Shown here piece by piece: positions 1 through 64,000 of a stretch of 64,000 nt of DNA. A program made the translations under genes and the position numbers. How positions within the stretch are numbered: the first letter of the stretch is position 1; every line of letters begins with the position of its first letter. The stretch is taken from contig NZ_CP038452.1 in assembly GCF_004684245.1 (NCBI RefSeq), positions 1,226,796 to 1,290,795 of the forward strand, in the 5' to 3' direction. The notes under the pieces were generated by a model. It was not told the origin of the DNA, made no database searches, and saw only the letters and a list, made by a program, of their open reading frames with translations. Source of the stretch: Thermus caldilimi (GTDB lineage: Bacteria; Deinococcota; Deinococci; Deinococcales; Thermaceae).

Positions 1-1
1 A

Positions 2-454
2 TACCACGCCCTAGGCAAGGCGAGCCGCCTCCCCCGGATGCTGGGCTTCCAGGCAGCGGGCGCCGCCCCCTTGGTCCTGGGGCGGCCCGTGGAGAAGCCG
101 GAAACTCTGGCCACCGCCATCCGCATCGGCAACCCGGCCAGCTGGCAAGGGGCCATGCGGGCCAAGGAGGAATCCGGCGGGACGATAGAGGCAGTGACAG
201 ACGAGGAAATCCTCCTCGCCTACCGCTACCTGGCCCAGGAGGAAGGGATCTTCTGCGAGCCCGCCTCCGCCGCCGCCATGGCTGGGGTGTGGAAGCTCCT
301 CAGGGAGGACCGGTTGGACCCGGGAAGCACCGTGGTCCTCACCCTCACGGGCCACGGCCTCAAAGACCCGGCCACGGCGGAAAAGGTGGCCAAGCTTCTG
401 CCCCCGGTGCCCGCGAGCCTCGAGGCGGTGGCCCAGGCTGCGGGGCTTTTGTGA
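2..454 (+). CDS. thrC: Threonine synthase, C-terminal part (5' end outside window)
   Basis: The reading frame is open from the window edge, so only the last 150 residues are present. Threonine synthase is a PLP enzyme of fold type II that converts O-phospho-L-homoserine to threonine, the last step of threonine synthesis in the cytoplasm. The visible part carries the late catalytic-domain segments typical of the short bacterial ThrC: GNPASW, then EPASAAAMAG, then the glycine-rich LTGHGLKD near the C-terminus that lies by the PLP pyridine ring. The PLP lysine and phosphate-binding loop lie upstream of the window. Thr synthase and other fold-II dehydratases share parts of these motifs, but GHGLKD favours ThrC. 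Confidence 0.88.
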   Translation, partial: YHALGKASRLPRMLGFQAAGAAPLVLGRPVEKPETLATAIRIGNPASWQGAMRAKEESGGTIEAVTDEEILLAYRYLAQEEGIFCEPASAAAMAGVWKLLREDRLDPGSTVVLTLTGHGLKDPATAEKVAKLLPPVPASLEAVAQAAGLL

Positions 455-466
455 TAAGCTTGGGCC

Positions 467-781
467 ATGCCTGAAGCCAAGGACGCCCGCAAGAAGCCCA
501 AGGAACCTTTCCCCGGAGCCTACTACCTGGCAGGGGCCATCACCATCGCCCTCATGCTTTTCTTCATGGTCCTGGGAGCCACCCTGCCCCCGGGGATTGC
601 GGGGTTCCTGGTGGCCTTCGTCCTGGGCCTCACCGTGAACCCCAAGTACGTCCCCTTCTTTCTCGTGGCGGGGCTCTTCTCCGCCGTCATGGGCTTTTTG
701 GGGCAGGAGCCCCAGGTGGCCTGGGGTGGGGTGGCCCTGGTTCTTTCCCAGGTGCTGGTCAAACGCTTTAACTGGACCTGA
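467..781 (+). CDS. Small three-helix membrane protein of unknown function
   Basis: A 104-residue protein with a charged, lysine-rich N-terminus (about 14 residues) followed by three hydrophobic stretches near residues 20-42, 45-60 and 63-98. I do not recognise a family. It starts 12 bp after thrC, and its TGA stop overlaps the ATG of the next gene by one base, so the three are probably cotranscribed and the two membrane proteins translationally coupled. No catalytic motif is visible. Codon use matches the neighbours, so this is a resident gene. Confidence 0.7.
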   Translation: MPEAKDARKKPKEPFPGAYYLAGAITIALMLFFMVLGATLPPGIAGFLVAFVLGLTVNPKYVPFFLVAGLFSAVMGFLGQEPQVAWGGVALVLSQVLVKRFNWT

Positions 782-1077
782 TGAACCCTAACCGCCTATC
801 CCAAAGCCTGGCTCTCCTGGGTGTGGCCGCTTATGCCTATTTCCTCTTCCTGCGCCCCAACCAGGAGGGAATGGCCCTGGCTGTGGGCCTCTTCGTGGGC
901 ACCATGGGCGTCGCTTATGGGGAGAAGCCCTTTCTTGTGCCCTTCTTTGTGGGGCTTTTCGCCTTGCTCTTCCTCCTTCAGCTCCTCTTCGGCCACCCCA
1001 TCCCCTTCCTCACAGGGGGTGCCCTGGGGGTAGGCCTTCCCTACCTGGTCTACCGCTTGCGAAAGCCCGCCAGGTAA
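781..1077 (+). CDS. Small hydrophobic membrane protein of unknown function
   Basis: A 98-residue protein that is almost all hydrophobic, with about three to four predicted membrane segments and a basic C-terminal tail (YRLRKPAR) suggesting a cytoplasmic end. The ATG overlaps the preceding stop codon in a TGATG junction, a sign of translational coupling with the 104-residue membrane protein upstream. The 3' end overlaps the convergent membrane gene by 28 bp. No family recognised; the two small proteins may form a complex, but that is inference from coupling only. Confidence 0.68.
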   Translation: MNPNRLSQSLALLGVAAYAYFLFLRPNQEGMALAVGLFVGTMGVAYGEKPFLVPFFVGLFALLFLLQLLFGHPIPFLTGGALGVGLPYLVYRLRKPAR

Positions 1078-1409
1078 AGGAGGGCTCCAAGGAGCATCCC
1101 CTCTCCCAGGGCCGGCAGATAAAGAAGGAGTTCCCGGACATCCAGGCGCAGGTAGAGGAGGAGGGGCCAAGGGATGAGGGCCCAGGCCAAGCCTGGCCTG
1201 CCGTACCCCGCCGCCAGGAAGATTCCTGCACCCAAGCCTCTCAGGTAGGCCAGCCACCCCGAGCCCATCTCATTTTGATATACAAACCAAATAAGATTGG
1301 CCCAGATCCCCAAAGCCCAAAGGGGAAAGCGGTTCTGCCAGCGGAAGGCCAGGAAGAGGAGAAGCAAAAACCCCAGCACCTCAAGCACGGGCCACCTCCC
1401 GGGAGCCAT
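1050..1409 (-). CDS. Membrane protein of unknown function
   Basis: A 119-residue protein rich in Leu, Trp and Gly with about four membrane-spanning stretches and a basic C-terminus (FRKR). I chose the ATG at 1409, which gives a hydrophobic start (MAPGRWPVLEVLG) and a 29-bp overlap with the kinase-like gene upstream. An earlier start would add an Arg/Trp-rich tail that reads like an out-of-frame part of that gene. It probably lies in one transcript with the kinase-like gene. It converges on the membrane protein at 781-1077. No function can be assigned. Confidence 0.6.
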   Translation of the reverse strand: MAPGRWPVLEVLGFLLLLFLAFRWQNRFPLWALGIWANLIWFVYQNEMGSGWLAYLRGLGAGIFLAAGYGRPGLAWALIPWPLLLYLRLDVRELLLYLPALGEGMLLGALLYLAGFRKR

Positions 1410-2814
1410 GGGCCTCGAGGTAGGCCACCAGGACCTCCAAGGCCTTCTCCACCGCCTCATCCAGATCCTCGCCAGGGATGACGGGGATCCCCTCCTCCTG
1501 AGCCCAGCGGAGGAGGTGCTCCTGGATGAGGCGGATCTCGGCGAAGTGGGTGAGGTATTTCTCCTGCGGGCGGGCGTGGGCCGTCTCCCGGTCTCGGAGG
1601 AGAAAGCGGTCCCGGTGAAGCTTCTCGTCCTGAAGCACCACCAGCATGGGCACGGTGAGGACCCGCTCCCGGTAGGGATGCTCCAGGTAACGGGGAACCA
1701 CGTGAACCCCTTCCAGAACGATGGAGGTACCCTCGAGGGCGCTTCGCTCCTGAATAGCCCGCAGGCCCACCGCCACCCGGGCCACCTGGTCCAAAAAGCC
1801 CCGCATCACCCGCACCTCATGGCTTTCCTCCCCGCTCAGGTCCGGCAGAAGGGCTTTCCAGGCCTCAAAGGTGGAACGGTGCAGGGTGGGAAGGAGGTCC
1901 TGGGAAAGGGAGGCCCGGAAGACCTCCCGCACGGCATCGGAGGGAACGATGTGGGTGATGCCCAAGCGGTAGGCCAGGGCCGAGGCCAGCACGCTCTTCC
2001 CCACCCCAGTCACCCCACCGATGAGGATGTGCACCGGGCGGGCGCTTCGCCTCAGGCTTCTAAGGAGCAGGTACCGCCTGGCCACCTCCTCCCCCGCTTC
2101 CTTGAGAAGGGCCTGGTACACCCTTTCCCGAAGCTCATTCCGCCGGATCACCCTCCGCCCCTCCTGGCGCAGGGCCTTTTCCATCTCCCGGGCCAGCCGG
2201 TAGGCCCGCTCAGGGGAAAACCCAATGCCCATGAGGGACTGGGCCAGGATGCCTTTGGAAAAGGGCATGCGGGGTTCGCCGCTTTCCTCCTCCACGAAAA
2301 GCTCCCCGGCGAAGGCCTGGCGCTGGAGGTAGCGCCTGCGAGCCCCCTTGCCCAAGGCCCGGCCCACCACCTGGGCCACCACCTCCTCCAGGCGGCGGGC
2401 GGAGATCTGCCTGACCCCTTCCTGCCTGAGGTACCCTTCCACTTCCTTGGCCAGGTCGTGGGCTTCCTTCAAGGAAAAACCCGCCTCCTCGAGGCTCCTC
2501 GCCAGGAGCCCTTTGGAGAAGGGACGCCGCTTCCTCCCCTGGAGCACCAGGATCTCCTCAAAGGGCAGGGTCTGCCTGGAAAGGCTATCCGCCACCTCCT
2601 CCCCCAGGGCCCGGGCCACCTCCTCCAGGAAGACCTTGCGCAGGAGCCTAGGGGGCACGGCCAGCTGCCCTTCCGCCTTCAACCGCTCCTCCACGGTGTG
2701 GGCCACGGCCTGGGCAGCCTCGAGGGGCACCCCCAAGGGCAGAAGGGCCTCCACCAAAAGCCCTTTGGAAAGGGGCCACCGGCCTCGCCTTAGGCGCACG
2801 AAAACCTCAGCCAC
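1381..2814 (-). CDS. 2-phosphoglycerate kinase-like protein with three ATP-cone modules
   Basis: A 477-residue protein. Three successive ATP-cone-like modules occupy roughly residues 8-85, 95-180 and 185-262, each opening with a PLSKG/PFSKG motif followed by two helices and a short strand. A P-loop kinase domain follows with Walker A GGVTGVGKS near residues 267-275 and the conserved LEGVHVVP segment. ATP-cones are allosteric nucleotide-binding domains. The kinase domain matches archaeal 2-phosphoglycerate kinase, which makes 2,3-bisphosphoglycerate for cyclic diphosphoglycerate. The substrate here is inferred, not shown. Start is GTG at 2814 with a TATGAT box on the minus strand at 2823-2828, which suggests a leaderless transcript. 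An IS481-like element begins about 40 bp upstream. Confidence 0.75.
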   Translation of the reverse strand: MAEVFVRLRRGRWPLSKGLLVEALLPLGVPLEAAQAVAHTVEERLKAEGQLAVPPRLLRKVFLEEVARALGEEVADSLSRQTLPFEEILVLQGRKRRPFSKGLLARSLEEAGFSLKEAHDLAKEVEGYLRQEGVRQISARRLEEVVAQVVGRALGKGARRRYLQRQAFAGELFVEEESGEPRMPFSKGILAQSLMGIGFSPERAYRLAREMEKALRQEGRRVIRRNELRERVYQALLKEAGEEVARRYLLLRSLRRSARPVHILIGGVTGVGKSVLASALAYRLGITHIVPSDAVREVFRASLSQDLLPTLHRSTFEAWKALLPDLSGEESHEVRVMRGFLDQVARVAVGLRAIQERSALEGTSIVLEGVHVVPRYLEHPYRERVLTVPMLVVLQDEKLHRDRFLLRDRETAHARPQEKYLTHFAEIRLIQEHLLRWAQEEGIPVIPGEDLDEAVEKALEVLVAYLEAHGSREVARA

Positions 2815-2822
2815 TCTCTGGC

Positions 2823-2828
2823 ATCATA
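2823..2828 (-). promoter_or_regulatory. -10 box of the kinase-like gene
   Basis: The minus strand reads TATGAT eight bases before the GTG start at 2814. That spacing suggests transcription begins at or close to the start codon. The neighbouring IS end lies at about 2856, so the -35 region is at the very edge of original host DNA. Confidence 0.45.
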
Positions 2829-2933
2829 GCATCTTCCCTTCAGGAAGGGGCTTTCTGAACCTGGACAGACACATGTGAGACGCTGAATGGGATAAAAAGA
2901 TGGGGAACCGACCCTGTAGCGGAGGTTCCCCAT

Positions 2934-4118
<1,185 letters not shown>

Positions 4119-4124
4119 AAGTGT

Positions 4125-4201
4125 GGGCGCGTAGCTCAGGTGGCCAGAGCACTACCTTGACACGGTAGGGGTCGGTGGTTCAAGTCCACTCGCGCCCACC
4201 A
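4125..4201 (+). tRNA. tRNA-Val (GAC)
   Basis: Acceptor GGGCGCG pairs with CGCGCCC, anticodon GAC in loop TTGACAC, T-loop TTCAAGT, CCA encoded at the 3' end. It forms a two-gene tRNA operon with tRNA-Cys. Confidence 0.95.
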
Positions 4202-4202
4202 A

Positions 4203-4225
4203 CCCCCCCGGGAGGCATCCCGGGG
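4203..4225 (+). terminator. Hairpin after tRNA-Val
   Basis: A GC-rich stem, CCCCCGGGA pairing with TCCCGGGGG around the loop GGCA, followed by CTTCCTT. It lies between the tRNA pair and the convergent ttuA stop, and may serve both strands. Confidence 0.6.
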
Positions 4226-4231
4226 GCTTCC

Positions 4232-5194
4232 TTATAAACGCACCACCAGGGCCTGAGGCTGGAACTCGGCTTCCTCCGGGAGAAGGCGCCGCTTCTTGGC
4301 CCGGCGGTACACCGCATCCCACATGCGGCAGAAGGAGCAGACCGCCCCCGTGGTGGGGTAGCCGCACCGCTCACACTCCTGCAGCCGCACCTCCTCGGCT
4401 CCCTGCAGGCGGGGCCGGATCCTATCCAGAAAACCTTCCAGAAAGCGCAGCTTGGCCCCCGGCATCTCCCGCTCCACCAGATTCAGGGCCTCTTTGTAAA
4501 GAAGGCTCTTGGCCCCCTTGGCGTTGGGGCACTCCTCGTGCAGGTAACGGATCTCCCTCAGGAGGGTGTAGGAGAGGACCTCCCGCTCGCTGAAACGGAA
4601 GAAAGGCTTGACCCGGGCAGCGAGGCCCGGGCGCTCGGGAAGCACCGGCCCCTGGCGGACCAGAGCGTCCTCCTGGGGGTTCAGGAGGTTACCGAAGAGG
4701 ACCGCCGCCTCGTCGTCCAGGTTGTGCCCGGTGGCCACCACCCTGAAGCCCCCCTCCACCGCCACCTGGTTGATGATGTACCGCTTGGAAAGGCCGCAGG
4801 CAGAACAGGCCACCCGCCCCGAAAGCTCCGCGAGCTCCGGCACGCCAAAGCCGTAGGCCTGGCGGAGGTCCACCACCCAAAGTTCCAGGGCCCGCTCCTG
4901 GGCAAAGGCCTGGGTGACTTGAAGGCTCCTTTCCGAGTATGCCCCGATGCCAAGCTGCAGATGGAGCCCCACCGCCTTATAGCCCAGCTGCCAAAGCACA
5001 TCCCAGAGGGCCAGGGAGTCCTTGCCCCCGGAAACCGCCACCAAAACCGGCTCGCCCGGTTGGAGCATCCTGTGGCGGCGGATGGCGCGCTCGGTTTCCT
5101 TGACAAACCACTCCAGGTAGTGCTCCTTGCACAGGGAAAAGCCCCTGCTCCGAAGCTCCACCTGGGCTTTCTGGCCGCAAACCTTACACACCAT
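4232..5194 (-). CDS. ttuA: tRNA-5-methyluridine(54) 2-sulfurtransferase
   Basis: A 320-residue enzyme that thiolates ribothymidine-54 of tRNA to 5-methyl-2-thiouridine, which stabilises tRNA at high temperature. It uses ATP to adenylate the base and takes sulfur from the carrier TtuB. Visible parts: N-terminal zinc finger (CKVC at 3-6), PP-loop SGGKDS at 55-60, the central CSAC motif whose cysteines bind the Fe-S cluster, GHNLDDEA, and a C-terminal zinc finger (CERCG and CSFCRMW). I prefer the ATG at 5194, giving MVCKVC; a GTG four codons upstream overlaps the ttuB stop. It is directly downstream of ttuB, its partner. Confidence 0.93.
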   Translation of the reverse strand: MVCKVCGQKAQVELRSRGFSLCKEHYLEWFVKETERAIRRHRMLQPGEPVLVAVSGGKDSLALWDVLWQLGYKAVGLHLQLGIGAYSERSLQVTQAFAQERALELWVVDLRQAYGFGVPELAELSGRVACSACGLSKRYIINQVAVEGGFRVVATGHNLDDEAAVLFGNLLNPQEDALVRQGPVLPERPGLAARVKPFFRFSEREVLSYTLLREIRYLHEECPNAKGAKSLLYKEALNLVEREMPGAKLRFLEGFLDRIRPRLQGAEEVRLQECERCGYPTTGAVCSFCRMWDAVYRRAKKRRLLPEEAEFQPQALVVRL

Positions 5195-5202
5195 GGCTGC
5201 TT

Positions 5203-5400
5203 TCACCCCCCGGAGATGGCGGAGAGGACCTCGAGGGTCTCCCCTTCCCCCACCCTCTCCTCCAGGGTGAGAAGCTCCTCCCCCCGGATCACCACCACCG
5301 TCTCCGGGTTCAAGCCCAGCTCCAGGAGGATCTCCTTCAGGGGCCTATCCCCTTTTACCTCCACCTCCTTGCGCTCGGGAAGGCGCAACACCAGCTTCAT
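5203..5400 (-). CDS. ttuB: Ubiquitin-like sulfur carrier protein TtuB
   Basis: A 65-residue beta-grasp protein ending in Gly-Gly, the C-terminal site that is adenylated and converted to a thiocarboxylate. It carries sulfur to TtuA for tRNA 2-thiouridine formation; in Thermus the same protein can also be joined to other proteins like ubiquitin. Size, the LKEILLELGL helix and the SAISGG end fit ThiS/MoaD-like carriers. The activating enzyme (TtuC) is not in the window. The gene abuts ttuA and lies just after acuC, on the same strand. Confidence 0.92.
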   Translation of the reverse strand: MKLVLRLPERKEVEVKGDRPLKEILLELGLNPETVVVIRGEELLTLEERVGEGETLEVLSAISGG

Positions 5401-5404
5401 CCCG

Positions 5405-6532
5405 CTAGTGTACCAGGTGGGGGCGCACCAACTCCGTGAGCCTTTCCAGGGTAAGGCGGTTCCGCTTCTCTATCTCCTGCCTCCTGGGAATCTCCGGGTA
5501 GGGCACCTCGGGATCGTGCAGGGTGGGGGTAAGGGGGTTGCCAAGCCTCGCCTCCCACTCCCGAAGCCACCCCTCCGGCAGGCGCTCGGGAAGGGGAAGA
5601 CCATGGAAGACGTGGTAGAGGAGGGCCCAAATCCGCACGGTGGCGTCCAGGCTGTACCCACCCCCCAGGGTGAAAAGCACCCTCCCCCCCGCATAGGCCT
5701 CGGCGTACTCCAGGATGAGGGGGAAGATGCGGGCATAGGCCCGGGTGGTGAGAAGAAGATCGGCCAAGGGATCCAAGAAGTGGGCATCGGCCCCTGCCTG
5801 CACCACCAGCACATCCGGGCGGAAGGTGGAAAGGGCCCAGGGCACCAGGACCTGGAAGACCTCCAGGTAGCTTTCGTCCTCGGTAAAGGGCTCCAGGGGC
5901 AGGTTGAGCTTCCTCCCCACCCCCTCTCCCCGCCCGATCTCATGCACGTGGCCCGTTCCGGGGAAAAGGTAGCGCCCCGACTCGTGGAAGCTCAGGGTCA
6001 GGACCTCCTTCTCCTCGTAGTGGATCCACTGCACCCCATCCCCGTGGTGGACGTCTATATCCAGGTAGGCCACGCGAAGCCCAGCACGGGTCAGGTGGCG
6101 GATGGCCACGGATAGGTCGTTGTACACGCAAAAGCCGCTGGAGCGGTCGTACTGGGCGTGATGTAGCCCTCCGCCCAGCTGGAGCACCCACTTCTCCCCA
6201 GCCAGGATCCGCCGAGCTCCCTCCAGGGTACCCCCCACCAGGATCCTAGCCGCCCGGTCCATGCCGGGAAAGAGCGGGGTGTCCCCCGTGCCCAAGCCGT
6301 AATGCTCCAAATCGGGCACCCTCTCCCCCCGGGTTGCCGCCTCCACCCGCTTCACCAAGCGCTCGGAATGTACGGAAAGCACATCCTCCCGGGTGGCCTC
6401 TTGTGGAACCAGGGGTTCACGCCACACCCCCAGGGCTTGAAGAAGGGAGGTGAGCATCTCCAGGCGCACCGGGCTGAAGGGATGGCTGGGACCGAAGTTG
6501 TACAGGCGATACTCGTCCCGGTAGATCACCAT
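5405..6532 (-). CDS. acuC: Histone deacetylase-family protein (AcuC-like)
   Basis: A 375-residue zinc hydrolase of the arginase/deacetylase fold. Visible catalytic pieces are the tandem histidine motif GGLHHA (about 137-142), the charge-relay and metal ligands in DIDVHHGDG (about 174-182), QAGADAH and the late GGGYS. In bacilli AcuC deacetylates acetyl-CoA synthetase and switches it on. In Thermus the substrate is inferred. The start overlaps the end of acuB by seven bases, and ttuB follows after four bases, so acuB-acuC-ttuB-ttuA may form one transcript. Confidence 0.82.
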   Translation of the reverse strand: MVIYRDEYRLYNFGPSHPFSPVRLEMLTSLLQALGVWREPLVPQEATREDVLSVHSERLVKRVEAATRGERVPDLEHYGLGTGDTPLFPGMDRAARILVGGTLEGARRILAGEKWVLQLGGGLHHAQYDRSSGFCVYNDLSVAIRHLTRAGLRVAYLDIDVHHGDGVQWIHYEEKEVLTLSFHESGRYLFPGTGHVHEIGRGEGVGRKLNLPLEPFTEDESYLEVFQVLVPWALSTFRPDVLVVQAGADAHFLDPLADLLLTTRAYARIFPLILEYAEAYAGGRVLFTLGGGYSLDATVRIWALLYHVFHGLPLPERLPEGWLREWEARLGNPLTPTLHDPEVPYPEIPRRQEIEKRNRLTLERLTELVRPHLVH

Positions 6533-7152
6533 GGTTTCTTGGGGGGCCAGAGCACCTCAAATCCCTCCTGGCGTAGCCCCTCCGCAAGAAGGTGGGTTTC
6601 CAAGGTATTCACCCGCACCACCGCCCGCACCCTATCCCCATTCTCTGGATACGAGAGGAGGGAGTGGATGTTGATCCCCCGGCCCGCCAAAAACCCCGTG
6701 AGCCGGGCCAGTTCTCCCACGCGGTCGGGAAGGCGGACCTCGAGGCGGCCCGAGGGCTCGGTGACCCCGGTGAGTTTAAGGAGAGCATCCAGGAGGTCTA
6801 TCCCCGTGACGATCCCCACCAAAACGCCATCCTCCAGCACGGGCAGGCAGCCGATCTTCCTTTCCCGCATCACCCGGGCGGCCTCTTCCACGGGATCCAG
6901 AGGGTGGGCGGTGACCACCTCCTGGGTCATCACCTCCGCCACGCGGGTGCACCCGGGGCAAGGCCCCTTGGGGTTAAGGTGACTGGTGGCCAGGCGGATA
7001 TCCCGGTCGGTGATGATCCCCACCAGCCTTCCCTCCCCCATCACCGGCAGGTGACGGATGCCCTTCTCCAAAAGGAGGCGGTAGGCCTCCTCGAGGGTCA
7101 CCCCGGGCTCCACCGTCACCACCGGGAAACGCATCACGTCTTGGACCAACAT
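6526..7152 (-). CDS. acuB: CBS-domain plus ACT-domain protein (AcuB-like)
   Basis: A 208-residue protein with two CBS modules (about 1-60 and 75-130), which usually bind adenosyl nucleotides, followed by an ACT domain (about 137-205, starting LEVRLPDRVGEL). This layout is that of AcuB from the acetoin-utilisation cluster, and the overlap with acuC supports the name. It probably senses nucleotides or an amino acid and modulates AcuC or acetyl-CoA metabolism; this is inference. A TATACT box five bases before the ATG points to a leaderless mRNA. Confidence 0.8.
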   Translation of the reverse strand: MLVQDVMRFPVVTVEPGVTLEEAYRLLLEKGIRHLPVMGEGRLVGIITDRDIRLATSHLNPKGPCPGCTRVAEVMTQEVVTAHPLDPVEEAARVMRERKIGCLPVLEDGVLVGIVTGIDLLDALLKLTGVTEPSGRLEVRLPDRVGELARLTGFLAGRGINIHSLLSYPENGDRVRAVVRVNTLETHLLAEGLRQEGFEVLWPPKKPW

Positions 7153-7157
7153 GAAAA

Positions 7158-7163
7158 AGTATA
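7158..7163 (-). promoter_or_regulatory. -10 box of acuB
   Basis: TATACT on the minus strand, five bases before the acuB ATG at 7152, typical of leaderless Thermus transcripts. It directly follows the oppF terminator hairpin. Confidence 0.55.
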
Positions 7164-7184
7164 CCCCGACGGGATCCGCCGGGG
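7164..7184 (-). terminator. Hairpin between oppF and acuB
   Basis: CCCCGGCGG pairs with CCGTCGGGG (one G-U) around a three-base loop on the minus strand. It separates the peptide transporter operon from acuB. Confidence 0.5.
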
Positions 7185-7199
7185 CCTTCTCCCCAAAAC

Positions 7200-8183
7200 C
7201 TACAAAATGTCGTCCCGGATGCAGGCCTTGAAGTGGCCGGGGGCCACCTCCTTAAGCTCCGGCACCACCTGGGCGCACTCGGGGAGGGCGTAGCGGCAAC
7301 GGGTGCGGAACACGCATCCGGAAGGCGGATTGATGGGCGAGGGAATATCCCCCTGAAGGACGATCCTCTCCCGCTTCACCGTGGGGTCGGGGATGGGCAC
7401 CGCCGAGAGCAGGGCCTCGGTGTAGGGGTGCTTGGGATTGCGGTAGAGCTCCTTCGAGGAGGCAATCTCCATCACCTTGCCCAGGTACATCACCGCCACC
7501 CGGTCGGAGATGTACTCCACCACCGCCAGGTCGTGGGCGATGAAGAGGAGGGTCAGGCCCAGCTCCTCCTTAAGGTCCTGGAGGAGGTTCACCACCTGGG
7601 CCTGGATGGACACATCCAAAGCGGAAACCGGCTCGTCGGCCACGATGAAGTCCGGGGCCACCGCCAGGGCGCGGGCGATGCCGATCCTTTGCCTCTGGCC
7701 GCCCGAGAACTCATGGGGGTAGCGGCGCATGTGGTCCGGGGAAAGCCCCACCAGCTTAAGCAGCTCCGCCACCCTTTCCGTGCGTTCCTGGGGCGTCTTG
7801 CCGATCCCGTGGATGATGAGGGGCTCGGCGATGATGTCCCCCACGGTCATGCGGGGGTTCAAGGAGCTGAAGGGATCCTGGAAGATGATCTGCATCCGGC
7901 GGCGGTAGGGGCGAAGTTTGTCCTTGGGTAGGTCCGTGATGTCCTGCCCGTCAAAGAGGATGCGCCCCCCCGTGGGCTCGATGAGACGCAAAAGGGTCCG
8001 GCCCACGGTGGTCTTGCCGCTCCCCGACTCCCCCACCAAGCCCAAAACCTCCCCCTTCTTGATGGCGAAGGAAACCCCGTCCACCGCCTTCACGCTCCCC
8101 ACCACCCGGGAGAGGACCCCGCCGCGGATGGGGAAGTGCTTCTTCAGGTCTCGGATTTCCAGGAGGACATGGTTGCCGTTCAT
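7200..8183 (-). CDS. oppF: Oligopeptide/dipeptide ABC transporter ATPase (OppF/DppF type)
   Basis: A 327-residue cytoplasmic ATPase that powers peptide import with OppD and two permeases. Walker [10 protein letters not shown], the ABC signature SGGQRQR, Walker [13 protein letters not shown] and the switch histidine region LFIAHDL are all present. The C-terminal oligopeptide_ABC tail contains a Cys-rich piece (GCVFRTRC) that in this family can bind an Fe-S cluster. The ATG at 8183 overlaps the oppD stop (ATGA), showing translational coupling. It is the last gene of the operon before a hairpin. Confidence 0.93.
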
Positions 8184-9199
8184 GCCCACACCTCCCGGAT
8201 CTCCCGCCAGCGCACGCACCGCACCTGGCGGCCGTCACCCGTGTCCTCCAGGGGGGGAATCTCCCGGTCACAGAGGCCTTCCACGTAGTGCTTGCACCGG
8301 GGATGGAAGGCGCATCCCGGGGGCAGGTACAGGGGGTTCGGCACATTGCCGGGGATGGCCTCGAGGCGCTCCCTCCGCTCCGCCGCCAGGTCCAGCCGGG
8401 GCACGGAGTGCAAGAGTCCACGGGTGTAGGGGTGCAGGGGCTCCTTGAAAAGGGGTACCACATCCGCCTCCTCCACCGCCCGCCCCGCGTACATCACCAC
8501 CACCCGGTCCGCCATCTCCGCCACCACCCCCAGGTTGTGGGTGATGAAGAGGATGCTCATGCCAATCTCCTCCTGAAGCTTCTTCATAAGCTCCAGGATC
8601 TGGGCCTGGATGGTCACGTCTAAGGCGGTGGTAGGCTCGTCAGCGATGAGAAGGGAGGGATTGCAGGATAGGGCCATGGCGATCATCACCCTTTGCCGCA
8701 TCCCCCCGGACATCTGGTGAGGGTAGTTGGCAAGCCGCTTCCTGGGCTCAGGGATGCCCACCAGGTCCAGCATGTGGGCTGCCAGCTCCATGGCCTCTTT
8801 ACGGCTTTTCCCCTGGTGGAGCATGATGGCCTCGGCGATCTGGTCCCCCACCGTATACACGGGGTTTAAGGAGGTCATGGGCTCCTGAAAGATCATGGCG
8901 ATGTCGTTGCCCCGGATCCTCCGCATCTCCGCCTCGGACAGCTTGGCCAGGTCCCGTACCTCCCCGTCCTTGCCGCGGAAAAGGATCTCCCCGGCCACGA
9001 TCCTACCCGGAGGCGTGGGAATGAGCCGCATGATGGAGAGGGCCGTCACGCTCTTCCCGGAACCCGACTCCCCCACCACCGCCAGGGTTTCCCCTTTGTC
9101 CACATGGAAGGAAACCCCGTCCACCGCCTTCACCACCCCGTCATCGGTGAAGAAGTGGACTTTAAGGTCTCTCACCTCCAGTAGCCGCTTTTCGTCCAT
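8180..9199 (-). CDS. oppD: Oligopeptide/dipeptide ABC transporter ATPase (OppD/DppD type)
   Basis: A 339-residue ATPase partner of OppF. Walker [10 protein letters not shown], signature MSGGMRQR, Walker [13 protein letters not shown] and ITHNLGVV are present. The oligopeptide C-terminal extension carries GCAFHPRC. I chose the ATG at 9199, which has AAGGAG six bases upstream; an earlier ATG adds six residues and has no such site. It starts 72 bp after oppC stops and is followed by overlapping oppF. Confidence 0.93.
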
Positions 9200-9271
9200 G
9201 CGTACTCCTTTGGGCACTGCCGTCTAAACACCTCATCCGTTATACGCCATACTAGGTTAAAAGAGAAGACC

Positions 9272-10630
9272 CTACTGCCTCCGCCTGGGATCCAAGGCAT
9301 CCCGCAGGCCATCGCCCAAGAAGTTCCAGGACAGCACGGAAAGGAAGATGAAGAACCCGGGCCATAGCACCCAGGGCCGATCGGTGAAGGAGGCAAATCC
9401 CCCCTGCTGGGCCGCCTGCAGGAGAAGGCCCCAGCTGGTGTAGGGCTCCGTGACCCCAAGCCCCAGGAAGGAGAGCCCACTTTCCCCCAGGATGAAGCCG
9501 GGAATGGTCAGGGAAAGGCTTACGATCACGTAGCTGGCGGTGGCAGGCAGGATGTGGCGGGCGATGATGCGCCCATCCGAAGCCCCCAAGGCCCTGGCCG
9601 CCTGCACGTAGTCCATCTCCCGCACGGACAGGACGATCCCCCGCTCCACCCGGGCCAATCCCCCCCAGCCGATGAAACCCAAAAGCCCCACCACCAGGTA
9701 GAAGGTGAGGAGGGGATCGATGTGGGTGGGAAACACCGCCCTCAAGGAGATGAGGAGGAAAAGGCTGGGGATGGCGGCGATGATCTCCACGGTGCGCATG
9801 ATGAGGTCGTCAGGATCGAGCCTCAAAGGCTCCCGGAAAACCTTCCAAAGGATAAGAAGGGCCCCCCCCAACCCCAGGACCAGGACGAACCCATCCACCG
9901 CCAGGGAAAAGACACCCTTGCCGGGGCTGAGCCGCACAAAGGACCAGGCTAAGAACAGAACGCCAGCGGCCACAGCCAGCCAGAGAAAAAGGCCCACAAG
10001 CCCAAGCACCCAGCTCCAGCCGCGCCAGGCTCGAGGGGGGAGGGAAAGGGCAAAGGGCCGCCCCGAAAAGTAGCCGGCGATACCCCCCAGCAAGAGCCCC
10101 AGGGCGAAAGAAACCAAAGCGGAAAGGATGCCGATGGTAAGGGATACCTGCCCCCCGTAGACGATCCGGCTGAAGAGGTCCCGGCCAAAGTTGTCCGTAC
10201 CCATCAGGAAGATGCGCCCCGGGGGATCCACCCCAAAGAGCCTCAGGTCGGAGCGGAACACCTTGAAGACGGTGTAGGGCTGGTCGGGGGTTCGCACGAA
10301 AAAGCGCAGGTAGAACTTGCCCTGCGAAGGATCCTCCTCGTAACGGGGCTGGAGGGTTACCGGATCAATGCTGCGTTTGGTAGCGTAGACAAAAGGCCGG
10401 CTAAGCCTTCCCGTCTCGGGGTCCAAAAAGTGGATTCGGGTGGGCGGGTGGTTCCCCTTGGGGGGATAAAGCTCATAGTAGTTGGGATCGTAGGGGCTGA
10501 AAAAGCCGGCCAAAGCGGCCATCAGGTAGAGCACCAGAAGGATACGCCCGCCCCAGACCGCCAGGCGGTGCTTGCGAAACTGGCGCAAAACCAGCTGGGT
10601 TCGGGTGGGAGAAGGCGAAAGGCGTTCCAC
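9272..10630 (-). CDS. oppC: Oligopeptide ABC transporter permease (OppC/DppC type)
   Basis: A 452-residue inner-membrane permease. The N-terminal OppC_N segment and first helix (about 25-48) are followed by an unusually long periplasmic insert (about 50-150), then five or more helices. The permease motif with the EAA loop (ARALGASDGRII) near residues 350-362 contacts the ATPases. At 452 residues it is longer than the common 300: besides the periplasmic insert there is an extra pair of helices at about 195-260. Start is GTG at 10630 with AGGGGTG upstream, ten bases after the stop of the broken oppB. Confidence 0.88.
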   Translation of the reverse strand: MERLSPSPTRTQLVLRQFRKHRLAVWGGRILLVLYLMAALAGFFSPYDPNYYELYPPKGNHPPTRIHFLDPETGRLSRPFVYATKRSIDPVTLQPRYEEDPSQGKFYLRFFVRTPDQPYTVFKVFRSDLRLFGVDPPGRIFLMGTDNFGRDLFSRIVYGGQVSLTIGILSALVSFALGLLLGGIAGYFSGRPFALSLPPRAWRGWSWVLGLVGLFLWLAVAAGVLFLAWSFVRLSPGKGVFSLAVDGFVLVLGLGGALLILWKVFREPLRLDPDDLIMRTVEIIAAIPSLFLLISLRAVFPTHIDPLLTFYLVVGLLGFIGWGGLARVERGIVLSVREMDYVQAARALGASDGRIIARHILPATASYVIVSLSLTIPGFILGESGLSFLGLGVTEPYTSWGLLLQAAQQGGFASFTDRPWVLWPGFFIFLSVLSWNFLGDGLRDALDPRRRQ

Positions 10631-10639
10631 AGATCACCC

Positions 10640-10748
10640 CTATTCGTAGCGAATCCTGGGATCCACCCAGGCCAGGAGGAGATCGGAGATGAGATTGCCG
10701 ATCATCAAAAGGACCAGGCTCACCGTGAGAAAACCGGCGATCACGTAA
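10640..10748 (-). pseudogene. oppB: oppB, 3' fragment cut off by IS insertion
   Basis: The minus strand encodes the last 36 or so residues of an OppB permease ([10 protein letters not shown]...WVDPRIRYE, stop at 10640-10642). Removing the IS at 10749-11954 and one copy of GTAA joins it in frame to the N-terminal part: ...NQDLY then VIAGF. That perfect rejoining shows the gene was intact before insertion. It lies ten bases before oppC. Confidence 0.85.
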
Positions 10749-11954
10749 CTCAAAACTTGCACTTATCCACCCCCCGCATACCCATGCGCCAGGGGACCAC
10801 TTGAAAAGGGCCGCCGGGTTCCCTTCGGATGAAGGGTGCCATGCACCAGACGGCCCAAGCTCTACTCTGGACCCTCCTGGCCCTCCTGCCAACCCCCCAC
10901 CTCCGCGAATCCCTCAAAGCGCTTCTTCTCCTCCTTCTCACCGGCCACGGCAAGGCCAGGCCCCAGCACAGCAAGACCAAGTCCCCTTCCGCCCTCTCCC
11001 GCTTCCTCAACCGCTATCCCTGGCCCACCCGCGCCCTCATCCGCCTGGCTCGCAAGAAGGCCCAGGAAACCCTCCACCGGGCCAGGCCCAGGCGGGGGCC
11101 CAAGCCCAGGCTCCTGGTGGTCCTGGACCTGGTCACCCTGGAGAAGCGGGGCCTCTTCCCCGCCTTGCCCCTCTCCTTTTTCCACGGCAAGTGGGGGCTC
11201 CACCTGGTGGTGCTCTATCTGGTGCTGGGAGAGCTGCGCATCCCCTGGGCCTACCGGGTGTGGCGGGGGAAGGGGGAGAAGGCCCTTTCCCTCCTTGCCC
11301 TGCGTCTTCTGGCCTCCCTGCCCCCCTGGATGCGCAAGTCCTTCCACCTTCGGGTGGTGGCCGATGCTGCCTTCGGCACCGCCCGGTTTCTTGTGGGGGT
11401 GCGGGGGTTGGGTCTGGAAGCGGTGGTGGGGATGCGGCGGGACCGAAAGACGCGGGAGGGGCTTCCCCTCTTTGGGCTCAGACGGCAGGGGAGTCGGGTG
11501 CATCTGCGGGGACTTCCCTTTCCCGTGTGGGTGAGCTGGTACCGCTATCCCTTACCCGGGGGAGGGTGGGAGTGGCGGTACGTGGTGGCCACCTTTCCTG
11601 CGGGGCCACGGACTGTGCTGGTGTGGGGGCGGCGGCGGTTTACCATTGAGCACTTCTTCCGCACGGTAAAGAGCGAGTTTTCCCTGGGGCGTTTTGGGCA
11701 GCGGACGGCCTTGGGGGTGCATCGGTTTCTGGTGCTGTCCTTCCTGGCTTACCTGCTGGCCCACTGGGTGAGGCTAGCTCCAGACGGGAGAGGTCTTTCT
11801 TGGCGGGAGGCTGGGTGGGCAGCGGCGCGCCTGCTGCTGCCGGAGGTGGTCTTGCGGGTCCTCATGGCCGAGCTGGGAGCTTTGGGTCTTTGGCCTCCGC
11901 CTGCGGGGGGAAGGGGGTGTTCATGCAGGGTATTCGGGAGGTGCAAGTTTTGAG
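10749..11954 (+). mobile_element. IS4-superfamily insertion sequence in oppB, 1206 bp
   Basis: Perfect 14-bp terminal inverted repeats (CTCAAAACTTGCAC at 10749-10762, its complement at 11941-11954), flanked by a direct repeat GTAA at 10745-10748 and 11955-11958. One transposase gene reads opposite to the opp operon. Intact ends, intact gene and exact target duplication suggest recent insertion. A 4-bp duplication is seen in IS701-like members of the superfamily, but I cannot assign the subgroup. Confidence 0.88.
10829..11953 (+). CDS. IS4-superfamily transposase
   Basis: A 374-residue protein with an RNase H-like DDE core: first Asp in LLVVLDLVTLEKRG (about residue 97), second in VVADAAFG (about 182), and the catalytic Glu in the Y/R-type segment IEHFFRTVKSEF (about 275). 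The N-terminal 80 residues are helical and basic. The stop codon TGA is part of the right inverted repeat. The ending is Cys/Gly-rich and probably just coding drift into the repeat. It is complete and could be active. Confidence 0.82.
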   Translation: MKGAMHQTAQALLWTLLALLPTPHLRESLKALLLLLLTGHGKARPQHSKTKSPSALSRFLNRYPWPTRALIRLARKKAQETLHRARPRRGPKPRLLVVLDLVTLEKRGLFPALPLSFFHGKWGLHLVVLYLVLGELRIPWAYRVWRGKGEKALSLLALRLLASLPPWMRKSFHLRVVADAAFGTARFLVGVRGLGLEAVVGMRRDRKTREGLPLFGLRRQGSRVHLRGLPFPVWVSWYRYPLPGGGWEWRYVVATFPAGPRTVLVWGRRRFTIEHFFRTVKSEFSLGRFGQRTALGVHRFLVLSFLAYLLAHWVRLAPDGRGLSWREAGWAAARLLLPEVVLRVLMAELGALGLWPPPAGGRGCSCRVFGRCKF

Positions 11955-11958
11955 GTAA

Positions 11959-12833
11959 AGGTCCTGGTTGGCGATGGCGTCCAGGAAAAAGGGGGTAATA
12001 CCCGGCCAGGCCATAACCACCTCCACGAACCCCGCTCCCGAGATCAAGCTGGGAAGAAGCCCGCCCAAGGTGGCCACGAAGGGAATTACTGCGTTACGAA
12101 AGGCGTGCTTGTAAAGGACCACCCGCTCGGCCAAGCCCTTGGCCCGGGCCGTGCGGATATAGTCCTGGGATAACACCTCCAGCATCTGTCCCCGCATGAG
12201 GCGGGAAAGCCCGGCGATATCGTTGGCGGTGGCCACCAGCACAGGCACCACCGCATGCCAGGCGATGTCCAGGATCTGGCGCAAGGGCGGCATCTGTTCA
12301 AAGCCGCTGCTAGTCATTCCGGAAACCGGGAAGATAAGGGTACCCGTGCGGAACTTGATCTGGAGAAGCACATAGATGGCGATAAGCGCCAAGAAAAAGC
12401 TGGGCACGGAAAGCCCGATATACGCCAGAAAGGAAAGGATCCTGTCCCCTAAGGAGTACTGGCGCACCGCCCCGTAGACCCCGATGGGAATGGCCACCAG
12501 GTACAGAAGAAGGGTGGAAGGGATAACGATCACCATGGAGTTCACCACTCGAGGCCAGATCACCTCCAGCACCGGTGCCTGATAGGCAAAGGAATAACCC
12601 AGGTTCAGGTGCAACAGGTTATCCATCCAAAGCAGGTACTGCTCGTAGATGGGGCGATCCAGGCCGAACTGGGCCCTAAGGCGGGCGATGGTTTCCGGGG
12701 TCACCTTGGGGTCCAGCTCCAGCTGGGTTAGGTAATCCCCAGGGGCCAGCTGGATGATGAGGAAGGCCAGGAAGGTAGCCCCGAAGAAGGTGGGGATCAG
12801 GTACAGGATACGACGAAGGATGTATGCGGTCAT
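11959..12833 (-). pseudogene. oppB: oppB, 5' fragment (IS-disrupted peptide permease)
   Basis: About 290 residues of an OppB/DppB-type permease: N-terminal helix (RRILYLIPTFFGATFLAFL), the periplasmic loop with the APGDY motif, four further helices and the EAA loop (RTARAKGLAERVV). The IS splits the gene after NQDLY, removing the last helix from the frame; translation would run on through IS sequence to a stop at 11862. The last membrane segment is lost, so the permease is unlikely to work, which should disable this importer unless another permease substitutes. Start ATG at 12833. Confidence 0.85.
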
Positions 12834-12845
12834 GGCTTCCCAAAG

Positions 12846-12875
12846 TATCCCCGGGGCCGATAGACCCCGGGGATA
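12846..12875 (-). terminator. Strong hairpin between oppA and oppB
   Basis: A perfect inverted repeat, TATCCCCGGGG and its complement with an eight-base loop, in the oppA-oppB gap. There is no T-run, so it is likely a partial terminator or an mRNA-stabilising stem that keeps oppA mRNA more abundant than the permease mRNA, a common pattern in such operons. Confidence 0.6.
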
Positions 12876-12888
12876 CCCTACGGCTAGC

Positions 12889-14640
12889 TCATTTCTTGAT
12901 GAAGGTCAGCTCCAGCTCCCGCTGGCCCCAGATGCTGCTGATGATGGCCTCGGGGTGCTCCCCACCCAGGCGGTTGTTCCAGGCGGGGTGGTAGTTGGGC
13001 CCTGCGATGTAGATGACGGGAAGGAGCTGGACCTCGATCTCCTGCATGCGGTAGCCGATCTCCACCCGCTTCTTGAAATCAAGCTCGGTGCGGCCACGGG
13101 AGTAAAGGGCATCCAGCTGGGTCTCTCGGGGGTCGATGCACTGACCCGACTTGTTCCACATGTGCAGGTTGCCCTTGCAGGGCACCACGTTGGAGCCGAA
13201 GGGCCAGTCCAGCCCGCCGCCGGAAAGCCCGATGATGATGGCGTCAAAGGGCCGGTCAGGGCCAGAGGAGAGAAGTTGCCCCACCAGGGTGTTGAAGTCA
13301 ATGGCGGTGAAGTTCACCTTCACCCCCACCTTCTTGGCCTCGTCCACGATGAGCTTGGCGATCTGTTCCCGCTGGGCGTTGCCGGCGTTGGTGGCGAGGT
13401 TAAACTCCAACCTGCGGCCCCGGCTGTCCACCAGGTAACCCTCCCGGTCCTTGCGGGTGAAGCCCAACTCGGCCAGGAGCTTGGCAGCCTCCTGGAGGTT
13501 GTACTCGTACTTGGGCACCTTGGGGTTCACCCACTGGGTGAGCACGGGGTAGACGCTGGTGTACATGGGGGTGCCCAGGCCGCCGTAGACGATGTCGATC
13601 ACCGCCTGGCGGTTCACGATGTGGCTCATGGCCCGACGGAACTTGTCGGAGCGGAAGAGGTTTTGCTTGAAGGGATCCGAGGCCTTGTTCCAGTTGAAGA
13701 CCATGAACTGGCTGCTGGCCACCGGGGAAGCGTTCACCTTGATGGTGGCGTCCAGGCGCCCCTGCTGGATGGCCTGGCGGATCTGGGAGATGTGGTCCAC
13801 GGTGGCAGGGGCCATGAGGTCGATGTTCCCCGCCAGGAACTCCGCCAGCTGGGCGTTGGTGTCCTTGACGATCTTGATCTCGTAGCGGTCCAAGTAGGGC
13901 AAGGGATTCCCCGCCTCGTCCTTGTTCCACTCCCCAAAGACCGGGTTGCGCTTCAGCACCAGGCGCTCACCGGGGCGGTAGCTCTCGATGAGCCAGGGCC
14001 CGCCGGACACGATGTTTTCCGGCTTCTCGTTCAGGGTCCACATCTTCTTGATGCCCTCGGCGCCATCCTTCTGGTAGACGGGCCCAAAGATGTGGGCCGG
14101 CCAGGGCTCAAAGCTGGCTACGGCAAAGGCTTCCGCATCCGTCTTGGGGTAGATGAAGCGGATGGTGTAGTCGTCAATCTTCCTAAGGGTGATGGGCTTG
14201 CCGTCGATGAAGAAGGAGTCGTAGCTGTTGGACCCCACCGCCTTATCCGTGTGGATGCGCCAGGTCATGATCCAGTCGTCGGCGGTGATGGGCTTACCAT
14301 CGGACCACTTCATGCCCCGGCGGATCTTGAAGGTGATCTCCAGCTTGTTGGGGCTCACCGTCCAGGACTCCGCCATATAGGGGATCCAGTCCCCGGTGGT
14401 GGGGTCGCGCATGACCAGACCCCTGGCCCCGGAGATGATCTCCGGAACGTTCCCTGCCTCTGCGGTAATAAAGGGGTTAAAGGTGCGGTAGTCAGAGATG
14501 ACCGCTGCCCGCAGGGTGCCGCCCCTCTTGACCTCAGAGGGCTTGGCCACCGTCCACTTCTGCGGCCAGACGAAGGTCTGGGCGCTGGCCACTCCTGCCA
14601 GGGCTATAAGGCCAACCACAACTGCCAGGGCTTTTCTCAT
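12889..14640 (-). CDS. oppA: Oligopeptide ABC transporter substrate-binding protein (family 5)
   Basis: A 583-residue exported protein that captures peptides outside the membrane and delivers them to the permeases. The chosen ATG at 14640 has AGAGGAGG upstream and gives a clear signal peptide (MRKALAVVVGLIALAGVASA, cut after ASA). The mature part has the SBP_bac_5 pattern: LRAAVISDYRTFNP, the MAESW-type segment near residue 85, then KIRRGMKWSDGKPITADD. There is no lipobox cysteine, so anchoring is unclear. It is the first gene of the opp operon and has its own promoter just outside an IS4-like element. Confidence 0.9.
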   Translation of the reverse strand: MRKALAVVVGLIALAGVASAQTFVWPQKWTVAKPSEVKRGGTLRAAVISDYRTFNPFITAEAGNVPEIISGARGLVMRDPTTGDWIPYMAESWTVSPNKLEITFKIRRGMKWSDGKPITADDWIMTWRIHTDKAVGSNSYDSFFIDGKPITLRKIDDYTIRFIYPKTDAEAFAVASFEPWPAHIFGPVYQKDGAEGIKKMWTLNEKPENIVSGGPWLIESYRPGERLVLKRNPVFGEWNKDEAGNPLPYLDRYEIKIVKDTNAQLAEFLAGNIDLMAPATVDHISQIRQAIQQGRLDATIKVNASPVASSQFMVFNWNKASDPFKQNLFRSDKFRRAMSHIVNRQAVIDIVYGGLGTPMYTSVYPVLTQWVNPKVPKYEYNLQEAAKLLAELGFTRKDREGYLVDSRGRRLEFNLATNAGNAQREQIAKLIVDEAKKVGVKVNFTAIDFNTLVGQLLSSGPDRPFDAIIIGLSGGGLDWPFGSNVVPCKGNLHMWNKSGQCIDPRETQLDALYSRGRTELDFKKRVEIGYRMQEIEVQLLPVIYIAGPNYHPAWNNRLGGEHPEAIISSIWGQRELELTFIKK

Positions 14641-14673
14641 ATCGCCTGCCTCCTCTGCTACCTTACGCTGGAC

Positions 14674-14703
14674 AGGGTACCCGGTTATTCTGGACTCTGT
14701 CAA
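14674..14703 (-). promoter_or_regulatory. oppA promoter
   Basis: On the minus strand, TTGACA (14703-14698) and TACCCT (14679-14674) with an 18-bp spacer, 33 bp before the oppA start. The neighbouring IS and its target duplication begin only 3-9 bp upstream of the -35 box, so the core promoter is kept but anything further upstream was displaced. Confidence 0.7.
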
Positions 14704-14712
14704 GCGTGTCAC

Positions 14713-15899
14713 CTGAGCTCCCCCTTTGAGTTCAGACAAAATGGGGCTGTATGAGGAGCTTGCCGTTTGGACCGGAGGCTTTACGCCCCTTCGTGAGCCC
14801 TCTGCTGGATGCCTGGCTGGAGCGCCACGAGGAGAAGGTAGCCCGGTTGCTCTGGGCCATCCTGGCCTCAGGTTCTGCCCGCAAGAGCGATTGGGCCAGG
14901 GCCTACCGCCAAGAGGCCACGGAGGAAGCCAACTACAAGGCCATTGACCGACTCCTTCCCCTCCTGGAACCCCAGCGCTACCTCCTGCGCCTCCTGGACC
15001 CCAAGACCCCCTTCCTCCTGGTGGACCCCACGGAGGTACCCCGTCCCCAGGCGAAACGGACCCCCTACGTGGGCCGGCTTTCCGACGGCAAGACCCTGGG
15101 CTTTTGGGCGGTGGTGTTGGCCCAACCCTACGAGGGCCGGGCGGTGCCGGTGTACGTGGGGAGCTACTGGGAGGGGAAGCCGGAGGGGAGGAACCGGACG
15201 TGGGAGGATTGGGTGGAGGCGGTGCGGGAATACGTGGAGGAGGAGACGGTGTGGGTATTTGACCGGGAGTTCTCCTTTGCGGGGTGGCTGGAGGTGCTGG
15301 AGCGGGCGGGGGTGAGGTATGCGGTGCGGTTGAACCTGGGGACGAGGCCGCGGTTGGAATGGAGAGGGGAGCGGTTGGTGCCCTGGGTGGATCGGGGGCG
15401 GGAGGTGAGGTACGAGGGGGTGAGGTACCGGGGGGAGGTGGAGGTGAACCTGGTGGGGGTGTGGCGGGAGGGGATGCGGGAGGCGCTTTGGGTGATGGGG
15501 AACCTGCCTCCGGAGGAGCTTCTTGGGGTGTACGAGGAGAGGATGAAGATGGAGGAGGGGTTCAGGGACCTGAAGGGGCACATGGGGTTTGCTGGGGTGA
15601 TGAGCAAGGGGTGGGAAGCGATGGAGAAGACGCTGGCCCTGGTGGCGTTGGCCTACGGGGTGGGGCTTTTGGTGGGGGAGGAGGCGCGGAGGCGCCTGAA
15701 AGGGGGGGCGCGAAGGGAAGGCGGAAGTGGGGGGTATACTCGGGGCTCTTTGTCCTCTTGAGAGGGCCTGTGCGCTTTTCCCGGGAAGAATGGGAAGGGA
15801 TCCTGCGCCAAGCCTTGGAGGTCTGGTGGCACAGGCTATTTCCTGTTCCCCCTCATCCCCAGGAGGTAAAGGATGTCCGAACTTAGAGGGGGAGCTCAG
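14713..15899 (+). mobile_element. IS4-like insertion sequence upstream of oppA, 1187 bp
   Basis: Terminal inverted repeats of 26 bp with three mismatches at 14713-14738 and 15874-15899, outer end CTGAGCTCCCCCT. A direct repeat TGTCAC flanks both sides (14707-14712 and 15900-15905). The transposase is split between two overlapping frames. It differs from the IS in oppB in both ends and protein. Confidence 0.88.
14751..15886 (+). CDS. IS4-family transposase in two frames (shift at A3G7)
   Basis: The first frame (14751-15761) gives 336 residues with the DDE pieces LLVDPTEVPRP (Asp about 88), WVFDREFSF (Asp about 163) and the Glu of the Y-x2-R-x3-E-x6-K-type region KMEEGFRDLKGHMGF (about 265). 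Continuation is in the -1 frame up to 15886 and supplies the family-typical end (KWGVYSGLFVLLRG). The switch point fits AAAGGGGGGG at about 15701-15710, where slipping back one base joins LKGG to GAKGRRKWG. This is either programmed -1 frameshifting or slippage, or a recent indel. Both IS ends and the target duplication are intact. Confidence 0.75.
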
Positions 15900-15964
15900 T
15901 GTCACCCCTTTAGCTTGACCCCGCTGCCAGCACGTGGAAAAATCCCCTCCATAAGGAGGTGGTG

Positions 15965-16996
15965 ATGAAAGCCGTGGTCATGGAGGCTCGAGGGGGTCCA
16001 GAGGTCTTAAAGGTAACCGAGGTACCCACGCCTGAACCCGGTCCCAAGGAAGTAAGGATCCGCGTCAAAGCCGCAGCCCTCAACCACCTGGACATCTGGG
16101 TTCGCAAGGGAGTGGCCAGCCCCAAGCTTCCCTTACCCCACATCCTGGGAGCCGATGCCTCGGGGGTGGTGGACGCAGTTGGGCCTGGGGTAACGGGCTT
16201 TGCCCCTGGGGACGAGGTGGTGGTGAATCCTGGTCTCTCCTGCGGCCACTGCGAGCGGTGCCTGGCAGGGGAGGATAACCTCTGCCCCAAATACGAGATC
16301 CTGGGCGAGCACCGCTGGGGGGCCTATGCTGAGTACCTGGTGGTACCCGAGGTGAACCTCCTTAAGAAGCCCCAAAACCTTTCCTTTGAAGAAGCCGCTG
16401 CCATCCCCCTGACCTTCCTCACCGCCTGGCAGATGGTGGTGGACAAACTCCAGGTGCAGCCTGGCGAGGATATTCTGGTCATGGCGGCAGGGAGTGGGGT
16501 TAGCGTGGCCGCCATCCAGATCGCCAAGCTCTTCGGGGCCCGGGTCGTCGCCACCGCAGGCTCGGAGGAAAAGCTCAGGAAGGCCAAGGAACTGGGAGCC
16601 GATGAAACCGTGAACTACACCCACCCCGACTGGCCCAAGGAGGTACGCCGCCTAACGGGCGGGAAAGGTGCCGACAAGGTGGTGGACCACACGGGAGCCC
16701 TTTACTTTGAGGGGGTGATCCGGGCCACGGCCAATGGGGGCAGAATCGCCATCGCCGGGGCTTCCTCGGGATACGAGGGCACCCTTCCCTTCGCCCACGT
16801 GTTCTTCCGGCAACTTTCCATCCTGGGCTCCACCATGGGCTCCAAAAGCCGCCTTTTCCCTATCCTGCGCTTTGTGGAACAGGGAAGGCTAAAGCCCGTG
16901 GTGGGGCAGGTGCTTCCCTTGGAGGAGGCTGCGGAGGGACACCGCCTCCTGGAGGAGCGGCGCATCTTCGGCAAAGTGGTGCTACGGGTGGACTAG
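15965..16996 (+). CDS. Zinc-type alcohol dehydrogenase/quinone oxidoreductase family protein
   Basis: A 343-residue medium-chain dehydrogenase. The GroES-like domain (about 1-130) holds the structural-zinc cysteines C93, C96, C99 and C107. The position that carries the first catalytic-zinc cysteine in alcohol dehydrogenases is Asn40 here (ALNHLDIWVRKG), as in quinone reductase-like members, so a catalytic zinc is doubtful. The NAD(P) Rossmann motif is AAGSGVSVAAIQIAK (about 164-178). The ATG at 15965 follows AAGGAGGTGGTG, an ideal ribosome site. The substrate cannot be told. It stands alone between the IS and the reductase gene. Confidence 0.85.
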   Translation: MKAVVMEARGGPEVLKVTEVPTPEPGPKEVRIRVKAAALNHLDIWVRKGVASPKLPLPHILGADASGVVDAVGPGVTGFAPGDEVVVNPGLSCGHCERCLAGEDNLCPKYEILGEHRWGAYAEYLVVPEVNLLKKPQNLSFEEAAAIPLTFLTAWQMVVDKLQVQPGEDILVMAAGSGVSVAAIQIAKLFGARVVATAGSEEKLRKAKELGADETVNYTHPDWPKEVRRLTGGKGADKVVDHTGALYFEGVIRATANGGRIAIAGASSGYEGTLPFAHVFFRQLSILGSTMGSKSRLFPILRFVEQGRLKPVVGQVLPLEEAAEGHRLLEERRIFGKVVLRVD

Positions 16997-17144
16997 TCCT
17001 CTCCGGGAGCAAGACCCCACCTCCATAGCGAGCTGGCGGATCATGGGGCGGAGATTCCGGGATGGGGTCAAGACCTTTGTCCCTAACCGGAAGCCGCCGC
17101 CCATAGGCTTTCCTTAAGGGTAGAATGCAGGGCGAGGTGAGGCC

Positions 17145-18152
17145 ATGGAGCACACCGACGTGATCATCATTGGCGCGGGCCCCGCTGGGCTTTTTGCGGG
17201 CTTCTACGTGGGCATGCGGGGGCTTTCCTTCCGCTTCATCGACCCCTTGCCCGAGCCTGGGGGGCAACTTTCCGCTTTGTATCCGGAGAAATACATCTAC
17301 GACGTGGCGGGCTTTCCCAAGGTGTACGCCAAAGACCTAGTGAAGGGGTTGGTGGAGCAGGTGGCTCCCTTCAACCCCATCTACAGCCTGGGGGAGCGGG
17401 CGGAAACCCTGGAAAGGGAAGGGGATCACTTCAAGGTGACCACCTCCTCCGGGAACACCTACACCGCCAAGGCGGTAATCATCGCCGCCGGGGTGGGTGC
17501 CTTTGAGCCCAGGCGCCTGGGTGCCCCTGGAGAAAGGGAGCTCGAGGGCAAGGGCGTCTACTATGCGGTGAAGACCAAGGCCGAGTTCCAGGGCAGGCGG
17601 GTCCTCATCGTGGGAGGTGGGGATAGCGCCGTGGACTGGGCCCTGAACCTTCTGGGCACCGCTAAGGAGATCACCCTGATCCACAGGAGGCCCCAGTTCC
17701 GGGCCCACGAGGCCAGCGTGAAGGAGCTCTTCAAAGCCCATGAGGAAGGGCGCCTTACCGTGCTCACCCCCTACGAGGTGCGGCGGATCGAAGGGGATAC
17801 CCAGGTGCGCAAGGCGGTGATCTTCCACAACGGGACCCAGGAGGAAAAGGAGCTAGAGGTGGACGCCGTGCTGATCCTGGCGGGCTACCTCACCAAGCTG
17901 GGGCCCTTGGCCAACTGGGGGCTGGAGCTGGAAAAGAACAAGATTAAGGTGGACACCACCATGGCCACCAGCATCCCCGGGGTCTACGCCTGCGGCGACA
18001 TCGTCACCTACCCGGGAAAGCTTCCCCTGATCGTGCTGGGTTTTGGCGAAGCCGCCATCGCCGCCAACCACGCCGCCGCCTACGCCAACCCTGCCCTCAA
18101 GGTGAACCCCGGCCACTCCTCGGAAAAGGCCGAGGAGAAAGCCCCGGCCTAA
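17145..18152 (+). CDS. Ferredoxin/flavodoxin-NADP+ reductase, thioredoxin-reductase-like type
   Basis: A 335-residue FAD enzyme with an N-terminal FAD motif [12 protein letters not shown] (8-19), [16 protein letters not shown], an NADP motif [11 protein letters not shown] (about 155-165) and a late FAD motif [12 protein letters not shown]. The redox CxxC of thioredoxin reductase is absent, which together with the GGQL and C-terminal features marks the ferredoxin-NADP reductase subgroup found in Bacillus and Thermus. It passes electrons between NADPH and ferredoxin or flavodoxin in the cytoplasm. A strong hairpin follows the stop. Confidence 0.9.
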
Positions 18153-18173
18153 GATTCCTCCCCGCTTCTCACG

Positions 18174-18195
18174 GGCCCCGGGGTAGCCCGGGGCC
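18174..18195 (+). terminator. Terminator after the NADP+ reductase gene
   Basis: GGCCCCGGG and CCCGGGGCC pair perfectly around a four-base loop, followed by TGGCTTTGT. It lies 22 bp after the stop codon. Confidence 0.7.
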
Positions 18196-18220
18196 TGGCT
18201 TTGTCCTAAGATGGGGGCAT

Positions 18221-18769
18221 ATGCGGGTTGCCCTTTTCATTGACGGATCCTACATGTACCTGGCCACCAAGCGCCTGGGCTGGAACGTGGACCACCGCCG
18301 GGTGCTGACCCAGTTCGCCACCCCGGAGCAGCTTTATAACGCTTTCTACTATGTGCCCATCACCGATCCCGAGGACGAGCGTCAGCAGCGCTTCATCGAC
18401 GCCTTGGTCTTCATGGGCTACACGGTGCGAAGCCGCTTGGTGCGGGGGGAAGCCCGGTTTGAGGCCATGATGGCCACGGACCTCCTCACCACCGCCCCCC
18501 GCTGGGACCGGGCCATCGTGGCCAGCGGTTCGGGAGAACTGGCCCACACCTTCAGCGCCCTGAGGGCCCTGGGGAAGGAGATCCACCTCCTCGGCGTGCA
18601 CGAGCTGGCGGACCTCGAGCTCCGCAACCAGGCGGACCGCTTCCTAAACCTCCCCGAGTGGCGGGAGGTACTGGAGAGGACCCTGGGGGGCCGCCGCACC
18701 TACGCGGGCTATCCCGTGGAGGCCACGGTGGAGGTGCCCCCCGCCCCGGTGGAAGACGCCCAGTCCTGA
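18221..18769 (+). CDS. NYN-domain protein (LabA/DUF88 type)
   Basis: A 182-residue protein of the PIN-like NYN fold. The first strand carries the acidic motif ALFIDGSYMY (Asp9); further conserved acids fall in VPITDPED (about 47-54) and MMATDLLTT, and the SGSGEL strand follows (family usually SGDGDF). The two last acidic positions are changed to Ser and Glu here, so nuclease activity may be reduced. NYN proteins act on RNA; LabA homologues affect gene regulation in cyanobacteria. The C-terminal 30 residues are Pro/Val-rich. It is followed after three bases by an exported protein gene. Confidence 0.78.
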   Translation: MRVALFIDGSYMYLATKRLGWNVDHRRVLTQFATPEQLYNAFYYVPITDPEDERQQRFIDALVFMGYTVRSRLVRGEARFEAMMATDLLTTAPRWDRAIVASGSGELAHTFSALRALGKEIHLLGVHELADLELRNQADRFLNLPEWREVLERTLGGRRTYAGYPVEATVEVPPAPVEDAQS

Positions 18770-18772
18770 CCT

Positions 18773-19792
18773 ATGCCCCCGGGCCCCTGGCTAGTGCTTC
18801 TGGCAGCGGGCCTTTTCTACCTGGCCCTTCCCATCCCCCCTACTCTACCTCCCTCCCCAAGCCTCAGGGACCTTCTCCCCTACCCAAAGGAAGAGCGGGA
18901 GGCTTGGGTGAGCCTCCACCTGAGCTTGAAGGCCAGCCTACACCTGCTCTTGGGGGAGAAGGCGGCCCGGGCCTACGACCGCCTGCTCCGCCTCGAGCTC
19001 AAAAACCAGCGTTCTGGTAAGCGCGCTGCATACCCAGAAGCTAAAAGCGCCCTCCTGGCGGCCAGGCACTGGGTGGAGGCCATCGGCCAGGCCAGGCGGG
19101 GGCAGAGGGTGGACCTCGAGGGCCTGCCCGCCGCCCCCCACCATGTACTTCCCTACGCCCGGGAGATCCGCGCCGCCGCCTCTGCCCTCGGCATCCCCTA
19201 TGGGGTGCTGGCCGCCATTGTGGATAACGAGCAGTACGGAGGGGACAAGGCCTTGGGGCTTTCCCGGGGGGTGCGGGAAGCAGCGGACGGCTTAGCCCAA
19301 GGTCTGGCCGAAGTCCAGGGCCACGCCCCCTTGAGCCGCACCCTGGGCCTGGCCCAGATGAGCTGGGAGGATGCCCTCAAGCAACAAGACCGCCTGCGCC
19401 TTTTCGGGGCCTGGGATCCAGCAAGACCCTTCCCCAAGACCGAAACCGAGGCCAGGAAGGCCCTCGAGGATCCCTACCTGAACCTCCTCTTCACCGCAAG
19501 CCGCCTCAGGGGCTACTTCAACGCCCTTCTCGGCCTCCCCCCACGGGATACCCGCCTCCTGGATGACCCCTGGCTCTACTACCTGGGCCCCGCTTGGCAC
19601 AACTACCCCTTGCGGGCCCAGAACCTGGAAACCTGGGAGGATAGCTTCCATGGCTTTTTCAAGGGCCTCCTCTACCAGGTGGTCCTGGAAGGACGCTGGC
19701 ACCTCGAGGGGTCCATCCTCATCCCCCTCAAAGCCTGGGGGCCTGGGGCACAGGATCCCCCTCCCTCTTCCCTCCCCACCCTCACGCCCTAG
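18773..19792 (+). CDS. Predicted exported protein, possibly lysozyme-like
   Basis: A 339-residue protein with an N-terminal hydrophobic signal (about 5-22). The middle (about 130-220) shows a helical pattern reminiscent of lytic transglycosylases: IRAAASALGIPYGVLAAIVDNEQ, then SRTLGLAQMSWEDAL, where GLAQM would match the family GxxQ motif and the Glu of DNEQ the catalytic acid. This resemblance is weak and I have no other support. The neighbour upstream is an NYN protein; the convergent DUF402 gene overlaps its stop by four bases. Function unknown. Confidence 0.55.
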   Translation: MPPGPWLVLLAAGLFYLALPIPPTLPPSPSLRDLLPYPKEEREAWVSLHLSLKASLHLLLGEKAARAYDRLLRLELKNQRSGKRAAYPEAKSALLAARHWVEAIGQARRGQRVDLEGLPAAPHHVLPYAREIRAAASALGIPYGVLAAIVDNEQYGGDKALGLSRGVREAADGLAQGLAEVQGHAPLSRTLGLAQMSWEDALKQQDRLRLFGAWDPARPFPKTETEARKALEDPYLNLLFTASRLRGYFNALLGLPPRDTRLLDDPWLYYLGPAWHNYPLRAQNLETWEDSFHGFFKGLLYQVVLEGRWHLEGSILIPLKAWGPGAQDPPPSSLPTLTP

Positions 19793-20313
19793 ATCCGTTC
19801 TATCCAGGGAAGGGGCTCCCCGGGAGGCAGCACCGGCCACCTTCCCTGCCACATGTGGTGAAGGATGGCCTCCACCGCCTTTTCCGCCTCCTCCACCCAA
19901 AGGCTGGGGTAAAGGGAGCGCTTGGCCAAAAACTCCTCCCGGTCAAAGACCTGGCAGGTATGGTCGGCCCGGCACTTCACGTCCAGCTCGAGGTCGTACT
20001 GGCGAAAACCCCTTCCCGTCCACTCCGCTGGGGTCTGCACGTTCCAGTAATACTCCAGCACCCGGCCCTCCCTCACATCCGGTCCCCCGGAGTACCAAGC
20101 CCCAGGGAAAAAGGCCACATAGGCATTGTGGTCCAGCACCACCGCCTTCCCCTTGGCCACGTGGTGAAAGGTCCCGCCCTGGGGCAAAAGGGTCAGGACG
20201 CCTTCGGGTCTCACCTCCACCACCCGGGCTTCCCAGAAGTAGTGGAGCACATCCCCGGGAAACTTCCAAAACTCCACCCGAACGCGGTCCCCAGGGGCAA
20301 GCGGCCAATCCAT
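19789..20313 (-). CDS. DUF402-family protein (nucleoside di/triphosphatase-like)
   Basis: A 174-residue protein with the DUF402 core. A barrel segment includes the WYSGGPD-type region and DVREGRVLEYYWNVQTPAEW (acidic metal-binding residues expected here), and then YDLELDVKC and DREEF. Known relatives are the Staphylococcus Ntdp nucleotide phosphatase and the FomD cytidylyl-phosphonate hydrolase, both divalent-metal hydrolases. The start at 20313 (MDWPLAPGD) is preferred to an ATG nine codons upstream, because homologues begin near the LxxGDRVRVEFWKFP strand. Substrate unknown. Confidence 0.72.
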   Translation of the reverse strand: MDWPLAPGDRVRVEFWKFPGDVLHYFWEARVVEVRPEGVLTLLPQGGTFHHVAKGKAVVLDHNAYVAFFPGAWYSGGPDVREGRVLEYYWNVQTPAEWTGRGFRQYDLELDVKCRADHTCQVFDREEFLAKRSLYPSLWVEEAEKAVEAILHHMWQGRWPVLPPGEPLPWIERI

Positions 20314-20379
20314 ATAACCCAGCCTCCAGCCAGACGGCACCCCGGTTCACCAGGGGTCCAGGGCTGGGAAAGGCCAGCT

Positions 20380-20571
20380 CTACTTCTTGGTGCTGATGCC
20401 CAGGACCTTATAGAGGGCGCAGAAGCCGGTGACCGCCGTGAAGAGGAGGACCACCCCCACGATCCCCAGGATCCAGTTCCAAGGGGATGCCGACTGGAAA
20501 GCGAAGTAGAAGAGGACCAGGGCCAGGATAAAGCGAATCACCCTATCGGTGGTGCTCTCGTTTACCGCCAT
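20380..20571 (-). CDS. DUF2892-family small membrane protein
   Basis: A 63-residue protein with an N-terminal NESTTDRVIRF motif and two membrane helices (about 12-27 and 31-52), followed by ALYKVLGISTKK. This is the pattern of DUF2892 (YgaP-like) inner-membrane proteins, often beside rhodanese or sulfur genes; no such gene is next to it here. An AGGTGAG site precedes the ATG, and TATACA and TAAAAG lie further upstream as possible -10 boxes. Confidence 0.82.
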   Translation of the reverse strand: MAVNESTTDRVIRFILALVLFYFAFQSASPWNWILGIVGVVLLFTAVTGFCALYKVLGISTKK

Positions 20572-20614
20572 GGCTCACCTCCCCTTTTAGTGTATACATA
20601 AGCGGGCGGGGCGT

Positions 20615-20643
20615 TTGGCCTTAGTCCTCCCTTGTGCTAAAAT
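20615..20643 (+). promoter_or_regulatory. Promoter of tRNA(CAT)
   Basis: TTGGCC at 20615-20620 and TAAAAT at 20638-20643 with a 17-bp spacer, 13 bp before the tRNA. Confidence 0.75.
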
Positions 20644-20656
20644 AGGCCCTTGGCAT

Positions 20657-20733
20657 GGGCCGTTAGCTCAATCGGTCAGAGCGGCCGGCTCATAACCGGT
20701 TGGTTGCAGGTTCAAGTCCTGCACGGCCCACCA
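20657..20733 (+). tRNA. tRNA with CAT anticodon (Met elongator or Ile2)
   Basis: Acceptor GGGCCGT pairs with ACGGCCC, anticodon CAT in loop CTCATAA, D-loop with GGTCAGAG, T-arm GGTTCAAGTCC, CCA encoded. It is not the initiator, since the acceptor is fully paired. CAT may read AUG, or AUA after lysidine modification; sequence alone does not settle which. Confidence 0.92.
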
Positions 20734-20744
20734 GCTCCTTAACG

Positions 20745-20767
20745 TCCCGCCTCCAAAAGAGGCGGGA
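20745..20767 (+). terminator. Terminator after tRNA(CAT)
   Basis: TCCCGCCTC and GAGGCGGGA pair perfectly around CAAAA, followed by AACCTGTTTG. It sits 12 bp after the tRNA. Confidence 0.75.
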
Positions 20768-20830
20768 AACCTGTTTGTACTGCAAGCGTACAGCAACGCC
20801 ACGGGGGCTTTTCCTGGCAGAATCTAAGGC

Positions 20831-21160
20831 ATGGATGCCCTACAAGCCTTTCAGGTTCTGGACCTACGGATTGGCCGCATCTTGAAAGCAGAACCCCACG
20901 AGAAGGCCCGGAAGCCCAGCTACAAGCTCTGGATCGACCTCGGGCCCTTAGGGATCAAACAGAGTTCTGCCCAGATCACCGAGCTTTACCGCCTCGAGGA
21001 CCTGGTAGGCCGCCTGGTGGTGTGCGCGGTGAACCTGGGCACACGCGTGATCGCGGGCTTCCCCTCCGAGGTTCTGGTCCTGGGGGCTAGGGATGCCGAG
21101 GGCCAGGTGGTCCTCCTCACCGTGGAGCGGGAGGTACCCCTGGGGGAAAGGGTCTTCTAG
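20831..21160 (+). CDS. csaA: tRNA-binding/chaperone protein CsaA
   Basis: A 109-residue OB-fold protein of the tRNA_bind family. The run LDLRIGRILKAE, then ARKPSYKLWIDLG and the conserved IKQSSAQIT segment are typical of CsaA, as is the full length of about 110. It binds the outside corner of tRNA and has been described as an export-related chaperone in bacilli. The stop overlaps the convergent SIS-domain gene by four bases. Confidence 0.9.
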   Translation: MDALQAFQVLDLRIGRILKAEPHEKARKPSYKLWIDLGPLGIKQSSAQITELYRLEDLVGRLVVCAVNLGTRVIAGFPSEVLVLGARDAEGQVVLLTVEREVPLGERVF

Positions 21161-22188
21161 CGGGTCCGGGTCACCTTGGTGAGGTGCCGGGGCCGGTCCG
21201 GATCCAGGCCCCGGGCCCGGGATAGGGCCTCCGCCTTGGGGTAGAAGGCCTGGGCCAGGAGGAGGGGGGTTACCTCGGGTTCAGAGGCCACGGGAAGCGC
21301 CAGGGGGGAATCCGCCAGGGCCAGGGCATCGGGTTCCGGGGAGAGAACGAGAAGATGAACCCCTTTCGCCTTTAACCCCTCCAGGGTGGAAAGAAAGGCA
21401 TCCAAGGCCTCATCCTTTTGCACCAAGGCCAGTACCGGAAAACCCGCTTCCAAAAGGGCCTGGGGACCATGGAGGAACTCCGCCGCCGGAAACCCCTCCG
21501 CGTGCAGGGCGGCCACCTCCTTGAGCTTCAAGGCCCCCTCGAGGGCCACGGGGTAGGTGAACCCCCTCCCCAGGACGAAAAGGTTTTCCGCATCCTCCAG
21601 GTAACCCAGTTCCCCCGAGGCCTCCAAGGCCCGGTGCAGGGCCTCGGGTAAGCCGGGAAGAACCTGGCGCAGGCGGGCTTCCTCCACCAGGTGGGCCAGG
21701 AGGTGAAGGGTGGCGGCCAGCATGGCGAGGAAGCTCTTGGTGGCGGCCACCGCCTTCTCCTCCCCGGCATGGAGGGGAAGGACCACCTCGGCCACCTGGG
21801 CCAGGGGGCTCTCCTCCTGGTTCACCAAGGCCACGGTGAGGGCTCCCTGGGAGCGGTAGGCGCTAACCGCCTCCAAAAGGTCGGGGCTTTCCCCGCTTTG
21901 GCTAAAGGCGAGAAAAAGGGAGGGAAAAGGTACCCGGGGCCTGGCCCGGTAAAGGGTGAGGACGGAAGGGGCCAAGGAAAGAACCGGCCACTCCAGGCGG
22001 GCCTCGAGGAGGTACTTGGCAAAAAGGGCCGCATGGTCGGAACTTCCCCGGGCCACGGTAAGGGTGAGGGCCGGGGGGCGCTTCCTCAGGAAGCGGGCCA
22101 GGCTCCTCACCTCGTCCTCGTTCTCCCTAAGGAGGCGCTCTATGACCTTGGGAGCCTCCTCCGCCTCGGTACGCATCCAAGAGGCCAT
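21157..22188 (-). CDS. SIS-domain sugar isomerase (GlmS isomerase-like/AgaS-like)
   Basis: A 343-residue protein with two SIS domains (about 30-165 and 190-330). It matches the isomerase half of glucosamine-6-phosphate synthase but lacks the glutaminase domain. Markers are [32 protein letters not shown] and the late EFLHGPQA with the catalytic Glu/His region. Such proteins act as amino-sugar phosphate deaminases or isomerases. I used the ATG at 22188 (MASWMRTEA), as homologues start with this MxxE segment; the open frame upstream is antisense to uvrA. It diverges from uvrA. Confidence 0.83.
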
Positions 22189-22250
22189 AGGTTCACTATA
22201 GGGCACGGGAAGCCCCCTCCTGCCACCTGGTCCTTCCCAGAAGGTAGTGG

Positions 22251-22256
22251 TATACT
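22251..22256 (+). promoter_or_regulatory. -10 box of uvrA
   Basis: TATACT seven bases before the uvrA ATG, which implies a leaderless or nearly leaderless transcript. No SOS-type operator is evident. Confidence 0.5.
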
Positions 22257-22263
22257 TCCACGG

Positions 22264-25118
<2,855 letters not shown>

Positions 25119-25122
<4 letters not shown>

Positions 25123-25754
25123 GCCTTGGCTTTGGCGGATTTCCTGGAAACCTGGGCAGGCTGGCTTCGGACCAAAATCCCCTCCAGGGCCAAGGACAGA
25201 GACTTCTCCATCTCCTCCCCAAAATCCCGGTTAGGGGTGTAAGCCGCCCAGCGCAAGGCGGCGAGGAAGTAAAGGTCGGCCAAGGTGCGGCCCATGCGCT
25301 CCAGGGAAAGGTCCTGCCGCACCACCCCTTTTTCCCGCAAGGGCTTCAGGACCTCGGCGATCAAGTCCCCTAAGGGCAGGGCCAGGAAAGCTGCCTTGGC
25401 CCGAACGGGATCGGGGTTTAAAAGCTCGTAAAGAAGGGGCAGGAGGAGGTCCTTTTCCCCCTGGGTAAAGGCCGCAAGCCGCTGGAAAAGGAAAAAGAGC
25501 ACGTTCAGGGGATCTTCCTGAGCCAGGCGCCGCCTCACCTCCCCTCTGAGGTCCGCTAGAAGCAGGCTTCCATACTCCAGGAGCACGGCTTCTTTATAGG
25601 GGTAGTAGTTGAAGAAGGTACCCCGGGACACGTGGGCGGCCTTGGCGATATCGGTGGCGGTGGTTTCCCGGAAACCCTGCTGACGGAAAAGGGCCATGGC
25701 TGCCTGGAAGATGCGCTCCCGGCGCCGCTTTTTCTGATACTCCCTCACGGTCAT
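25119..25754 (-). CDS. TetR-family transcriptional regulator
   Basis: A 211-residue regulator. Residues about 10-55 form the TetR DNA-binding domain ([17 protein letters not shown], then [28 protein letters not shown]). The rest is an all-helical ligand domain with a Lys/Ala-rich tail. I chose the ATG at 25754; a TTG twelve codons upstream would overlap the next gene. It converges on uvrA with a four-base overlap. Which genes it controls is not evident; the DJ-1-like gene just upstream on the same strand is the nearest candidate. Confidence 0.85.
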
Positions 25755-25779
25755 GGGGGTAGTGTACTCCTGTATAAAC

Positions 25780-26274
25780 TCAAAGTTCAATCGCTTTTTG
25801 CGCCCAATCCTCTAAAGCCTTAAGCAGGGATAACCCCCCCAGGGTGGTATAGACCTTGGCCTCCCGGTGGAAGGAACCATCCGCCACCTGGTAGCCCTGC
25901 CTTATCAAGGCCTGGGCCACCTCCCCGTTGGCCGCCACCCGAGAGGGAAGCCTGCCCAACTCCGCCAGGAAGAGGTGGGCGTTAAACCCCAGAAACACCG
26001 CTTCCAAACCCTCCCACACCTCCTCCACGAAGGCCACGTAGGAGGGATCCTTGGCCATCCGGTCCGGCCTCCTGGCCCCCGGGATGAGTAGGGCTAACGG
26101 GGAGGGGGCGGCGGGAAAGGCGTAGGTGGGGGTCCAGACGGAGCCTGCCAGGGCGGGGGTTCCCTTACGGCCCTTGGCCACGGTGTAGGCAGGATATTGG
26201 AGACGGCGGGCCCCCTCGAGGGCTAGGGCCGCCTCCAGTTCGGAGAACTCGGGGAGGAGCAAAATGGCCAACAC
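25780..26274 (-). CDS. DJ-1/PfpI-like protein
   Basis: A 164-residue alpha/beta protein. The N-terminal strand AILLLPEFSELEAALALEGAR and the LALLIPGARRPD segment fit the class I glutamine-amidotransferase-like (DJ-1/PfpI) fold. The nucleophile cysteine expected after the central strand is not present, since the only similar elbow reads VAANGEVAQALI. It is therefore probably non-catalytic or a divergent member. It starts with GTG at 26274 and lies next to the TetR gene. Confidence 0.55.
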   Translation of the reverse strand: MLAILLLPEFSELEAALALEGARRLQYPAYTVAKGRKGTPALAGSVWTPTYAFPAAPSPLALLIPGARRPDRMAKDPSYVAFVEEVWEGLEAVFLGFNAHLFLAELGRLPSRVAANGEVAQALIRQGYQVADGSFHREAKVYTTLGGLSLLKALEDWAQKAIEL

Positions 26275-26283
26275 TTTAGACCA

Positions 26284-27993
26284 TTATGGCAGAAGCCGGT
26301 ACAAAAGAAGAGCCGCCTCCCCCCGGGTCACGGGATCGGCACCCGGAAGCTTGCCCTCCCCCAGCGCCTGCAAGAGCTGGTTCAGGGTGAAGCGCTTCAA
26401 GGGCTTTTGCAGTTCCTCCCGGAAAAGCTCCCTGGCCTTCAGCACCACCCTGAGGCGCTCCTCAGGCCCTTTCGCCCGGTAGTAGTGCTCCAGGTCGGCC
26501 AAAAAGTCCCCTAGGAGAATGGGTTCGGAGAGCCCCAAGGAACCTTTCAGGTAGTAGGGTCCGGCGAAGAGCCCCCGCCTCAGGAGGGCCACCGCCTCCC
26601 GGTACCCTGGCCTCTCCGCCTCCACCCGGCCTCCCTCCGGGGAGGAAAGCCTGGCCCCCCTCTGGGCAAGCCGCCTGCGCAGGGCCTCGAGGCCCTGCGC
26701 GCTTGCGGCCAGCTCGTGAAAGTCCGCCAGGGGCACCTTCGTAAGCCCTGCTTGCGGGGCCTTCCGCAAGAGGGCGGCCGCCACCCCTGCCGCCTCCCCC
26801 AAGGCCATCTGCAGGGGCACCACCCGGGCGGAGAAGGCGGCCGCACTGTCAAACCCCGCCGCCTGGGAAACCACCAGGAGGTTTCTAAGCTCCCGGGGCA
26901 CCAGGCTACGGAAGGGCACCCCGTAGGGCGCGGGGGTGCCCAAAAGGTAAGGGGTTTCCCCCGGAAAGTAGGCCTGGCCGTCTAAAGGGTACCCCCCCAG
27001 GGCCACGGCGTCGGGAAAGGTCCGGCCCAGGAGAACCTCTTCAGCCCTCAGGCGATAAAGGGCTTTCAGGTGGCGGCTTTCCCGGATGTAGAGGCTAGGG
27101 GCCACCCCAGCCAGGCGGGCGGTGCCAAAGAGGAGGGGATCCTTCTCCCGCAGGTAGGCCACCACCCGCTCGACCTCGAGGGCCGCCTCCAGGCGCAGGC
27201 GCTCCAGGTTCAAGGGGTCCACCCCTTCCACGCCGAAGAGAAGGAGGGCGTTGACCAGCAGGCTCCCGTCCTCCTGACGAGCCAGGTTGAGGCCCCTGAG
27301 GGCGTAGCGGCTAGGGTCGGAGGCCACATACCCCCGTGCCAGCCCCCCAAAACCCCAACCGCTCCTGCCCCAGGCCCCGGCCCCCGTGCGCTGCACCTGC
27401 CCTTCGTAGTTGAGGGCCAGCAAGACGGCACCCCAGGGCACCCCCTCCAGCCGGAACACCAAGGTGGCCGCCATGCTCCTTTGGTCCAGCCCCGTATCCT
27501 CCCGTCCCATGGTGAAGCTGGCCCCGGCGCGAAAGGCGAGTTCCGCGGTATCGGTGGCATCCACAAAATAGGGAGCCTGAAGGGGGCCCTCGGGGATCGC
27601 CACCAGGGCCAGGCGGCTTGCCTCCACCTCCACCCGGTCCAAGGGAGTCTGAAGCCGCACCTCCACCCCCGCCTCCCGGAGCATGGCCCAAAAGGCCTCC
27701 TCCGCCCGCCTCACGTCAAAGGAGGCTTCCTGCCCGATGCGGCGGTAGAAGTCGCGAAACAGCCCTCCCTGGAGGAGGCCCTCCCGGTCCTTGGCCAGGT
27801 CCAGGGTAGCCAGCCACCCTTGGGTGAGGACCCCCCCTATCCCCTGCCCCGGTTCCAGCAGGAGAACCTTTAGACCCTCCTGGGCCGCGGCCACGGCTGC
27901 CGCCACCCCTTGGGGGGTGGCCCCGTAGACCACCAGGTCGTACTGGGCAAGCCCCAGGCCGAAGAAAAGGAGGAAGGCTAACCACGCGCGCAT
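26284..27993 (-). CDS. Exported FAD-dependent oxidoreductase
   Basis: A 569-residue protein with a signal peptide (MRAWLAFLLFFGLGLA), then an FAD motif DLVVYGATPQGVAAAVAAAQEG (about 19-40) and LLLEPGQGIGGVLTQGW. These match the FAD_oxidored family, with VDATDTAEL in the middle and the late FAD contact LLVVSQAAGFDSAAAFSARV. The C-terminal 60 residues resemble the S-layer-type helical module (DPVTRGEAALLLYRLLP), which could tether it to the envelope. Family members are found in carbohydrate-associated operons; the substrate is unknown. Confidence 0.78.
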   Translation of the reverse strand: MRAWLAFLLFFGLGLAQYDLVVYGATPQGVAAAVAAAQEGLKVLLLEPGQGIGGVLTQGWLATLDLAKDREGLLQGGLFRDFYRRIGQEASFDVRRAEEAFWAMLREAGVEVRLQTPLDRVEVEASRLALVAIPEGPLQAPYFVDATDTAELAFRAGASFTMGREDTGLDQRSMAATLVFRLEGVPWGAVLLALNYEGQVQRTGAGAWGRSGWGFGGLARGYVASDPSRYALRGLNLARQEDGSLLVNALLLFGVEGVDPLNLERLRLEAALEVERVVAYLREKDPLLFGTARLAGVAPSLYIRESRHLKALYRLRAEEVLLGRTFPDAVALGGYPLDGQAYFPGETPYLLGTPAPYGVPFRSLVPRELRNLLVVSQAAGFDSAAAFSARVVPLQMALGEAAGVAAALLRKAPQAGLTKVPLADFHELAASAQGLEALRRRLAQRGARLSSPEGGRVEAERPGYREAVALLRRGLFAGPYYLKGSLGLSEPILLGDFLADLEHYYRAKGPEERLRVVLKARELFREELQKPLKRFTLNQLLQALGEGKLPGADPVTRGEAALLLYRLLP

Positions 27994-28052
27994 GCCGCCT
28001 CGAGAAAAGGCCCCGGGGAGGTTCCCAGCGGCCCGTCCTTCACGATACCCGC

Positions 28053-28907
28053 TCAGGGCAGGGCTTGCTTGGCCTCCTGGTACTCAGCCAAAAGCCGGAC
28101 CACCACCTCCTTGGCCGAGGGGATCTCCCGGATGAAGGCCACCCCGTGCCCGGCGGAGTAGACCTCCTTCCAGGCCTTGCCCCCACCCTGGCGGAAGCGC
28201 TCCAGGGACTCCCGCAGGAAGTTGGCGGGTACCCCGGTAACCTCCGGGGTGTACTGGATGTCCTCAGGAGTGGCCCTCAAAAGGGCTTCCTTGTACTCCA
28301 AAGGGGCCTCGGACTCCAGGGTGGCGATGAAGCGGGTGCCGATGTAGGCCCCGTCCCCTAAGGCCAAAGCGGCAAGGAGTTGCCTTCCCGTGGCGATGCC
28401 CCCAGCGATGAGAACGGGTACCCCGAGCTCCTCCCTAAGCCAAGGCCCCAAGACGAAGGGGCTTATTCCCCCAGCGTGCCCCCCAGCCCCGCTGGCCACG
28501 GCCACCAGGGCGTCGGCCCCAGCCTCCACCGCCTTTCTCCCGTGCCTTAAGCCCACCACATCGCACCAGACCACTCCGCCATAGGTCTTGACCTGCTCCA
28601 CCACTCGGGTGGGGTCCCCTAAGGAGGTAACCACCAGGGGCACCTTGCGCTCGGCCACCGCCTCCAGGTCCTCCTCGAGGCGGGGGTTATCCTTCAGGAT
28701 GAGGTTCACCCCGAAGGGAAGCCCTGGGGGAAAGGTCTCCAAAAACTCCCGAAAGCCGGCGTGGGTGCGGAAGTTGAGGCTGGGGATAACCCCGATGGCC
28801 CCGGCCTCGGCCACCGCCTGCAAAAGCCGGGCCCCAGAAACCAGAAACATGGGCGCGGCCACGATGGGATAACGGATACCCAGCATGCGGGTAATGGCGG
28901 TCTCCAT
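28053..28907 (-). CDS. Nitronate monooxygenase-like FMN protein
   Basis: A TIM-barrel FMN enzyme of the 2-nitropropane dioxygenase family. It opens with TRMLGIRYPIVAAPMF, continues with the phosphate-binding GGIATGRQLLAAL, and has the ALVAVASGAGGHAG loop with the conserved His near residue 150. In enzymes of this family nitronates are oxidised to carbonyls and nitrite; related proteins are enoyl reductases. I used the ATG at 28907, eleven codons into the longest frame, because TAAAAT ten bases upstream suggests a leaderless start there. It diverges from the transporter gene. Confidence 0.82.
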   Translation of the reverse strand: METAITRMLGIRYPIVAAPMFLVSGARLLQAVAEAGAIGVIPSLNFRTHAGFREFLETFPPGLPFGVNLILKDNPRLEEDLEAVAERKVPLVVTSLGDPTRVVEQVKTYGGVVWCDVVGLRHGRKAVEAGADALVAVASGAGGHAGGISPFVLGPWLREELGVPVLIAGGIATGRQLLAALALGDGAYIGTRFIATLESEAPLEYKEALLRATPEDIQYTPEVTGVPANFLRESLERFRQGGGKAWKEVYSAGHGVAFIREIPSAKEVVVRLLAEYQEAKQALP

Positions 28908-28943
28908 GGGGGAGATTTTACCGGGTTCAAGGATAATCATGGA

Positions 28944-30116
28944 GTGGAACCGGAGCGCTCCCTAAAGCTTTCCATATGGGAAGGCGTCTTGGCCATCCTC
29001 TTCCTCAACTGGAGCACGGGGGTGATCGTCACCGGGTATGCCCTGGCCCTAGGCGCTTCCCCCCAAGCCCTAGCCCTTCTGGGAGCCCTTCCCTTCCTGG
29101 CCCAGCTCCTAACCCCCCTGGCCCTTTTCCTGAGGGGAAGCCGCAAGGCCCTGGCGGTGCGCCTCAACTTTTTGGCCCGGATGCTCTTCCTGCCCACTGC
29201 CCTGGCCGCCTTTTTGCCGGAGGGCTTAAGGGTACCGACCCTTCTTCTTTTCGCCGGCCTCTCCCAACTTCTAGCCGCCCCGGTGGGGGTCCTCTGGCTC
29301 TCCTGGATGGCGGACCTGGTGGCCGAGGAAAGACGGGGACGCTACTTCGGCTTCAGAAACGCCCTCTTGGGCCTGGTGGGCACCTTGGGGAACCTCATGG
29401 GGGGTATGGTGGCTGACCGCCTTCCCCCGCCCCTGGGCTACCAGGCTGTTCTCCTTGTGGGGGTGGGGGCCGGGCTTCTTTCCGTCTTGCTTCTCCGCCT
29501 CCAAAGCGAGCCTTCGGAATCCCCCTCCCCTCCCGCCCGAAGGGCTCTCGGGATCGCCTGGCAGGACCTAGCCTACCGGGGCTACCTGGGCCTGGTTTTT
29601 CTCTGGTACGGGGCGGTCATGGTGGGAGGGCCCTACGTCATCCCCTACTTCGTCCAGGTGGGTGGCCTCTCCATGACCGAGGTGGGTCTTTGGACGGTGA
29701 TCTCCGCCTCAAGCGGCCTCCTCTTCGGACCCATGTGGGGCCGGATGGCAGACCGGGAAGGTCACAAGGCCGTCCTCTTCCGCACGGCGATGGTGGCAGC
29801 CTTGATGCCCCTCCTCTGGCTCTCGGGGTCCAGGGCCTTTCCCTGGCCCGTATGGCTTTCCGCCATTGCCGATGCCCTGGCCTGGAGCGGTCTGGGAACC
29901 GCCTTGGCCAATGCGGCCTTGGCCCATGCCCCCAAGGAAGCCAGAAACGGCTACCTGGTCCTCTTCTGGTTGGCCCTGGGCCTGGGAGGGCTTTTGGGAA
30001 GCCTGCTGGCGGGAAGCGCCGCCAGCCTGGGCCTGGGACCAAGCCCTTACCACTTCCCCATCCTCCTTTCCCTAGGCCTACGCCTCGGGGTAGCCCTCCG
30101 CTTACGCAGACTCTAA
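28944..30116 (+). CDS. Major facilitator superfamily transporter
   Basis: A 390-residue membrane protein with about 11-12 hydrophobic helices in two halves. The loop between helices 2 and 3 (LRGSRKALAVRL) and the repeat in the second half (GRMADREGHKAVLFRTAMV) correspond to the MFS signature. I chose the GTG at 28944, with AAGGA upstream; the longer frame is antisense to the nitronate monooxygenase gene. The substrate cannot be predicted. Its 3' end overlaps the convergent glycosyltransferase by 15 bp. Confidence 0.83.
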   Translation: MEPERSLKLSIWEGVLAILFLNWSTGVIVTGYALALGASPQALALLGALPFLAQLLTPLALFLRGSRKALAVRLNFLARMLFLPTALAAFLPEGLRVPTLLLFAGLSQLLAAPVGVLWLSWMADLVAEERRGRYFGFRNALLGLVGTLGNLMGGMVADRLPPPLGYQAVLLVGVGAGLLSVLLLRLQSEPSESPSPPARRALGIAWQDLAYRGYLGLVFLWYGAVMVGGPYVIPYFVQVGGLSMTEVGLWTVISASSGLLFGPMWGRMADREGHKAVLFRTAMVAALMPLLWLSGSRAFPWPVWLSAIADALAWSGLGTALANAALAHAPKEARNGYLVLFWLALGLGGLLGSLLAGSAASLGLGPSPYHFPILLSLGLRLGVALRLRRL

Positions 30117-31508
30117 CCCCTTGCGCCGCATCTCCCCCCAGACCCCCCGTTTCCGCCAGACCTGGAAGGTGGCGAGAAAACGCTCCCAGGCCAGGATCTG
30201 GCGGTAACCCAGGCCCTCGAGGACCGCCAAAAGAAGGAGCGCCAGGCGGTCTCTTAGCCGGGGATAGCGCTTGAGGAGCAAGGTCTCCATGCCCACCGCC
30301 AGCTGGGAAAGGAGCACCCCATAGGCCAGGGCCAGGAGAAAGAAGAGAAAGGCAAACTCCGCGTTGAAAAGACCCAGGAAGTAGAACACGGGAAGAAGCA
30401 GATACCCCAGGACCTCCACCACCGGGGCCAGGGCCTCGAAGAGGAGGAAATAGGGCATGGCCACGAGGCCCAGGCGACCATAGCGGGGGTTAAAGAGCAT
30501 GGTCCGGTGGAGCCAAAGGACCTCCCAAAGGCCCCGGTGCCAGCGATTGCGCTGGCGGCGGAGGGTCCTCCAGTCCGAGGGTACCTCGGTGTAGCAGATG
30601 GGGTCAGGGGTGTAGAGAATGCGGTAGGGCCGCCCCTCCTCCTGGGCCCGGCGGTGGAGACGCACCACCAGCTCCATGTCCTCCCCCACGGTGTCCGTGC
30701 GGTACCCCCCAGCCCTCAGGGCCTCCTCCCGGCGGAAGAGGCCAAAGGCTCCCGAGATGATGAGCAGGGCTCCCATGGCGCTCCAGCCCGCTCGGCCCAT
30801 GAAGAAGGCCCGGGCATACTCCACGATTTGCATCTTCTCCAGAAAGCCCCGGGGAAGGTGCAGGGCTTCCACCACGCCTTCCCGCACCACCGCCCCGTTA
30901 AGGGGCCGTATGGTTCCCCCCACGGCCAGGACGCGGTCGTCCTCCAGGAAAAGCCGGCTCGCCCGAAGGAGGGCCTGGGCATCCAGGAGGCTATCCGCAT
31001 CCACGGCGCAGAAGAGGGGGTAGCGGGCTAGGTTGAGTCCAGCGTTTAAGGCGTCGGCCTTGCCCCCGTTTTCCTTGTCCACCACGATGAGGTTGGGGTG
31101 GACCAGGGAACGGTAAACCGCACGTATGGGCTTGGTGGCAAGCGCCCGGCGGTAGATCCATTCCACCTCCACCAGGCGGAAGGCCTCCTTGAGCACCTCC
31201 AGGGTGCGGTCCTTGGGCCCGTCCGCCACCACGATCACCTCAAACTCCGGGTAATGGAGGCCCAAGAAGGAACGCACCGAGTGGGCGATGGTCTTCTCCT
31301 CGTTGTAGGTGGGCACCAGGATGGACACGGGCAGGTAGGCCTCCCGTTCCAGCAGATCCTTCAAGGAAAGCTCGGAAAGCTCCCGGGCGTAGCGGGCCAC
31401 CATGCGCAGGCCAAAGAGAGCGAAAAGGGCGTAGAGAAGGTTTAGGAGGGCGAAGTACCACAGGACTAGAACCTGGTAGGCGAAGAAAAGGATGGAGAGG
31501 AGCTTCAT
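30102..31508 (-). CDS. Membrane glycosyltransferase, family 2
   Basis: A 468-residue processive-type GT2. An N-terminal membrane pair (about 3-35) is followed by a catalytic domain with VSILVPTYNEEKTI (about 61-74), the DxD motif VDADSLLD (about 166-173), the acceptor motif GEDMELV and the QRNRWHRGLW motif (about 319-328). Four or so C-terminal helices follow. The same architecture occurs in cellulose, hyaluronan and poly-N-acetylglucosamine synthases, so it likely makes and exports a surface polysaccharide. It overlaps the HEAT-repeat gene by four bases. Confidence 0.85.
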   Translation of the reverse strand: MKLLSILFFAYQVLVLWYFALLNLLYALFALFGLRMVARYARELSELSLKDLLEREAYLPVSILVPTYNEEKTIAHSVRSFLGLHYPEFEVIVVADGPKDRTLEVLKEAFRLVEVEWIYRRALATKPIRAVYRSLVHPNLIVVDKENGGKADALNAGLNLARYPLFCAVDADSLLDAQALLRASRLFLEDDRVLAVGGTIRPLNGAVVREGVVEALHLPRGFLEKMQIVEYARAFFMGRAGWSAMGALLIISGAFGLFRREEALRAGGYRTDTVGEDMELVVRLHRRAQEEGRPYRILYTPDPICYTEVPSDWRTLRRQRNRWHRGLWEVLWLHRTMLFNPRYGRLGLVAMPYFLLFEALAPVVEVLGYLLLPVFYFLGLFNAEFAFLFFLLALAYGVLLSQLAVGMETLLLKRYPRLRDRLALLLLAVLEGLGYRQILAWERFLATFQVWRKRGVWGEMRRKGLESA

Positions 31509-32644
31509 GCCGCCTCCCGCAACACCTGTTCCGCCATGGCCCGCCCGTAGGCGTCGGGGTGCTTCTGGGCCGCGCGGGCCAGGAGCTCCCGGTCCATAAG
31601 GGCCAGCCCTTCCGCCGCCGCTCGGCGCACGTAAAAGGAAGGGTCAGAGAGGGCTTTCCAAAGGGCTCTACGGGCCAGGTCGTTTCGGAGAAGGGCGAGG
31701 AGGCGCGCCGCATGGACCCGCAGGAATTCCCTTTCATCTCGGAGAGCGGCGAGGAGAACTTCCTCCTTACCCCAGGGCGGATGACCCAGGCGCCAAAGGG
31801 CCCGCATGGCGGCCGCCTTTAGCTCGGGGTCGGGATGGTCCAGGAAGGCCAGGACCTCTTGAGCCAAGGTGCTCAGCCGAAGCCTGCCGATGGCTTCCAG
31901 GGCCGCCCAGCGCTCCTCCAAAGCCCCCGTCCGCAACAGGCGCTCCACCACCGGGGGTGCCCGGTCCTCCAAGAGGAGGAGCACTTCCAGGAGGGCCCCG
32001 CGGGGTAGGTCCGCCTCCAGGAGAGCCGCCGCCAACTGTCCAAGCCCCTCCCCCTGGGCCACCCGCGCCCCCGCCCGTGCGGCCGCCAAGCGCAACACGG
32101 GATCCAGATGCCGCAGGTAGGGCAGGATGAGCTCCAGGGTTTCCGGCAAACGGGCCTGGGCCAGGGCCTCGAGGGCCTCCAAACGGGCCGACCGGGAGGC
32201 CAGGCGGCTGCGCAGGATCCGCCCCCAAGGGGTTTGGGCTTGGCGAAGCCAGGCTTCCAGGGTCTCGGCGAACTCCCCCCGCAACATCTCCCTTAGGCTC
32301 AGGAGGGCCTGCAGGGCCGGCCTGGGCCAAGGCGGAGGAGGTGGGGCACCCTCGCCGAAAAGAGCCTGGGTGAAGCGGGAGAGCCAGTCCTCGTACGCCT
32401 TACGGTCTTGCACCTCCCTGGCCTGAGTATAGGCGTGGTACACCAGGATGTATGCCGAAAGCACCGCCAAGGCCAGTCCCGTGAGGAACAGGGCCTGCCA
32501 CAACGCCCGCTGGGCCTCGGGGTAACCCCACAGGTTCCAGAGCCGCCCAGAGAACACCAGGACCAAAGCTCCCAAAGCCAGGGCCTCGAGGACCACCAGC
32601 CCAAAAACCAAGAGGGCGTACAGCCTTTCACCGCGCCGCCACAT
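31505..32644 (-). CDS. Membrane-anchored HEAT-repeat protein
   Basis: A 379-residue protein: two N-terminal membrane helices (about 8-32 and 46-68), a short Pro-rich linker (about 98-106), then six or seven HEAT-like helical repeats to the end (for example SDPSFYVRRAAAEGLALMD). HEAT arrays are protein scaffolds. Placed between a response regulator and a synthase-type glycosyltransferase with overlaps on both sides, it probably links the regulator to the polysaccharide machine; this is inference from gene order. Confidence 0.72.
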   Translation of the reverse strand: MWRRGERLYALLVFGLVVLEALALGALVLVFSGRLWNLWGYPEAQRALWQALFLTGLALAVLSAYILVYHAYTQAREVQDRKAYEDWLSRFTQALFGEGAPPPPPWPRPALQALLSLREMLRGEFAETLEAWLRQAQTPWGRILRSRLASRSARLEALEALAQARLPETLELILPYLRHLDPVLRLAAARAGARVAQGEGLGQLAAALLEADLPRGALLEVLLLLEDRAPPVVERLLRTGALEERWAALEAIGRLRLSTLAQEVLAFLDHPDPELKAAAMRALWRLGHPPWGKEEVLLAALRDEREFLRVHAARLLALLRNDLARRALWKALSDPSFYVRRAAAEGLALMDRELLARAAQKHPDAYGRAMAEQVLREAA

Positions 32645-32993
32645 GGCCCTCTAGCCTTTTCAACAGCTCCCCCGGACTAAAGGGCTTGGTGAGGTACACC
32701 TGAGCCCCTAAGGCCAGGGCTTCCAGGGCCTTCTGCTCCTGTTTTAGGCCCGATAGAACCAGCACAGGAGTGTCTTTTTTGAGCTCGTTCCTCAGCTGGC
32801 GGAGCAGGTCCATACCCGAGCCCCCGGGCAGGTTAAGGTCCAAGACGATGGCGTCCCATTCCCGCACCAAGGCCTCCTTGGCGGCGGCGTAGCTGGCCAC
32901 CAGGGTGGCCTCGTGCCCCGCCCGGCGCAGGGCCAGCTCCAACACCTTGGCCACGGCGGGATCGTCCTCGACCACCAGGATCCGCACAACCAC
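32628..32993 (-). CDS. Single-domain response regulator
   Basis: A 121-residue receiver domain: acidic pocket VVEDD (7-11), phospho-acceptor Asp52 in VLDLNLPGG, and switch residues Ser/Thr near 80 and Lys near 104 (LTKPFSPG). There is no output domain, so it works by protein contact. The GTG start at 32993 has a GAGAGGGG site. The stop overlaps the HEAT gene by 17 bases, suggesting coupling. Its kinase is not in the window. Confidence 0.88.
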   Translation of the reverse strand: MVVRILVVEDDPAVAKVLELALRRAGHEATLVASYAAAKEALVREWDAIVLDLNLPGGSGMDLLRQLRNELKKDTPVLVLSGLKQEQKALEALALGAQVYLTKPFSPGELLKRLEGHVAAR

Positions 32994-33042
32994 CCCCTCT
33001 CTTCCTGTAGGTTAAGGTGGCCCTGTGAAAATCCTGCGAAAG

Positions 33043-33189
33043 CTAAGGCCCCTGGGAAAGGGACCTCAGAAGGGCGGCCACCTCTGGATCGGGCTGAAGG
33101 CGTAGCTCCTCCTGCAAAAGCCCTTTGGCCTCCTCCCTTTTGCCCTGCTCCAACAACGCCTTGGCCAGGGTGAAGCGGGCAAGAGGGTT
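33043..33189 (-). pseudogene. C-terminal remnant of a TPR-type protein
   Basis: The minus strand is open for 49 codons and reads as the end of a tetratricopeptide-like protein (FTLAKALLEQGKREEAKGLL, then LQPDPEVAALLRSLSQ), with an in-frame stop on the upstream side and no start codon in a suitable place. It lies 50 bp upstream of the response regulator on the same strand. It looks like the tail of a larger protein that once preceded this operon. Confidence 0.6.
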
Positions 33190-33238
33190 TTACCATCGGG
33201 ACCCACCTAACCCAAGGCTTTGAAAACCCCGTGAAAGG

Positions 33239-33556
33239 CTAGGGGCGGGGGGCCATCACCACAAGGAGGAGGGCGGGACTGGCCGACTCGTTCCGCACCC
33301 CGTGGGCCTCCCCCGAGCGGGCCAAAGCCGCCATCCCCGGGACCAAAAGGGCCTCCTCCTCCCCGATGCGCACCACCACCTCACCCTCAAGAACGTAGTA
33401 CACCTTATCGGAGCCCTCGTGGGCGTGCACCTTCTGGGCCTGGCCCGGAAGAAGGGCGTAAAGGTCAAAAAACATCTTATCCGAGGAAAAGACGGGGATT
33501 TTCGCCATCTTTTCCGGGTTGTACTGAACCAGACTCTTCAGGTCCTTGATCTCCAT
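33239..33556 (-). CDS. Cupin-domain protein
   Basis: A 105-residue single cupin. Motif 1 is HAHEGSDKVYYVLEGE (about 43-58) with two histidines and a glutamate as likely metal ligands, and motif 2 is GMAALARSGEAHGVRN (about 74-89) with the last histidine. Small cupins of this kind bind metals or small ligands. A TAGACT box on the minus strand (33564-33569) seven bases before the ATG suggests a leaderless transcript. Stand-alone gene next to tRNA-Pro. Confidence 0.85.
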   Translation of the reverse strand: MEIKDLKSLVQYNPEKMAKIPVFSSDKMFFDLYALLPGQAQKVHAHEGSDKVYYVLEGEVVVRIGEEEALLVPGMAALARSGEAHGVRNESASPALLLVVMAPRP

Positions 33557-33570
33557 GCCCTCAAGTCTAC

Positions 33571-33599
33571 TTGACGGGAACGAGGCGGCGCACTAGACT
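33571..33599 (+). promoter_or_regulatory. Promoter of tRNA-Pro
   Basis: TTGACG at 33571-33576 and TAGACT at 33594-33599 with a 17-bp spacer, 13 bp before the tRNA. It overlaps the upstream region of the divergent cupin gene. Confidence 0.75.
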
Positions 33600-33612
33600 A
33601 ACCTTTGCGCGC

Positions 33613-33689
33613 CGGGGAGTAGCGCAGCCTGGTAGCGCACACGCTTGGGGTGCGTGTGGTCGTCGGTTCAAATCCGGCCTCCCCGACCA
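33613..33689 (+). tRNA. tRNA-Pro (GGG)
   Basis: Acceptor CGGGGAG pairs with CTCCCCG, anticodon GGG in loop TTGGGGT, T-arm GGTTCAAATCC, CCA encoded. Followed at once by a hairpin with a T-run. Confidence 0.95.
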
Positions 33690-33725
33690 AAACCCCCCGC
33701 CCACACGGGCGGGGTTTTGTTTTTG
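33690..33725 (+). terminator. Terminator between tRNA-Pro and fba, likely bidirectional
   Basis: CCCCGCCC and GGGCGGGG pair around ACAC, flanked by A-run and T-run (AAAACC before, GGTTTTGTTTTT after). It would end the tRNA transcript on the plus strand and the CBB operon on the minus strand. Confidence 0.8.
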
Positions 33726-33754
33726 AGGCTCCCTCGGGGTCTACGAGGGGCGGC

Positions 33755-34678
33755 TTAGGCCCGGCCCACGGTGCCCATCAGCGCAAACTTCTCCCGGATC
33801 ACCTGCTTGAGGTAGTCCCGGCCCCTGCCGATGATCTTGCGGGGGTCAAACTCCTTGGGGTTCCCCACCACCACCTCACGGATCCCCAGGGTCATGGCCA
33901 GGCGCAGATCGGTGTCGATGTTGATCTTGGCGATGCCATTGGGAATAGCCTTTTGGATGTCCTCGTCGTGGATGCCCGTGGCCTCCTTGAGCTCGGCCCC
34001 CGTGGCCAGGAGCTTTTCCTTAAGCCAGGTGGGAACCCCGCTGGCCCCGTGGAGTACCATGGGGATAGAAACCCGCTTGCTGATCTCCTCGAGGCGCTTA
34101 TGGTCGATGTAAGGGCGCCCCTTGCCCTTGTAAGCCCCGTGGCTGGTGCCGATGGCGATGGCCAGGTAGTCAATGCCCGTTTCCGCCACGAAGCGCTCCG
34201 CCTCCTCGGGATCGGTGAGGAAGGCCTCGGCCTCGGACACTTGGATGTTGTCCTCAATACCCTGAAGCCGGCCCAGCTCCGCCTCCACGCTCACCCCGAC
34301 CGCGTGGGCCGCCTCCACCACCTTCTTGGTTTCGGCCACGTTCTCCTCAAAGGGATGGTGGCTGGCATCGATCATCACGCTGGTGAAGCCCGCCCGCAGG
34401 GCTTGCATCACCATCTTGAAGTCGGCCCCATGGTCCAGGTGAAGGACCACGGGCACCCGGGTACGGCTGGCCATGTCCTTCACCAGGTTGGCCAGGTTCT
34501 CCATCCCAGCGTACTTCCTGGCCCCGTCGGAAACCTGGATGAAGACGGGGGCCCTTAGTTCGTCGGCCACCTCGAGGATGGCCTGGGTGATCTCCAGGTT
34601 GTTGGTGTTGAAGCTGGGAACCGCATAGCCTTCGCGCCGCGCCTTGTCCAAAACCTCCTTACCTATCGCCAAGGGCAT
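33755..34678 (-). CDS. fba: Class II fructose-bisphosphate aldolase
   Basis: A 307-residue zinc aldolase. It condenses glyceraldehyde-3-phosphate with dihydroxyacetone phosphate, and in the CBB cycle may also make sedoheptulose-1,7-bisphosphate. Zinc ligands and catalytic residues are visible in VVLHLDHGAD (about 78-87, catalytic Asp and first His), EAELGRLQG, GTSHGAYKGK (about 177-186), LHGASG (about 208-213) and NIDTD (about 251). The ATG follows AAAGGAGG and overlaps rpe by 20 bases. It is the last gene of the RuBisCO operon. Confidence 0.93.
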   Translation of the reverse strand: MPLAIGKEVLDKARREGYAVPSFNTNNLEITQAILEVADELRAPVFIQVSDGARKYAGMENLANLVKDMASRTRVPVVLHLDHGADFKMVMQALRAGFTSVMIDASHHPFEENVAETKKVVEAAHAVGVSVEAELGRLQGIEDNIQVSEAEAFLTDPEEAERFVAETGIDYLAIAIGTSHGAYKGKGRPYIDHKRLEEISKRVSIPMVLHGASGVPTWLKEKLLATGAELKEATGIHDEDIQKAIPNGIAKINIDTDLRLAMTLGIREVVVGNPKEFDPRKIIGRGRDYLKQVIREKFALMGTVGRA

Positions 34679-35327
34679 AGAGCACCTCCTTTAGCTCCTT
34701 AAGGTTATCAGCCACGGGCCGTTGGTTGAAAAGGGCGCTTCCCGCCACGGCCACGTCCGCACCCGCCCGGTACACCTCGGCCACGGTATCCCGGTTCACG
34801 CCACCATCCACCTCAATGAGGCAAGAAGGGTTCAACCTATCCCGCATCTCCCTAAGCCGGCGAAGCCTTCCCGTGGAAGTGGGAATGTACCTCTGCCCCC
34901 CGAACCCCGGGTTCACGCTCATGAGGAGGGCCAAGTCCAGCTCGGGCAGGAGGGGCTCAAAGGCCTCGAGAGGAGTGGCGGGGTTGAGGGCCAGCCCCGC
35001 CTTCTTCCCCAGCTCCTTCACCCTCTGCACCGCCCGGTGGGCGTGGGGGGTGGCCTCGAAGTGGACGGTGATCACATCTGCCCCAGCGCTGGCAAAGTCC
35101 TCCAGGTACCTCTCCGGCTGCACGATCATGAGGTGCACGTCCAGGGGCAGGGAGGTCACCCGCCGCACCGCCTCCACCAGAAGGGGGCCGAAGGTGAGGT
35201 TGGGGACGAAGACCCCATCCATCACGTCCAGGTGGATCCAGTCCACCCCTGCCGCCTCGGCTTCCTCGATCTGGTCCTTCAGCCTCGCCAGGTCCGCCGT
35301 GAGGATGGAGGGCGCAAACTTGAGCAT
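34659..35327 (-). CDS. rpe: Ribulose-phosphate 3-epimerase
   Basis: A 222-residue TIM-barrel enzyme that interconverts xylulose-5-phosphate and ribulose-5-phosphate, feeding phosphoribulokinase. Motifs: SILTADLARL, WIHLDVMDGVFVPNLTFG (catalytic Asp and metal His near 34-38), LDVHLMI, MSVNPGFGGQ, and EVDGGVN with the second catalytic Asp near residue 175. It starts nine bases after prk and overlaps fba. Full length and apparently intact. Confidence 0.95.
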   Translation of the reverse strand: MLKFAPSILTADLARLKDQIEEAEAAGVDWIHLDVMDGVFVPNLTFGPLLVEAVRRVTSLPLDVHLMIVQPERYLEDFASAGADVITVHFEATPHAHRAVQRVKELGKKAGLALNPATPLEAFEPLLPELDLALLMSVNPGFGGQRYIPTSTGRLRRLREMRDRLNPSCLIEVDGGVNRDTVAEVYRAGADVAVAGSALFNQRPVADNLKELKEVLYALGDR

Positions 35328-35336
35328 CCTTTCCCC

Positions 35337-36302
35337 CTAGGCCACCCGCAGGTGCCCCCGCTCGATGGCCAGCTCCCGCATCTTAACCAGATAATAGGCG
35401 ATGATGAGCTGGGTCAGGGCCAGGGGATAGCTCTGCCCCGCCTTATCCCAGAAGGTACCCACCAGGCTGGGGTCAAAGTGCTCAGCATGGTGGCCCAGAT
35501 GGTCCCAGATGATGCGTTCAAAGGCCTGGGCTCTTTCAGGGGTCACGTTGCCCGTGATGTCCAGGATGTCCGCCTCCTTCCGGGCTTCCAGGCGGATCAG
35601 GGCCTCGTCCTCGTAGGCGGAGTGGAGCACCTCGGAAAGGTCCAGGCGGGGCAGGGTGTGCTTGAGGGTGATCCTTACGTTCAGGGTACTGGGGTTTTCC
35701 GGATCGTAGCCGGCGGGCCGGTAAAAGCGCACGAGGATGTCCGCATGCTCCTTCTGCGGCCAGATAAAGGCCCGGGAGTCGGGCATGCGCCTTTCGATGT
35801 CCGCCAGCACCTCCTCCGGGGTGTAGCCACGCTTGGCCACATCCCGCTTCACCTTCCATTCCCGCCTGAGTTCCTCCTCGGGGTCCAGGTACACGGTGAG
35901 GTGGTAGCGGCTCCTCAAGGCCGGGGAAAAAAGGGTAAGGAGCCCTTCCAGGATCACCACCCGGGGAATGAGCCTGCCCTCCTCCTCCACCGCCCGGGGG
36001 GCAGGGATGTAGACCGGCGGGTCAAAGGTGCCCGTGGAGTGGTTGTACACCGGCTTCAGGATGGGTTCCCCCTCGGAAAGAAGCCTCACGTGCTGCTCCA
36101 TGATGTCCATGTAGTTGCACTCCGGGTTCAAGGGGGTGATGCCCAGCTCCTTGCGCTGCTTGCGGTCGTACTTGTGGTAGTCGTCCACGCAGATGTTGGT
36201 GGTGCGCTCCACCCCCAAGAGCCGGGCGATCCCCGCAGAGATGGTGGTCTTCCCCGCCCCGGAGTCTCCGGCAATCCCTAACATGAAAGGCCTATGGGGC
36301 AT
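35337..36302 (-). CDS. prk: Phosphoribulokinase (plant/cyanobacterial-like class)
   Basis: A 321-residue P-loop kinase that phosphorylates ribulose-5-phosphate to ribulose-1,5-bisphosphate, the RuBisCO substrate. Walker [10 protein letters not shown] is at 12-20. The catalytic and substrate region reads [19 protein letters not shown], followed by [25 protein letters not shown] (Walker B-like) and [15 protein letters not shown]. These strings follow the class II kinases of plants and cyanobacteria rather than the octameric proteobacterial class I. The redox cysteine pair of the plant enzyme is not evident. It overlaps cbbX by 11 bases. Confidence 0.93.
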
Positions 36303-37188
36303 CTTCCTCCTCCTTTCCCTCCTCCCTAAAAACCGAGCTGGCGTAGATGTCGTCGGCGGTGATGGTCATGAGTTCCTCTGGGGTCACCGGCCCCGCCTTC
36401 TGGTAAAGCCGGTAAGCCTGCCTGAGCTTGAAGCGGTCCAGGGCGTTGCGCACACTCCGGGCGTAGGCGAAGTTGGGAAGGCGCATGCGGCGTTCCAGGT
36501 ACTCCAAGAAGGCCTTTTCCGCCTCCTCGGCGAAGCGGTAGCCCTGCTTCTCCAGCATGAGCTTACCGATCTGGAAGAGCTCCTCGGCGCCATAGGGGGG
36601 AAACTCAATGTGGTGGGCGATGCGGGAGCGCATCCCCGGATTTAAAGCAAAGAACTCCTCCATGCGGTCCTTGTAGCCTGCCAGGATCACCACCAAATCC
36701 TCCCGCTGGTTCTCCATCACCTGGAGGAGGATCTCTATGGTTTCCTGGCCGTAGTCCCGCTCGTTTTCCGCCCGGTAGAGGCTATAGGCCTCGTCAATAA
36801 AAAGAACGCCCCCCATGGCCCGCTTCAGGACCTCCTTGGTCTTAGGGGCGGTGTGGCCGATGTACTGGCCCACCAGGTCATCGCGGCTCGCCACCACCAG
36901 GTGGTCGCGGCGGATGTAGCCCAGCTTGTGCAGGATGGTAGCCATTCTCAAGGCCACCGTGGTCTTGCCCGTGCCCGGAGGGCCCACAAAGGCCATGTGC
37001 AGGGTGGGGCGATCGGCGGTAAGCCCCAGCTCCCGGCGGAGCTTGTCCACGGAGAGGTAGGCAGCGATCTCCCGGATCCGCTGCTTGACAGGCCGAAGGC
37101 CCACCAGCTCCCGATCCAGCGTTTCCAGAACTGCTTCAATCTCGGGGTTTTTCACCACCGCCAGGTTGCGGCCTTGGGTTTCCTGCAT
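36292..37188 (-). CDS. cbbX: RuBisCO activase CbbX (AAA+)
   Basis: A 298-residue AAA+ ATPase that removes inhibitory sugar phosphates from red-type form I RuBisCO by pulling on the C-terminal tail of the large subunit. Walker A is GPPGTGKTT (69-77), the pore loop [17 protein letters not shown] (about 108-124), Walker [10 protein letters not shown] (127-135), and the sensor region VVILAGY. The ATG follows GGAGG. It lies 60 bp after cbbS beyond a GC-rich hairpin, and overlaps prk. Ribulose bisphosphate is the known activator of this family. Confidence 0.95.
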
Positions 37189-37209
37189 AACCCTCCTTGA
37201 TTTAGCTAA

Positions 37210-37235
37210 GGGGCCCCGGGCACGGCCGGGACCCC
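37210..37235 (-). terminator. Hairpin between cbbS and cbbX
   Basis: On the minus strand, GGGGTCCCGG pairs with CCGGGGCCCC (one G-U) around CCGTG, with no long T-run. It probably ends or protects part of the cbbLS mRNA, so that RuBisCO subunits are made in excess over CbbX and Prk. Confidence 0.55.
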
Positions 37236-37248
37236 CAGACCCTTGGGA

Positions 37249-37674
37249 CTACTCCTGGTAACGCTCGCCTTCCGGCCTCATGGTGGCGTAGGCCTCGAGG
37301 GTGTACTTGAGCCTGCGCCCATCGCTCCAAAGTTGCCGGTGCAGACGGAAGCCAGGCTCCTTCTTGGGCCGGTGGGCGATGAAGGAGACCCTCTGCGCCT
37401 GCCACATGGGGGAGGGGTCGTAGCCATTGATTTTGATGTAGTGGTTGGGAAAGGCCTCGCGGCACTTCTGGAACTCGTACATGGCTGCCGCCGCATCCTC
37501 CAGGTCAAACATGGGCAGGCCCCACATGTTCCAGTAGACGTTGTAGGGGCTCGGGTCGTCGGTGTACTCGATGGCAACCGCCCAACCGTTTCGGATGATG
37601 TACTCGATCTGGGCCCGGATCTCCTCGTCCGTCAGGTCCGGCAGGTAGGAGAAGGTACCTTGGGTAATCCGCAT
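37249..37674 (-). CDS. cbbS: RuBisCO small subunit, red type
   Basis: A 141-residue small subunit of form I RuBisCO. It begins MRITQGTFSYLPDLTDEEI and has WAVAIEYTDDPSPYNVYWNMWGLPMFD, the usual core. The C-terminal extension of about 30 residues (HRPKKEPGF...GRRLKYTLEAYA) is the hairpin that red-type enzymes use in place of the green-type loop. I used the ATG at 37674, with AAAGGAG upstream, rather than a GTG two codons earlier. It follows cbbL after 21 bp. Confidence 0.95.
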   Translation of the reverse strand: MRITQGTFSYLPDLTDEEIRAQIEYIIRNGWAVAIEYTDDPSPYNVYWNMWGLPMFDLEDAAAAMYEFQKCREAFPNHYIKINGYDPSPMWQAQRVSFIAHRPKKEPGFRLHRQLWSDGRRLKYTLEAYATMRPEGERYQE

Positions 37675-37695
37675 CGTCACACGCTCCTTTCCTCG

Positions 37696-40136
<2,441 letters not shown>

Positions 40137-40200
40137 GCGCTTACCTTAGGGGGGAGTTTTTATTATTGCAATCATATGTTTTCGGGCATACCATAAGTCC
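40137..40200. promoter_or_regulatory. Divergent control region glpX/cbbR
   Basis: This 64-bp gap is notably A/T-rich against the surroundings. It is bounded by an outer inverted pair (TTAT near 40161 and ATAA near 40194), and contains ATTGCAAT and CATATG short palindromes. On the minus strand TATGAT and TAATAA are possible -10 boxes for the operon. LysR proteins bind such dyads (T-N11-A), so a CbbR site here is likely but not shown. Confidence 0.55.
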
Positions 40201-41106
40201 ATGCTCATATCTAAAAACGCTAAACTGCCTAACCCCGCTGCATTACGGGTTTTCGTCACGGTGGTGGAGGAAGGAGGGGTGGGCCGGGCAGCCCTGGCCC
40301 TGGGCATCACCCAGCCGGCGGTGAGCCAGTACCTGCGGGCTTTGGAGGAGCAGGTGGGGCATCCCCTCTTTGAACGCCAAGGGCGGCACCTGGTGCTTTC
40401 CCGGGTAGGACAGGCCCTTCTGCCCGAGGCCAGGCGGGTGGTGCAGGCCCTGGAGGAGTTCCAACGGGTTTCCCAGGCCATGGGCCGGCTGGAACTGGGA
40501 GAGGTCACCTTGGGAGCCGCCACCACCATGGCCACCTACGTGCTTCCCCTTTTCCTGAAGAACTTCCACGACGCTCATCCCGGGGTAAGGGTGCACGTGG
40601 AAAGCGGCTCCTCTGAGCGCCTAGCGGAGCGCCTGCTCATAGGGGAAGTGGAGTTCGCTGTGCTGGAGGGTGTGGAACACTGGGAAGGCTACGAGCGCCA
40701 CCTTTTTTACGAGGATGAGCTGGTCCTCATCGTGCCCCCTGACCACCCTTGGGCTGGACGGGAAACCATACCGCCGGAGTGGCTAAGGGAAGAAACCCTC
40801 ATCGTGCGTAAGCCTGGCTCCATGACCTGGCGGGCCCTGGAGCGGGCCTTTGAGCAGGCGGGGCTGGAACTCAACCCCATCTTCTACACCGACAACAACG
40901 AGGTCACCAAGCGCCTGGTGCTGGCGGGGGCCGGGGTGGGGATCGTGAGTCGGGTGGTGGTCCAGCCCAACCTGAAGGTGGGGAACCTCCGGGCCTTAAG
41001 GCTGGCTGCGCCCGTGGGGGAGATCCGCCGCTACTTCTGGCTGGTGCACCCCAAGAACGTGGCCAACCCAGCAGCCCGGACCCTCATCTCCCTGCTTCGC
41101 TCTTAG
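40201..41106 (+). CDS. cbbR: LysR-family regulator, CbbR-like
   Basis: A 301-residue LysR regulator with an N-terminal winged helix (about 10-68: LRVFVTVVEEGGVGRAALA, then ITQPAVSQYLRALEEQVG) and a periplasmic-binding-like effector domain (about 95-295). In CBB clusters the divergent LysR protein activates the operon in response to metabolites such as RuBP, NADPH or ATP. The position opposite glpX-cbbLS supports that role. No ribosome site is seen; the transcript may be leaderless. The 3' end overlaps the psiE-like gene by 23 bp. Confidence 0.88.
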   Translation: MLISKNAKLPNPAALRVFVTVVEEGGVGRAALALGITQPAVSQYLRALEEQVGHPLFERQGRHLVLSRVGQALLPEARRVVQALEEFQRVSQAMGRLELGEVTLGAATTMATYVLPLFLKNFHDAHPGVRVHVESGSSERLAERLLIGEVEFAVLEGVEHWEGYERHLFYEDELVLIVPPDHPWAGRETIPPEWLREETLIVRKPGSMTWRALERAFEQAGLELNPIFYTDNNEVTKRLVLAGAGVGIVSRVVVQPNLKVGNLRALRLAAPVGEIRRYFWLVHPKNVANPAARTLISLLRS

Positions 41107-41524
41107 TGAGGCGCATGGCTAGGGCCAGGGCCACCACCATGAGGGAAAGAAGCCCCAGCTCGGCCAAGACCGCCATGAAGGCGGGGTCCGCCAGGTCAAA
41201 CTTCTCCACGGCCTCCGCCGTCAGAACCAGGATGCGGCGGATGGCGGCGATGAGGCCGATGACCAGAAAAGGGGTGGCCTCGAGGGTCCCTTCCTTAGCG
41301 AAGCGGAGAAGGGTATAGAGGATCTCCGCCAGCATTAGGGCTAAAAGCACCCGGTCCAGAAGCCCCAGGGCCACCTCCCCGTAATCCCCCCTCATCAGGT
41401 GGTGCACCCCTTCCACCAAGGTGGAAAGGAGCAATACCGCCGCCCCGCCGGCGATGAGAAAGCCAGCGAAGAGGTAGATTACCGTTTCCGTTAGCTGGAG
41501 AAACCGGTAAGCGTCCCGCTTCAC
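41084..41524 (-). CDS. PsiE-like membrane protein
   Basis: A 146-residue protein with four membrane helices (about 13-35, 53-72, 80-98 and 118-138). The pattern with LLDRVLLALMLAEILYTLLRF and LIAAIRRILVL fits the phosphate-starvation-inducible PsiE family. Biochemical role unknown. It is the last gene of the tkt operon and converges on cbbR. A link to phosphate supply for the cycle is speculation. Confidence 0.78.
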   Translation of the reverse strand: MKRDAYRFLQLTETVIYLFAGFLIAGGAAVLLLSTLVEGVHHLMRGDYGEVALGLLDRVLLALMLAEILYTLLRFAKEGTLEATPFLVIGLIAAIRRILVLTAEAVEKFDLADPAFMAVLAELGLLSLMVVALALAMRLTKSEAGR

Positions 41525-41528
41525 CGCT

Positions 41529-41798
41529 TTAGTCTACATCGTTGAGGTAGGTGAAATCCCCCTGCTCCTCCAAAAACTTCTGCATCTCGTAGGGGGAACG
41601 GATCCCTTCCTCCCCTGGGAAAGGACCTTCCATCCAGTGAGGCGGGGCCTCCGGGGGCGGAACCTGGAAGCCGTAGAGGTAGTAAAGGGCCCAGTACCCA
41701 TGGGCATCCTTCAGGACCACCGCATCACCATACCCGTCCTCCAACACCTTCACCGCCCGCTTCCTGGCCTCCTGGTAGGGCATTTCCGAGTAGTCCAT
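41529..41798 (-). CDS. Small acidic protein, paralogue B of a tandem pair
   Basis: An 89-residue protein rich in aromatic and acidic residues. It aligns along its length with its neighbour at 41808-42080: shared features are the DGYGDAVVL strand, the aromatic core GYWALYYLYGF, PPHWMEGP and SPYEMQKFLEEQG. I do not recognise the family. No signal or membrane segment. The pair lies nine bases apart in the tkt operon, so both copies are probably made together with CBB enzymes. A structural or regulatory role is possible. Confidence 0.75.
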   Translation of the reverse strand: MDYSEMPYQEARKRAVKVLEDGYGDAVVLKDAHGYWALYYLYGFQVPPPEAPPHWMEGPFPGEEGIRSPYEMQKFLEEQGDFTYLNDVD

Positions 41799-41807
41799 AT
41801 CCGCCTC

Positions 41808-42080
41808 CTACTTGGACTCGTTAATGAAAAGCGTGTAGCCATTATCCTCAAGCCAACGGGCCTGGTCGTAAGGGGCACGGAAATCCTCGGGGGAAGGCTT
41901 GGGCCCCTCCACCCAGTCTGGGGTTTCCTCGGGATCCGGGGCCTTGCGCCCGTACCAGCTGTAGAAGTAGTAGAGGGCGTAGTATCCTCCCTCCCCCTCG
42001 AGGACCAAACCCTCCCCCAGCCCATCCACCAGAATCTTCAGCGCCTTGGCCTCCGCCTCCCGGTGGGCTAGCTGCCGCAT
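41808..42080 (-). CDS. Small acidic protein, paralogue A of a tandem pair
   Basis: A 90-residue protein. Layout: helix (AEAKALKILVDGLG), two strands (GLVLEGEGGYYALYYFYSW), a Pro-rich turn (APDPEETPDWVEGP) and a final helix and strand (APYDQARWLEDNGYTLFIN). It is homologous to the next gene downstream, from an evident tandem duplication. Family unknown. It overlaps the Dabb-domain gene upstream by 13 bases, which suggests translational coupling within the CBB operon. Confidence 0.75.
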   Translation of the reverse strand: MRQLAHREAEAKALKILVDGLGEGLVLEGEGGYYALYYFYSWYGRKAPDPEETPDWVEGPKPSPEDFRAPYDQARWLEDNGYTLFINESK

Positions 42081-42376
42081 AACACCTCCGTCATCACCAG
42101 GTAATCGGTGGTGATCCGGTCCCTGGCCATGGGGCGGAACACCCGGTTGGCGAACTCCACGTGCAGGGGATGGTCCCGGTAGAAGGAAACCACCTCCGGC
42201 CCCTCAAAGAGAACGGAGAGCCAGTAGCGGTAGCGGGCCCCTTCGGAAAGGGCCTCCCCGTAGCGAAGGCCACAGACCCCGGGTATCTGAAGCAGAACCT
42301 CCTCGGCCTTCTTGACCATCTCCCGCACCTCCTCGGGGCTCGCCTCGGCGTTGAACACAATCAGGTGCTCCACCAT
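42068..42376 (-). CDS. Stress-responsive alpha/beta-barrel (Dabb) domain protein
   Basis: A 102-residue ferredoxin-like dimeric barrel. It has the family opening VEHLIVFNAEASPEEV, a middle IPGVCGLRYGEAL and the late YRDHPLHVEFANRVFRPM where one His is conserved. Dabb proteins range from stress proteins to cyclases; none is a known CBB enzyme. It overlaps the CbbY-like gene by 16 bases and the small-protein pair by 13, so it belongs to the same operon. Confidence 0.85.
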   Translation of the reverse strand: MVEHLIVFNAEASPEEVREMVKKAEEVLLQIPGVCGLRYGEALSEGARYRYWLSVLFEGPEVVSFYRDHPLHVEFANRVFRPMARDRITTDYLVMTEVLCGS

Positions 42377-43116
42377 CCTCTCACCTCCTCCAGGTAGGAA
42401 AGGTCCACCACCACCCTTCCCCCGGCCCTTGGCCCCTGGAGCACAGGCGCAGGGTTCCCGGGCTCCCCCAGGTGGGGAAGAAGGGCGTGGGCTTCTCGGT
42501 AATCCTGGTCTAGGGTGTAAAGGCTCGGGGTGATGAGCACAGGGAAACCCGCCCCCAGGGCGCTCAGGAGGCCATTAAGGGAATCCTCCACCACCACCCC
42601 CTCCTCCGGGGCCAAGCCCAGGCGCTTTTGGGCCAGGAGGTAGATGCCGGGATCCGGTTTTTTCCTCTCCACCGCATCCCCGGCCAAAACCAGGGAAAAC
42701 CAGCCGGAAAGACCCGTGCCCTCCAAAAAGGCCTCGGCGTTTTCCGGGCTGGTGGTGGTGCAAAGGGCCAAGGCTACCCCCGCCTCCTGGGCCTCGAGGA
42801 GAACCCGGCGCACCCCTGGGCGCAAGGTGACCCCTTCCTCCCGCAAAAGCTTCAGGTAAAGCTCCGTCTTGTACCGATGGACCTCGGCGATCTCCTCCCA
42901 GGAAAGCCCAGGCGCCCTAGGGGTTTCCTCCAGGGCCCGCTTCAGGCGCTCTTTCCCCCCGGTGGTCCAAAGGAGGCGGGCGTAGGTTTCCTGGTCCCAG
43001 TAAAGGGGAAGGCCAAAGTAGTCAAAGGCCCGGTTGAAGGCCTCCCGGTGGAGTTCCTCGGTTTCCGCCAGGGTGCCGTCCAAATCCCAAAGAAGAGCCT
43101 TCAGCTTCCCCACCAT
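42361..43116 (-). CDS. cbbY: HAD-family phosphatase, CbbY-like
   Basis: A 251-residue HAD hydrolase: motif I LLWDLDGTLAE (Asp nucleophile and acid/base near 10 and 12), cap helices with EELHREAFNRAF, motif II TTTSPEN, Lys in ERKKPDPGIY and motif IV VVEDSLNG. In red-type RuBisCO organisms CbbY degrades xylulose-1,5-bisphosphate, a misfire product that blocks RuBisCO. Sequence and location fit this role, though phosphoglycolate phosphatase is an alternative. It overlaps the aldolase gene upstream by 16 bases. Confidence 0.85.
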   Translation of the reverse strand: MVGKLKALLWDLDGTLAETEELHREAFNRAFDYFGLPLYWDQETYARLLWTTGGKERLKRALEETPRAPGLSWEEIAEVHRYKTELYLKLLREEGVTLRPGVRRVLLEAQEAGVALALCTTTSPENAEAFLEGTGLSGWFSLVLAGDAVERKKPDPGIYLLAQKRLGLAPEEGVVVEDSLNGLLSALGAGFPVLITPSLYTLDQDYREAHALLPHLGEPGNPAPVLQGPRAGGRVVVDLSYLEEVRGWWST

Positions 43117-43910
43117 AGGCGCATCCGGGCCATGACCAAGTCCTTCAGGCCCTCCTTCACGGCCGCCATCAAGCCCAGGTAGTCTTCCGCTTCCACCTTC
43201 CTGAGAACCGAGGCCGCCTCGAGGGCCAAATCGGCATACAGGTTGATCTTGCGAATCCCCCTCACCACCAAAGCCCGGTACGCCTCTGGGCTCAGGCCCG
43301 AAGCCCCATGGAGGACCAGGGGCACGGGAAGGTTGCCCAGCTCCTCCAAAAGGAGCAGGTTCAGGCGCACCGGTCCCTTGTGCAGGCCGTGGCGGGTGCC
43401 AATGGAGACCGCCAGGGCGTCCACCCCGGTTTCCTCCAGGTAGCGCCTGGCTTCCATGGGATCCGTGTAGGCCACCGGTTCCTGGGAAACCTCCCCCCCG
43501 TAGCCTCCCGGCACCGCCCCCACCTCCCCTTCCACCGTGGCCCCATAGGCCCGGGCCACCTCCACCGCCAAGCGGGTCAGGCGGATGTTCTCCTGAAGGG
43601 GCAGGTGGCTTCCATCCAGCATCACGCTGGTGAACCCGAGCTTTAAGGCTTCCACCACCTCCCCCAGGCTTTCCCCATGGTCCAGGTGCAGGGCCACGGG
43701 CACCCCGGCCTCTTCCGCTAAAATCCTAAGCCCAGGAGCCAGCGCCCTTAAGGGCGGCCCTCCCAAATGGGGAGCCACGCTGAGGATGACGGGAAGGCCC
43801 AGGGTTTCCGCTCCCTCCAGGACGGCCTCGGCCCACTCCAGGCCCACCACGTCAAAGGCCCCCACCGCCCGGCCCTTCTCCGGCAAAACCTCCCGCAAGG
43901 TGGCCAGCAT
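43101..43910 (-). CDS. Second class II aldolase (FBA/tagatose type), divergent
   Basis: A 269-residue class II aldolase, shorter than the 307-residue one in operon A. Kept residues: LHLDHGESL (catalytic Asp and zinc His, about 77-85), VEGEVGAVPGG, GTRHGLHKGP (about 168-177), LHGASGLSPE and KINLYADL. GTRHG replaces the usual GTSHG. Two aldolases in one CBB cluster suggest a split between fructose- and sedoheptulose-bisphosphate, but the sugar cannot be told from sequence. It lies eight bases after the ComB-like gene. Confidence 0.85.
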   Translation of the reverse strand: MLATLREVLPEKGRAVGAFDVVGLEWAEAVLEGAETLGLPVILSVAPHLGGPPLRALAPGLRILAEEAGVPVALHLDHGESLGEVVEALKLGFTSVMLDGSHLPLQENIRLTRLAVEVARAYGATVEGEVGAVPGGYGGEVSQEPVAYTDPMEARRYLEETGVDALAVSIGTRHGLHKGPVRLNLLLLEELGNLPVPLVLHGASGLSPEAYRALVVRGIRKINLYADLALEAASVLRKVEAEDYLGLMAAVKEGLKDLVMARMRLWWGS

Positions 43911-43918
43911 CCCTCCCC

Positions 43919-44608
43919 CTAACCTCCAAAGACCATGCCCTCACCCCGCATTCCCAAGAAGCGCGGGACAACCCCATGGACGTCCACCCGGGCGCACTCG
44001 GCCACATCCTCCCCCAAACCCACCCCCACCAGGGCCTTGGCGGCCTCGCTGCTGGAAAGGACAGGGAACGAAGGATTCTCCGCCAGGAAAAGGGCCAGAT
44101 GGGCCATCTCCCCTTCCGGGGAAAACCCCAGGGCCTTCAGGCGCTTTCCGATGACCCCAGCAGTATAGAGATCGTCCAGGGCCATCTGGCCCTCCTTCCC
44201 CGCGCAGACCAGGTGTACCTCCTCCCCGGTTTCCCTGGCTTTCTCCGCCACCGCCCGGGCATTTTGCAAGGAACCGAGAAGGATGTGCCTGGCTCCCAGG
44301 GCAGCGTGGGCGGCCCGGGTGCCGTTGGTGGTGGCCATGACCACAACCTTACCCAACACCCCATCCACCTCCCGGGGGGAGTTGCCCAGGTCAAACCCCT
44401 CTGGGGGAAGCCCTCCCACCTCCCCGGCCAGGACCTCCCCATCCTGGCGCAAGGCCCGGGCGGCCTCCACTCCCTGGGCCAAAACCAGGGCCGTGGCCCC
44501 AGCCTTGAGGTAGAGGGCAGCGGTGGTGGTGGCCCGAATGACATCCACCACGATGGCTGCGCCACCGTAAGCGCCGGGGCGGGGAAGCGGGTCCACCCGA
44601 AATCTCAT
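43919..44608 (-). CDS. ComB-family phosphatase (2-phosphosulfolactate phosphatase-like)
   Basis: A 229-residue Mg-dependent phosphatase of the ComB family: [20 protein letters not shown] (about 20-39), [19 protein letters not shown] (about 60-78) and the TNGTRA motif (about 92-97). ComB acts in coenzyme M synthesis in archaea, but many bacteria have homologues of unknown substrate. Here the ATG overlaps the transketolase stop (ATGA), so it is coupled to CBB genes and may hydrolyse a sugar or C3 phosphate of the cycle. That is inference. Confidence 0.82.
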
Positions 44609-46560
44609 AGGAGCTCTTCCAAGGCCTCCGCCACCCCCTCCGGGGTGAAACCCAGCTTCTCGTAAACCTCGGGGTAAGGGGCGCTGGCCCCAAAGCGGTC
44701 TAGGCCCACCACCTTCTGGGCGTAGCGCTCCCAGCCCAGGGTCGCCCCTGCCTCCACCGCCAGGGTGGGGAGGCCGGGGGGAAGCACCTCCCTCCGGTAC
44801 GCCTCGGGCTGGGCCTCAAAGAGCTCAAAGGAGGGCAGGCTCACCACCCGCACCCGGCGGCCCTTTTCCGCCAGGAGAGCTTTGGCCTTCAAGGCCAGGT
44901 GCACCTCGCTCCCCGTGGCCACGATCACCCCTTCGGGCTCCTCGGCATCCTCCAGCACGTAGCCGCCCCGGAGGAGCCCCTTGGCCTTCTCCGGGGAAAG
45001 GAGGGGCACCGCCTGCCGGGTGAGGATGAGGGCGGTAGGGCCTTCCTTCCGCTTCAAGGCCACCTGCCAGGCGTAGAAGGTTTCGTAGGCGTCCGCGGGC
45101 CGGATCACCCAAAGGCCCGGCATGGCCCGGAGGCTCATGAGGTGCTCCACGGGTTGGTGGGTGGGGCCATCCTCCCCCAGGGCGATGGAGTCGTGGGTGA
45201 AGACGAAGACCGTAGGGGTGCCCATGAGGGCTGCCAGGCGGATGGCGGGGCGCATGTAGTCGGAGAAGACCAGGAAGGTACCCCCGTAGGCCCGGTAGCC
45301 CCCGTGCACGTTCAAGCCGTTCAAAATGGCCCCCATTCCATGCTCCCGAACCCCGTAGTGGATATAGCGCCCCGTGGGGTTTTGAGGGGAGAAGTCCGCC
45401 ATCCCCTGGGCCTGGGTGTTGTTGGAGGGTGTGAGGTCGGCACTCCCTCCAAGAAGCTCGGGCATCCTGGGGGCGATGGCATCCAGAGCCTTACCGCTGG
45501 CTGCCCGGGTGGCCACGGGCTTGTCAAAGGCTGGGGGTTCCTCGGGAAGGGAAGGGAGGCCGCCCTTTAAACGGCGCAAAAGCTCCTGGTGGAGATCGGG
45601 ATAGGCCCGGGCATAGGTTTCCACGAGTTGTTCCCAGGCTTCCTGCCAAGCCCTTCCCTTCTCCCGCATGTCCATGTGCCGGTAGACTTCCTCGGGCACT
45701 TCCAAGGGCGGGTAGGGCCAGTCCAGGTTTTTGCGGGTGGCCTCCACCGCCTCCGAACCCAAAGGCTCCCCGTGGGCCTTGTGGGAGTCCTGCTTGGGGG
45801 AACCGTAGCCGATGTGGCTCCGCACGGCGATGAGGGAGGGCCTTTCGTCCAGCTGAGCCAGGCGGATGGCGTGGCGGAGGGCCTCGAGGTCGTTGGCATC
45901 CTCCACCCTAAGGGTGTGCCATCCATAGGCCCGGTAGCGAGCCAGGACATCCTCGGTGAAGGCCAGGTCGGTGGAGCCGTCAATGGAGATGTGGTTATTA
46001 TCCCAAAACACGATGAGCTTGGAAAGCCTCCAGTGGCCTGCCAAGGAGCTGGCCTCCCCGGAAACCCCCTCCATCAGGTCCCCATCCGAGGCCAGCACGT
46101 AGGTGTAGTGGTTCACCACCTCGTAGCCCGGGCGGTTGAACTCCGCGGCGAGCTTCCTCTCCGCCAAGGCCAGGCCCACGGCGGTGGATATACCCTGGCC
46201 CAGGGGGCCAGTGGTCACCTCCACTCCCGGGGTGTGGCCGTACTCGGGGTGGCCCGGGGTCTTGGAGCCCCACTGGCGAAAGCGCTTCAACTCTTCTAGG
46301 GAAAGGTCGTAACCCGTGAGGTGTAGGACGGCGTAGAGGAGCATGGAGCCGTGCCCGGCGGAGAGGACGAAGCGGTCGCGGTTGGGCCAGGTGGGGTCCA
46401 AGGGGTTGTGGCGCATGACCTCCCGATAGAGGAGGTAGGCCAGGGGAGCCATGGCCATGGGCATGCCGGGGTGGCCGCTTTTGGCCTTTTCCACGGCATC
46501 AATGGCCAGAAACCGTATGGCGTTCACCGAAAGGCGGGTGAGGTCCTTGGTCTCGGTCAT
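44605..46560 (-). CDS. tkt: Transketolase
   Basis: A 651-residue thiamine-diphosphate enzyme that moves two-carbon units between sugar phosphates, regenerating xylulose- and ribose-phosphate. It has the N-terminal KSGHPGMPM and GHGSM motifs, the cofactor motif SDGDLMEG...WDNN (about 143-175), and the pyrimidine domain with [20 protein letters not shown]. The ATG at 46560 follows GGAGACAAC; a GTG 12 codons upstream is less likely. It is the first gene of operon B, led by a palindromic control site. Confidence 0.97.
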
Positions 46561-46619
46561 GTTGTCTCCAGGGTACGCCCCCGTGAAGGAGGGCACAAGC
46601 GGAGCCAGGGGGCCCTACT

Positions 46620-46635
46620 ATAAGCCGAGGCTTAT
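46620..46635. promoter_or_regulatory. Palindrome at the tkt promoter
   Basis: A perfect 16-bp palindrome (ATAAGCC GA GGCTTAT read on the plus strand), 60 bp before tkt. On the minus strand its end overlaps TATAGT, a likely -10 box, so a bound protein would control transcription. The regulator is unknown; CbbR is one candidate. Confidence 0.5.
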
Positions 46636-46639
46636 GTAG

Positions 46640-46975
46640 AACCCCGTTTCCCCGGTGAAAGACTATATCCTCTTCCGCCCCCGTCCCTCCTCCTTGCTGA
46701 GGCTCCGGGCCGGCTTTCAGGGGTCAGCCCGTAGCCGTGCCACAATCGGGTTCATCCACGACCGTCTTCGCGCCACCTTCTCAGGGACCGGGTAGGACAC
46801 TTCTGCCCCAAGGGCTTCGGCCGTATAGGGTGGGCGGCTAGAGCCTCCCCGGGTGTTTCCCCAACGGCCCAAGGGCGGAGGATCTCTTTTAAGGTGATCC
46901 AGGCACCGGTCACCACGGGCTTGTCCAGCATCACCTCGGGATCCCGGATGAATCGGGCTTCCCTATATCCTCCGG
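46640..46975 (-). pseudogene. Decayed DUF433/DUF5615 toxin-antitoxin pair
   Basis: The minus strand from about 46975 to 46800 encodes a DUF433-like antitoxin (RDPEVMLDKPVVTGAWIT, then LKEILRPWAVGETPGEAL), clearly related to the intact one at 62115-62348. It breaks down after AHP. Further on, about 46770-46640, pieces like NPIVARLRAD and SLSKEEG, separated by a stop, match the DUF5615 toxin at 61771-62118. There is no complete frame, so this is a dead copy. It fills most of the gap between tkt and tRNA-Arg (46597-47075); the rest holds only the two promoters. Confidence 0.6.
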
Positions 46976-47033
46976 TATACCACCCTGAACCTCTCGGTAG
47001 GGGATAGCAAAGGGGTGCACTAGGACCAGCCGC

Positions 47034-47062
47034 TTGCCTTGGCCCCCCAGGGCTGCTAGAAT
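47034..47062 (+). promoter_or_regulatory. Promoter of tRNA-Arg
   Basis: TTGCCT at 47034-47039 and TAGAAT at 47057-47062 with a 17-bp spacer, 13 bp before the tRNA. Confidence 0.75.
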
Positions 47063-47075
47063 CCTCTAGGTGTGG

Positions 47076-47152
47076 GCGCCCGTAGCTCAGCAGGATAGAG
47101 CGGGGGCTTCCTAAGCCCTAGGCCGGGGGTTCGAATCCCTCCGGGCGCACCA
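47076..47152 (+). tRNA. tRNA-Arg (CCT)
   Basis: Acceptor GCGCCCG pairs with CGGGCGC, anticodon CCT in loop TTCCTAA, T-arm GGTTCGAATCC, CCA encoded. It is directly followed by an integrase module, and tRNA 3' ends are common integrase targets. A partial copy of its 3' end occurs at 48770-48790. Confidence 0.95.
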
Positions 47153-47164
47153 AGGCCAGAACGC

Positions 47165-47202
47165 AAAGCTTCCCCCCTCGGTAGTGAGGGGGGAAAGCTT
47201 TT
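47165..47202 (+). terminator. Terminator after tRNA-Arg
   Basis: AAAGCTTCCCCCCTC pairs with GAGGGGGGAAAGCTTT (one bulge) around GGTAGT, followed by TTTTG. It ends the tRNA transcript and stands between the tRNA and the integrase region. Confidence 0.75.
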
Positions 47203-47288
47203 GACCCCCATTTTTGACCCCCAAAGGAAAGTGAAGGTGCCCTCCTGACCCCCAAAACCTGGAGCCTGACCCCTAAAGCCTGACCCCC
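47202..47288. repeat. TGACCCC repeat cluster by the tRNA-Arg junction
   Basis: Five direct copies of TGACCCC(C/T), several extended to TGACCCCCAAA, start at 47202, 47215, 47246, 47267 and 47281. They lie between the tRNA 3' end and the integrase stop codon, where arm-type binding sites of tyrosine integrases are often found. Confidence 0.65.
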
Positions 47289-47324
47289 GCCCCTCCCCGG
47301 GGGCGGGGGCTCCTCAGGCCCGGG

Positions 47325-48467
47325 CTACGCCTTGGGCCGGGGGCGGGAAAGCAGGTCCTCGGGGTCCACTACCCAGGCTTGCCGCTCATGCCCCAGAAGA
47401 TGGCGGTAGACATTGAGGGTAATGCTGGGGTTGGCATGCCCCATGCGCTCAGATACCAGCTCAAGGGGCGCTCCATTCGCAAGGAGGAAGGAGCCGTAGC
47501 TATGGCGCAGGTCATGCACCCGCAAGCGGGGGATGCCCAGCCGGGCGGCGATCTTCCGAAGGGCGTGATTGAGCGAGTGAGGGTTCAGGGGCCGGGAGGG
47601 GTCTTTGCCCGGGACCACCCAAAGCTCCTTGGCCTCCTCGGGCCGGAAGCCCTCCTCCAAGAGGGCCTCCCACCGGGCCCGCAAGCGCTCCAGGGTGCCC
47701 TTGGGCACCGGGAGGGTCCTCCGGGCGGAAGAGGTCTTGGGCTCGGTAAGGGTGCCCTTGCCCCCTAAGGCGGTCCAGGCCCGGCGGATGGTGAAGGTGC
47801 CCGCCTCAAGGTCAATGTCCCCCCACTTCAGGGCCAGGGCCTCCCCGGCCCGCAAACCCAGGGCCAGGCAAAGCCTGAGGGCAAGCCCCACCCCGGGGGT
47901 GGGCCAGGCGTCAAAGGCCCGGAGGAGGGCTTCCGCCTCCTCGGGCTCCAGGGCCCGGCCCGCCTTGGTGCGGGTGGGCGCTTCTATCCGGATGGCGGCG
48001 GTGGGGTCCCGGGCGATAACCTCATGGGCCAAAGCCTCTTTGAAGACGGCCCGCACCCGCTCCAGCACCTTCTTGAGCGTCCTGGGGGAAAGCCCCTTTT
48101 TCGCTAAGGCGTCCAGCATCCGGCGGATATCCAAAGGCTTGACCGCTTGCAGGCGGAGGGGGCCTATGTAGGGGAGGGCATAGGCAATCTCACGGCGGTA
48201 GGCCCTTAGGGTAGTGGCCCCCCTGGTCAAGGCCTTGCGGCCAAGCCACTCCTCCGCGGCCTGGGCAAAGGTCATGGCCGAAGGCTGGGGAAGAAGCCCC
48301 TTTTGGGCCTTGAGCTCAAGTTCCCTACCCTTCTTCAGGGCCTCTTCCGCGGTACGGCCAAACACACTCACCCGCCGCAACCTCACCCCGCCTTCGTCCT
48401 TCACATAGAAGCGGTACTCCCACCGCCCATCTTTCCGCTTCCGAGGCTTCCCGCCGCGCTTAGGCAT
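47325..48467 (-). CDS. Tyrosine recombinase/phage-type integrase
   Basis: A 380-residue integrase. The N-terminus is an AP2-like arm-binding domain (RKDGRWEYRFYVKDEGG), then a SAM-like core-binding domain (about 65-150), then the catalytic domain with Arg in LGLRAGEALAL (about 217), HDLRHSYGS (His/Arg, about 318-326), the HANPS motif and the nucleophile Tyr in TLNVYRHLLG (about 353). The ATG at 48467 overlaps the upstream small gene by eight bases. Placed beside tRNA-Arg it probably catalyses integration there. Confidence 0.9.
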   Translation of the reverse strand: MPKRGGKPRKRKDGRWEYRFYVKDEGGVRLRRVSVFGRTAEEALKKGRELELKAQKGLLPQPSAMTFAQAAEEWLGRKALTRGATTLRAYRREIAYALPYIGPLRLQAVKPLDIRRMLDALAKKGLSPRTLKKVLERVRAVFKEALAHEVIARDPTAAIRIEAPTRTKAGRALEPEEAEALLRAFDAWPTPGVGLALRLCLALGLRAGEALALKWGDIDLEAGTFTIRRAWTALGGKGTLTEPKTSSARRTLPVPKGTLERLRARWEALLEEGFRPEEAKELWVVPGKDPSRPLNPHSLNHALRKIAARLGIPRLRVHDLRHSYGSFLLANGAPLELVSERMGHANPSITLNVYRHLLGHERQAWVVDPEDLLSRPRPKA

Positions 48468-48687
48468 CCTCCCCCTCCCGCAAGTAGCCCAGGGCCTCGA
48501 GGCCTGCTTCCACCACCCGCCCCCGCTCCTTGGCGGAAAGGGCCTTGAAGAGGCGCAAGGCGGCCTCTTCCCCGCGAACATAAACCCTCAAGCCTGCTTC
48601 CCCCGGCCCCAAGGGCTCCTGGCCCAGCCGGGCGGCCAGCACTTCCTTGGGCGGGCGGTTCCGTATCAAATGCTCCCCTCTTGGCAT
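48460..48687 (-). CDS. Small protein upstream of the integrase
   Basis: A 75-residue, charged, mostly helical protein with no recognised domain. The end reads ALSAKERGRVVEAGLEALGYL, a helix-turn-helix-like stretch. It overlaps the integrase start by eight bases and is preceded by two palindromes, so it may be a directionality factor or regulator of the integrase. That is inference from position. Confidence 0.5.
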   Translation of the reverse strand: MPRGEHLIRNRPPKEVLAARLGQEPLGPGEAGLRVYVRGEEAALRLFKALSAKERGRVVEAGLEALGYLREGEDA

Positions 48688-48712
48688 GGCCTCATGCTAA
48701 TCCTTCCGGGTT

Positions 48713-48733
48713 TATGTGGGTAGCCCCCACATA
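48713..48733. promoter_or_regulatory. Operator-like inverted repeat 1
   Basis: TATGTGGG and CCCACATA separated by five bases, 26 bp upstream of the 75-residue gene. The size fits a dimeric repressor site. Confidence 0.5.
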
Positions 48734-48738
48734 GGTTG

Positions 48739-48762
48739 TTCGCGAAAGTATTCTTTCGCGAA
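48739..48762. promoter_or_regulatory. Operator-like inverted repeat 2
   Basis: A perfect 10-bp inverted repeat (TTCGCGAAAG and CTTTCGCGAA) with a 4-bp spacer TATT, five bases beyond repeat 1. Likely a binding site or a hairpin for the integrase module. It resembles a recombinase core, but its role is unknown. Confidence 0.55.
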
Positions 48763-48948
48763 GGATAGGGAATCCCCCCTTCCGGGCGCAGGCGCTTGGC
48801 AGCGGCAATAGGCTATACTTGAGCAAACCACCCCCGCTCCCGGGGGTAGAAGGGCGCTAGAGCCCAGGGGGAGGCCGGCAGCGGCGGCTTGAGGAATCCT
48901 GTTCCTCGCCCGCCGCTTGCCGGGCGAGGGGAAAGGAGGAGGGAGAGG

Positions 48949-49080
48949 GTGGTTCCGGCCATCCTTCTTAGGACCGCGCTCGGCGCGGTCCTCCAGATTG
49001 TGGGGCTGCCAGTGTGGGTGGCCACGCTGGCAGCTATGGGACTCGGAACCGCCGTGCTCGCAAGCCGGGCGCGGCGGTAA
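48949..49080 (+). CDS. Very small hydrophobic protein
   Basis: A 43-residue protein starting at a GTG that follows AAGGAGGAGGGAGAGG. It has one or two hydrophobic stretches (PAILLRTALGAVLQIVGLP and VWVATLAAMGLGTAV) and ends in SRARR. No family recognised. A small membrane peptide is likely if it is translated. It converges on the membrane gene at 49114. Confidence 0.4.
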   Translation: MVPAILLRTALGAVLQIVGLPVWVATLAAMGLGTAVLASRARR

Positions 49081-49113
49081 GGCGAGAAGCCACCACCACC
49101 ACCACCCGGCAGC

Positions 49114-49839
49114 CTACCGGCTGCCGGGCTCCGCTTTGCCGCACAGCTCAACGGCCCGCCGCACCGCCACCGCCCCGGCCCGGAGCTCCTCCTCCGTGGG
49201 CGGGCGCAGGAAGAGGAGCTGGATCCGGAGGAGGAGGCGGTGAAGGGGAGAATGGGGGCGGGAGCGTGCCCAACCGCGAAGCTGGTCTCCCAAGGCAAGG
49301 GCCAGAGGAAGAACGCCTACCGGGGGCAGGACCAGGAAAAGGGGGATAGCCACCAGGGCGGCAGCGGCGAAGAGCACGGAGCCGCAGGCCCAGCTCCAGT
49401 CGGTAACCTCCTCGGCCAGGTAGCGGTAATCGTCCTCCCAGCGCTCCCCGTCGCACCAGCGGGCCACGGCCTCGAGGACCCGGTGCTCGAGGGCGTGGTG
49501 GCGGAGAACCTGAGGAAAGGGTTGCAGAACGGCGGTCCAGAAGGCGAGGACAAGGAGCGGCATTAGAGCGTACTCGGGGCGGGACGGCCCCGCCCACCAG
49601 AGGGTGCTGAGGGCGAAGAGGGCAGTCAGGAGCAGGAGGAGGTTGGGGTTCTCGGAAAAAGCGGAGGTGGAGCGCACGGTGGCCGCTGCCTGCCAGCCCT
49701 CCTTCCCCTTGCGCAAGACAATGCGGACGGCTTTTCCTTCGCTCAGGATCACCTCGCCGAAGAAGCCCCAGAGGCGCGCGCCGCCCGTGAGGGCCACCGC
49801 CCGCTTGGGGCTCCTCTTCTCCAAACCCTGGGCCTGCAT
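49114..49839 (-). CDS. Membrane protein, possibly DUF1385-like
   Basis: A protein of about 241 residues with a soluble N-terminus (ARLWGFFGEVILSEGKAVRIVLRKG), two membrane helices (about 67-105), a HHALEHRVLEAVARWCDGE segment, further helices (about 150-185) and a basic C-terminus. The alternation and the AxEHRVLEA piece recall DUF1385 (YqhQ) proteins, but only weakly. The start is uncertain; the ATG at 49839 is used. It diverges from the repeat-rich exported protein gene with almost no space between. Confidence 0.5.
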   Translation of the reverse strand: MQAQGLEKRSPKRAVALTGGARLWGFFGEVILSEGKAVRIVLRKGKEGWQAAATVRSTSAFSENPNLLLLLTALFALSTLWWAGPSRPEYALMPLLVLAFWTAVLQPFPQVLRHHALEHRVLEAVARWCDGERWEDDYRYLAEEVTDWSWACGSVLFAAAALVAIPLFLVLPPVGVLPLALALGDQLRGWARSRPHSPLHRLLLRIQLLFLRPPTEEELRAGAVAVRRAVELCGKAEPGSR

Positions 49840-49878
49840 GGAAGCATCATAGCCCTGCAGTCGGTCTCCCCGGCCCAA

Positions 49879-50616
49879 GTGTCGGTGAAGTCCTACGACA
49901 CCTCAACGGTGTCCGCCGCCTACTCCGGCCCCCTGCCGGGCACCCTGTGCGAGGACGGAAGCTGCCGCCAGGTCGCCCCCGGGGCCTACACTGCCCCCGC
50001 TTCCCAGCTCCTCCGCACCTACACTCAGACCCGCACGGAAAGTTGCCCCTCCGGCTACACCGGGAGCGTCACCGTCACCGAAACCTGGCAGGACTGGAAG
50101 GTCTGGAGCCCGGACGTGGTGGGGGTGTCCTCGAGGGGGACGGCGGGGTTCACCTCGAGGGTGGAGAGCCGGCTGGTGAACACGAGCACACAGAATAACT
50201 GTGAGTTGATAAGAGAGCCACCAGAGCCGCCCACACAAACCACCCAGACGACAGACCCCAGCAACCAGACGACAGACCCCAGCAACCAGAGCACGAACCC
50301 CAGCAACCAGAGCACAGACCCTTCGCAATCCACGCTAGATCAACCCACTACCACGCTAGATCAACTTACCACGTTAGATCAACTTACCACCCAAACAAAC
50401 ACGGATGCCTCCCAAAGCAACGGGAACCAGGACGACGGAGGTGGGGAGGGAGGGCTGGACCTCCAGGTCACCAGTAGCGGAACGGGCAAGTGGATCTGGC
50501 TCCCTCAGCCAATGCCGGAGAAGGGCTTGTCCACCGCCTCTGGCAGGAAGCGCTGGTCGGAGAGGAGGAAGGAGGAGATCGCAGAGAGCCTCCTTACCCG
50601 GCGCTTCCTCTGGTGA
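49879..50616 (+). CDS. Exported repeat-rich protein of unknown function, likely 5'-truncated
   Basis: A frame of 245 residues from a GTG. The first 110 residues form a domain with a paired-Cys segment (CEDGSCRQ) and aromatic strands. Then comes a low-complexity Thr/Asn/Gln/Ser/Pro linker (about 112-190) built from 7-residue and 6-residue repeats, and a basic tail. Codons upstream in the same frame look like the end of a signal peptide (IALQSVSPAQ), but no start codon is in reach. The gene may therefore have lost its true N-terminus to the adjacent inverted gene. Function unknown. Confidence 0.5.
   Translation: MSVKSYDTSTVSAAYSGPLPGTLCEDGSCRQVAPGAYTAPASQLLRTYTQTRTESCPSGYTGSVTVTETWQDWKVWSPDVVGVSSRGTAGFTSRVESRLVNTSTQNNCELIREPPEPPTQTTQTTDPSNQTTDPSNQSTNPSNQSTDPSQSTLDQPTTTLDQLTTLDQLTTQTNTDASQSNGNQDDGGGEGGLDLQVTSSGTGKWIWLPQPMPEKGLSTASGRKRWSERRKEEIAESLLTRRFLW
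50248..50388 (+). repeat. Two in-frame minisatellites (21 nt and 18 nt)
   Basis: Units of 21 nt (core ACAGACCCCAGCAACCAG) start at 50248, 50269 and 50290, with a partial fourth at 50311. Next come units of 18-21 nt (core ACGCTAGATCAACTTACC) at 50332, 50353 and 50371. Both keep the reading frame of the exported protein, encoding the Thr/Ser/Asn-rich linker. Confidence 0.85.
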
Positions 50617-50643
50617 GCCCGCCCTCATCTTCAGGCGGGTACC

Positions 50644-51702
50644 ATGTTCTTGGAGGTGAGGAAGCAGATGGTTCAAGTGGCGCGCATCCGTTGGCTGGTC
50701 CAGATGGGCGTTGCCCTGAGCATCCTTGGGGCGCAGGCAGCCTCGGCCATCACCTGGCAGGAGGGCTGGAACCTGGTGGTGCGAGTGGAGCGGGGGGACC
50801 AGGAGGCGGCCAAGTACCTGATCGACGCCTACAACCAGGGGGACCCCGACGCGGGCACGGCCATCGGGGTCCTCTACCTGAACGGCGTGGCCTACCCCAG
50901 GGACCTGGGAAGGGCCAAGAGCTACTTTGACTGGGCCCGTTCGCGGGGAAGCGGCTGGGCCAGCGCCATGCTGGTGGTGCTCCACGGGAACGGGTATGGC
51001 GTTCCGGCGGACGATAAGCTAGCCTTGACCTTCGCGGACGAGGCTGCGCAGAGGGGGTACCCCGGGGGCAGAACCCTCCAAGCCCGGGGAACGTTGCTCG
51101 GCTTGAGGGGGCGTCCTTCACAGGAGCAGCTGGCGGCGAGCGCAGCCGCCATCCAGGCGGGTGCGGCCCAGGGGGAGCCCATCAGCCTCTCCGCCCTGGC
51201 CCGGCTCTACTTCACCGGCTTCCCCCCCGGCAACATCCCCAAGGACTGGGCCAAGGCCCGGGCGCTTTGGGAAGAGGCCATGGGCAAGGGCTACCTGCTC
51301 GCGGGGAACTTCCTCATTGCCATGTACTACTACGGCTACGGCGGGCCTGCCGACCAGGCCAAAGCCATCGCCTTAGCAAAGCGGCTGGCGGGGCTGGACC
51401 TCTTCGGGGAAGCCTTTCTCGCCACCGCCTACTACTTCGGGGTGGCCGGGGAGCCTCAGGACCCGAAGAAGGCATGCCCCTTGGCCCAGAAGACCCGTGA
51501 GTACGTTCAGGGTATGGCCATCTACGCCCTCTGCCTCCTCGAGGGGCACCTGCCGGGCGGCCGGGCCCAGGGCTACGCCTGGCTCCTGAAGGCCGCCGCT
51601 GGTGGGAACGACCTGGCCAAGTCCCTGGCCCCGGAGTGGGAGAAGCGGCTGACCAAGGAAGAGGTCGATGAGGCCAAGCGCCTCCTCCCTAACCTCAAGT
51701 AG
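50644..51702 (+). CDS. Exported Sel1-like repeat protein
   Basis: A 352-residue protein with a signal peptide (about residues 10-35, cut after ASA). The mature part is a row of Sel1-like repeats, helical hairpins of about 36 residues with patterns such as DAGTAIGVLYLNGVAYPRDLGRAKSYFDWA and AYAWLLKAAAGGNDLAKSL. These are protein-binding scaffolds. A MVQVARIRWL start eight codons in is a fair alternative. Its end overlaps the HTTM-DCC gene by 35 bases, suggesting joint expression. Confidence 0.8.
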   Translation: MFLEVRKQMVQVARIRWLVQMGVALSILGAQAASAITWQEGWNLVVRVERGDQEAAKYLIDAYNQGDPDAGTAIGVLYLNGVAYPRDLGRAKSYFDWARSRGSGWASAMLVVLHGNGYGVPADDKLALTFADEAAQRGYPGGRTLQARGTLLGLRGRPSQEQLAASAAAIQAGAAQGEPISLSALARLYFTGFPPGNIPKDWAKARALWEEAMGKGYLLAGNFLIAMYYYGYGGPADQAKAIALAKRLAGLDLFGEAFLATAYYFGVAGEPQDPKKACPLAQKTREYVQGMAIYALCLLEGHLPGGRAQGYAWLLKAAAGGNDLAKSLAPEWEKRLTKEEVDEAKRLLPNLK

Positions 51703-53437
51703 GCGCTCCCCCCTCGAGGGCCTCCGCCCCTACCTGCTCCATCCCCTGGCCCTGGCCCCGGGGGGGCTCTTCCTCTTCCGGGCGGGGTTGGGCCTGGTCC
51801 TCCTGCAGGACCTCCTGCGGATGCTCCCCTGGTGGGGGGCCTTCTTCTCCGACGGGGGCCTCCTCTCCCGGGACCAGGTGATGGGCCTCTCCCCTCCCCG
51901 GGTGCCCCTCTTCTTCGGGGGGGAGGCGTGGAACGCCGCCCTCTACGGCCTCCTCATCCTCCTGGCCCTGGCCTACACCGTGGGCTTCCGGGCCCGCTGG
52001 ACGGGCCTCCTGGCGGGGGTGCTGGCCCTGGGGCTCATGGACCGCAACCCCTGGCTCTGGAACACGGGGCACCAGCTGGTGCCCGCCTTCCTGCTCCTCT
52101 CCACCCTCCTGCCTCTGGAGGCGGGCTACGGGTGGGACCGGGCCCTCCTGCGGCGGGCTCCGCCCCCCGCCCTGGTGAGCCTGGGGGCCCTGCCCTTCCT
52201 GCTCGTCCTCTTCGCCGCCTACCTGGTGAACGCCGCCGCCAAGGACCTGGGGAGCTACTTCCTCCGGGGGGATGCGGTGGCGGGGGCCCTGGTGAGCTCC
52301 CACGGCTCGGTGCTGGGGGTGCTGCTGATGGAGCGGCTCCCCGGGCTCCTGCCCTGGCTTTCCCGCTACACCTTCCTGGTGGAGGCGGGGGCACCCTTCC
52401 TCCTCTTCCTGCCCTTCTGGCCCCTGAGGCTCTTGGGAGTCCTCCTCCTCATGAGCCTGCACGTGGGCTTTGCCCTCTTCCTGGACGTGGGCCACTTCCC
52501 CTTCGTCATGCTCTCCGCCCTCTCCCTCCTCCTCCCGCCCCAGGTCTTCGCCCGGCTCCCCGCCCCCAGGCTCCCCCAGGCGGTGGTGCACTACGACGGG
52601 GCCTGCGGCTTCTGCAAGCGGGTGTCGGAGGTGCTTCGGGGGCTTCTCCTGGCGCGGGCGGAGATCGTCCCCGCGGAAGGGGAGGCCCTGGCCCTGATGG
52701 AGGCCCGGCGGAGCTGGGTGGTGGAGGTGGAGGGGCGTCGGTACACGGAGGGGCGGGGCTTCCTGGGCCTCCTCCTGGCCTCCCCCTTCCGCCCTCTGGC
52801 CCTCCTCTGGCGGCTCCCCGGCTTCCCCTGGCTGGCGGACCGGGCCTACCGCCTGGTGGCCGACCGCAGGCCCTCCCCGGGGTGGACCCTAGCCCACCTG
52901 CCCCACCGGGAGCTCCGCCCCAACCCCCTCCCGGCGGTCCTCCTGGCCCTGGCCTTCAGCGGGGTCTACGGCTACCTGAGCTGGAAGGGCCTGGTGGAGG
53001 CCTACCGGGGGGTGCGGCCCGAGGTGTCCACCACCCTGGGGAGCCTGGGCCTGGACCTGCGCTGGGGGCACTTCGCCCCCACGCCCCCAGGCCGCAAGGA
53101 CTGGGTGCAGGCCCAGGGGGTGACGGTGGTGGGCCAGGTGGTGGACCCCTGGCGCTGGATGCTCCTGGGGGAGGCGGCCTACCGGGAGGAGGTTCCCCGC
53201 TTCCCCGTCCTCCTCTCCGGGGGGGAACACTGGCGCAAGTTCTGGTGGGGGACTTGGCGGGGCAAGCCCGCGGATGAGGCCCGCATGGAGGCCCTGGCCC
53301 TCTACCTCTGCCAGGCTTGGAACAGGAGGCACGGGGGGGCGGAGCGGCTCCACACGGTCACGGTCTACTGGGGCACCGCAGCCCCCCAGGCGGAGAGGCC
53401 CCGCCTGAAACCCATGCGCAGCGAGGTGTGCCCGTGA
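51668..53437 (+). CDS. HTTM-domain membrane protein fused to a DCC thiol-oxidoreductase domain
   Basis: A 589-residue fusion. Residues about 20-295 form the multi-helix HTTM domain, the membrane part related to vitamin K-dependent gamma-carboxylase (FRAGLGLVLLQDLL, WNTGHQLVPAFLLLSTLL). Residues about 303-420 are a DCC/DUF393 thioredoxin-like domain with its signature YDGACGFCKR (Cys near 313 and 316). A further membrane helix (about 425-448) and a soluble C-terminal domain (about 450-589) follow. The function of bacterial HTTM-DCC proteins is not established. It is coupled to the Sel1 gene and overlaps the Cys-rich gene. Confidence 0.82.
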   Translation: MRPSASSLTSSRRSPLEGLRPYLLHPLALAPGGLFLFRAGLGLVLLQDLLRMLPWWGAFFSDGGLLSRDQVMGLSPPRVPLFFGGEAWNAALYGLLILLALAYTVGFRARWTGLLAGVLALGLMDRNPWLWNTGHQLVPAFLLLSTLLPLEAGYGWDRALLRRAPPPALVSLGALPFLLVLFAAYLVNAAAKDLGSYFLRGDAVAGALVSSHGSVLGVLLMERLPGLLPWLSRYTFLVEAGAPFLLFLPFWPLRLLGVLLLMSLHVGFALFLDVGHFPFVMLSALSLLLPPQVFARLPAPRLPQAVVHYDGACGFCKRVSEVLRGLLLARAEIVPAEGEALALMEARRSWVVEVEGRRYTEGRGFLGLLLASPFRPLALLWRLPGFPWLADRAYRLVADRRPSPGWTLAHLPHRELRPNPLPAVLLALAFSGVYGYLSWKGLVEAYRGVRPEVSTTLGSLGLDLRWGHFAPTPPGRKDWVQAQGVTVVGQVVDPWRWMLLGEAAYREEVPRFPVLLSGGEHWRKFWWGTWRGKPADEARMEALALYLCQAWNRRHGGAERLHTVTVYWGTAAPQAERPRLKPMRSEVCP

Positions 53438-54141
53438 AGGGGAAGGTGTCTTTGCTGATCCTGCTTTTGGCGCTGACGGCCCTGGCCTTCGGGGTGGGCT
53501 ACGTGCTGGCCGCCCGCTACCAGCGGGGCCCGGGAGCCCCCGCCTACCGCCAGGGCCAGGGGTTGGCCTTCCTGCCCCCCGCCCTGGCCTCGGCCCTGTG
53601 CCGGGCCTCGGAGGGGCAGGCCCTCTGCCTGCGGGGGTACTTCGCCGCCCGCATCCCCCAGGAGGTCCAGGGCCTCCCCGAGCGGTACTGCCAGGGGCTT
53701 TCCGGCCCCGCCGCCCGGGCCTGCTCCGAGGTGATGGGCCTGCGCCTGGTGATCTTCCCCTCCTCGGTGCGGCTGTGCGAGCGCCTGCCCGACCCCGAAG
53801 CCTGCGCCCGCTACGTGGGCCGGGGGGCCTACGCCCGGGGAGGCGAGGCCAGGGTCAAGGAGGAGTGCGGGAAGGTGCGGGGCCCCCTGCTCTTTAACTG
53901 CCAGGTGGGAGCGGCCATGGAGATGGTGGAGCGGCGGCCCAAGGAGAACCTCCAGGCCGCCTGGCGCCTCTGCGAGGGGGCCAACCCCGACGGGGCGGTG
54001 TGCACCGGGGCCCTGGGAAGCGCCCTGCTCTCGGCGGTCAAGGACAGGAAGCGGGCGGAGGGCCTCTGCCTGGACCTGCCTCCCCTCCAGGCCGCCCGGT
54101 GCGCCGCCGGGGTGGAGGAGGCGGCAAAGGAAAGGCGCTGA
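53434..54141 (+). CDS. Membrane-anchored Cys-rich extracytoplasmic protein
   Basis: A 235-residue protein from a GTG that overlaps the HTTM-DCC stop (GTGA). An N-terminal membrane anchor (about 4-26) is followed by a helical domain with twelve cysteines, paired at intervals of about 6-14 residues (for example LCRASEGQALC, YCQGLSGPAARAC, LCERLPDPEAC, LCEGANPDGAVC). Even number and spacing point to disulfide-linked helical hairpins. The adjacent DCC thiol domain is an obvious candidate partner. No family recognised. Confidence 0.7.
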   Translation: MKGKVSLLILLLALTALAFGVGYVLAARYQRGPGAPAYRQGQGLAFLPPALASALCRASEGQALCLRGYFAARIPQEVQGLPERYCQGLSGPAARACSEVMGLRLVIFPSSVRLCERLPDPEACARYVGRGAYARGGEARVKEECGKVRGPLLFNCQVGAAMEMVERRPKENLQAAWRLCEGANPDGAVCTGALGSALLSAVKDRKRAEGLCLDLPPLQAARCAAGVEEAAKERR

Positions 54142-54153
54142 GGGGTTGAGAAA

Positions 54154-54178
54154 GGGGGCGGGGGACACCCCCGCCCCC
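54154..54178. terminator. Terminator between Cys-rich and CAP-like genes
   Basis: GGGGGCGGGGG pairs with CCCCCGCCCCC around ACA. It lies between convergent genes and could end transcripts from both sides. Confidence 0.65.
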
Positions 54179-54191
54179 CTCCCCGTTGCCC

Positions 54192-55580
54192 CTAGTTTGT
54201 AGGCCAGAGGTTCTCCTGGGTTTCCACCTGGAAGCGCCAGGTCTTCTCCCACACCTGGGAGCCGATCCGAGCCTTCAGGTAGACCTCGTACTCGGCCCCG
54301 GGGGTGAGGGGCTCGCGGGGAAGGACGATGACCGCCCCCAAATCGTTGAGTATCGAGAGGGCCGCGTTCCGCCAGAAGTCGCGGTCATCCCAGTACTGCA
54401 GGCTCCCGTAGGCGCAGACCGGGTTCACCGCCCCGTCGGACACCCTCACCAGCCTGGCCTCCAGGACCTCGGTGTCCGCCCGGGCGAAGGTCATGAGGGT
54501 GACGGGGAAGCCGAAGGGCCGTAGCCCGCTGGCGTTCCAGTCGATCCCCGGCTGGCTGAAGAAGGGGCGCTGCCTGGGAACTTCGGGGTGGAGGCAGGGG
54601 TAGGCGGGATTGGGGTTTTCGTAGCCGTCGAAGGAGGCCACGGGTACCCGCATCCCCGGGACGGGGAAGGGCACCTCCTGCACCCCAGGGTTCGGGGTCG
54701 ATGAGGAGGAGAAGTAGGGGAGGGTAGCCCGAGTGTGGCCGAAGATTACCCCGTTCCAGGGGAGCACGTCCCGGTAGATGCCCGAGCCCACCTGCAGGGA
54801 CCAGGGGTAGATGAGGCCGAAGCGATGGAAGGGGGCGGCGATCCACCAGTTGACCGGGCTTTGGTCCGGAGACCAAGAGGCTCGCCCGTTCTGTAGACCA
54901 AGGCTCCCCCATTCGTTGCCCACCCGCCCCGCACTCCGGCCCTCCCCGCTGGAAAAAGGTTGGGAGAGGTCCTCATCGTGGGGGAGCCTACTGGCACCGT
55001 TCATCACGCTGTACCGGCTGTGGAGCCAGCCCCGCCAGGCCCACTCCGGGTCCTCCTCCACGCCGGGGAGCCCGGCCCGGGCGCGCCACTCCCGCAGGGC
55101 AGCCACCGCCCCCTGCCCCTCGCTGGGAATGCGCAGGTACACGGGGAAGGTCCACTCCCTGCCCTTCTCGTCCACCGCCACCAGCTCCCACTTGAAGGGC
55201 CCCTGGGGCAGGGCGTCCTGGGCCACGCTGAGGGTGAAGGTGGCCTCGAGGTTGGTGGCGGTGAGGGTGAACCGCTCCCGGGTGTGCTCCACCCCGGGGT
55301 AGCGGGTGGCGTCCCAGCCGGGGCAGTAGCTCGTGCCCTTGGCGCAGGGGTCGGCCAGGCGCAGGTAGACCTCAGCACTCTCCGCCCCCTGGGCCAGGCG
55401 GACCTTCACCTGGCGGGTCTCGCCGGGGCGGGCCTCGAGGAGCTCCCCCGTCCCGGCCAGGGCCTCCACGGGGGGCCTGGGGGTCTGGACGAGGTTCTGG
55501 CAGGCGGAGAGGAGGAGGGCCAGAGCCGAGAGGGCCGCAAGGGTTAGCCGGGGCAAAGGCAAGAGGCTTTTCCTGCGCAT
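54192..55580 (-). CDS. CAP-superfamily-like lipoprotein
   Basis: A 462-residue protein with a lipoprotein signal (LALLLSAC, lipid Cys27). Residues about 45-150 form a beta-rich domain. About 160-345 resemble a divergent CAP/SCP domain (LREWRARAGLPGVEEDPEWAWRGWLHSRYSVMNG, then LPHDEDL and GNEWGSLG, where His and Glu may be the CAP ligands). The last 100 residues look like a beta-sandwich. It would be outer- or inner-membrane attached and act outside the cytoplasm. Function unknown. Confidence 0.65.
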   Translation of the reverse strand: MRRKSLLPLPRLTLAALSALALLLSACQNLVQTPRPPVEALAGTGELLEARPGETRQVKVRLAQGAESAEVYLRLADPCAKGTSYCPGWDATRYPGVEHTRERFTLTATNLEATFTLSVAQDALPQGPFKWELVAVDEKGREWTFPVYLRIPSEGQGAVAALREWRARAGLPGVEEDPEWAWRGWLHSRYSVMNGASRLPHDEDLSQPFSSGEGRSAGRVGNEWGSLGLQNGRASWSPDQSPVNWWIAAPFHRFGLIYPWSLQVGSGIYRDVLPWNGVIFGHTRATLPYFSSSSTPNPGVQEVPFPVPGMRVPVASFDGYENPNPAYPCLHPEVPRQRPFFSQPGIDWNASGLRPFGFPVTLMTFARADTEVLEARLVRVSDGAVNPVCAYGSLQYWDDRDFWRNAALSILNDLGAVIVLPREPLTPGAEYEVYLKARIGSQVWEKTWRFQVETQENLWPTN

Positions 55581-55720
55581 GCTGTCATTTTACGGCTTCT
55601 TGTTTTTGGTCCACTTCTTGGAGTTTGGGAGGCTCATCTGCAGGAATAGAGAAACCTGGAAGAGCATTGGAGTTCCCAAAGGCCCTCAGATGCGGCTACT
55701 TGCTGTGATAAGATAGCTAC

Positions 55721-55981
55721 ATGGAACGGGTGCCCCTCCGCCTCCTCAAGAACCGTCTGGGCTTTTACCTGCGCAAGGTGCGCCAAGGGGAGAGCCTGCT
55801 CCTGACGGACCGGGGGAGGCCCGTGGCCCGCCTGGTACCCGAAGGCTCAGGCCTCGAGGCCCGCCTCCAGGCTCTGGCCACCTTGGGCCTTCTAGACCTG
55901 GGGGAGGGGCGGCTTCCCGACCGGGAGCCTGTGGCCTATAGCCGGGCCAGCGTGGCGGATCTCCTGGTGGAGGAGCGGTAG
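55721..55981 (+). CDS. Phd/YefM-like antitoxin
   Basis: An 86-residue antitoxin. The N-terminus reads VPLRLLKNRLGFYLRKVRQGESLLLTDRGRPVARLVP, the Phd/YefM DNA-binding fold, and the C-terminal half binds and neutralises the toxin. Its stop overlaps the GTG of the PIN toxin by one base (TAGTG). TAAGAT just upstream of the ATG may be the promoter -10 box. The pair is probably autoregulated, as is usual. Confidence 0.85.
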   Translation: MERVPLRLLKNRLGFYLRKVRQGESLLLTDRGRPVARLVPEGSGLEARLQALATLGLLDLGEGRLPDREPVAYSRASVADLLVEER

Positions 55982-56421
55982 TGGCCCCGGTGGTCTACCT
56001 GGACACCAGCGCCCTGGTCAAGCGCTACGTGGCCGAGGCGGGCAGCGACGAGGTGCGGACCCTCCTTCGCGGGGCTGAGACCGTGGGCACCGCGGCGGTG
56101 GCCCAGGTGGAGATGGCCGCCGCCCTGGCCAAAGCGGTGCGCACGGGAGCCCTGGCGCGGGAGGAGGGCCAAAGCGCCTTGGGTGCGTTCCTGGAGGACT
56201 GGCCCCGCTTGCACCGCCTGCGGGTGACCGATCTCCTCCTGGAGATGGCGCGGGACCTGGCCTGGCGGGAAGGTCTGCGGGGCTATGACGCCACCCATCT
56301 GGCCGCGGCCCTTCTCTGGCAGGAGGCCTTAGGAGAGCCTGTCCTCATGGCCACCTTTGATGTGGGGCTTTGGCGGGTGGCGGCAAAGTACCTGAAGGTA
56401 TGGCCTCCGGATATGGCTTAA
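55981..56421 (+). CDS. PIN-domain toxin (VapC-like ribonuclease)
   Basis: A 146-residue PIN nuclease with the full acidic set: Asp8 (VYLDTSALVKRYV), Glu near 43 (AAVAQVEMAAAL), Asp near 101 (RGYDATHLAAAL) and Asp near 122 (LMATFDVGLWRVA). VapC toxins cut tRNA or rRNA when freed from the antitoxin. Starts at GTG directly overlapping the antitoxin stop. The 209 bp after it show no gene. Confidence 0.87.
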   Translation: MAPVVYLDTSALVKRYVAEAGSDEVRTLLRGAETVGTAAVAQVEMAAALAKAVRTGALAREEGQSALGAFLEDWPRLHRLRVTDLLLEMARDLAWREGLRGYDATHLAAALLWQEALGEPVLMATFDVGLWRVAAKYLKVWPPDMA

Positions 56422-56630
56422 GGGATGGGGTGTAAGGTGCCTTCCCCTTGGCAAACCAGCTCCGCGCTTCGTCTCCACGGGATGAACGTGCTGGAGCGCT
56501 TGCCGCGAAACGAAGAAGCCAGGTAAACCCCACACCCCTCGTTCCACCCGTTGTTAGGTGCCTCCGTCGCGGTTGGGAGCCGTGATAAGGTTGGGTTCGA
56601 GCCTCCCGTACCCCGATTTACCGTGAAAAC

Positions 56631-57320
56631 CTAGCATTGATCGCAACCGCAGATATCCAAGCCTCCGCAAGGACGAGGCTCATTCATGAGCTCTTTGCGC
56701 ATGACGCATGTAAAGTAGGCGAGGGCCTCACCGGAAAGCAGGGGATGATTGAAGCTCCCGAGGGCTACGGTTAGTTTCCGCTCCTTTTTCCTGATTATTT
56801 CTGTGATGTAGAAAAACTCAAAGTGCACCCTGCCCGGCTTTGGAGGTGCAGAAAAGGGAGTTGGCAACCCAACACCCCCTCGAATTCCAAGGGAACTACG
56901 AGGAACATCGAGCCAAAGGGACTGCAACTTAAGCATCACCGGTATCCAGTACTGTCCGTGACCGCGCCAGTGAGTGTAGGTATAACCCCAGACGCCTTTG
57001 ATCTCGGCCAGATGAACTGTGGGGCGCGCGGGAGTAATGTTCACAACCACTTTTAGGCTGGATAAGCTGGATGGTGTGCTTCCAGATAAGCGATGTGTGG
57101 CTATAACCTCAATAATCTTGCTTTCAGCCAAGTGCCATGGCACTCCTAACTTGCTCCACACTCCTGGAGGGAGGCAACCCTGGTCATCCAAAGTGGCAGT
57201 CGATGAAGTGGGGAGCAAAAGACCATGGGCTTTAGCAGGCTCTACCACGATGTCGTCTATATTCAGACCAGCCAGAAGGGTATAAGTTCCTCCGCTGACT
57301 TCGTAAAGACCAAACGGCAT
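56631..57320 (-). CDS. Unknown protein in lower-GC DNA
   Basis: A 229-residue protein with no recognised family. The ATG at 57320 follows AGGAGGTGTAT, a strong ribosome site. Base composition and codon use are clearly lower in GC than the neighbours (many AAC, ATA, TTA-type codons), which suggests transfer from another lineage. Content: mixed strand-like segments (SKIIEVIATHRL, LKVVVNITPARPTVHL), a basic patch (IRKKERKLTVAL) and a C-terminal Cys cluster (CGGLDICGCDQC) that could bind metal or form disulfides. No signal peptide or membrane segment. Confidence 0.6.
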   Translation of the reverse strand: MPFGLYEVSGGTYTLLAGLNIDDIVVEPAKAHGLLLPTSSTATLDDQGCLPPGVWSKLGVPWHLAESKIIEVIATHRLSGSTPSSLSSLKVVVNITPARPTVHLAEIKGVWGYTYTHWRGHGQYWIPVMLKLQSLWLDVPRSSLGIRGGVGLPTPFSAPPKPGRVHFEFFYITEIIRKKERKLTVALGSFNHPLLSGEALAYFTCVMRKELMNEPRPCGGLDICGCDQC

Positions 57321-57623
57321 ATACACCTCCTAAAGCAACTCGCGGAAGCCACCGATAAGTCAACGCAAAAGCATATTCCACGAAGTTGCTTCGGTGGAAT
57401 ACTACCCTACATCCGACAAAAAAGCAAGACTCTCCAGACAACGGGTGTGGGTCAAGATAATCCTACGAAGCTACGACATTAGGGGAAAAACCTCAGGCCC
57501 CAAATCCAAGGGCGCTCCCCTGGGTGCAGGCGAAGAGGTGGTAGGAGGAAGGCGCCCTCACCGTTTTGGCGCCTGAGGGGTGGATGGGAGAGGGTTCCGA
57601 GTAGGCCAGTCTGGCGGCCTCGG
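57321..57623. other. Leader of the lower-GC gene and terminator region
   Basis: No gene seen. The part to about 57490 shares the lower GC of the adjacent gene. It holds a near-perfect inverted repeat at 57375-57400 (ATTCCACGAAG and CTTCGGTGGAAT, loop TTG), which could be an operator or leader hairpin. From 57560 a GC-rich stem (GGCGCCCTCA...GGCGCC) may be a terminator. Confidence 0.4.
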
Positions 57624-58045
57624 TTAGGGGCTCCCCAGGATTTCCAGGACAGGCTGCCAGGCCTCGAGGTCCAGCCTCCCCCTCCGCACCCCAGCCTCGA
57701 TCCAAGCGGCCAGCCCCTCTTTGGGAGCGTAGCTGGCCTTATGGTAGCGCTCCAAGAAGGCTTCGGGAGTTAGATCAGCCCAGCGCCAGAGCTCGGCCTC
57801 CAACACCTCCCCCCCTTGGGCCAGAGGAGGCAGCGGACCGCTTCCAGAAGCAGGCCGCAAGCCTCCCGTTCCCGTCCTTCCACCAAGCCCAGGAGGGCTT
57901 GGCACCCCCCCAAGTGGAGGGCTTGGGCTATGGGTTTTCCCCCTTACGGAGGAGCCGGGCTTGCTCCCAAACCTCGCGGCGCAGTTCCTCGTCGCAGCCG
58001 CTCCTGCCCTCGCCCCGGGCCTTTAGGACCACTTCTATCCGGAAC
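57624..58045 (-). pseudogene. Decayed gene of unknown function
   Basis: Three segments on the minus strand read as one protein only if two single-base shifts are allowed: IEVVLKARGEG...WEQARLLRKG (about 58045-57935), then IAQALHLGGCQALLGL...LLWPKG (about 57930-57820), then VLEAELWRWADLT...VLEILGSP (57815-57624). Breaks fall at runs of G. I do not recognise the family. With two frameshifts it is most likely dead. Confidence 0.5.
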
Positions 58046-58122
58046 CCATGCCTCCTCCTTCGTCCCCGCGTCTTCCGGGGCAAAGAGTTTTTCGCGAAAA
58101 ACCGGAGGCCTTCCCCGGCACG

Positions 58123-58471
58123 GAGGAGGAGGAGAGGGAGGAAGCCCTCCGGCTGGCCCAGGTTTTCTTCACCCACGAGGCGTTCGCCCCTTTCCGGGAG
58201 GGCCCTGTGGCGAAGGAGGTTCCCGTGGCCCTAGAGGTAGAGGGGGTGCGCCTGGAGGGCCGGGCCGACCAGGTGGGGGCGGACTGGGTTTTGGACTACA
58301 AGACCGACCAGGAGGTGGACCCTCGAGGTCTACCGCCTCCAGGTGATGGCCTACGCTTGGGCTTTGGGCAAGCCCAAGGCCTACGTGGCCGACCTGCGGA
58401 AGGGCGAGGTGATTTTGGCCGTGGAGAACCCCGAAGGGGAGGCGCTCCTTCGCTATAAGAGGCTGTCGTAA
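58123..58471 (+). pseudogene. Remnant of a PD-(D/E)XK nuclease domain
   Basis: The first frame gives EALRLAQVFFTHEAF...VEGVRLEGRADQVG...WVLDYKTDQ, the GxxDxxx...DYKT pattern of the C-terminal nuclease of AddA/RecB-type helicases. After about 58325 the match jumps one frame (LEVYRLQVMAYAWALGKP, then AYVADLRKGEVI) up to the stop at 58469-58471. There is no N-terminal helicase, so this is a broken tail. The stop lies in the left end of an IS5-like remnant. Confidence 0.65.
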
Positions 58472-59175
58472 AAGTCTTGTATCCTTGAAGGGTGTAGAGG
58501 ACACGCCCATCCTACCCCAGCAGCCTCGGCAATGAGGAATGGGCCATCCTTGAGCCCCTGATCCCCGCCCCCAAGCCCGGGGGTCGCCCGGCCAAGGTGC
58601 CTCGCCGAGAAATCGTCTTTGGGACCCCCACCCCAAAGGAACCGCAACTACTTCCGCAAGTGGCAGAAAGGTCAGCCGAAGGCTAGCTTGTAGGGGTTTG
58701 GGAAAGGGCAGCCCAAGCCCTGGTCCGGCGGGACCGGGAGAGGGAAAGGCGGTGCGCCCTGGTGGTGGAGGGCCAGTCGGTCAATACCACGGAAAAGGGG
58801 AGCCCCGAGGGGACGACGGGGCCAAGAGGGTGAAGGGGCGGAAACGCCAGGTGGTGGTGGATACCCAGGGGAGGATGCTCCGGGTGTACGTTTACCCGGC
58901 CAACGTACACGACCAGTGTTGCAGGCCCTGGGTTAGAGCTGGAGGTGGTGGCCCATCCTTACGCCAGGCCATGCCCGAAACCAAGCCGTTGCCCGAGCGG
59001 TGGGTGGTGGAGCGGACGTTGGCGTGGTTGGGGAGGAACCGGAGGTTGAGCAAGGATTACGAGCAGCATCCTTCCGTCAGCGAGGCGTGGTTGTACTTGG
59101 GCATGCTACGCTTGCTGGTGAAGCGGCTGGCGAGGGCCGCGTAAGGTGCGGTGGGGGACTTTTACGACAGTCTCT
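58458..59175 (+). mobile_element. Decayed IS5-like element
   Basis: Inverted ends at 58458-58476 and 59157-59175 share CTGTCGTAAAAGTC and flank a broken transposase. Recognisable pieces are GNEEWAILEPLIP and GGRPAK near the start, then VEGQSVNTTEKG, KGRKRQVVVDTQG and finally PERWVVERTLAWLGRNRRLSKDYE with EAWLYLGMLRLLVKRLA. Frames change several times and parts are missing, including around the second catalytic Asp. At about 718 bp it is shorter than an intact member. Confidence 0.75.
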
Positions 59176-59313
59176 AGCTCGGGGAAGGGGGGCGTGCCGA
59201 AAAGGGATGGATGACAAAGAAAGCCCAGGGGCCTTGGTCAAGGGCGCAGCCCGTATCTTGGGGGCCCCGGGGGACAGCTTCTCCCGAGGCCTTTCCTGTA
59301 GACTGGGGTTAGG

Positions 59314-59479
59314 GATGGCCAAGATGGCAAAAGCGAGCTCAACCCTTTCCAGGGATCCCAGGACCGACGGCTTCGTGGTTCTGTTGCCGCGAAAGCCCGG
59401 AAAGCCCCGCCTGCCCGAGCCTGTGGTGCCCCGGGAGGGCAAGGCCACCACGGACTACCTCAAGGAAGCCCGCAGGTAA
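59314..59479 (+). CDS. Putative antitoxin before a PIN gene
   Basis: About 54 residues from the ATG at 59314, basic, with RDPRTDGFVVLLPRKPGKPRLPEP and a helical end (TTDYLKEARR). Short Pro/Arg-rich proteins of this sort precede PIN toxins in Thermus-like genomes, and the PIN gene starts two bases after its stop. I see no clear DNA-binding fold, so it may be shortened. The frame is open upstream but runs into the IS remnant. Confidence 0.5.
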
Positions 59480-59481
59480 GC

Positions 59482-59919
59482 GTGCTTTTCCTGGAAACCA
59501 GCGGACTGCTAAAGCTCCTGGTCCAGGAGGCTTTTTCAGAGATCGCCCGCGAGGCTTTCTTGGCGGCGGATAGCGTGGGGGCTTGTGCCTTTGCCTTAAC
59601 GGAAAGCACGGGCGTCCTGCACGCCATGCACCGGGACGGGCGCCTCAGCAGGCCCCAGTTTCGCAAGGCATTGCGGGAACTCTATGACCTCTGGGAAGGG
59701 CTTACCGTGGTGGTGCCTGGGTACGCCACCTTTCAAGCCGCGGCGGAGCTTTGCGCCAAGGAGCCCTTGAAAGGCGCGGATGCGGTGCACCTGCAGGCGG
59801 CTTTGGATCTCCAAGCCCTTGGCGCACGGCCTCTTTTTCTGACCTTTGACCGGACCCTCTACCGGGTGGCTAAGGCCAGGGGCTTGGCGGTGGTGGCGGT
59901 TCCTTCCTTCGACAGCTGA
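59482..59919 (+). CDS. PIN-domain protein with altered active site
   Basis: A 145-residue PIN protein from a GTG. The first catalytic position, Asp in nearly all VapC (xxLDTS), is Glu here (LFLETSGLLKLL). The others are kept: Glu in AFALTESTGVL, Asp in KGADAVHLQAAL and Asp in FLTFDRTLYRVAK. Asp-to-Glu may weaken or change metal binding, so the nuclease could be crippled. It pairs with the short putative antitoxin upstream. Confidence 0.75.
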   Translation: MLFLETSGLLKLLVQEAFSEIAREAFLAADSVGACAFALTESTGVLHAMHRDGRLSRPQFRKALRELYDLWEGLTVVVPGYATFQAAAELCAKEPLKGADAVHLQAALDLQALGARPLFLTFDRTLYRVAKARGLAVVAVPSFDS

Positions 59920-60242
59920 AGGAACTTGGGGTAGGGCAGTCCCGAGCGGGACCCCTCGAGGCAGGGCGTGGACAAGCCCGTGCGCGTATGCGGCCTTCCC
60001 CGTGAGGCCCTGCTCATCCCAGACTCCCAGGACCACCGAGCGGTTCTGGCAAGCCTGAGCCTTTCGGGAGGGGCATCTGTGCCCTACCTGGGTCACGAGC
60101 GCAGCCCGTGTCTTGGTTACGGACGCAGCCCGTATCTTGACGAACCTGTGGAGGTGATCCATGACGCTGGAAAGGGAGCTCAGGGAGGCCTTCACCTGCC
60201 TCCGGGGGGTACTCTAGTGCGGCTTGCGGCCCTTGAGGTAGC
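59920..60242. other. Intergenic stretch with short repeats
   Basis: No supported gene. It has two tandem copies of a 17-base repeat (GCGCAGCCCGTGTCTTG at 60099-60115 and a near copy at 60123-60139); a third copy lies at 59244-59260. A short frame from 60161 (18 codons) looks like a remnant. Confidence 0.5.
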
Positions 60243-60512
60243 ATGAAGGGGATGCAGGCCACCTTGCCCCCTAAGGTGCTGGAGGCGGCCCGCCGGGTGG
60301 AGGCCCTCCTGGAGGAGGCTCAGGCCCGGGGGGTGGTGCGGAGGTGGAGCCTCAGAAGCCTCAGCGGGGAGCCCCTGCCCGGGGTGGAAGGGATCGCCTT
60401 CTACGGGCGGGAGGTTTCCCCGGAGGAGATCGACCACCTCCAGGAGGCCTTCCTGGACCTGGAGGACGAGTTGGACCTGGGAGTAGCGGTGATCCTCGTG
60501 CCCCATGACTGA
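60243..60512 (+). CDS. Small protein paired with a HEPN-like gene
   Basis: An 89-residue acidic protein: N-terminal helix (LPPKVLEAARRVEALLEEAQ), then strands and a helix (EEIDHLQEAFLDLEDEL, GVAVILVP). Genes before HEPN toxins often encode MNT nucleotidyltransferases, but the GS-x10-DxD motif is not visible here. It overlaps the next gene by eight bases, which suggests they work together. Function unknown. Confidence 0.6.
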   Translation: MKGMQATLPPKVLEAARRVEALLEEAQARGVVRRWSLRSLSGEPLPGVEGIAFYGREVSPEEIDHLQEAFLDLEDELDLGVAVILVPHD

Positions 60513-60858
60513 GGCGGAAGCGCGGCGGGTCAGGGCTGGGGAAGACCTGGCCCTGGCCTTTGCCCTTTCGGAGAAAAGCCCCCGCTGGGCAGCGGTGGTG
60601 CTCTTCTATGCGGTACACCACGCCCTCCTGGCTTGGGCCCTGGAGCGCTTGCCCCAAGCCCCCACCCCTCAGACCTACGCCCAGGCCCAGAGCCTTCTGA
60701 AGCGGGCAGGGCTTCCCCGGCAGGTGCGCAAGGCCTACGAGCGCCTCTTGGGCCTGAGCTGGCAGGCCCGGTACGATCCCAAGGCGGAAGGCAAAGCGCT
60801 TTGGACCACAGCCCGGATGGAGTACGCCCAGGTGGAGGCCTTTCTCTTGGACGCTTGA
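60505..60858 (+). CDS. HEPN-domain-like protein
   Basis: A 117-residue all-helical protein. The segment RWAAVVLFYAVHHALLAWALE (about 27-47) fits the HEPN pattern with an AxxHxAL helix, and the SWQARYDPKA turn (about 88-97) matches the R/Y motif before the last helix of HEPN proteins of the HI0074/KNTase-C kind. HEPN proteins are usually RNases or partners of nucleotidyltransferases. It overlaps the gene upstream, so a toxin-antitoxin-like pair is likely. Confidence 0.6.
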   Translation: MTEAEARRVRAGEDLALAFALSEKSPRWAAVVLFYAVHHALLAWALERLPQAPTPQTYAQAQSLLKRAGLPRQVRKAYERLLGLSWQARYDPKAEGKALWTTARMEYAQVEAFLLDA

Positions 60859-60911
60859 GGGGCCAGGGATAGGCTCAGAGGCCCCAGCGGCCACCCGGGA
60901 AGGCACGGGAG

Positions 60912-61043
60912 GTGAGGGAGACTTTCGTGCTGCCCAAGACACCAGAGGGAAAGGCTAACCGCATCCTGCAGTGGCTCCAAAGGGGAAGCCTTCTTCAGAC
61001 GCCCCTTCTTGGGCCCAGGTTCCCCCAGGAACTCCTAGATTGA
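60912..61043 (+). pseudogene. Possible truncated antitoxin-like frame
   Basis: A GTG-started frame of 43 codons with an upstream GGGAG, reading VLPKTPEGKANRILQWLQRG and ending FPQELLD. The pattern resembles short toxin-partner proteins, but no toxin gene follows, so it may be a leftover. Weak call. Confidence 0.3.
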
Positions 61044-61166
61044 TGGCCTAGAGGCTCCAAAGGGAACCCATCCTAGCCCAGATCCTTCCCCCTTTTCCCC
61101 GGGATGCAAGCAGCTTAGGAGTTTGGGGGGCCTTCTGGCCCCCCGGGAAAGTTTGGGAGGTGCCAG

Positions 61167-61241
61167 ATGAATGACTTCAGGCTCACCCCCGAGCAGGCCG
61201 AGGCCCTCCTCAACCTTCTCCAGGCGGAACTGAACTCATAG
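61167..61241 (+). CDS. 24-codon peptide, probably the head of a lost gene
   Basis: An ATG with GGGAGG upstream opens MNDFRLTPEQAEALLNLLQ and stops at 61239-61241. The start looks like the N-terminus of a longer helical protein, cut by a stop. Listed because the ribosome site is good. Confidence 0.3.
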   Translation: MNDFRLTPEQAEALLNLLQAELNS

Positions 61242-61770
61242 GAAGCAGGGGAGGTGGGGAGGGGGAGTCGGAGGAGAGACTGGGAGAGGAGGTAGCCCTT
61301 GCCGAGGTCCGGGCCCGTGAATGTCAGGAAGAGGGCGAGGGTTAAAATCTCGGGTAAGCAAGATGGTAAGTCAGCCGTCAGGCTACGTTCTGGGGATGCT
61401 CGCGGTCGGGTCGCATAGCATGCCCCTTTTCTCATACCCAGGGGGTGCAGATCAAGTAGCAAACGAAGGGATAGGGATAATGTATCCCCCCGACCGCACG
61501 TTGCATCCAAGCCAGAGGGCTTGGCTACGTTGCAGATTTGGCCTGGAGGCCACACTAGCGGAGACTGGAGGGGGGTCTCAATGCCCAGAGCTTGGTGCGG
61601 GCCTCGGGAAGCGTAGCCCTTAGGGGGCTACCGCATGGACCTTCAGGGCTTGCAGACCTACTTTACCCGCGGGGGGCTGCCCGTTATCCTCCACGTGACC
61701 CGGCCTGAGCTGTACTGAGCGGTGGGGGTGGTTCTGGTGGAGGGGTTTCTGGCCAGGGGCTTGTCCTGGG
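61242..61770. other. Gene-poor stretch
   Basis: No gene that I can support. A copy of the GTCAGCC/GGCTA palindromic repeat is at 61370-61391, and the same kind of AGCCC...GGGCT pairing occurs near 61608. A short frame from 61635 (27 codons) is probably a remnant. Composition is mixed and slightly lower in GC. Confidence 0.4.
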
Positions 61771-62118
61771 TCATCTCCGTATCCGCAGCCGTTTACCGTT
61801 CAGTACAGAGAAGGCACCCACCATCTCCGCTCCGTGCTCCCTCAGGGCCCAGGCCACTCGGTTCTCCTTTTCCAAAGGAGGCAGCCCCTCCAGGCGAAGG
61901 AGCAAGACCCCAGTGCTGAGGAGCCCCTGGCGAAAGACTAGCTCCCCGAAGTCCTTATCCGTGGTGAGGAGTAAAGCCCCTTCCTCCCGAGCCAAGGCCA
62001 AGACCTCGGGGTCTTTTATGCCTGGGCGCATCTCCGCCACGTAGAGAACCTCGTGCCCTTCTCCCCGGAGCCTGCCCACGATGGGGGCGTCTACCCCCTC
62101 ATCCGCCAAGAGCTTCAT
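61771..62118 (-). CDS. DUF5615 PIN-like toxin
   Basis: A 115-residue PIN-like protein: LLADEGVDAPIVGRLRGEGHEV (Asp5 in the first strand), then GIKDPEVLALAREEGALLLTTDKDFGELV with the TxDxDF motif near residue 53. This is DUF5615, usually the toxin partner of DUF433. A ribonuclease role is inferred from the fold. It overlaps the DUF433 gene by four bases (ATGA). Confidence 0.82.
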   Translation of the reverse strand: MKLLADEGVDAPIVGRLRGEGHEVLYVAEMRPGIKDPEVLALAREEGALLLTTDKDFGELVFRQGLLSTGVLLLRLEGLPPLEKENRVAWALREHGAEMVGAFSVLNGKRLRIRR

Positions 62119-62348
62119 GCCGCCTGCTCGGGGTAGAGGTAAGTCCGCTCCCCTCCTACTGCTTCCGCGGCGTAGAGGAGGGCCGCCCGTAGACCCTCGG
62201 GGGTGAGCCGGGGAAAGGCTTGGAGGATATCCTCGGGGGTTTCCCCTGCCGCCAGACGGCGCAGGATCTCCTCCACGGTGATGCGGGTGCCCGCCACCAC
62301 GGGCTTGCCGCCCATGATCTCCGGGTCCACCACGATGGCCCCTTCCAT
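62115..62348 (-). CDS. DUF433-family antitoxin
   Basis: A 77-residue protein: VDPEIMGGKPVVAGTRITVEEILRRLAAGETPEDIL, the hallmark of DUF433, with a helix-turn-helix that can bind DNA, followed by LTPEGLRAALLYAAEA. The ATG at 62348 (MEGAIVVDP) fits the family. An open frame upstream crosses the left end of the IS982-like element 14 bp away, so the original promoter has been replaced by IS sequence. Confidence 0.82.
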   Translation of the reverse strand: MEGAIVVDPEIMGGKPVVAGTRITVEEILRRLAAGETPEDILQAFPRLTPEGLRAALLYAAEAVGGERTYLYPEQAA

Positions 62349-62446
62349 GCCCTTCTTATGGTAACCCAAGTTGCCACCTACCCCCCGGCCTGAAAAAATA
62401 GCGGCCGCTATGCTGCAACAGACTATAGCGGCCTTCTGCATTATAG

Positions 62447-62523
62447 GTCAGCCCGCAGGGCTACCTTGCTGACGCGCTCAAGGCCATGGGGCACAAAGGT
62501 CAGCCGTAGGCTATGTTCCTGAC
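62447..62523. repeat. Two palindromic GTCAGCC...CTGAC repeats
   Basis: Copies at 62447-62473 and 62499-62523. Each has an inner AGCC/GGCT stem and an outer GTCAG/CTGAC stem. Related copies with the inner stem lie at 58671-58690 and 61370-61391. Confidence 0.6.
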
Positions 62524-62535
62524 CCCCAGACCAAG

Positions 62536-63303
62536 GTGCCTACCAGCGCCATCCTCACCCTAGCCATCCTGGCCGCCTTGGAACTGGGCGGCAAGCACAA
62601 CAAAGCCCTGGCCTTGGCCAAGGAGCTCCGTCTCTTCAGCCATATCCCCTCCCCCAGCCGCTGGAACGTAGCCTTACGGCTGACCAACCGCCGCCTCCAT
62701 CGGGCAAAGGTCTATCTCCTCCCTCTCCTCCACCTGCTGTCCCAGGTTTGGAAAAGGCTCCATACCGCCCAGAGCTATGCCTTGGATACCTTCCCCCTCC
62801 CCGTCTGCGAAAACATCCGAGCCCCGAGGTCCCGCTTGGCCCCGGGGAAGGTCTACCGGGGCTATATCCCCAGCAAGCGGGTCTTCTTCCACGGCTATAA
62901 GCTCCACCTCCTGGTGGACGACGGCAAGTTTGTCCATGAGGTGAACCTGACCCCGGGAAGCCTTCACGACCTCGTCTCCCTACTCCTCCTTCCCCTGGAT
63001 CTTCCCCAGGGAGCGGAGCTCTACCTGGACCGGGGGTACGAGAGCCACCTCTATGAAGACCTCCTCCGGGAGGCGCAGGGGGTGGTTCCCATGGTGATCC
63101 GCAGAAGGAACAGCCGGCGGTACGTGCCCTGGTTGCAGTACCTGGCCATCGTGGGGCGGAGGGTGGTGGAAACGGTGGGCAGCATGCTCCACCATCTCTT
63201 TCCCCGCCGGATCCATGCCGTCACCCCGGAGGGCTTTGTCCTGAAGGTCTTCCTCTTCGTCCTGGCTCACAACCTCAGGCTCAGCGCACAGAAAATCGCC
63301 TAG
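62536..63303 (+). CDS. IS982-family transposase, probably N-terminally short
   Basis: A 255-residue frame from a GTG. The DDE core is clear: YALDTFPLPVCENIRAPRSR (first Asp near 84), KVYRGYIPSKRVFFHGYKLHLLV, LYLDRGYESHLYEDL (second Asp near 165) and the Glu in RRVVETVGSMLHHLFPRRIH (about 214). This order is typical of IS982. Family proteins are about 290 residues and start before the PTSAILTLAIL segment, so 40 or so residues seem to be missing. The frame stays open upstream for a while but offers no good start. Confidence 0.8.
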   Translation: MPTSAILTLAILAALELGGKHNKALALAKELRLFSHIPSPSRWNVALRLTNRRLHRAKVYLLPLLHLLSQVWKRLHTAQSYALDTFPLPVCENIRAPRSRLAPGKVYRGYIPSKRVFFHGYKLHLLVDDGKFVHEVNLTPGSLHDLVSLLLLPLDLPQGAELYLDRGYESHLYEDLLREAQGVVPMVIRRRNSRRYVPWLQYLAIVGRRVVETVGSMLHHLFPRRIHAVTPEGFVLKVFLFVLAHNLRLSAQKIA

Positions 63304-63330
63304 GTGGCAACTTGGGTTATCCTGAGATTC

Positions 63331-64000
63331 GTGCGGGTTTTGCTCTACGATGGCCTCGAGGTCCCACCCCACCTGGAGAAGCGCCTGGAGCGGGTGCTGG
63401 AGGACCTGAGGGCAGACCGCCCCGAACGGGCGGAGGTGAAGAAGCTCTCCCCCACCCCCTACTTCCGGGCCAAGCTGAGCGAAAAGGACCGCCTCCTCCT
63501 CAAGCTGGTCCGGGCCAACGGGGAAGGGGCCTGGCTCGTCCTGGAGGTCATCCCCAACCACGCCTACGAGCGCTCCCGCTTCCTGCGGGGGGCGGCGGTG
63601 CGGGAGGAAGCCCTCCGTCCCCTCCCCGAGGAAGTGCGGGAGGCGGAGCCCGTGCGCCACCTGGAGGCGGGGGCCACCCGCTTCCACTACCTGGACAAGC
63701 CCCTTACCCTGGACGAGGCCCAAGAGGCCCTCCTCCGGCTACCCCCGCCCCTGGTCCTGGGCGCCGCGGGCTCGGGGAAGACGGCCTTGGCCCTGGAAAG
63801 GCTCAAGCGAGAGGCGGGAAGGGTGCTCTATGCCACACAAAGCCCCTTCCTGGCCCAGGAAGCCCGCCGCCTCTACTTCGCCCACGGCTACGAGAACCCC
63901 TACCAAGAGGTTGAGTTCCTCGCCTTCCGGGACTTCTTGGAAACCTTTGGGGTTCCTGAGGGCAGGGAGGTGACCTTCCGCGATTTTCAGGCCTTCTTTG
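63331..64000 (+). CDS. UvrD-like superfamily I helicase, N-terminal part (runs off window)
   Basis: An open frame from GTG at 63331 to the window edge (223 codons). Residues about 1-140 form a leader domain (VRVLLYDGLEVPPHLEKRLERVL, AKLSEKDRLLLKLVR). Then come a Q-motif-like LTLDEAQEALLRLP and Walker A LVLGAAGSGKTALALE (about 143-158), followed by VLYATQSPFLAQEARRLYF, as in stand-alone UvrD/Rep-type helicases. The start lies 11 bp beyond the IS982-like element, so its original promoter is probably gone. Confidence 0.75.
   Translation, partial: MRVLLYDGLEVPPHLEKRLERVLEDLRADRPERAEVKKLSPTPYFRAKLSEKDRLLLKLVRANGEGAWLVLEVIPNHAYERSRFLRGAAVREEALRPLPEEVREAEPVRHLEAGATRFHYLDKPLTLDEAQEALLRLPPPLVLGAAGSGKTALALERLKREAGRVLYATQSPFLAQEARRLYFAHGYENPYQEVEFLAFRDFLETFGVPEGREVTFRDFQAFF

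Follow-up and report, generated by a model that had tools for sequence, protein, structure and literature searches.

An HTTM-DCC membrane fusion and its neighbours as a possible interchangeable module of a mobile cell-surface cassette in Thermus

What do three overlapping genes on a 2.45 Mb Thermus chromosome do together? They encode an exported Sel1-repeat protein, a membrane protein in which HTTM and DCC domains are fused, and a membrane-anchored protein with twelve cysteines that we call Cys12. The original prediction, made on the 64,000 nucleotides of Thermus caldilimi DNA analyzed here (the window), saw in them an extracytoplasmic redox or modification system, with the fusion as the possible enzyme and Cys12 as its substrate or partner. 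The three open reading frames, their overlaps, and their domain calls were borne out by coordinates, translations, and Pfam matches (Table 1). The Sel1 gene (stop at 51702) shares 35 nt with the fusion, which starts at an ATG at 51668, and the stop of the latter (53437) overlaps the GTG start of Cys12 (53434, or alternatively 53428) in the tetranucleotide GTGA. The overlapping genes are an operon; a scan of the cassette did not find a sigma-70-like promoter. The coordinates first proposed, 51668-54141, were right, yet the locus extends beyond them on both sides, and a truncated prepilin gene and a lipoprotein gene had been missed.

Table 1. Features of the cassette, in positions of the window
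Feature	Positions	Strand	Evidence and remarks
5'-truncated tail of a ~610-aa type IV prepilin-like minor pilin	49846..50616	+	tblastn with L099:295-2130
Exported Sel1-repeat protein, 352 aa	50644..51702	+	Pfam Sel1, E 1.2e-12
HTTM - DCC - C-terminal extracytoplasmic-type domain fusion, 589 aa	51668..53437	+	Pfam, alignments
HTTM match, aa 87-291	51926..52540	+	Pfam; includes K192 (codon 52241-52243)
DCC1-like thioredoxin-like domain, aa 307-402	52586..52873	+	Pfam; CGFC at 52604-52615
C-terminal domain after the last predicted TM helix	52988..53434	+	Alignment, topology; W-G-H-F-A-P and E-H-W-R-K motifs
Cys12: TM anchor and six Cys-x(7-10)-Cys helical hairpins, mature alpha-solenoid (predicted)	53434..54141	+	Translation, alignment, AlphaFold
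Convergent lipoprotein, 462 aa, lipobox LSAC	54192..55580	-	Alignment; constant 3' flank of the cassette

The fusion joins two recognizable domains to a third one. In the window copy the HTTM match (PF05090) is below the cut-off (E 1.3e-4, 22.1 bits for a cut-off of 27.7), and HTTM is matched in all six fusion homologues, with a best E of 3.4e-16. Lysine 192 of this region, a candidate equivalent of a carboxylase active-site residue, is invariant in six homologues. The DCC1-like match (PF04134) is above the cut-off (E 1e-9, 40.1 bits for 27.8), and its CGFC motif, at aa 313-316, is present in every Thermus fusion homologue that reaches the domain. The fusion would share with HTTM proteins, such as vitamin K-dependent carboxylase-like proteins and those of linaridin clusters, the HTTM core and multiple TM helices, but the sequence match is moderate and the DCC domain and the C-terminal domain with its cysteine pair are additions. 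With DCC1-like thiol-disulfide oxidoreductases, the name RefSeq gives to the homologue on plasmid pTA78, it shares the CGFC domain, but here this domain is embedded in a membrane protein. A PDB sequence search with the fusion gave no match to a solved carboxylase, and NCBIfam returned no family, SdpB included, at E up to 1. In the open literature that was searched, we found no described function for HTTM-DCC fusions, even though they are annotated in databases. More distant relatives occur as a tandem pair in one genome (G050), with neither Sel1 nor Cys12 as neighbours. Their CxxC is absent, whereas K192 and the cysteine pair C548 and C588 of the C-terminal domain, otherwise invariant, are retained. 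Hence, conservation reaches further in the outer C-terminal domain than in the thiol motif.

The side of the membrane on which these domains lie was predicted from hydropathy and the positive-inside rule; in the window copy the last TM helix is below the threshold. In two homologous loci (L019 and L021), hydropathy gives an even number of TM helices before the DCC domain and one after it. The DCC loop is the most positively charged of the protein, with 21-23 K+R for 13-14 D+E in these loci, and the N-terminus is also positive. Given these charges and helix counts, the DCC domain is predicted to be cytoplasmic and the C-terminal domain to be outside. An enzyme forming extracytoplasmic disulfides should have its CxxC on the outer side, and the prediction places it inside. 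Structure prediction had been proposed as a check: the AlphaFold model of the fusion (two sequences, pLDDT 37.5) is unusable, and that of Cys12 (two sequences, mean pLDDT 86.6) shows a TM helix followed by an all-helical solenoid.

The description of Cys12 as membrane-anchored and rich in cysteines proved accurate, as exactly 12 cysteines follow its N-terminal TM helix. In a mature part of ~208 aa, the composition of the window would give ~1.2 (a ~10x excess, binomial P ~3e-9). None of the 12 varies among six homologues, the most distant of which has 42% identity with the window copy. In the model, each Cys-x(7-10)-Cys pair spans or adjoins the turn between consecutive helices. The predicted secondary structure and the invariance of the cysteines suggest that six intra-hairpin disulfides staple the protein. 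A similar arrangement exists in the cysteine-rich Sel1-like Hcp proteins of Helicobacter, exported alpha-solenoids in which a disulfide staples the helix pair of each repeat, but Cys12 lacks the Sel1 sequence signature and has no close fold in PDB. Its structural search against PDB and viral libraries gave no match at E <= 0.001, TPR-like folds being the closest and weak, and the viral contigs searched held no relatives. A weak match in a further genome (G109) was rejected as a relative, since it lies within fatty-acid synthesis genes. The neighbouring Sel1 protein is unrelated to Cys12 by profile comparison. Its Pfam match is above the cut-off (48.3 bits for 30.7), its profile matches Sel1, AlgK, and MotX structures, with Sel1 matches in PDB down to E 7.6e-33, and by inspection its N-terminus is signal-like. 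Two cysteines near its C-terminus, C278 and C297, are invariant in an alignment of six homologues.

Could the fusion make the disulfides of these proteins? It would then be an extracytoplasmic thiol oxidoreductase that forms or repairs disulfides, six in Cys12 and others in Sel1 and in the lipoprotein. Bacterial VKOR-thioredoxin fusions offer an analogy, as they hold a quinone-enzyme-like membrane core and a thioredoxin-like domain in one chain, much like HTTM-DCC; however, HTTM differs from VKOR, and in HTTM-DCC the prediction puts the thioredoxin-like domain on the cytoplasmic side. Translational coupling of the fusion with Cys12 is in line with such an enzyme, as are the invariant cysteines of Cys12 and Sel1, the four non-lipobox cysteines of the lipoprotein, and the absence of VKOR from the window genome when searched for. 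Yet this genome encodes DsbB, and the distant tandem relatives do without the CxxC. Furthermore, Cys12 outlives the fusion: in one genome (G044) Sel1 is directly followed by an intact 12-Cys gene, the fusion being absent, and another (G030) has lost both the fusion and Sel1 and retains a Cys12 with all 12 cysteines and a dN/dS of 0.2-0.35 relative to the window copy. Since the thiol motif is predicted to be cytoplasmic, DsbB exists, and Cys12 survives alone, we consider it quite unlikely that the fusion is the disulfide maker of Cys12, and this part of the original prediction is not upheld.

To what extent do the genes belong together? Among 50 Thermaceae genomes, Cys12 is intact in 6 of the 27 of Thermus, including that of the window (G000, G044, G030, G032, G033, and G043), and there are fragments in addition. 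T. aquaticus Y51MC23 has a further intact copy on its plasmid pTA78. The order Sel1, HTTM-DCC, Cys12 is found in G000, G032/G033, G043, and pTA78, so the genes do co-occur, as the neighbourhood check of the original prediction required. Outside the window the three proteins have 42-58% identity with the window copies, and their genes overlap or nearly abut. The longer order, from the pilin tail through Sel1, HTTM-DCC, and Cys12 to the convergent lipoprotein, is found in the window, G032/G033, G043, and pTA78, in three contexts. The first has a VapBC pair downstream (window, G044, and G030), the second a XerD-like gene upstream (G032, G043, and G029), and the third DUF433/DUF5615 genes upstream (pTA78, G035, and G042). 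The claim of an extracytoplasmic system is retained in part: genes for a membrane enzyme-like protein and for exported cysteine-containing proteins form a conserved unit that is kept at unrelated sites, but a self-contained disulfide system is not supported.

The cassette is rare among Thermus genomes and often decayed, which raises the question of whether the three genes are a decaying remnant of a genomic island, hitchhiking by co-transfer without any joint function. The distribution is patchy, an integrase lies beside a tRNA-Arg upstream of the cassette, and besides the losses in G044 and G030 the fusion is broken in G035, in G038 (T. parvatiensis plasmid pTP143), and in G029 (T. brockianus 343-kb plasmid). 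The pilin gene, as shown below, is truncated at all HTTM-DCC copies. Mere hitchhiking fits less well with intact overlapping frames at such protein identities in three contexts and with invariant cysteines. Pairwise dN/dS values of Cys12, the fusion, Sel1, and the lipoprotein are mostly 0.14-0.72, being rough where dS is near or above 1, and in a few comparisons of distant Cys12 copies, most of them (three) involving pTA78, they rise to 0.70-0.93. These values indicate purifying selection on the cassette genes in most comparisons. A remnant devoid of joint function thus seems unlikely.

The flanks of the trio provide further clues. Upstream, a complete pilin copy in another genome (G026, L099:295-2130) starts with MRSRGLTLVEVLIALALFG, and its prepilin motif matches PF07963 (N_methyl) and TIGR02532 above the Pfam and NCBIfam cut-offs. 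When it is used as a tblastn query, the window tail covers aa 419-593 of 611. This tail has a Cys-containing beta-type region, a linker rich in Ser/Thr/Asn/Gln, and a variable C-terminal tip. We found no prepilin start in the window frame, and since the prepilin N-terminus is absent, the tail is probably not exported. All the other cassette-adjacent pilin copies that we found in Thermus are 5'-truncated, at differing points, including those adjoining every HTTM-DCC copy seen. The N-terminal two thirds of the pilin gave no full-length homologue in the window genome at E <= 1e-3, and the other pilin loci of this genome lack the cassette genes. Downstream, the lipoprotein has homologues in 13 Thermus genomes, that of the window included, and in one genome of a second Thermaceae genus. 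It has no Pfam match, CAP included, and no PDB homologue. By eye only, its pattern of His and Glu is like that of CAP/SCP proteins.

The genes between these flanks differ between genomes. In G026 and G035, the pilin-to-lipoprotein interval holds a Sel1-like 310-aa protein and a multi-TM protein of ~515-548 aa, and G042 has yet another gene set inside the same two flanks. The flank made of DUF433/DUF5615 genes and the pilin tail has 84-89% DNA identity between G035, pTA78, and G042, whereas the module of G042 differs. Modules are thus exchanged inside a shared frame. As different modules occupy the same two flanks, the locus looks modular, mobile, often decaying, and linked to the pilus or the surface. 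For the multi-TM protein of the alternative module, Pfam, NCBIfam, and PDB gave no significant match, which leaves a glycosyltransferase, suspected from its D-x-H-P-P-L-Y-Y motif, unsupported.

Plasmid cassettes lie among toxin-antitoxin genes and the pilin tips are variable, as could be expected of an interbacterial weapon. HTTM-DCC might then be an SdpB-like or linaridin-like modification enzyme of an exported product, and either Cys12 or the lipoprotein might act as a partner or provide immunity. Linaridin clusters do contain HTTM proteins among their putative modification enzymes (PMC9927463). However, the fusion has no match to SdpB or any other NCBIfam family, no small precursor open reading frame was recognized, and the five cassette proteins have no match in PADLOC. 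We regard a weapon or peptide maturation system as very unlikely. The same PADLOC search led us to reject an anti-phage defence system.

Taken together, the data suggest a swappable kit for surface-protein maturation rather than a dedicated disulfide-making system. The reading that we favor, tentatively, is that a mobile cell-surface cassette of Thermus carries the trio as its exchangeable middle module and that the fusion is a maturation enzyme for the exported proteins of this cassette. A type IV prepilin-like minor-pilin gene on one side and the convergent lipoprotein gene on the other would form the frame. HTTM-DCC would most likely be the membrane-embedded maturation enzyme. Its chemistry would be carried out by the HTTM core and the outward-facing C-terminal domain, and the cytoplasmic DCC domain and its CxxC may supply reducing equivalents or have a regulatory part. 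Sel1 and Cys12 would be likely alpha-solenoid adaptor or scaffold partners, the disulfides of Cys12 being probably made by the host DsbB pathway and not by the fusion. The maturation role may have first arisen in a pilus context. Given the truncation beside every HTTM-DCC copy seen, the pilin link may be an ancestral association.

A maturation enzyme is favored by analogy with the role of HTTM proteins in peptide maturation and with the known pilin-accessory gene cassettes of P. aeruginosa, in which pilA is followed by exchangeable, allele-specific accessory membrane genes (tfpO, tfpW, tfpX, tfpY, or tfpZ), some of which modify the pilin (PMC9927463, PMC11841053). The Thermus cassettes have the same layout, but their pilin resembles a minor pilin and lacks its 5' part in nearly all copies, HTTM-DCC takes the place of the enzyme, and Sel1, Cys12, and the lipoprotein are added. 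They also lie on plasmids and islands, in contrast to the fixed pilA locus. Both glycosylation and disulfide bonds have been described in Thermus pilins (PMC7203116). We regard the cassette as a new variation on parts that are already known.

A more specific possibility, which we consider quite unlikely, is that these are silent mobile surface cassettes. They would store truncated minor-pilin tails with the matching maturation module (HTTM-DCC, Sel1, and Cys12, or the alternative one), bounded by the lipoprotein. Through recombination into an expressed pilin locus, tip and modifying enzyme would be swapped together. If this were true, HTTM-DCC would represent a novel type of enzyme for pilin modification. 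The modular pilin-tail flank ties HTTM-DCC to surface variation and provides a concrete substrate hypothesis. The operon is compact and conserved, the thermophile that carries it is genetically tractable, and the candidate substrates are defined, which makes the chemistry of HTTM-DCC testable.

The VapBC-like pair of the window is 97-100% identical in protein sequence to the copies that adjoin the cassettes of the Thermus genomes G044 and G030, and it is far better conserved than the cassette itself. The downstream DUF433/PIN-like pair has a counterpart adjoining the G030 cassette (95-97% identity), and a related DUF433/DUF5615 pair directly adjoins the pilin tail in pTA78 (a T. aquaticus Y51MC23 plasmid), G035, and G042. 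The stretch with tRNA-Arg and the integrase gene, just upstream of the cassette, is likely the edge of an integrated element.

Feature coordinates (L-numbered loci have their own; others are window positions)
Feature	Position	Strand	Remark
Full-length giant prepilin-like protein	L099:295-2130	+	
tRNA-Arg, then phage-type tyrosine integrase gene	47076-48581		Phage_integrase E 2.4e-25
VapBC-like gene pair	55721-56421		Protein matches beside cassette in G044 and G030
DUF433/PIN-like gene pair, downstream	61771-62441		
HTTM-Cys12 in-frame chimera, G035	L022:1318-2349	-	
Tandem HTTM-DCC-like protein pair, G050	L053:8329-12035	+	

The full-length prepilin-like protein ends C-terminally in the Cys cluster CSPPNCSCYPCWCVCKPPVCCE; among its homologues, the pilin tips are completely different from locus to locus. 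The truncated end of the window's pilin gene abuts gene 49114-49878.

Tandem HTTM-DCC-like proteins occur in G050, from a different Deinococcota family; their DCC domains have lost the CxxC and the C-terminal Cys pair is retained. The G035 chimera arose accidentally by a deletion, which joined the HTTM part, as far as the CGFC motif, in frame to Cys12's N-terminal half.
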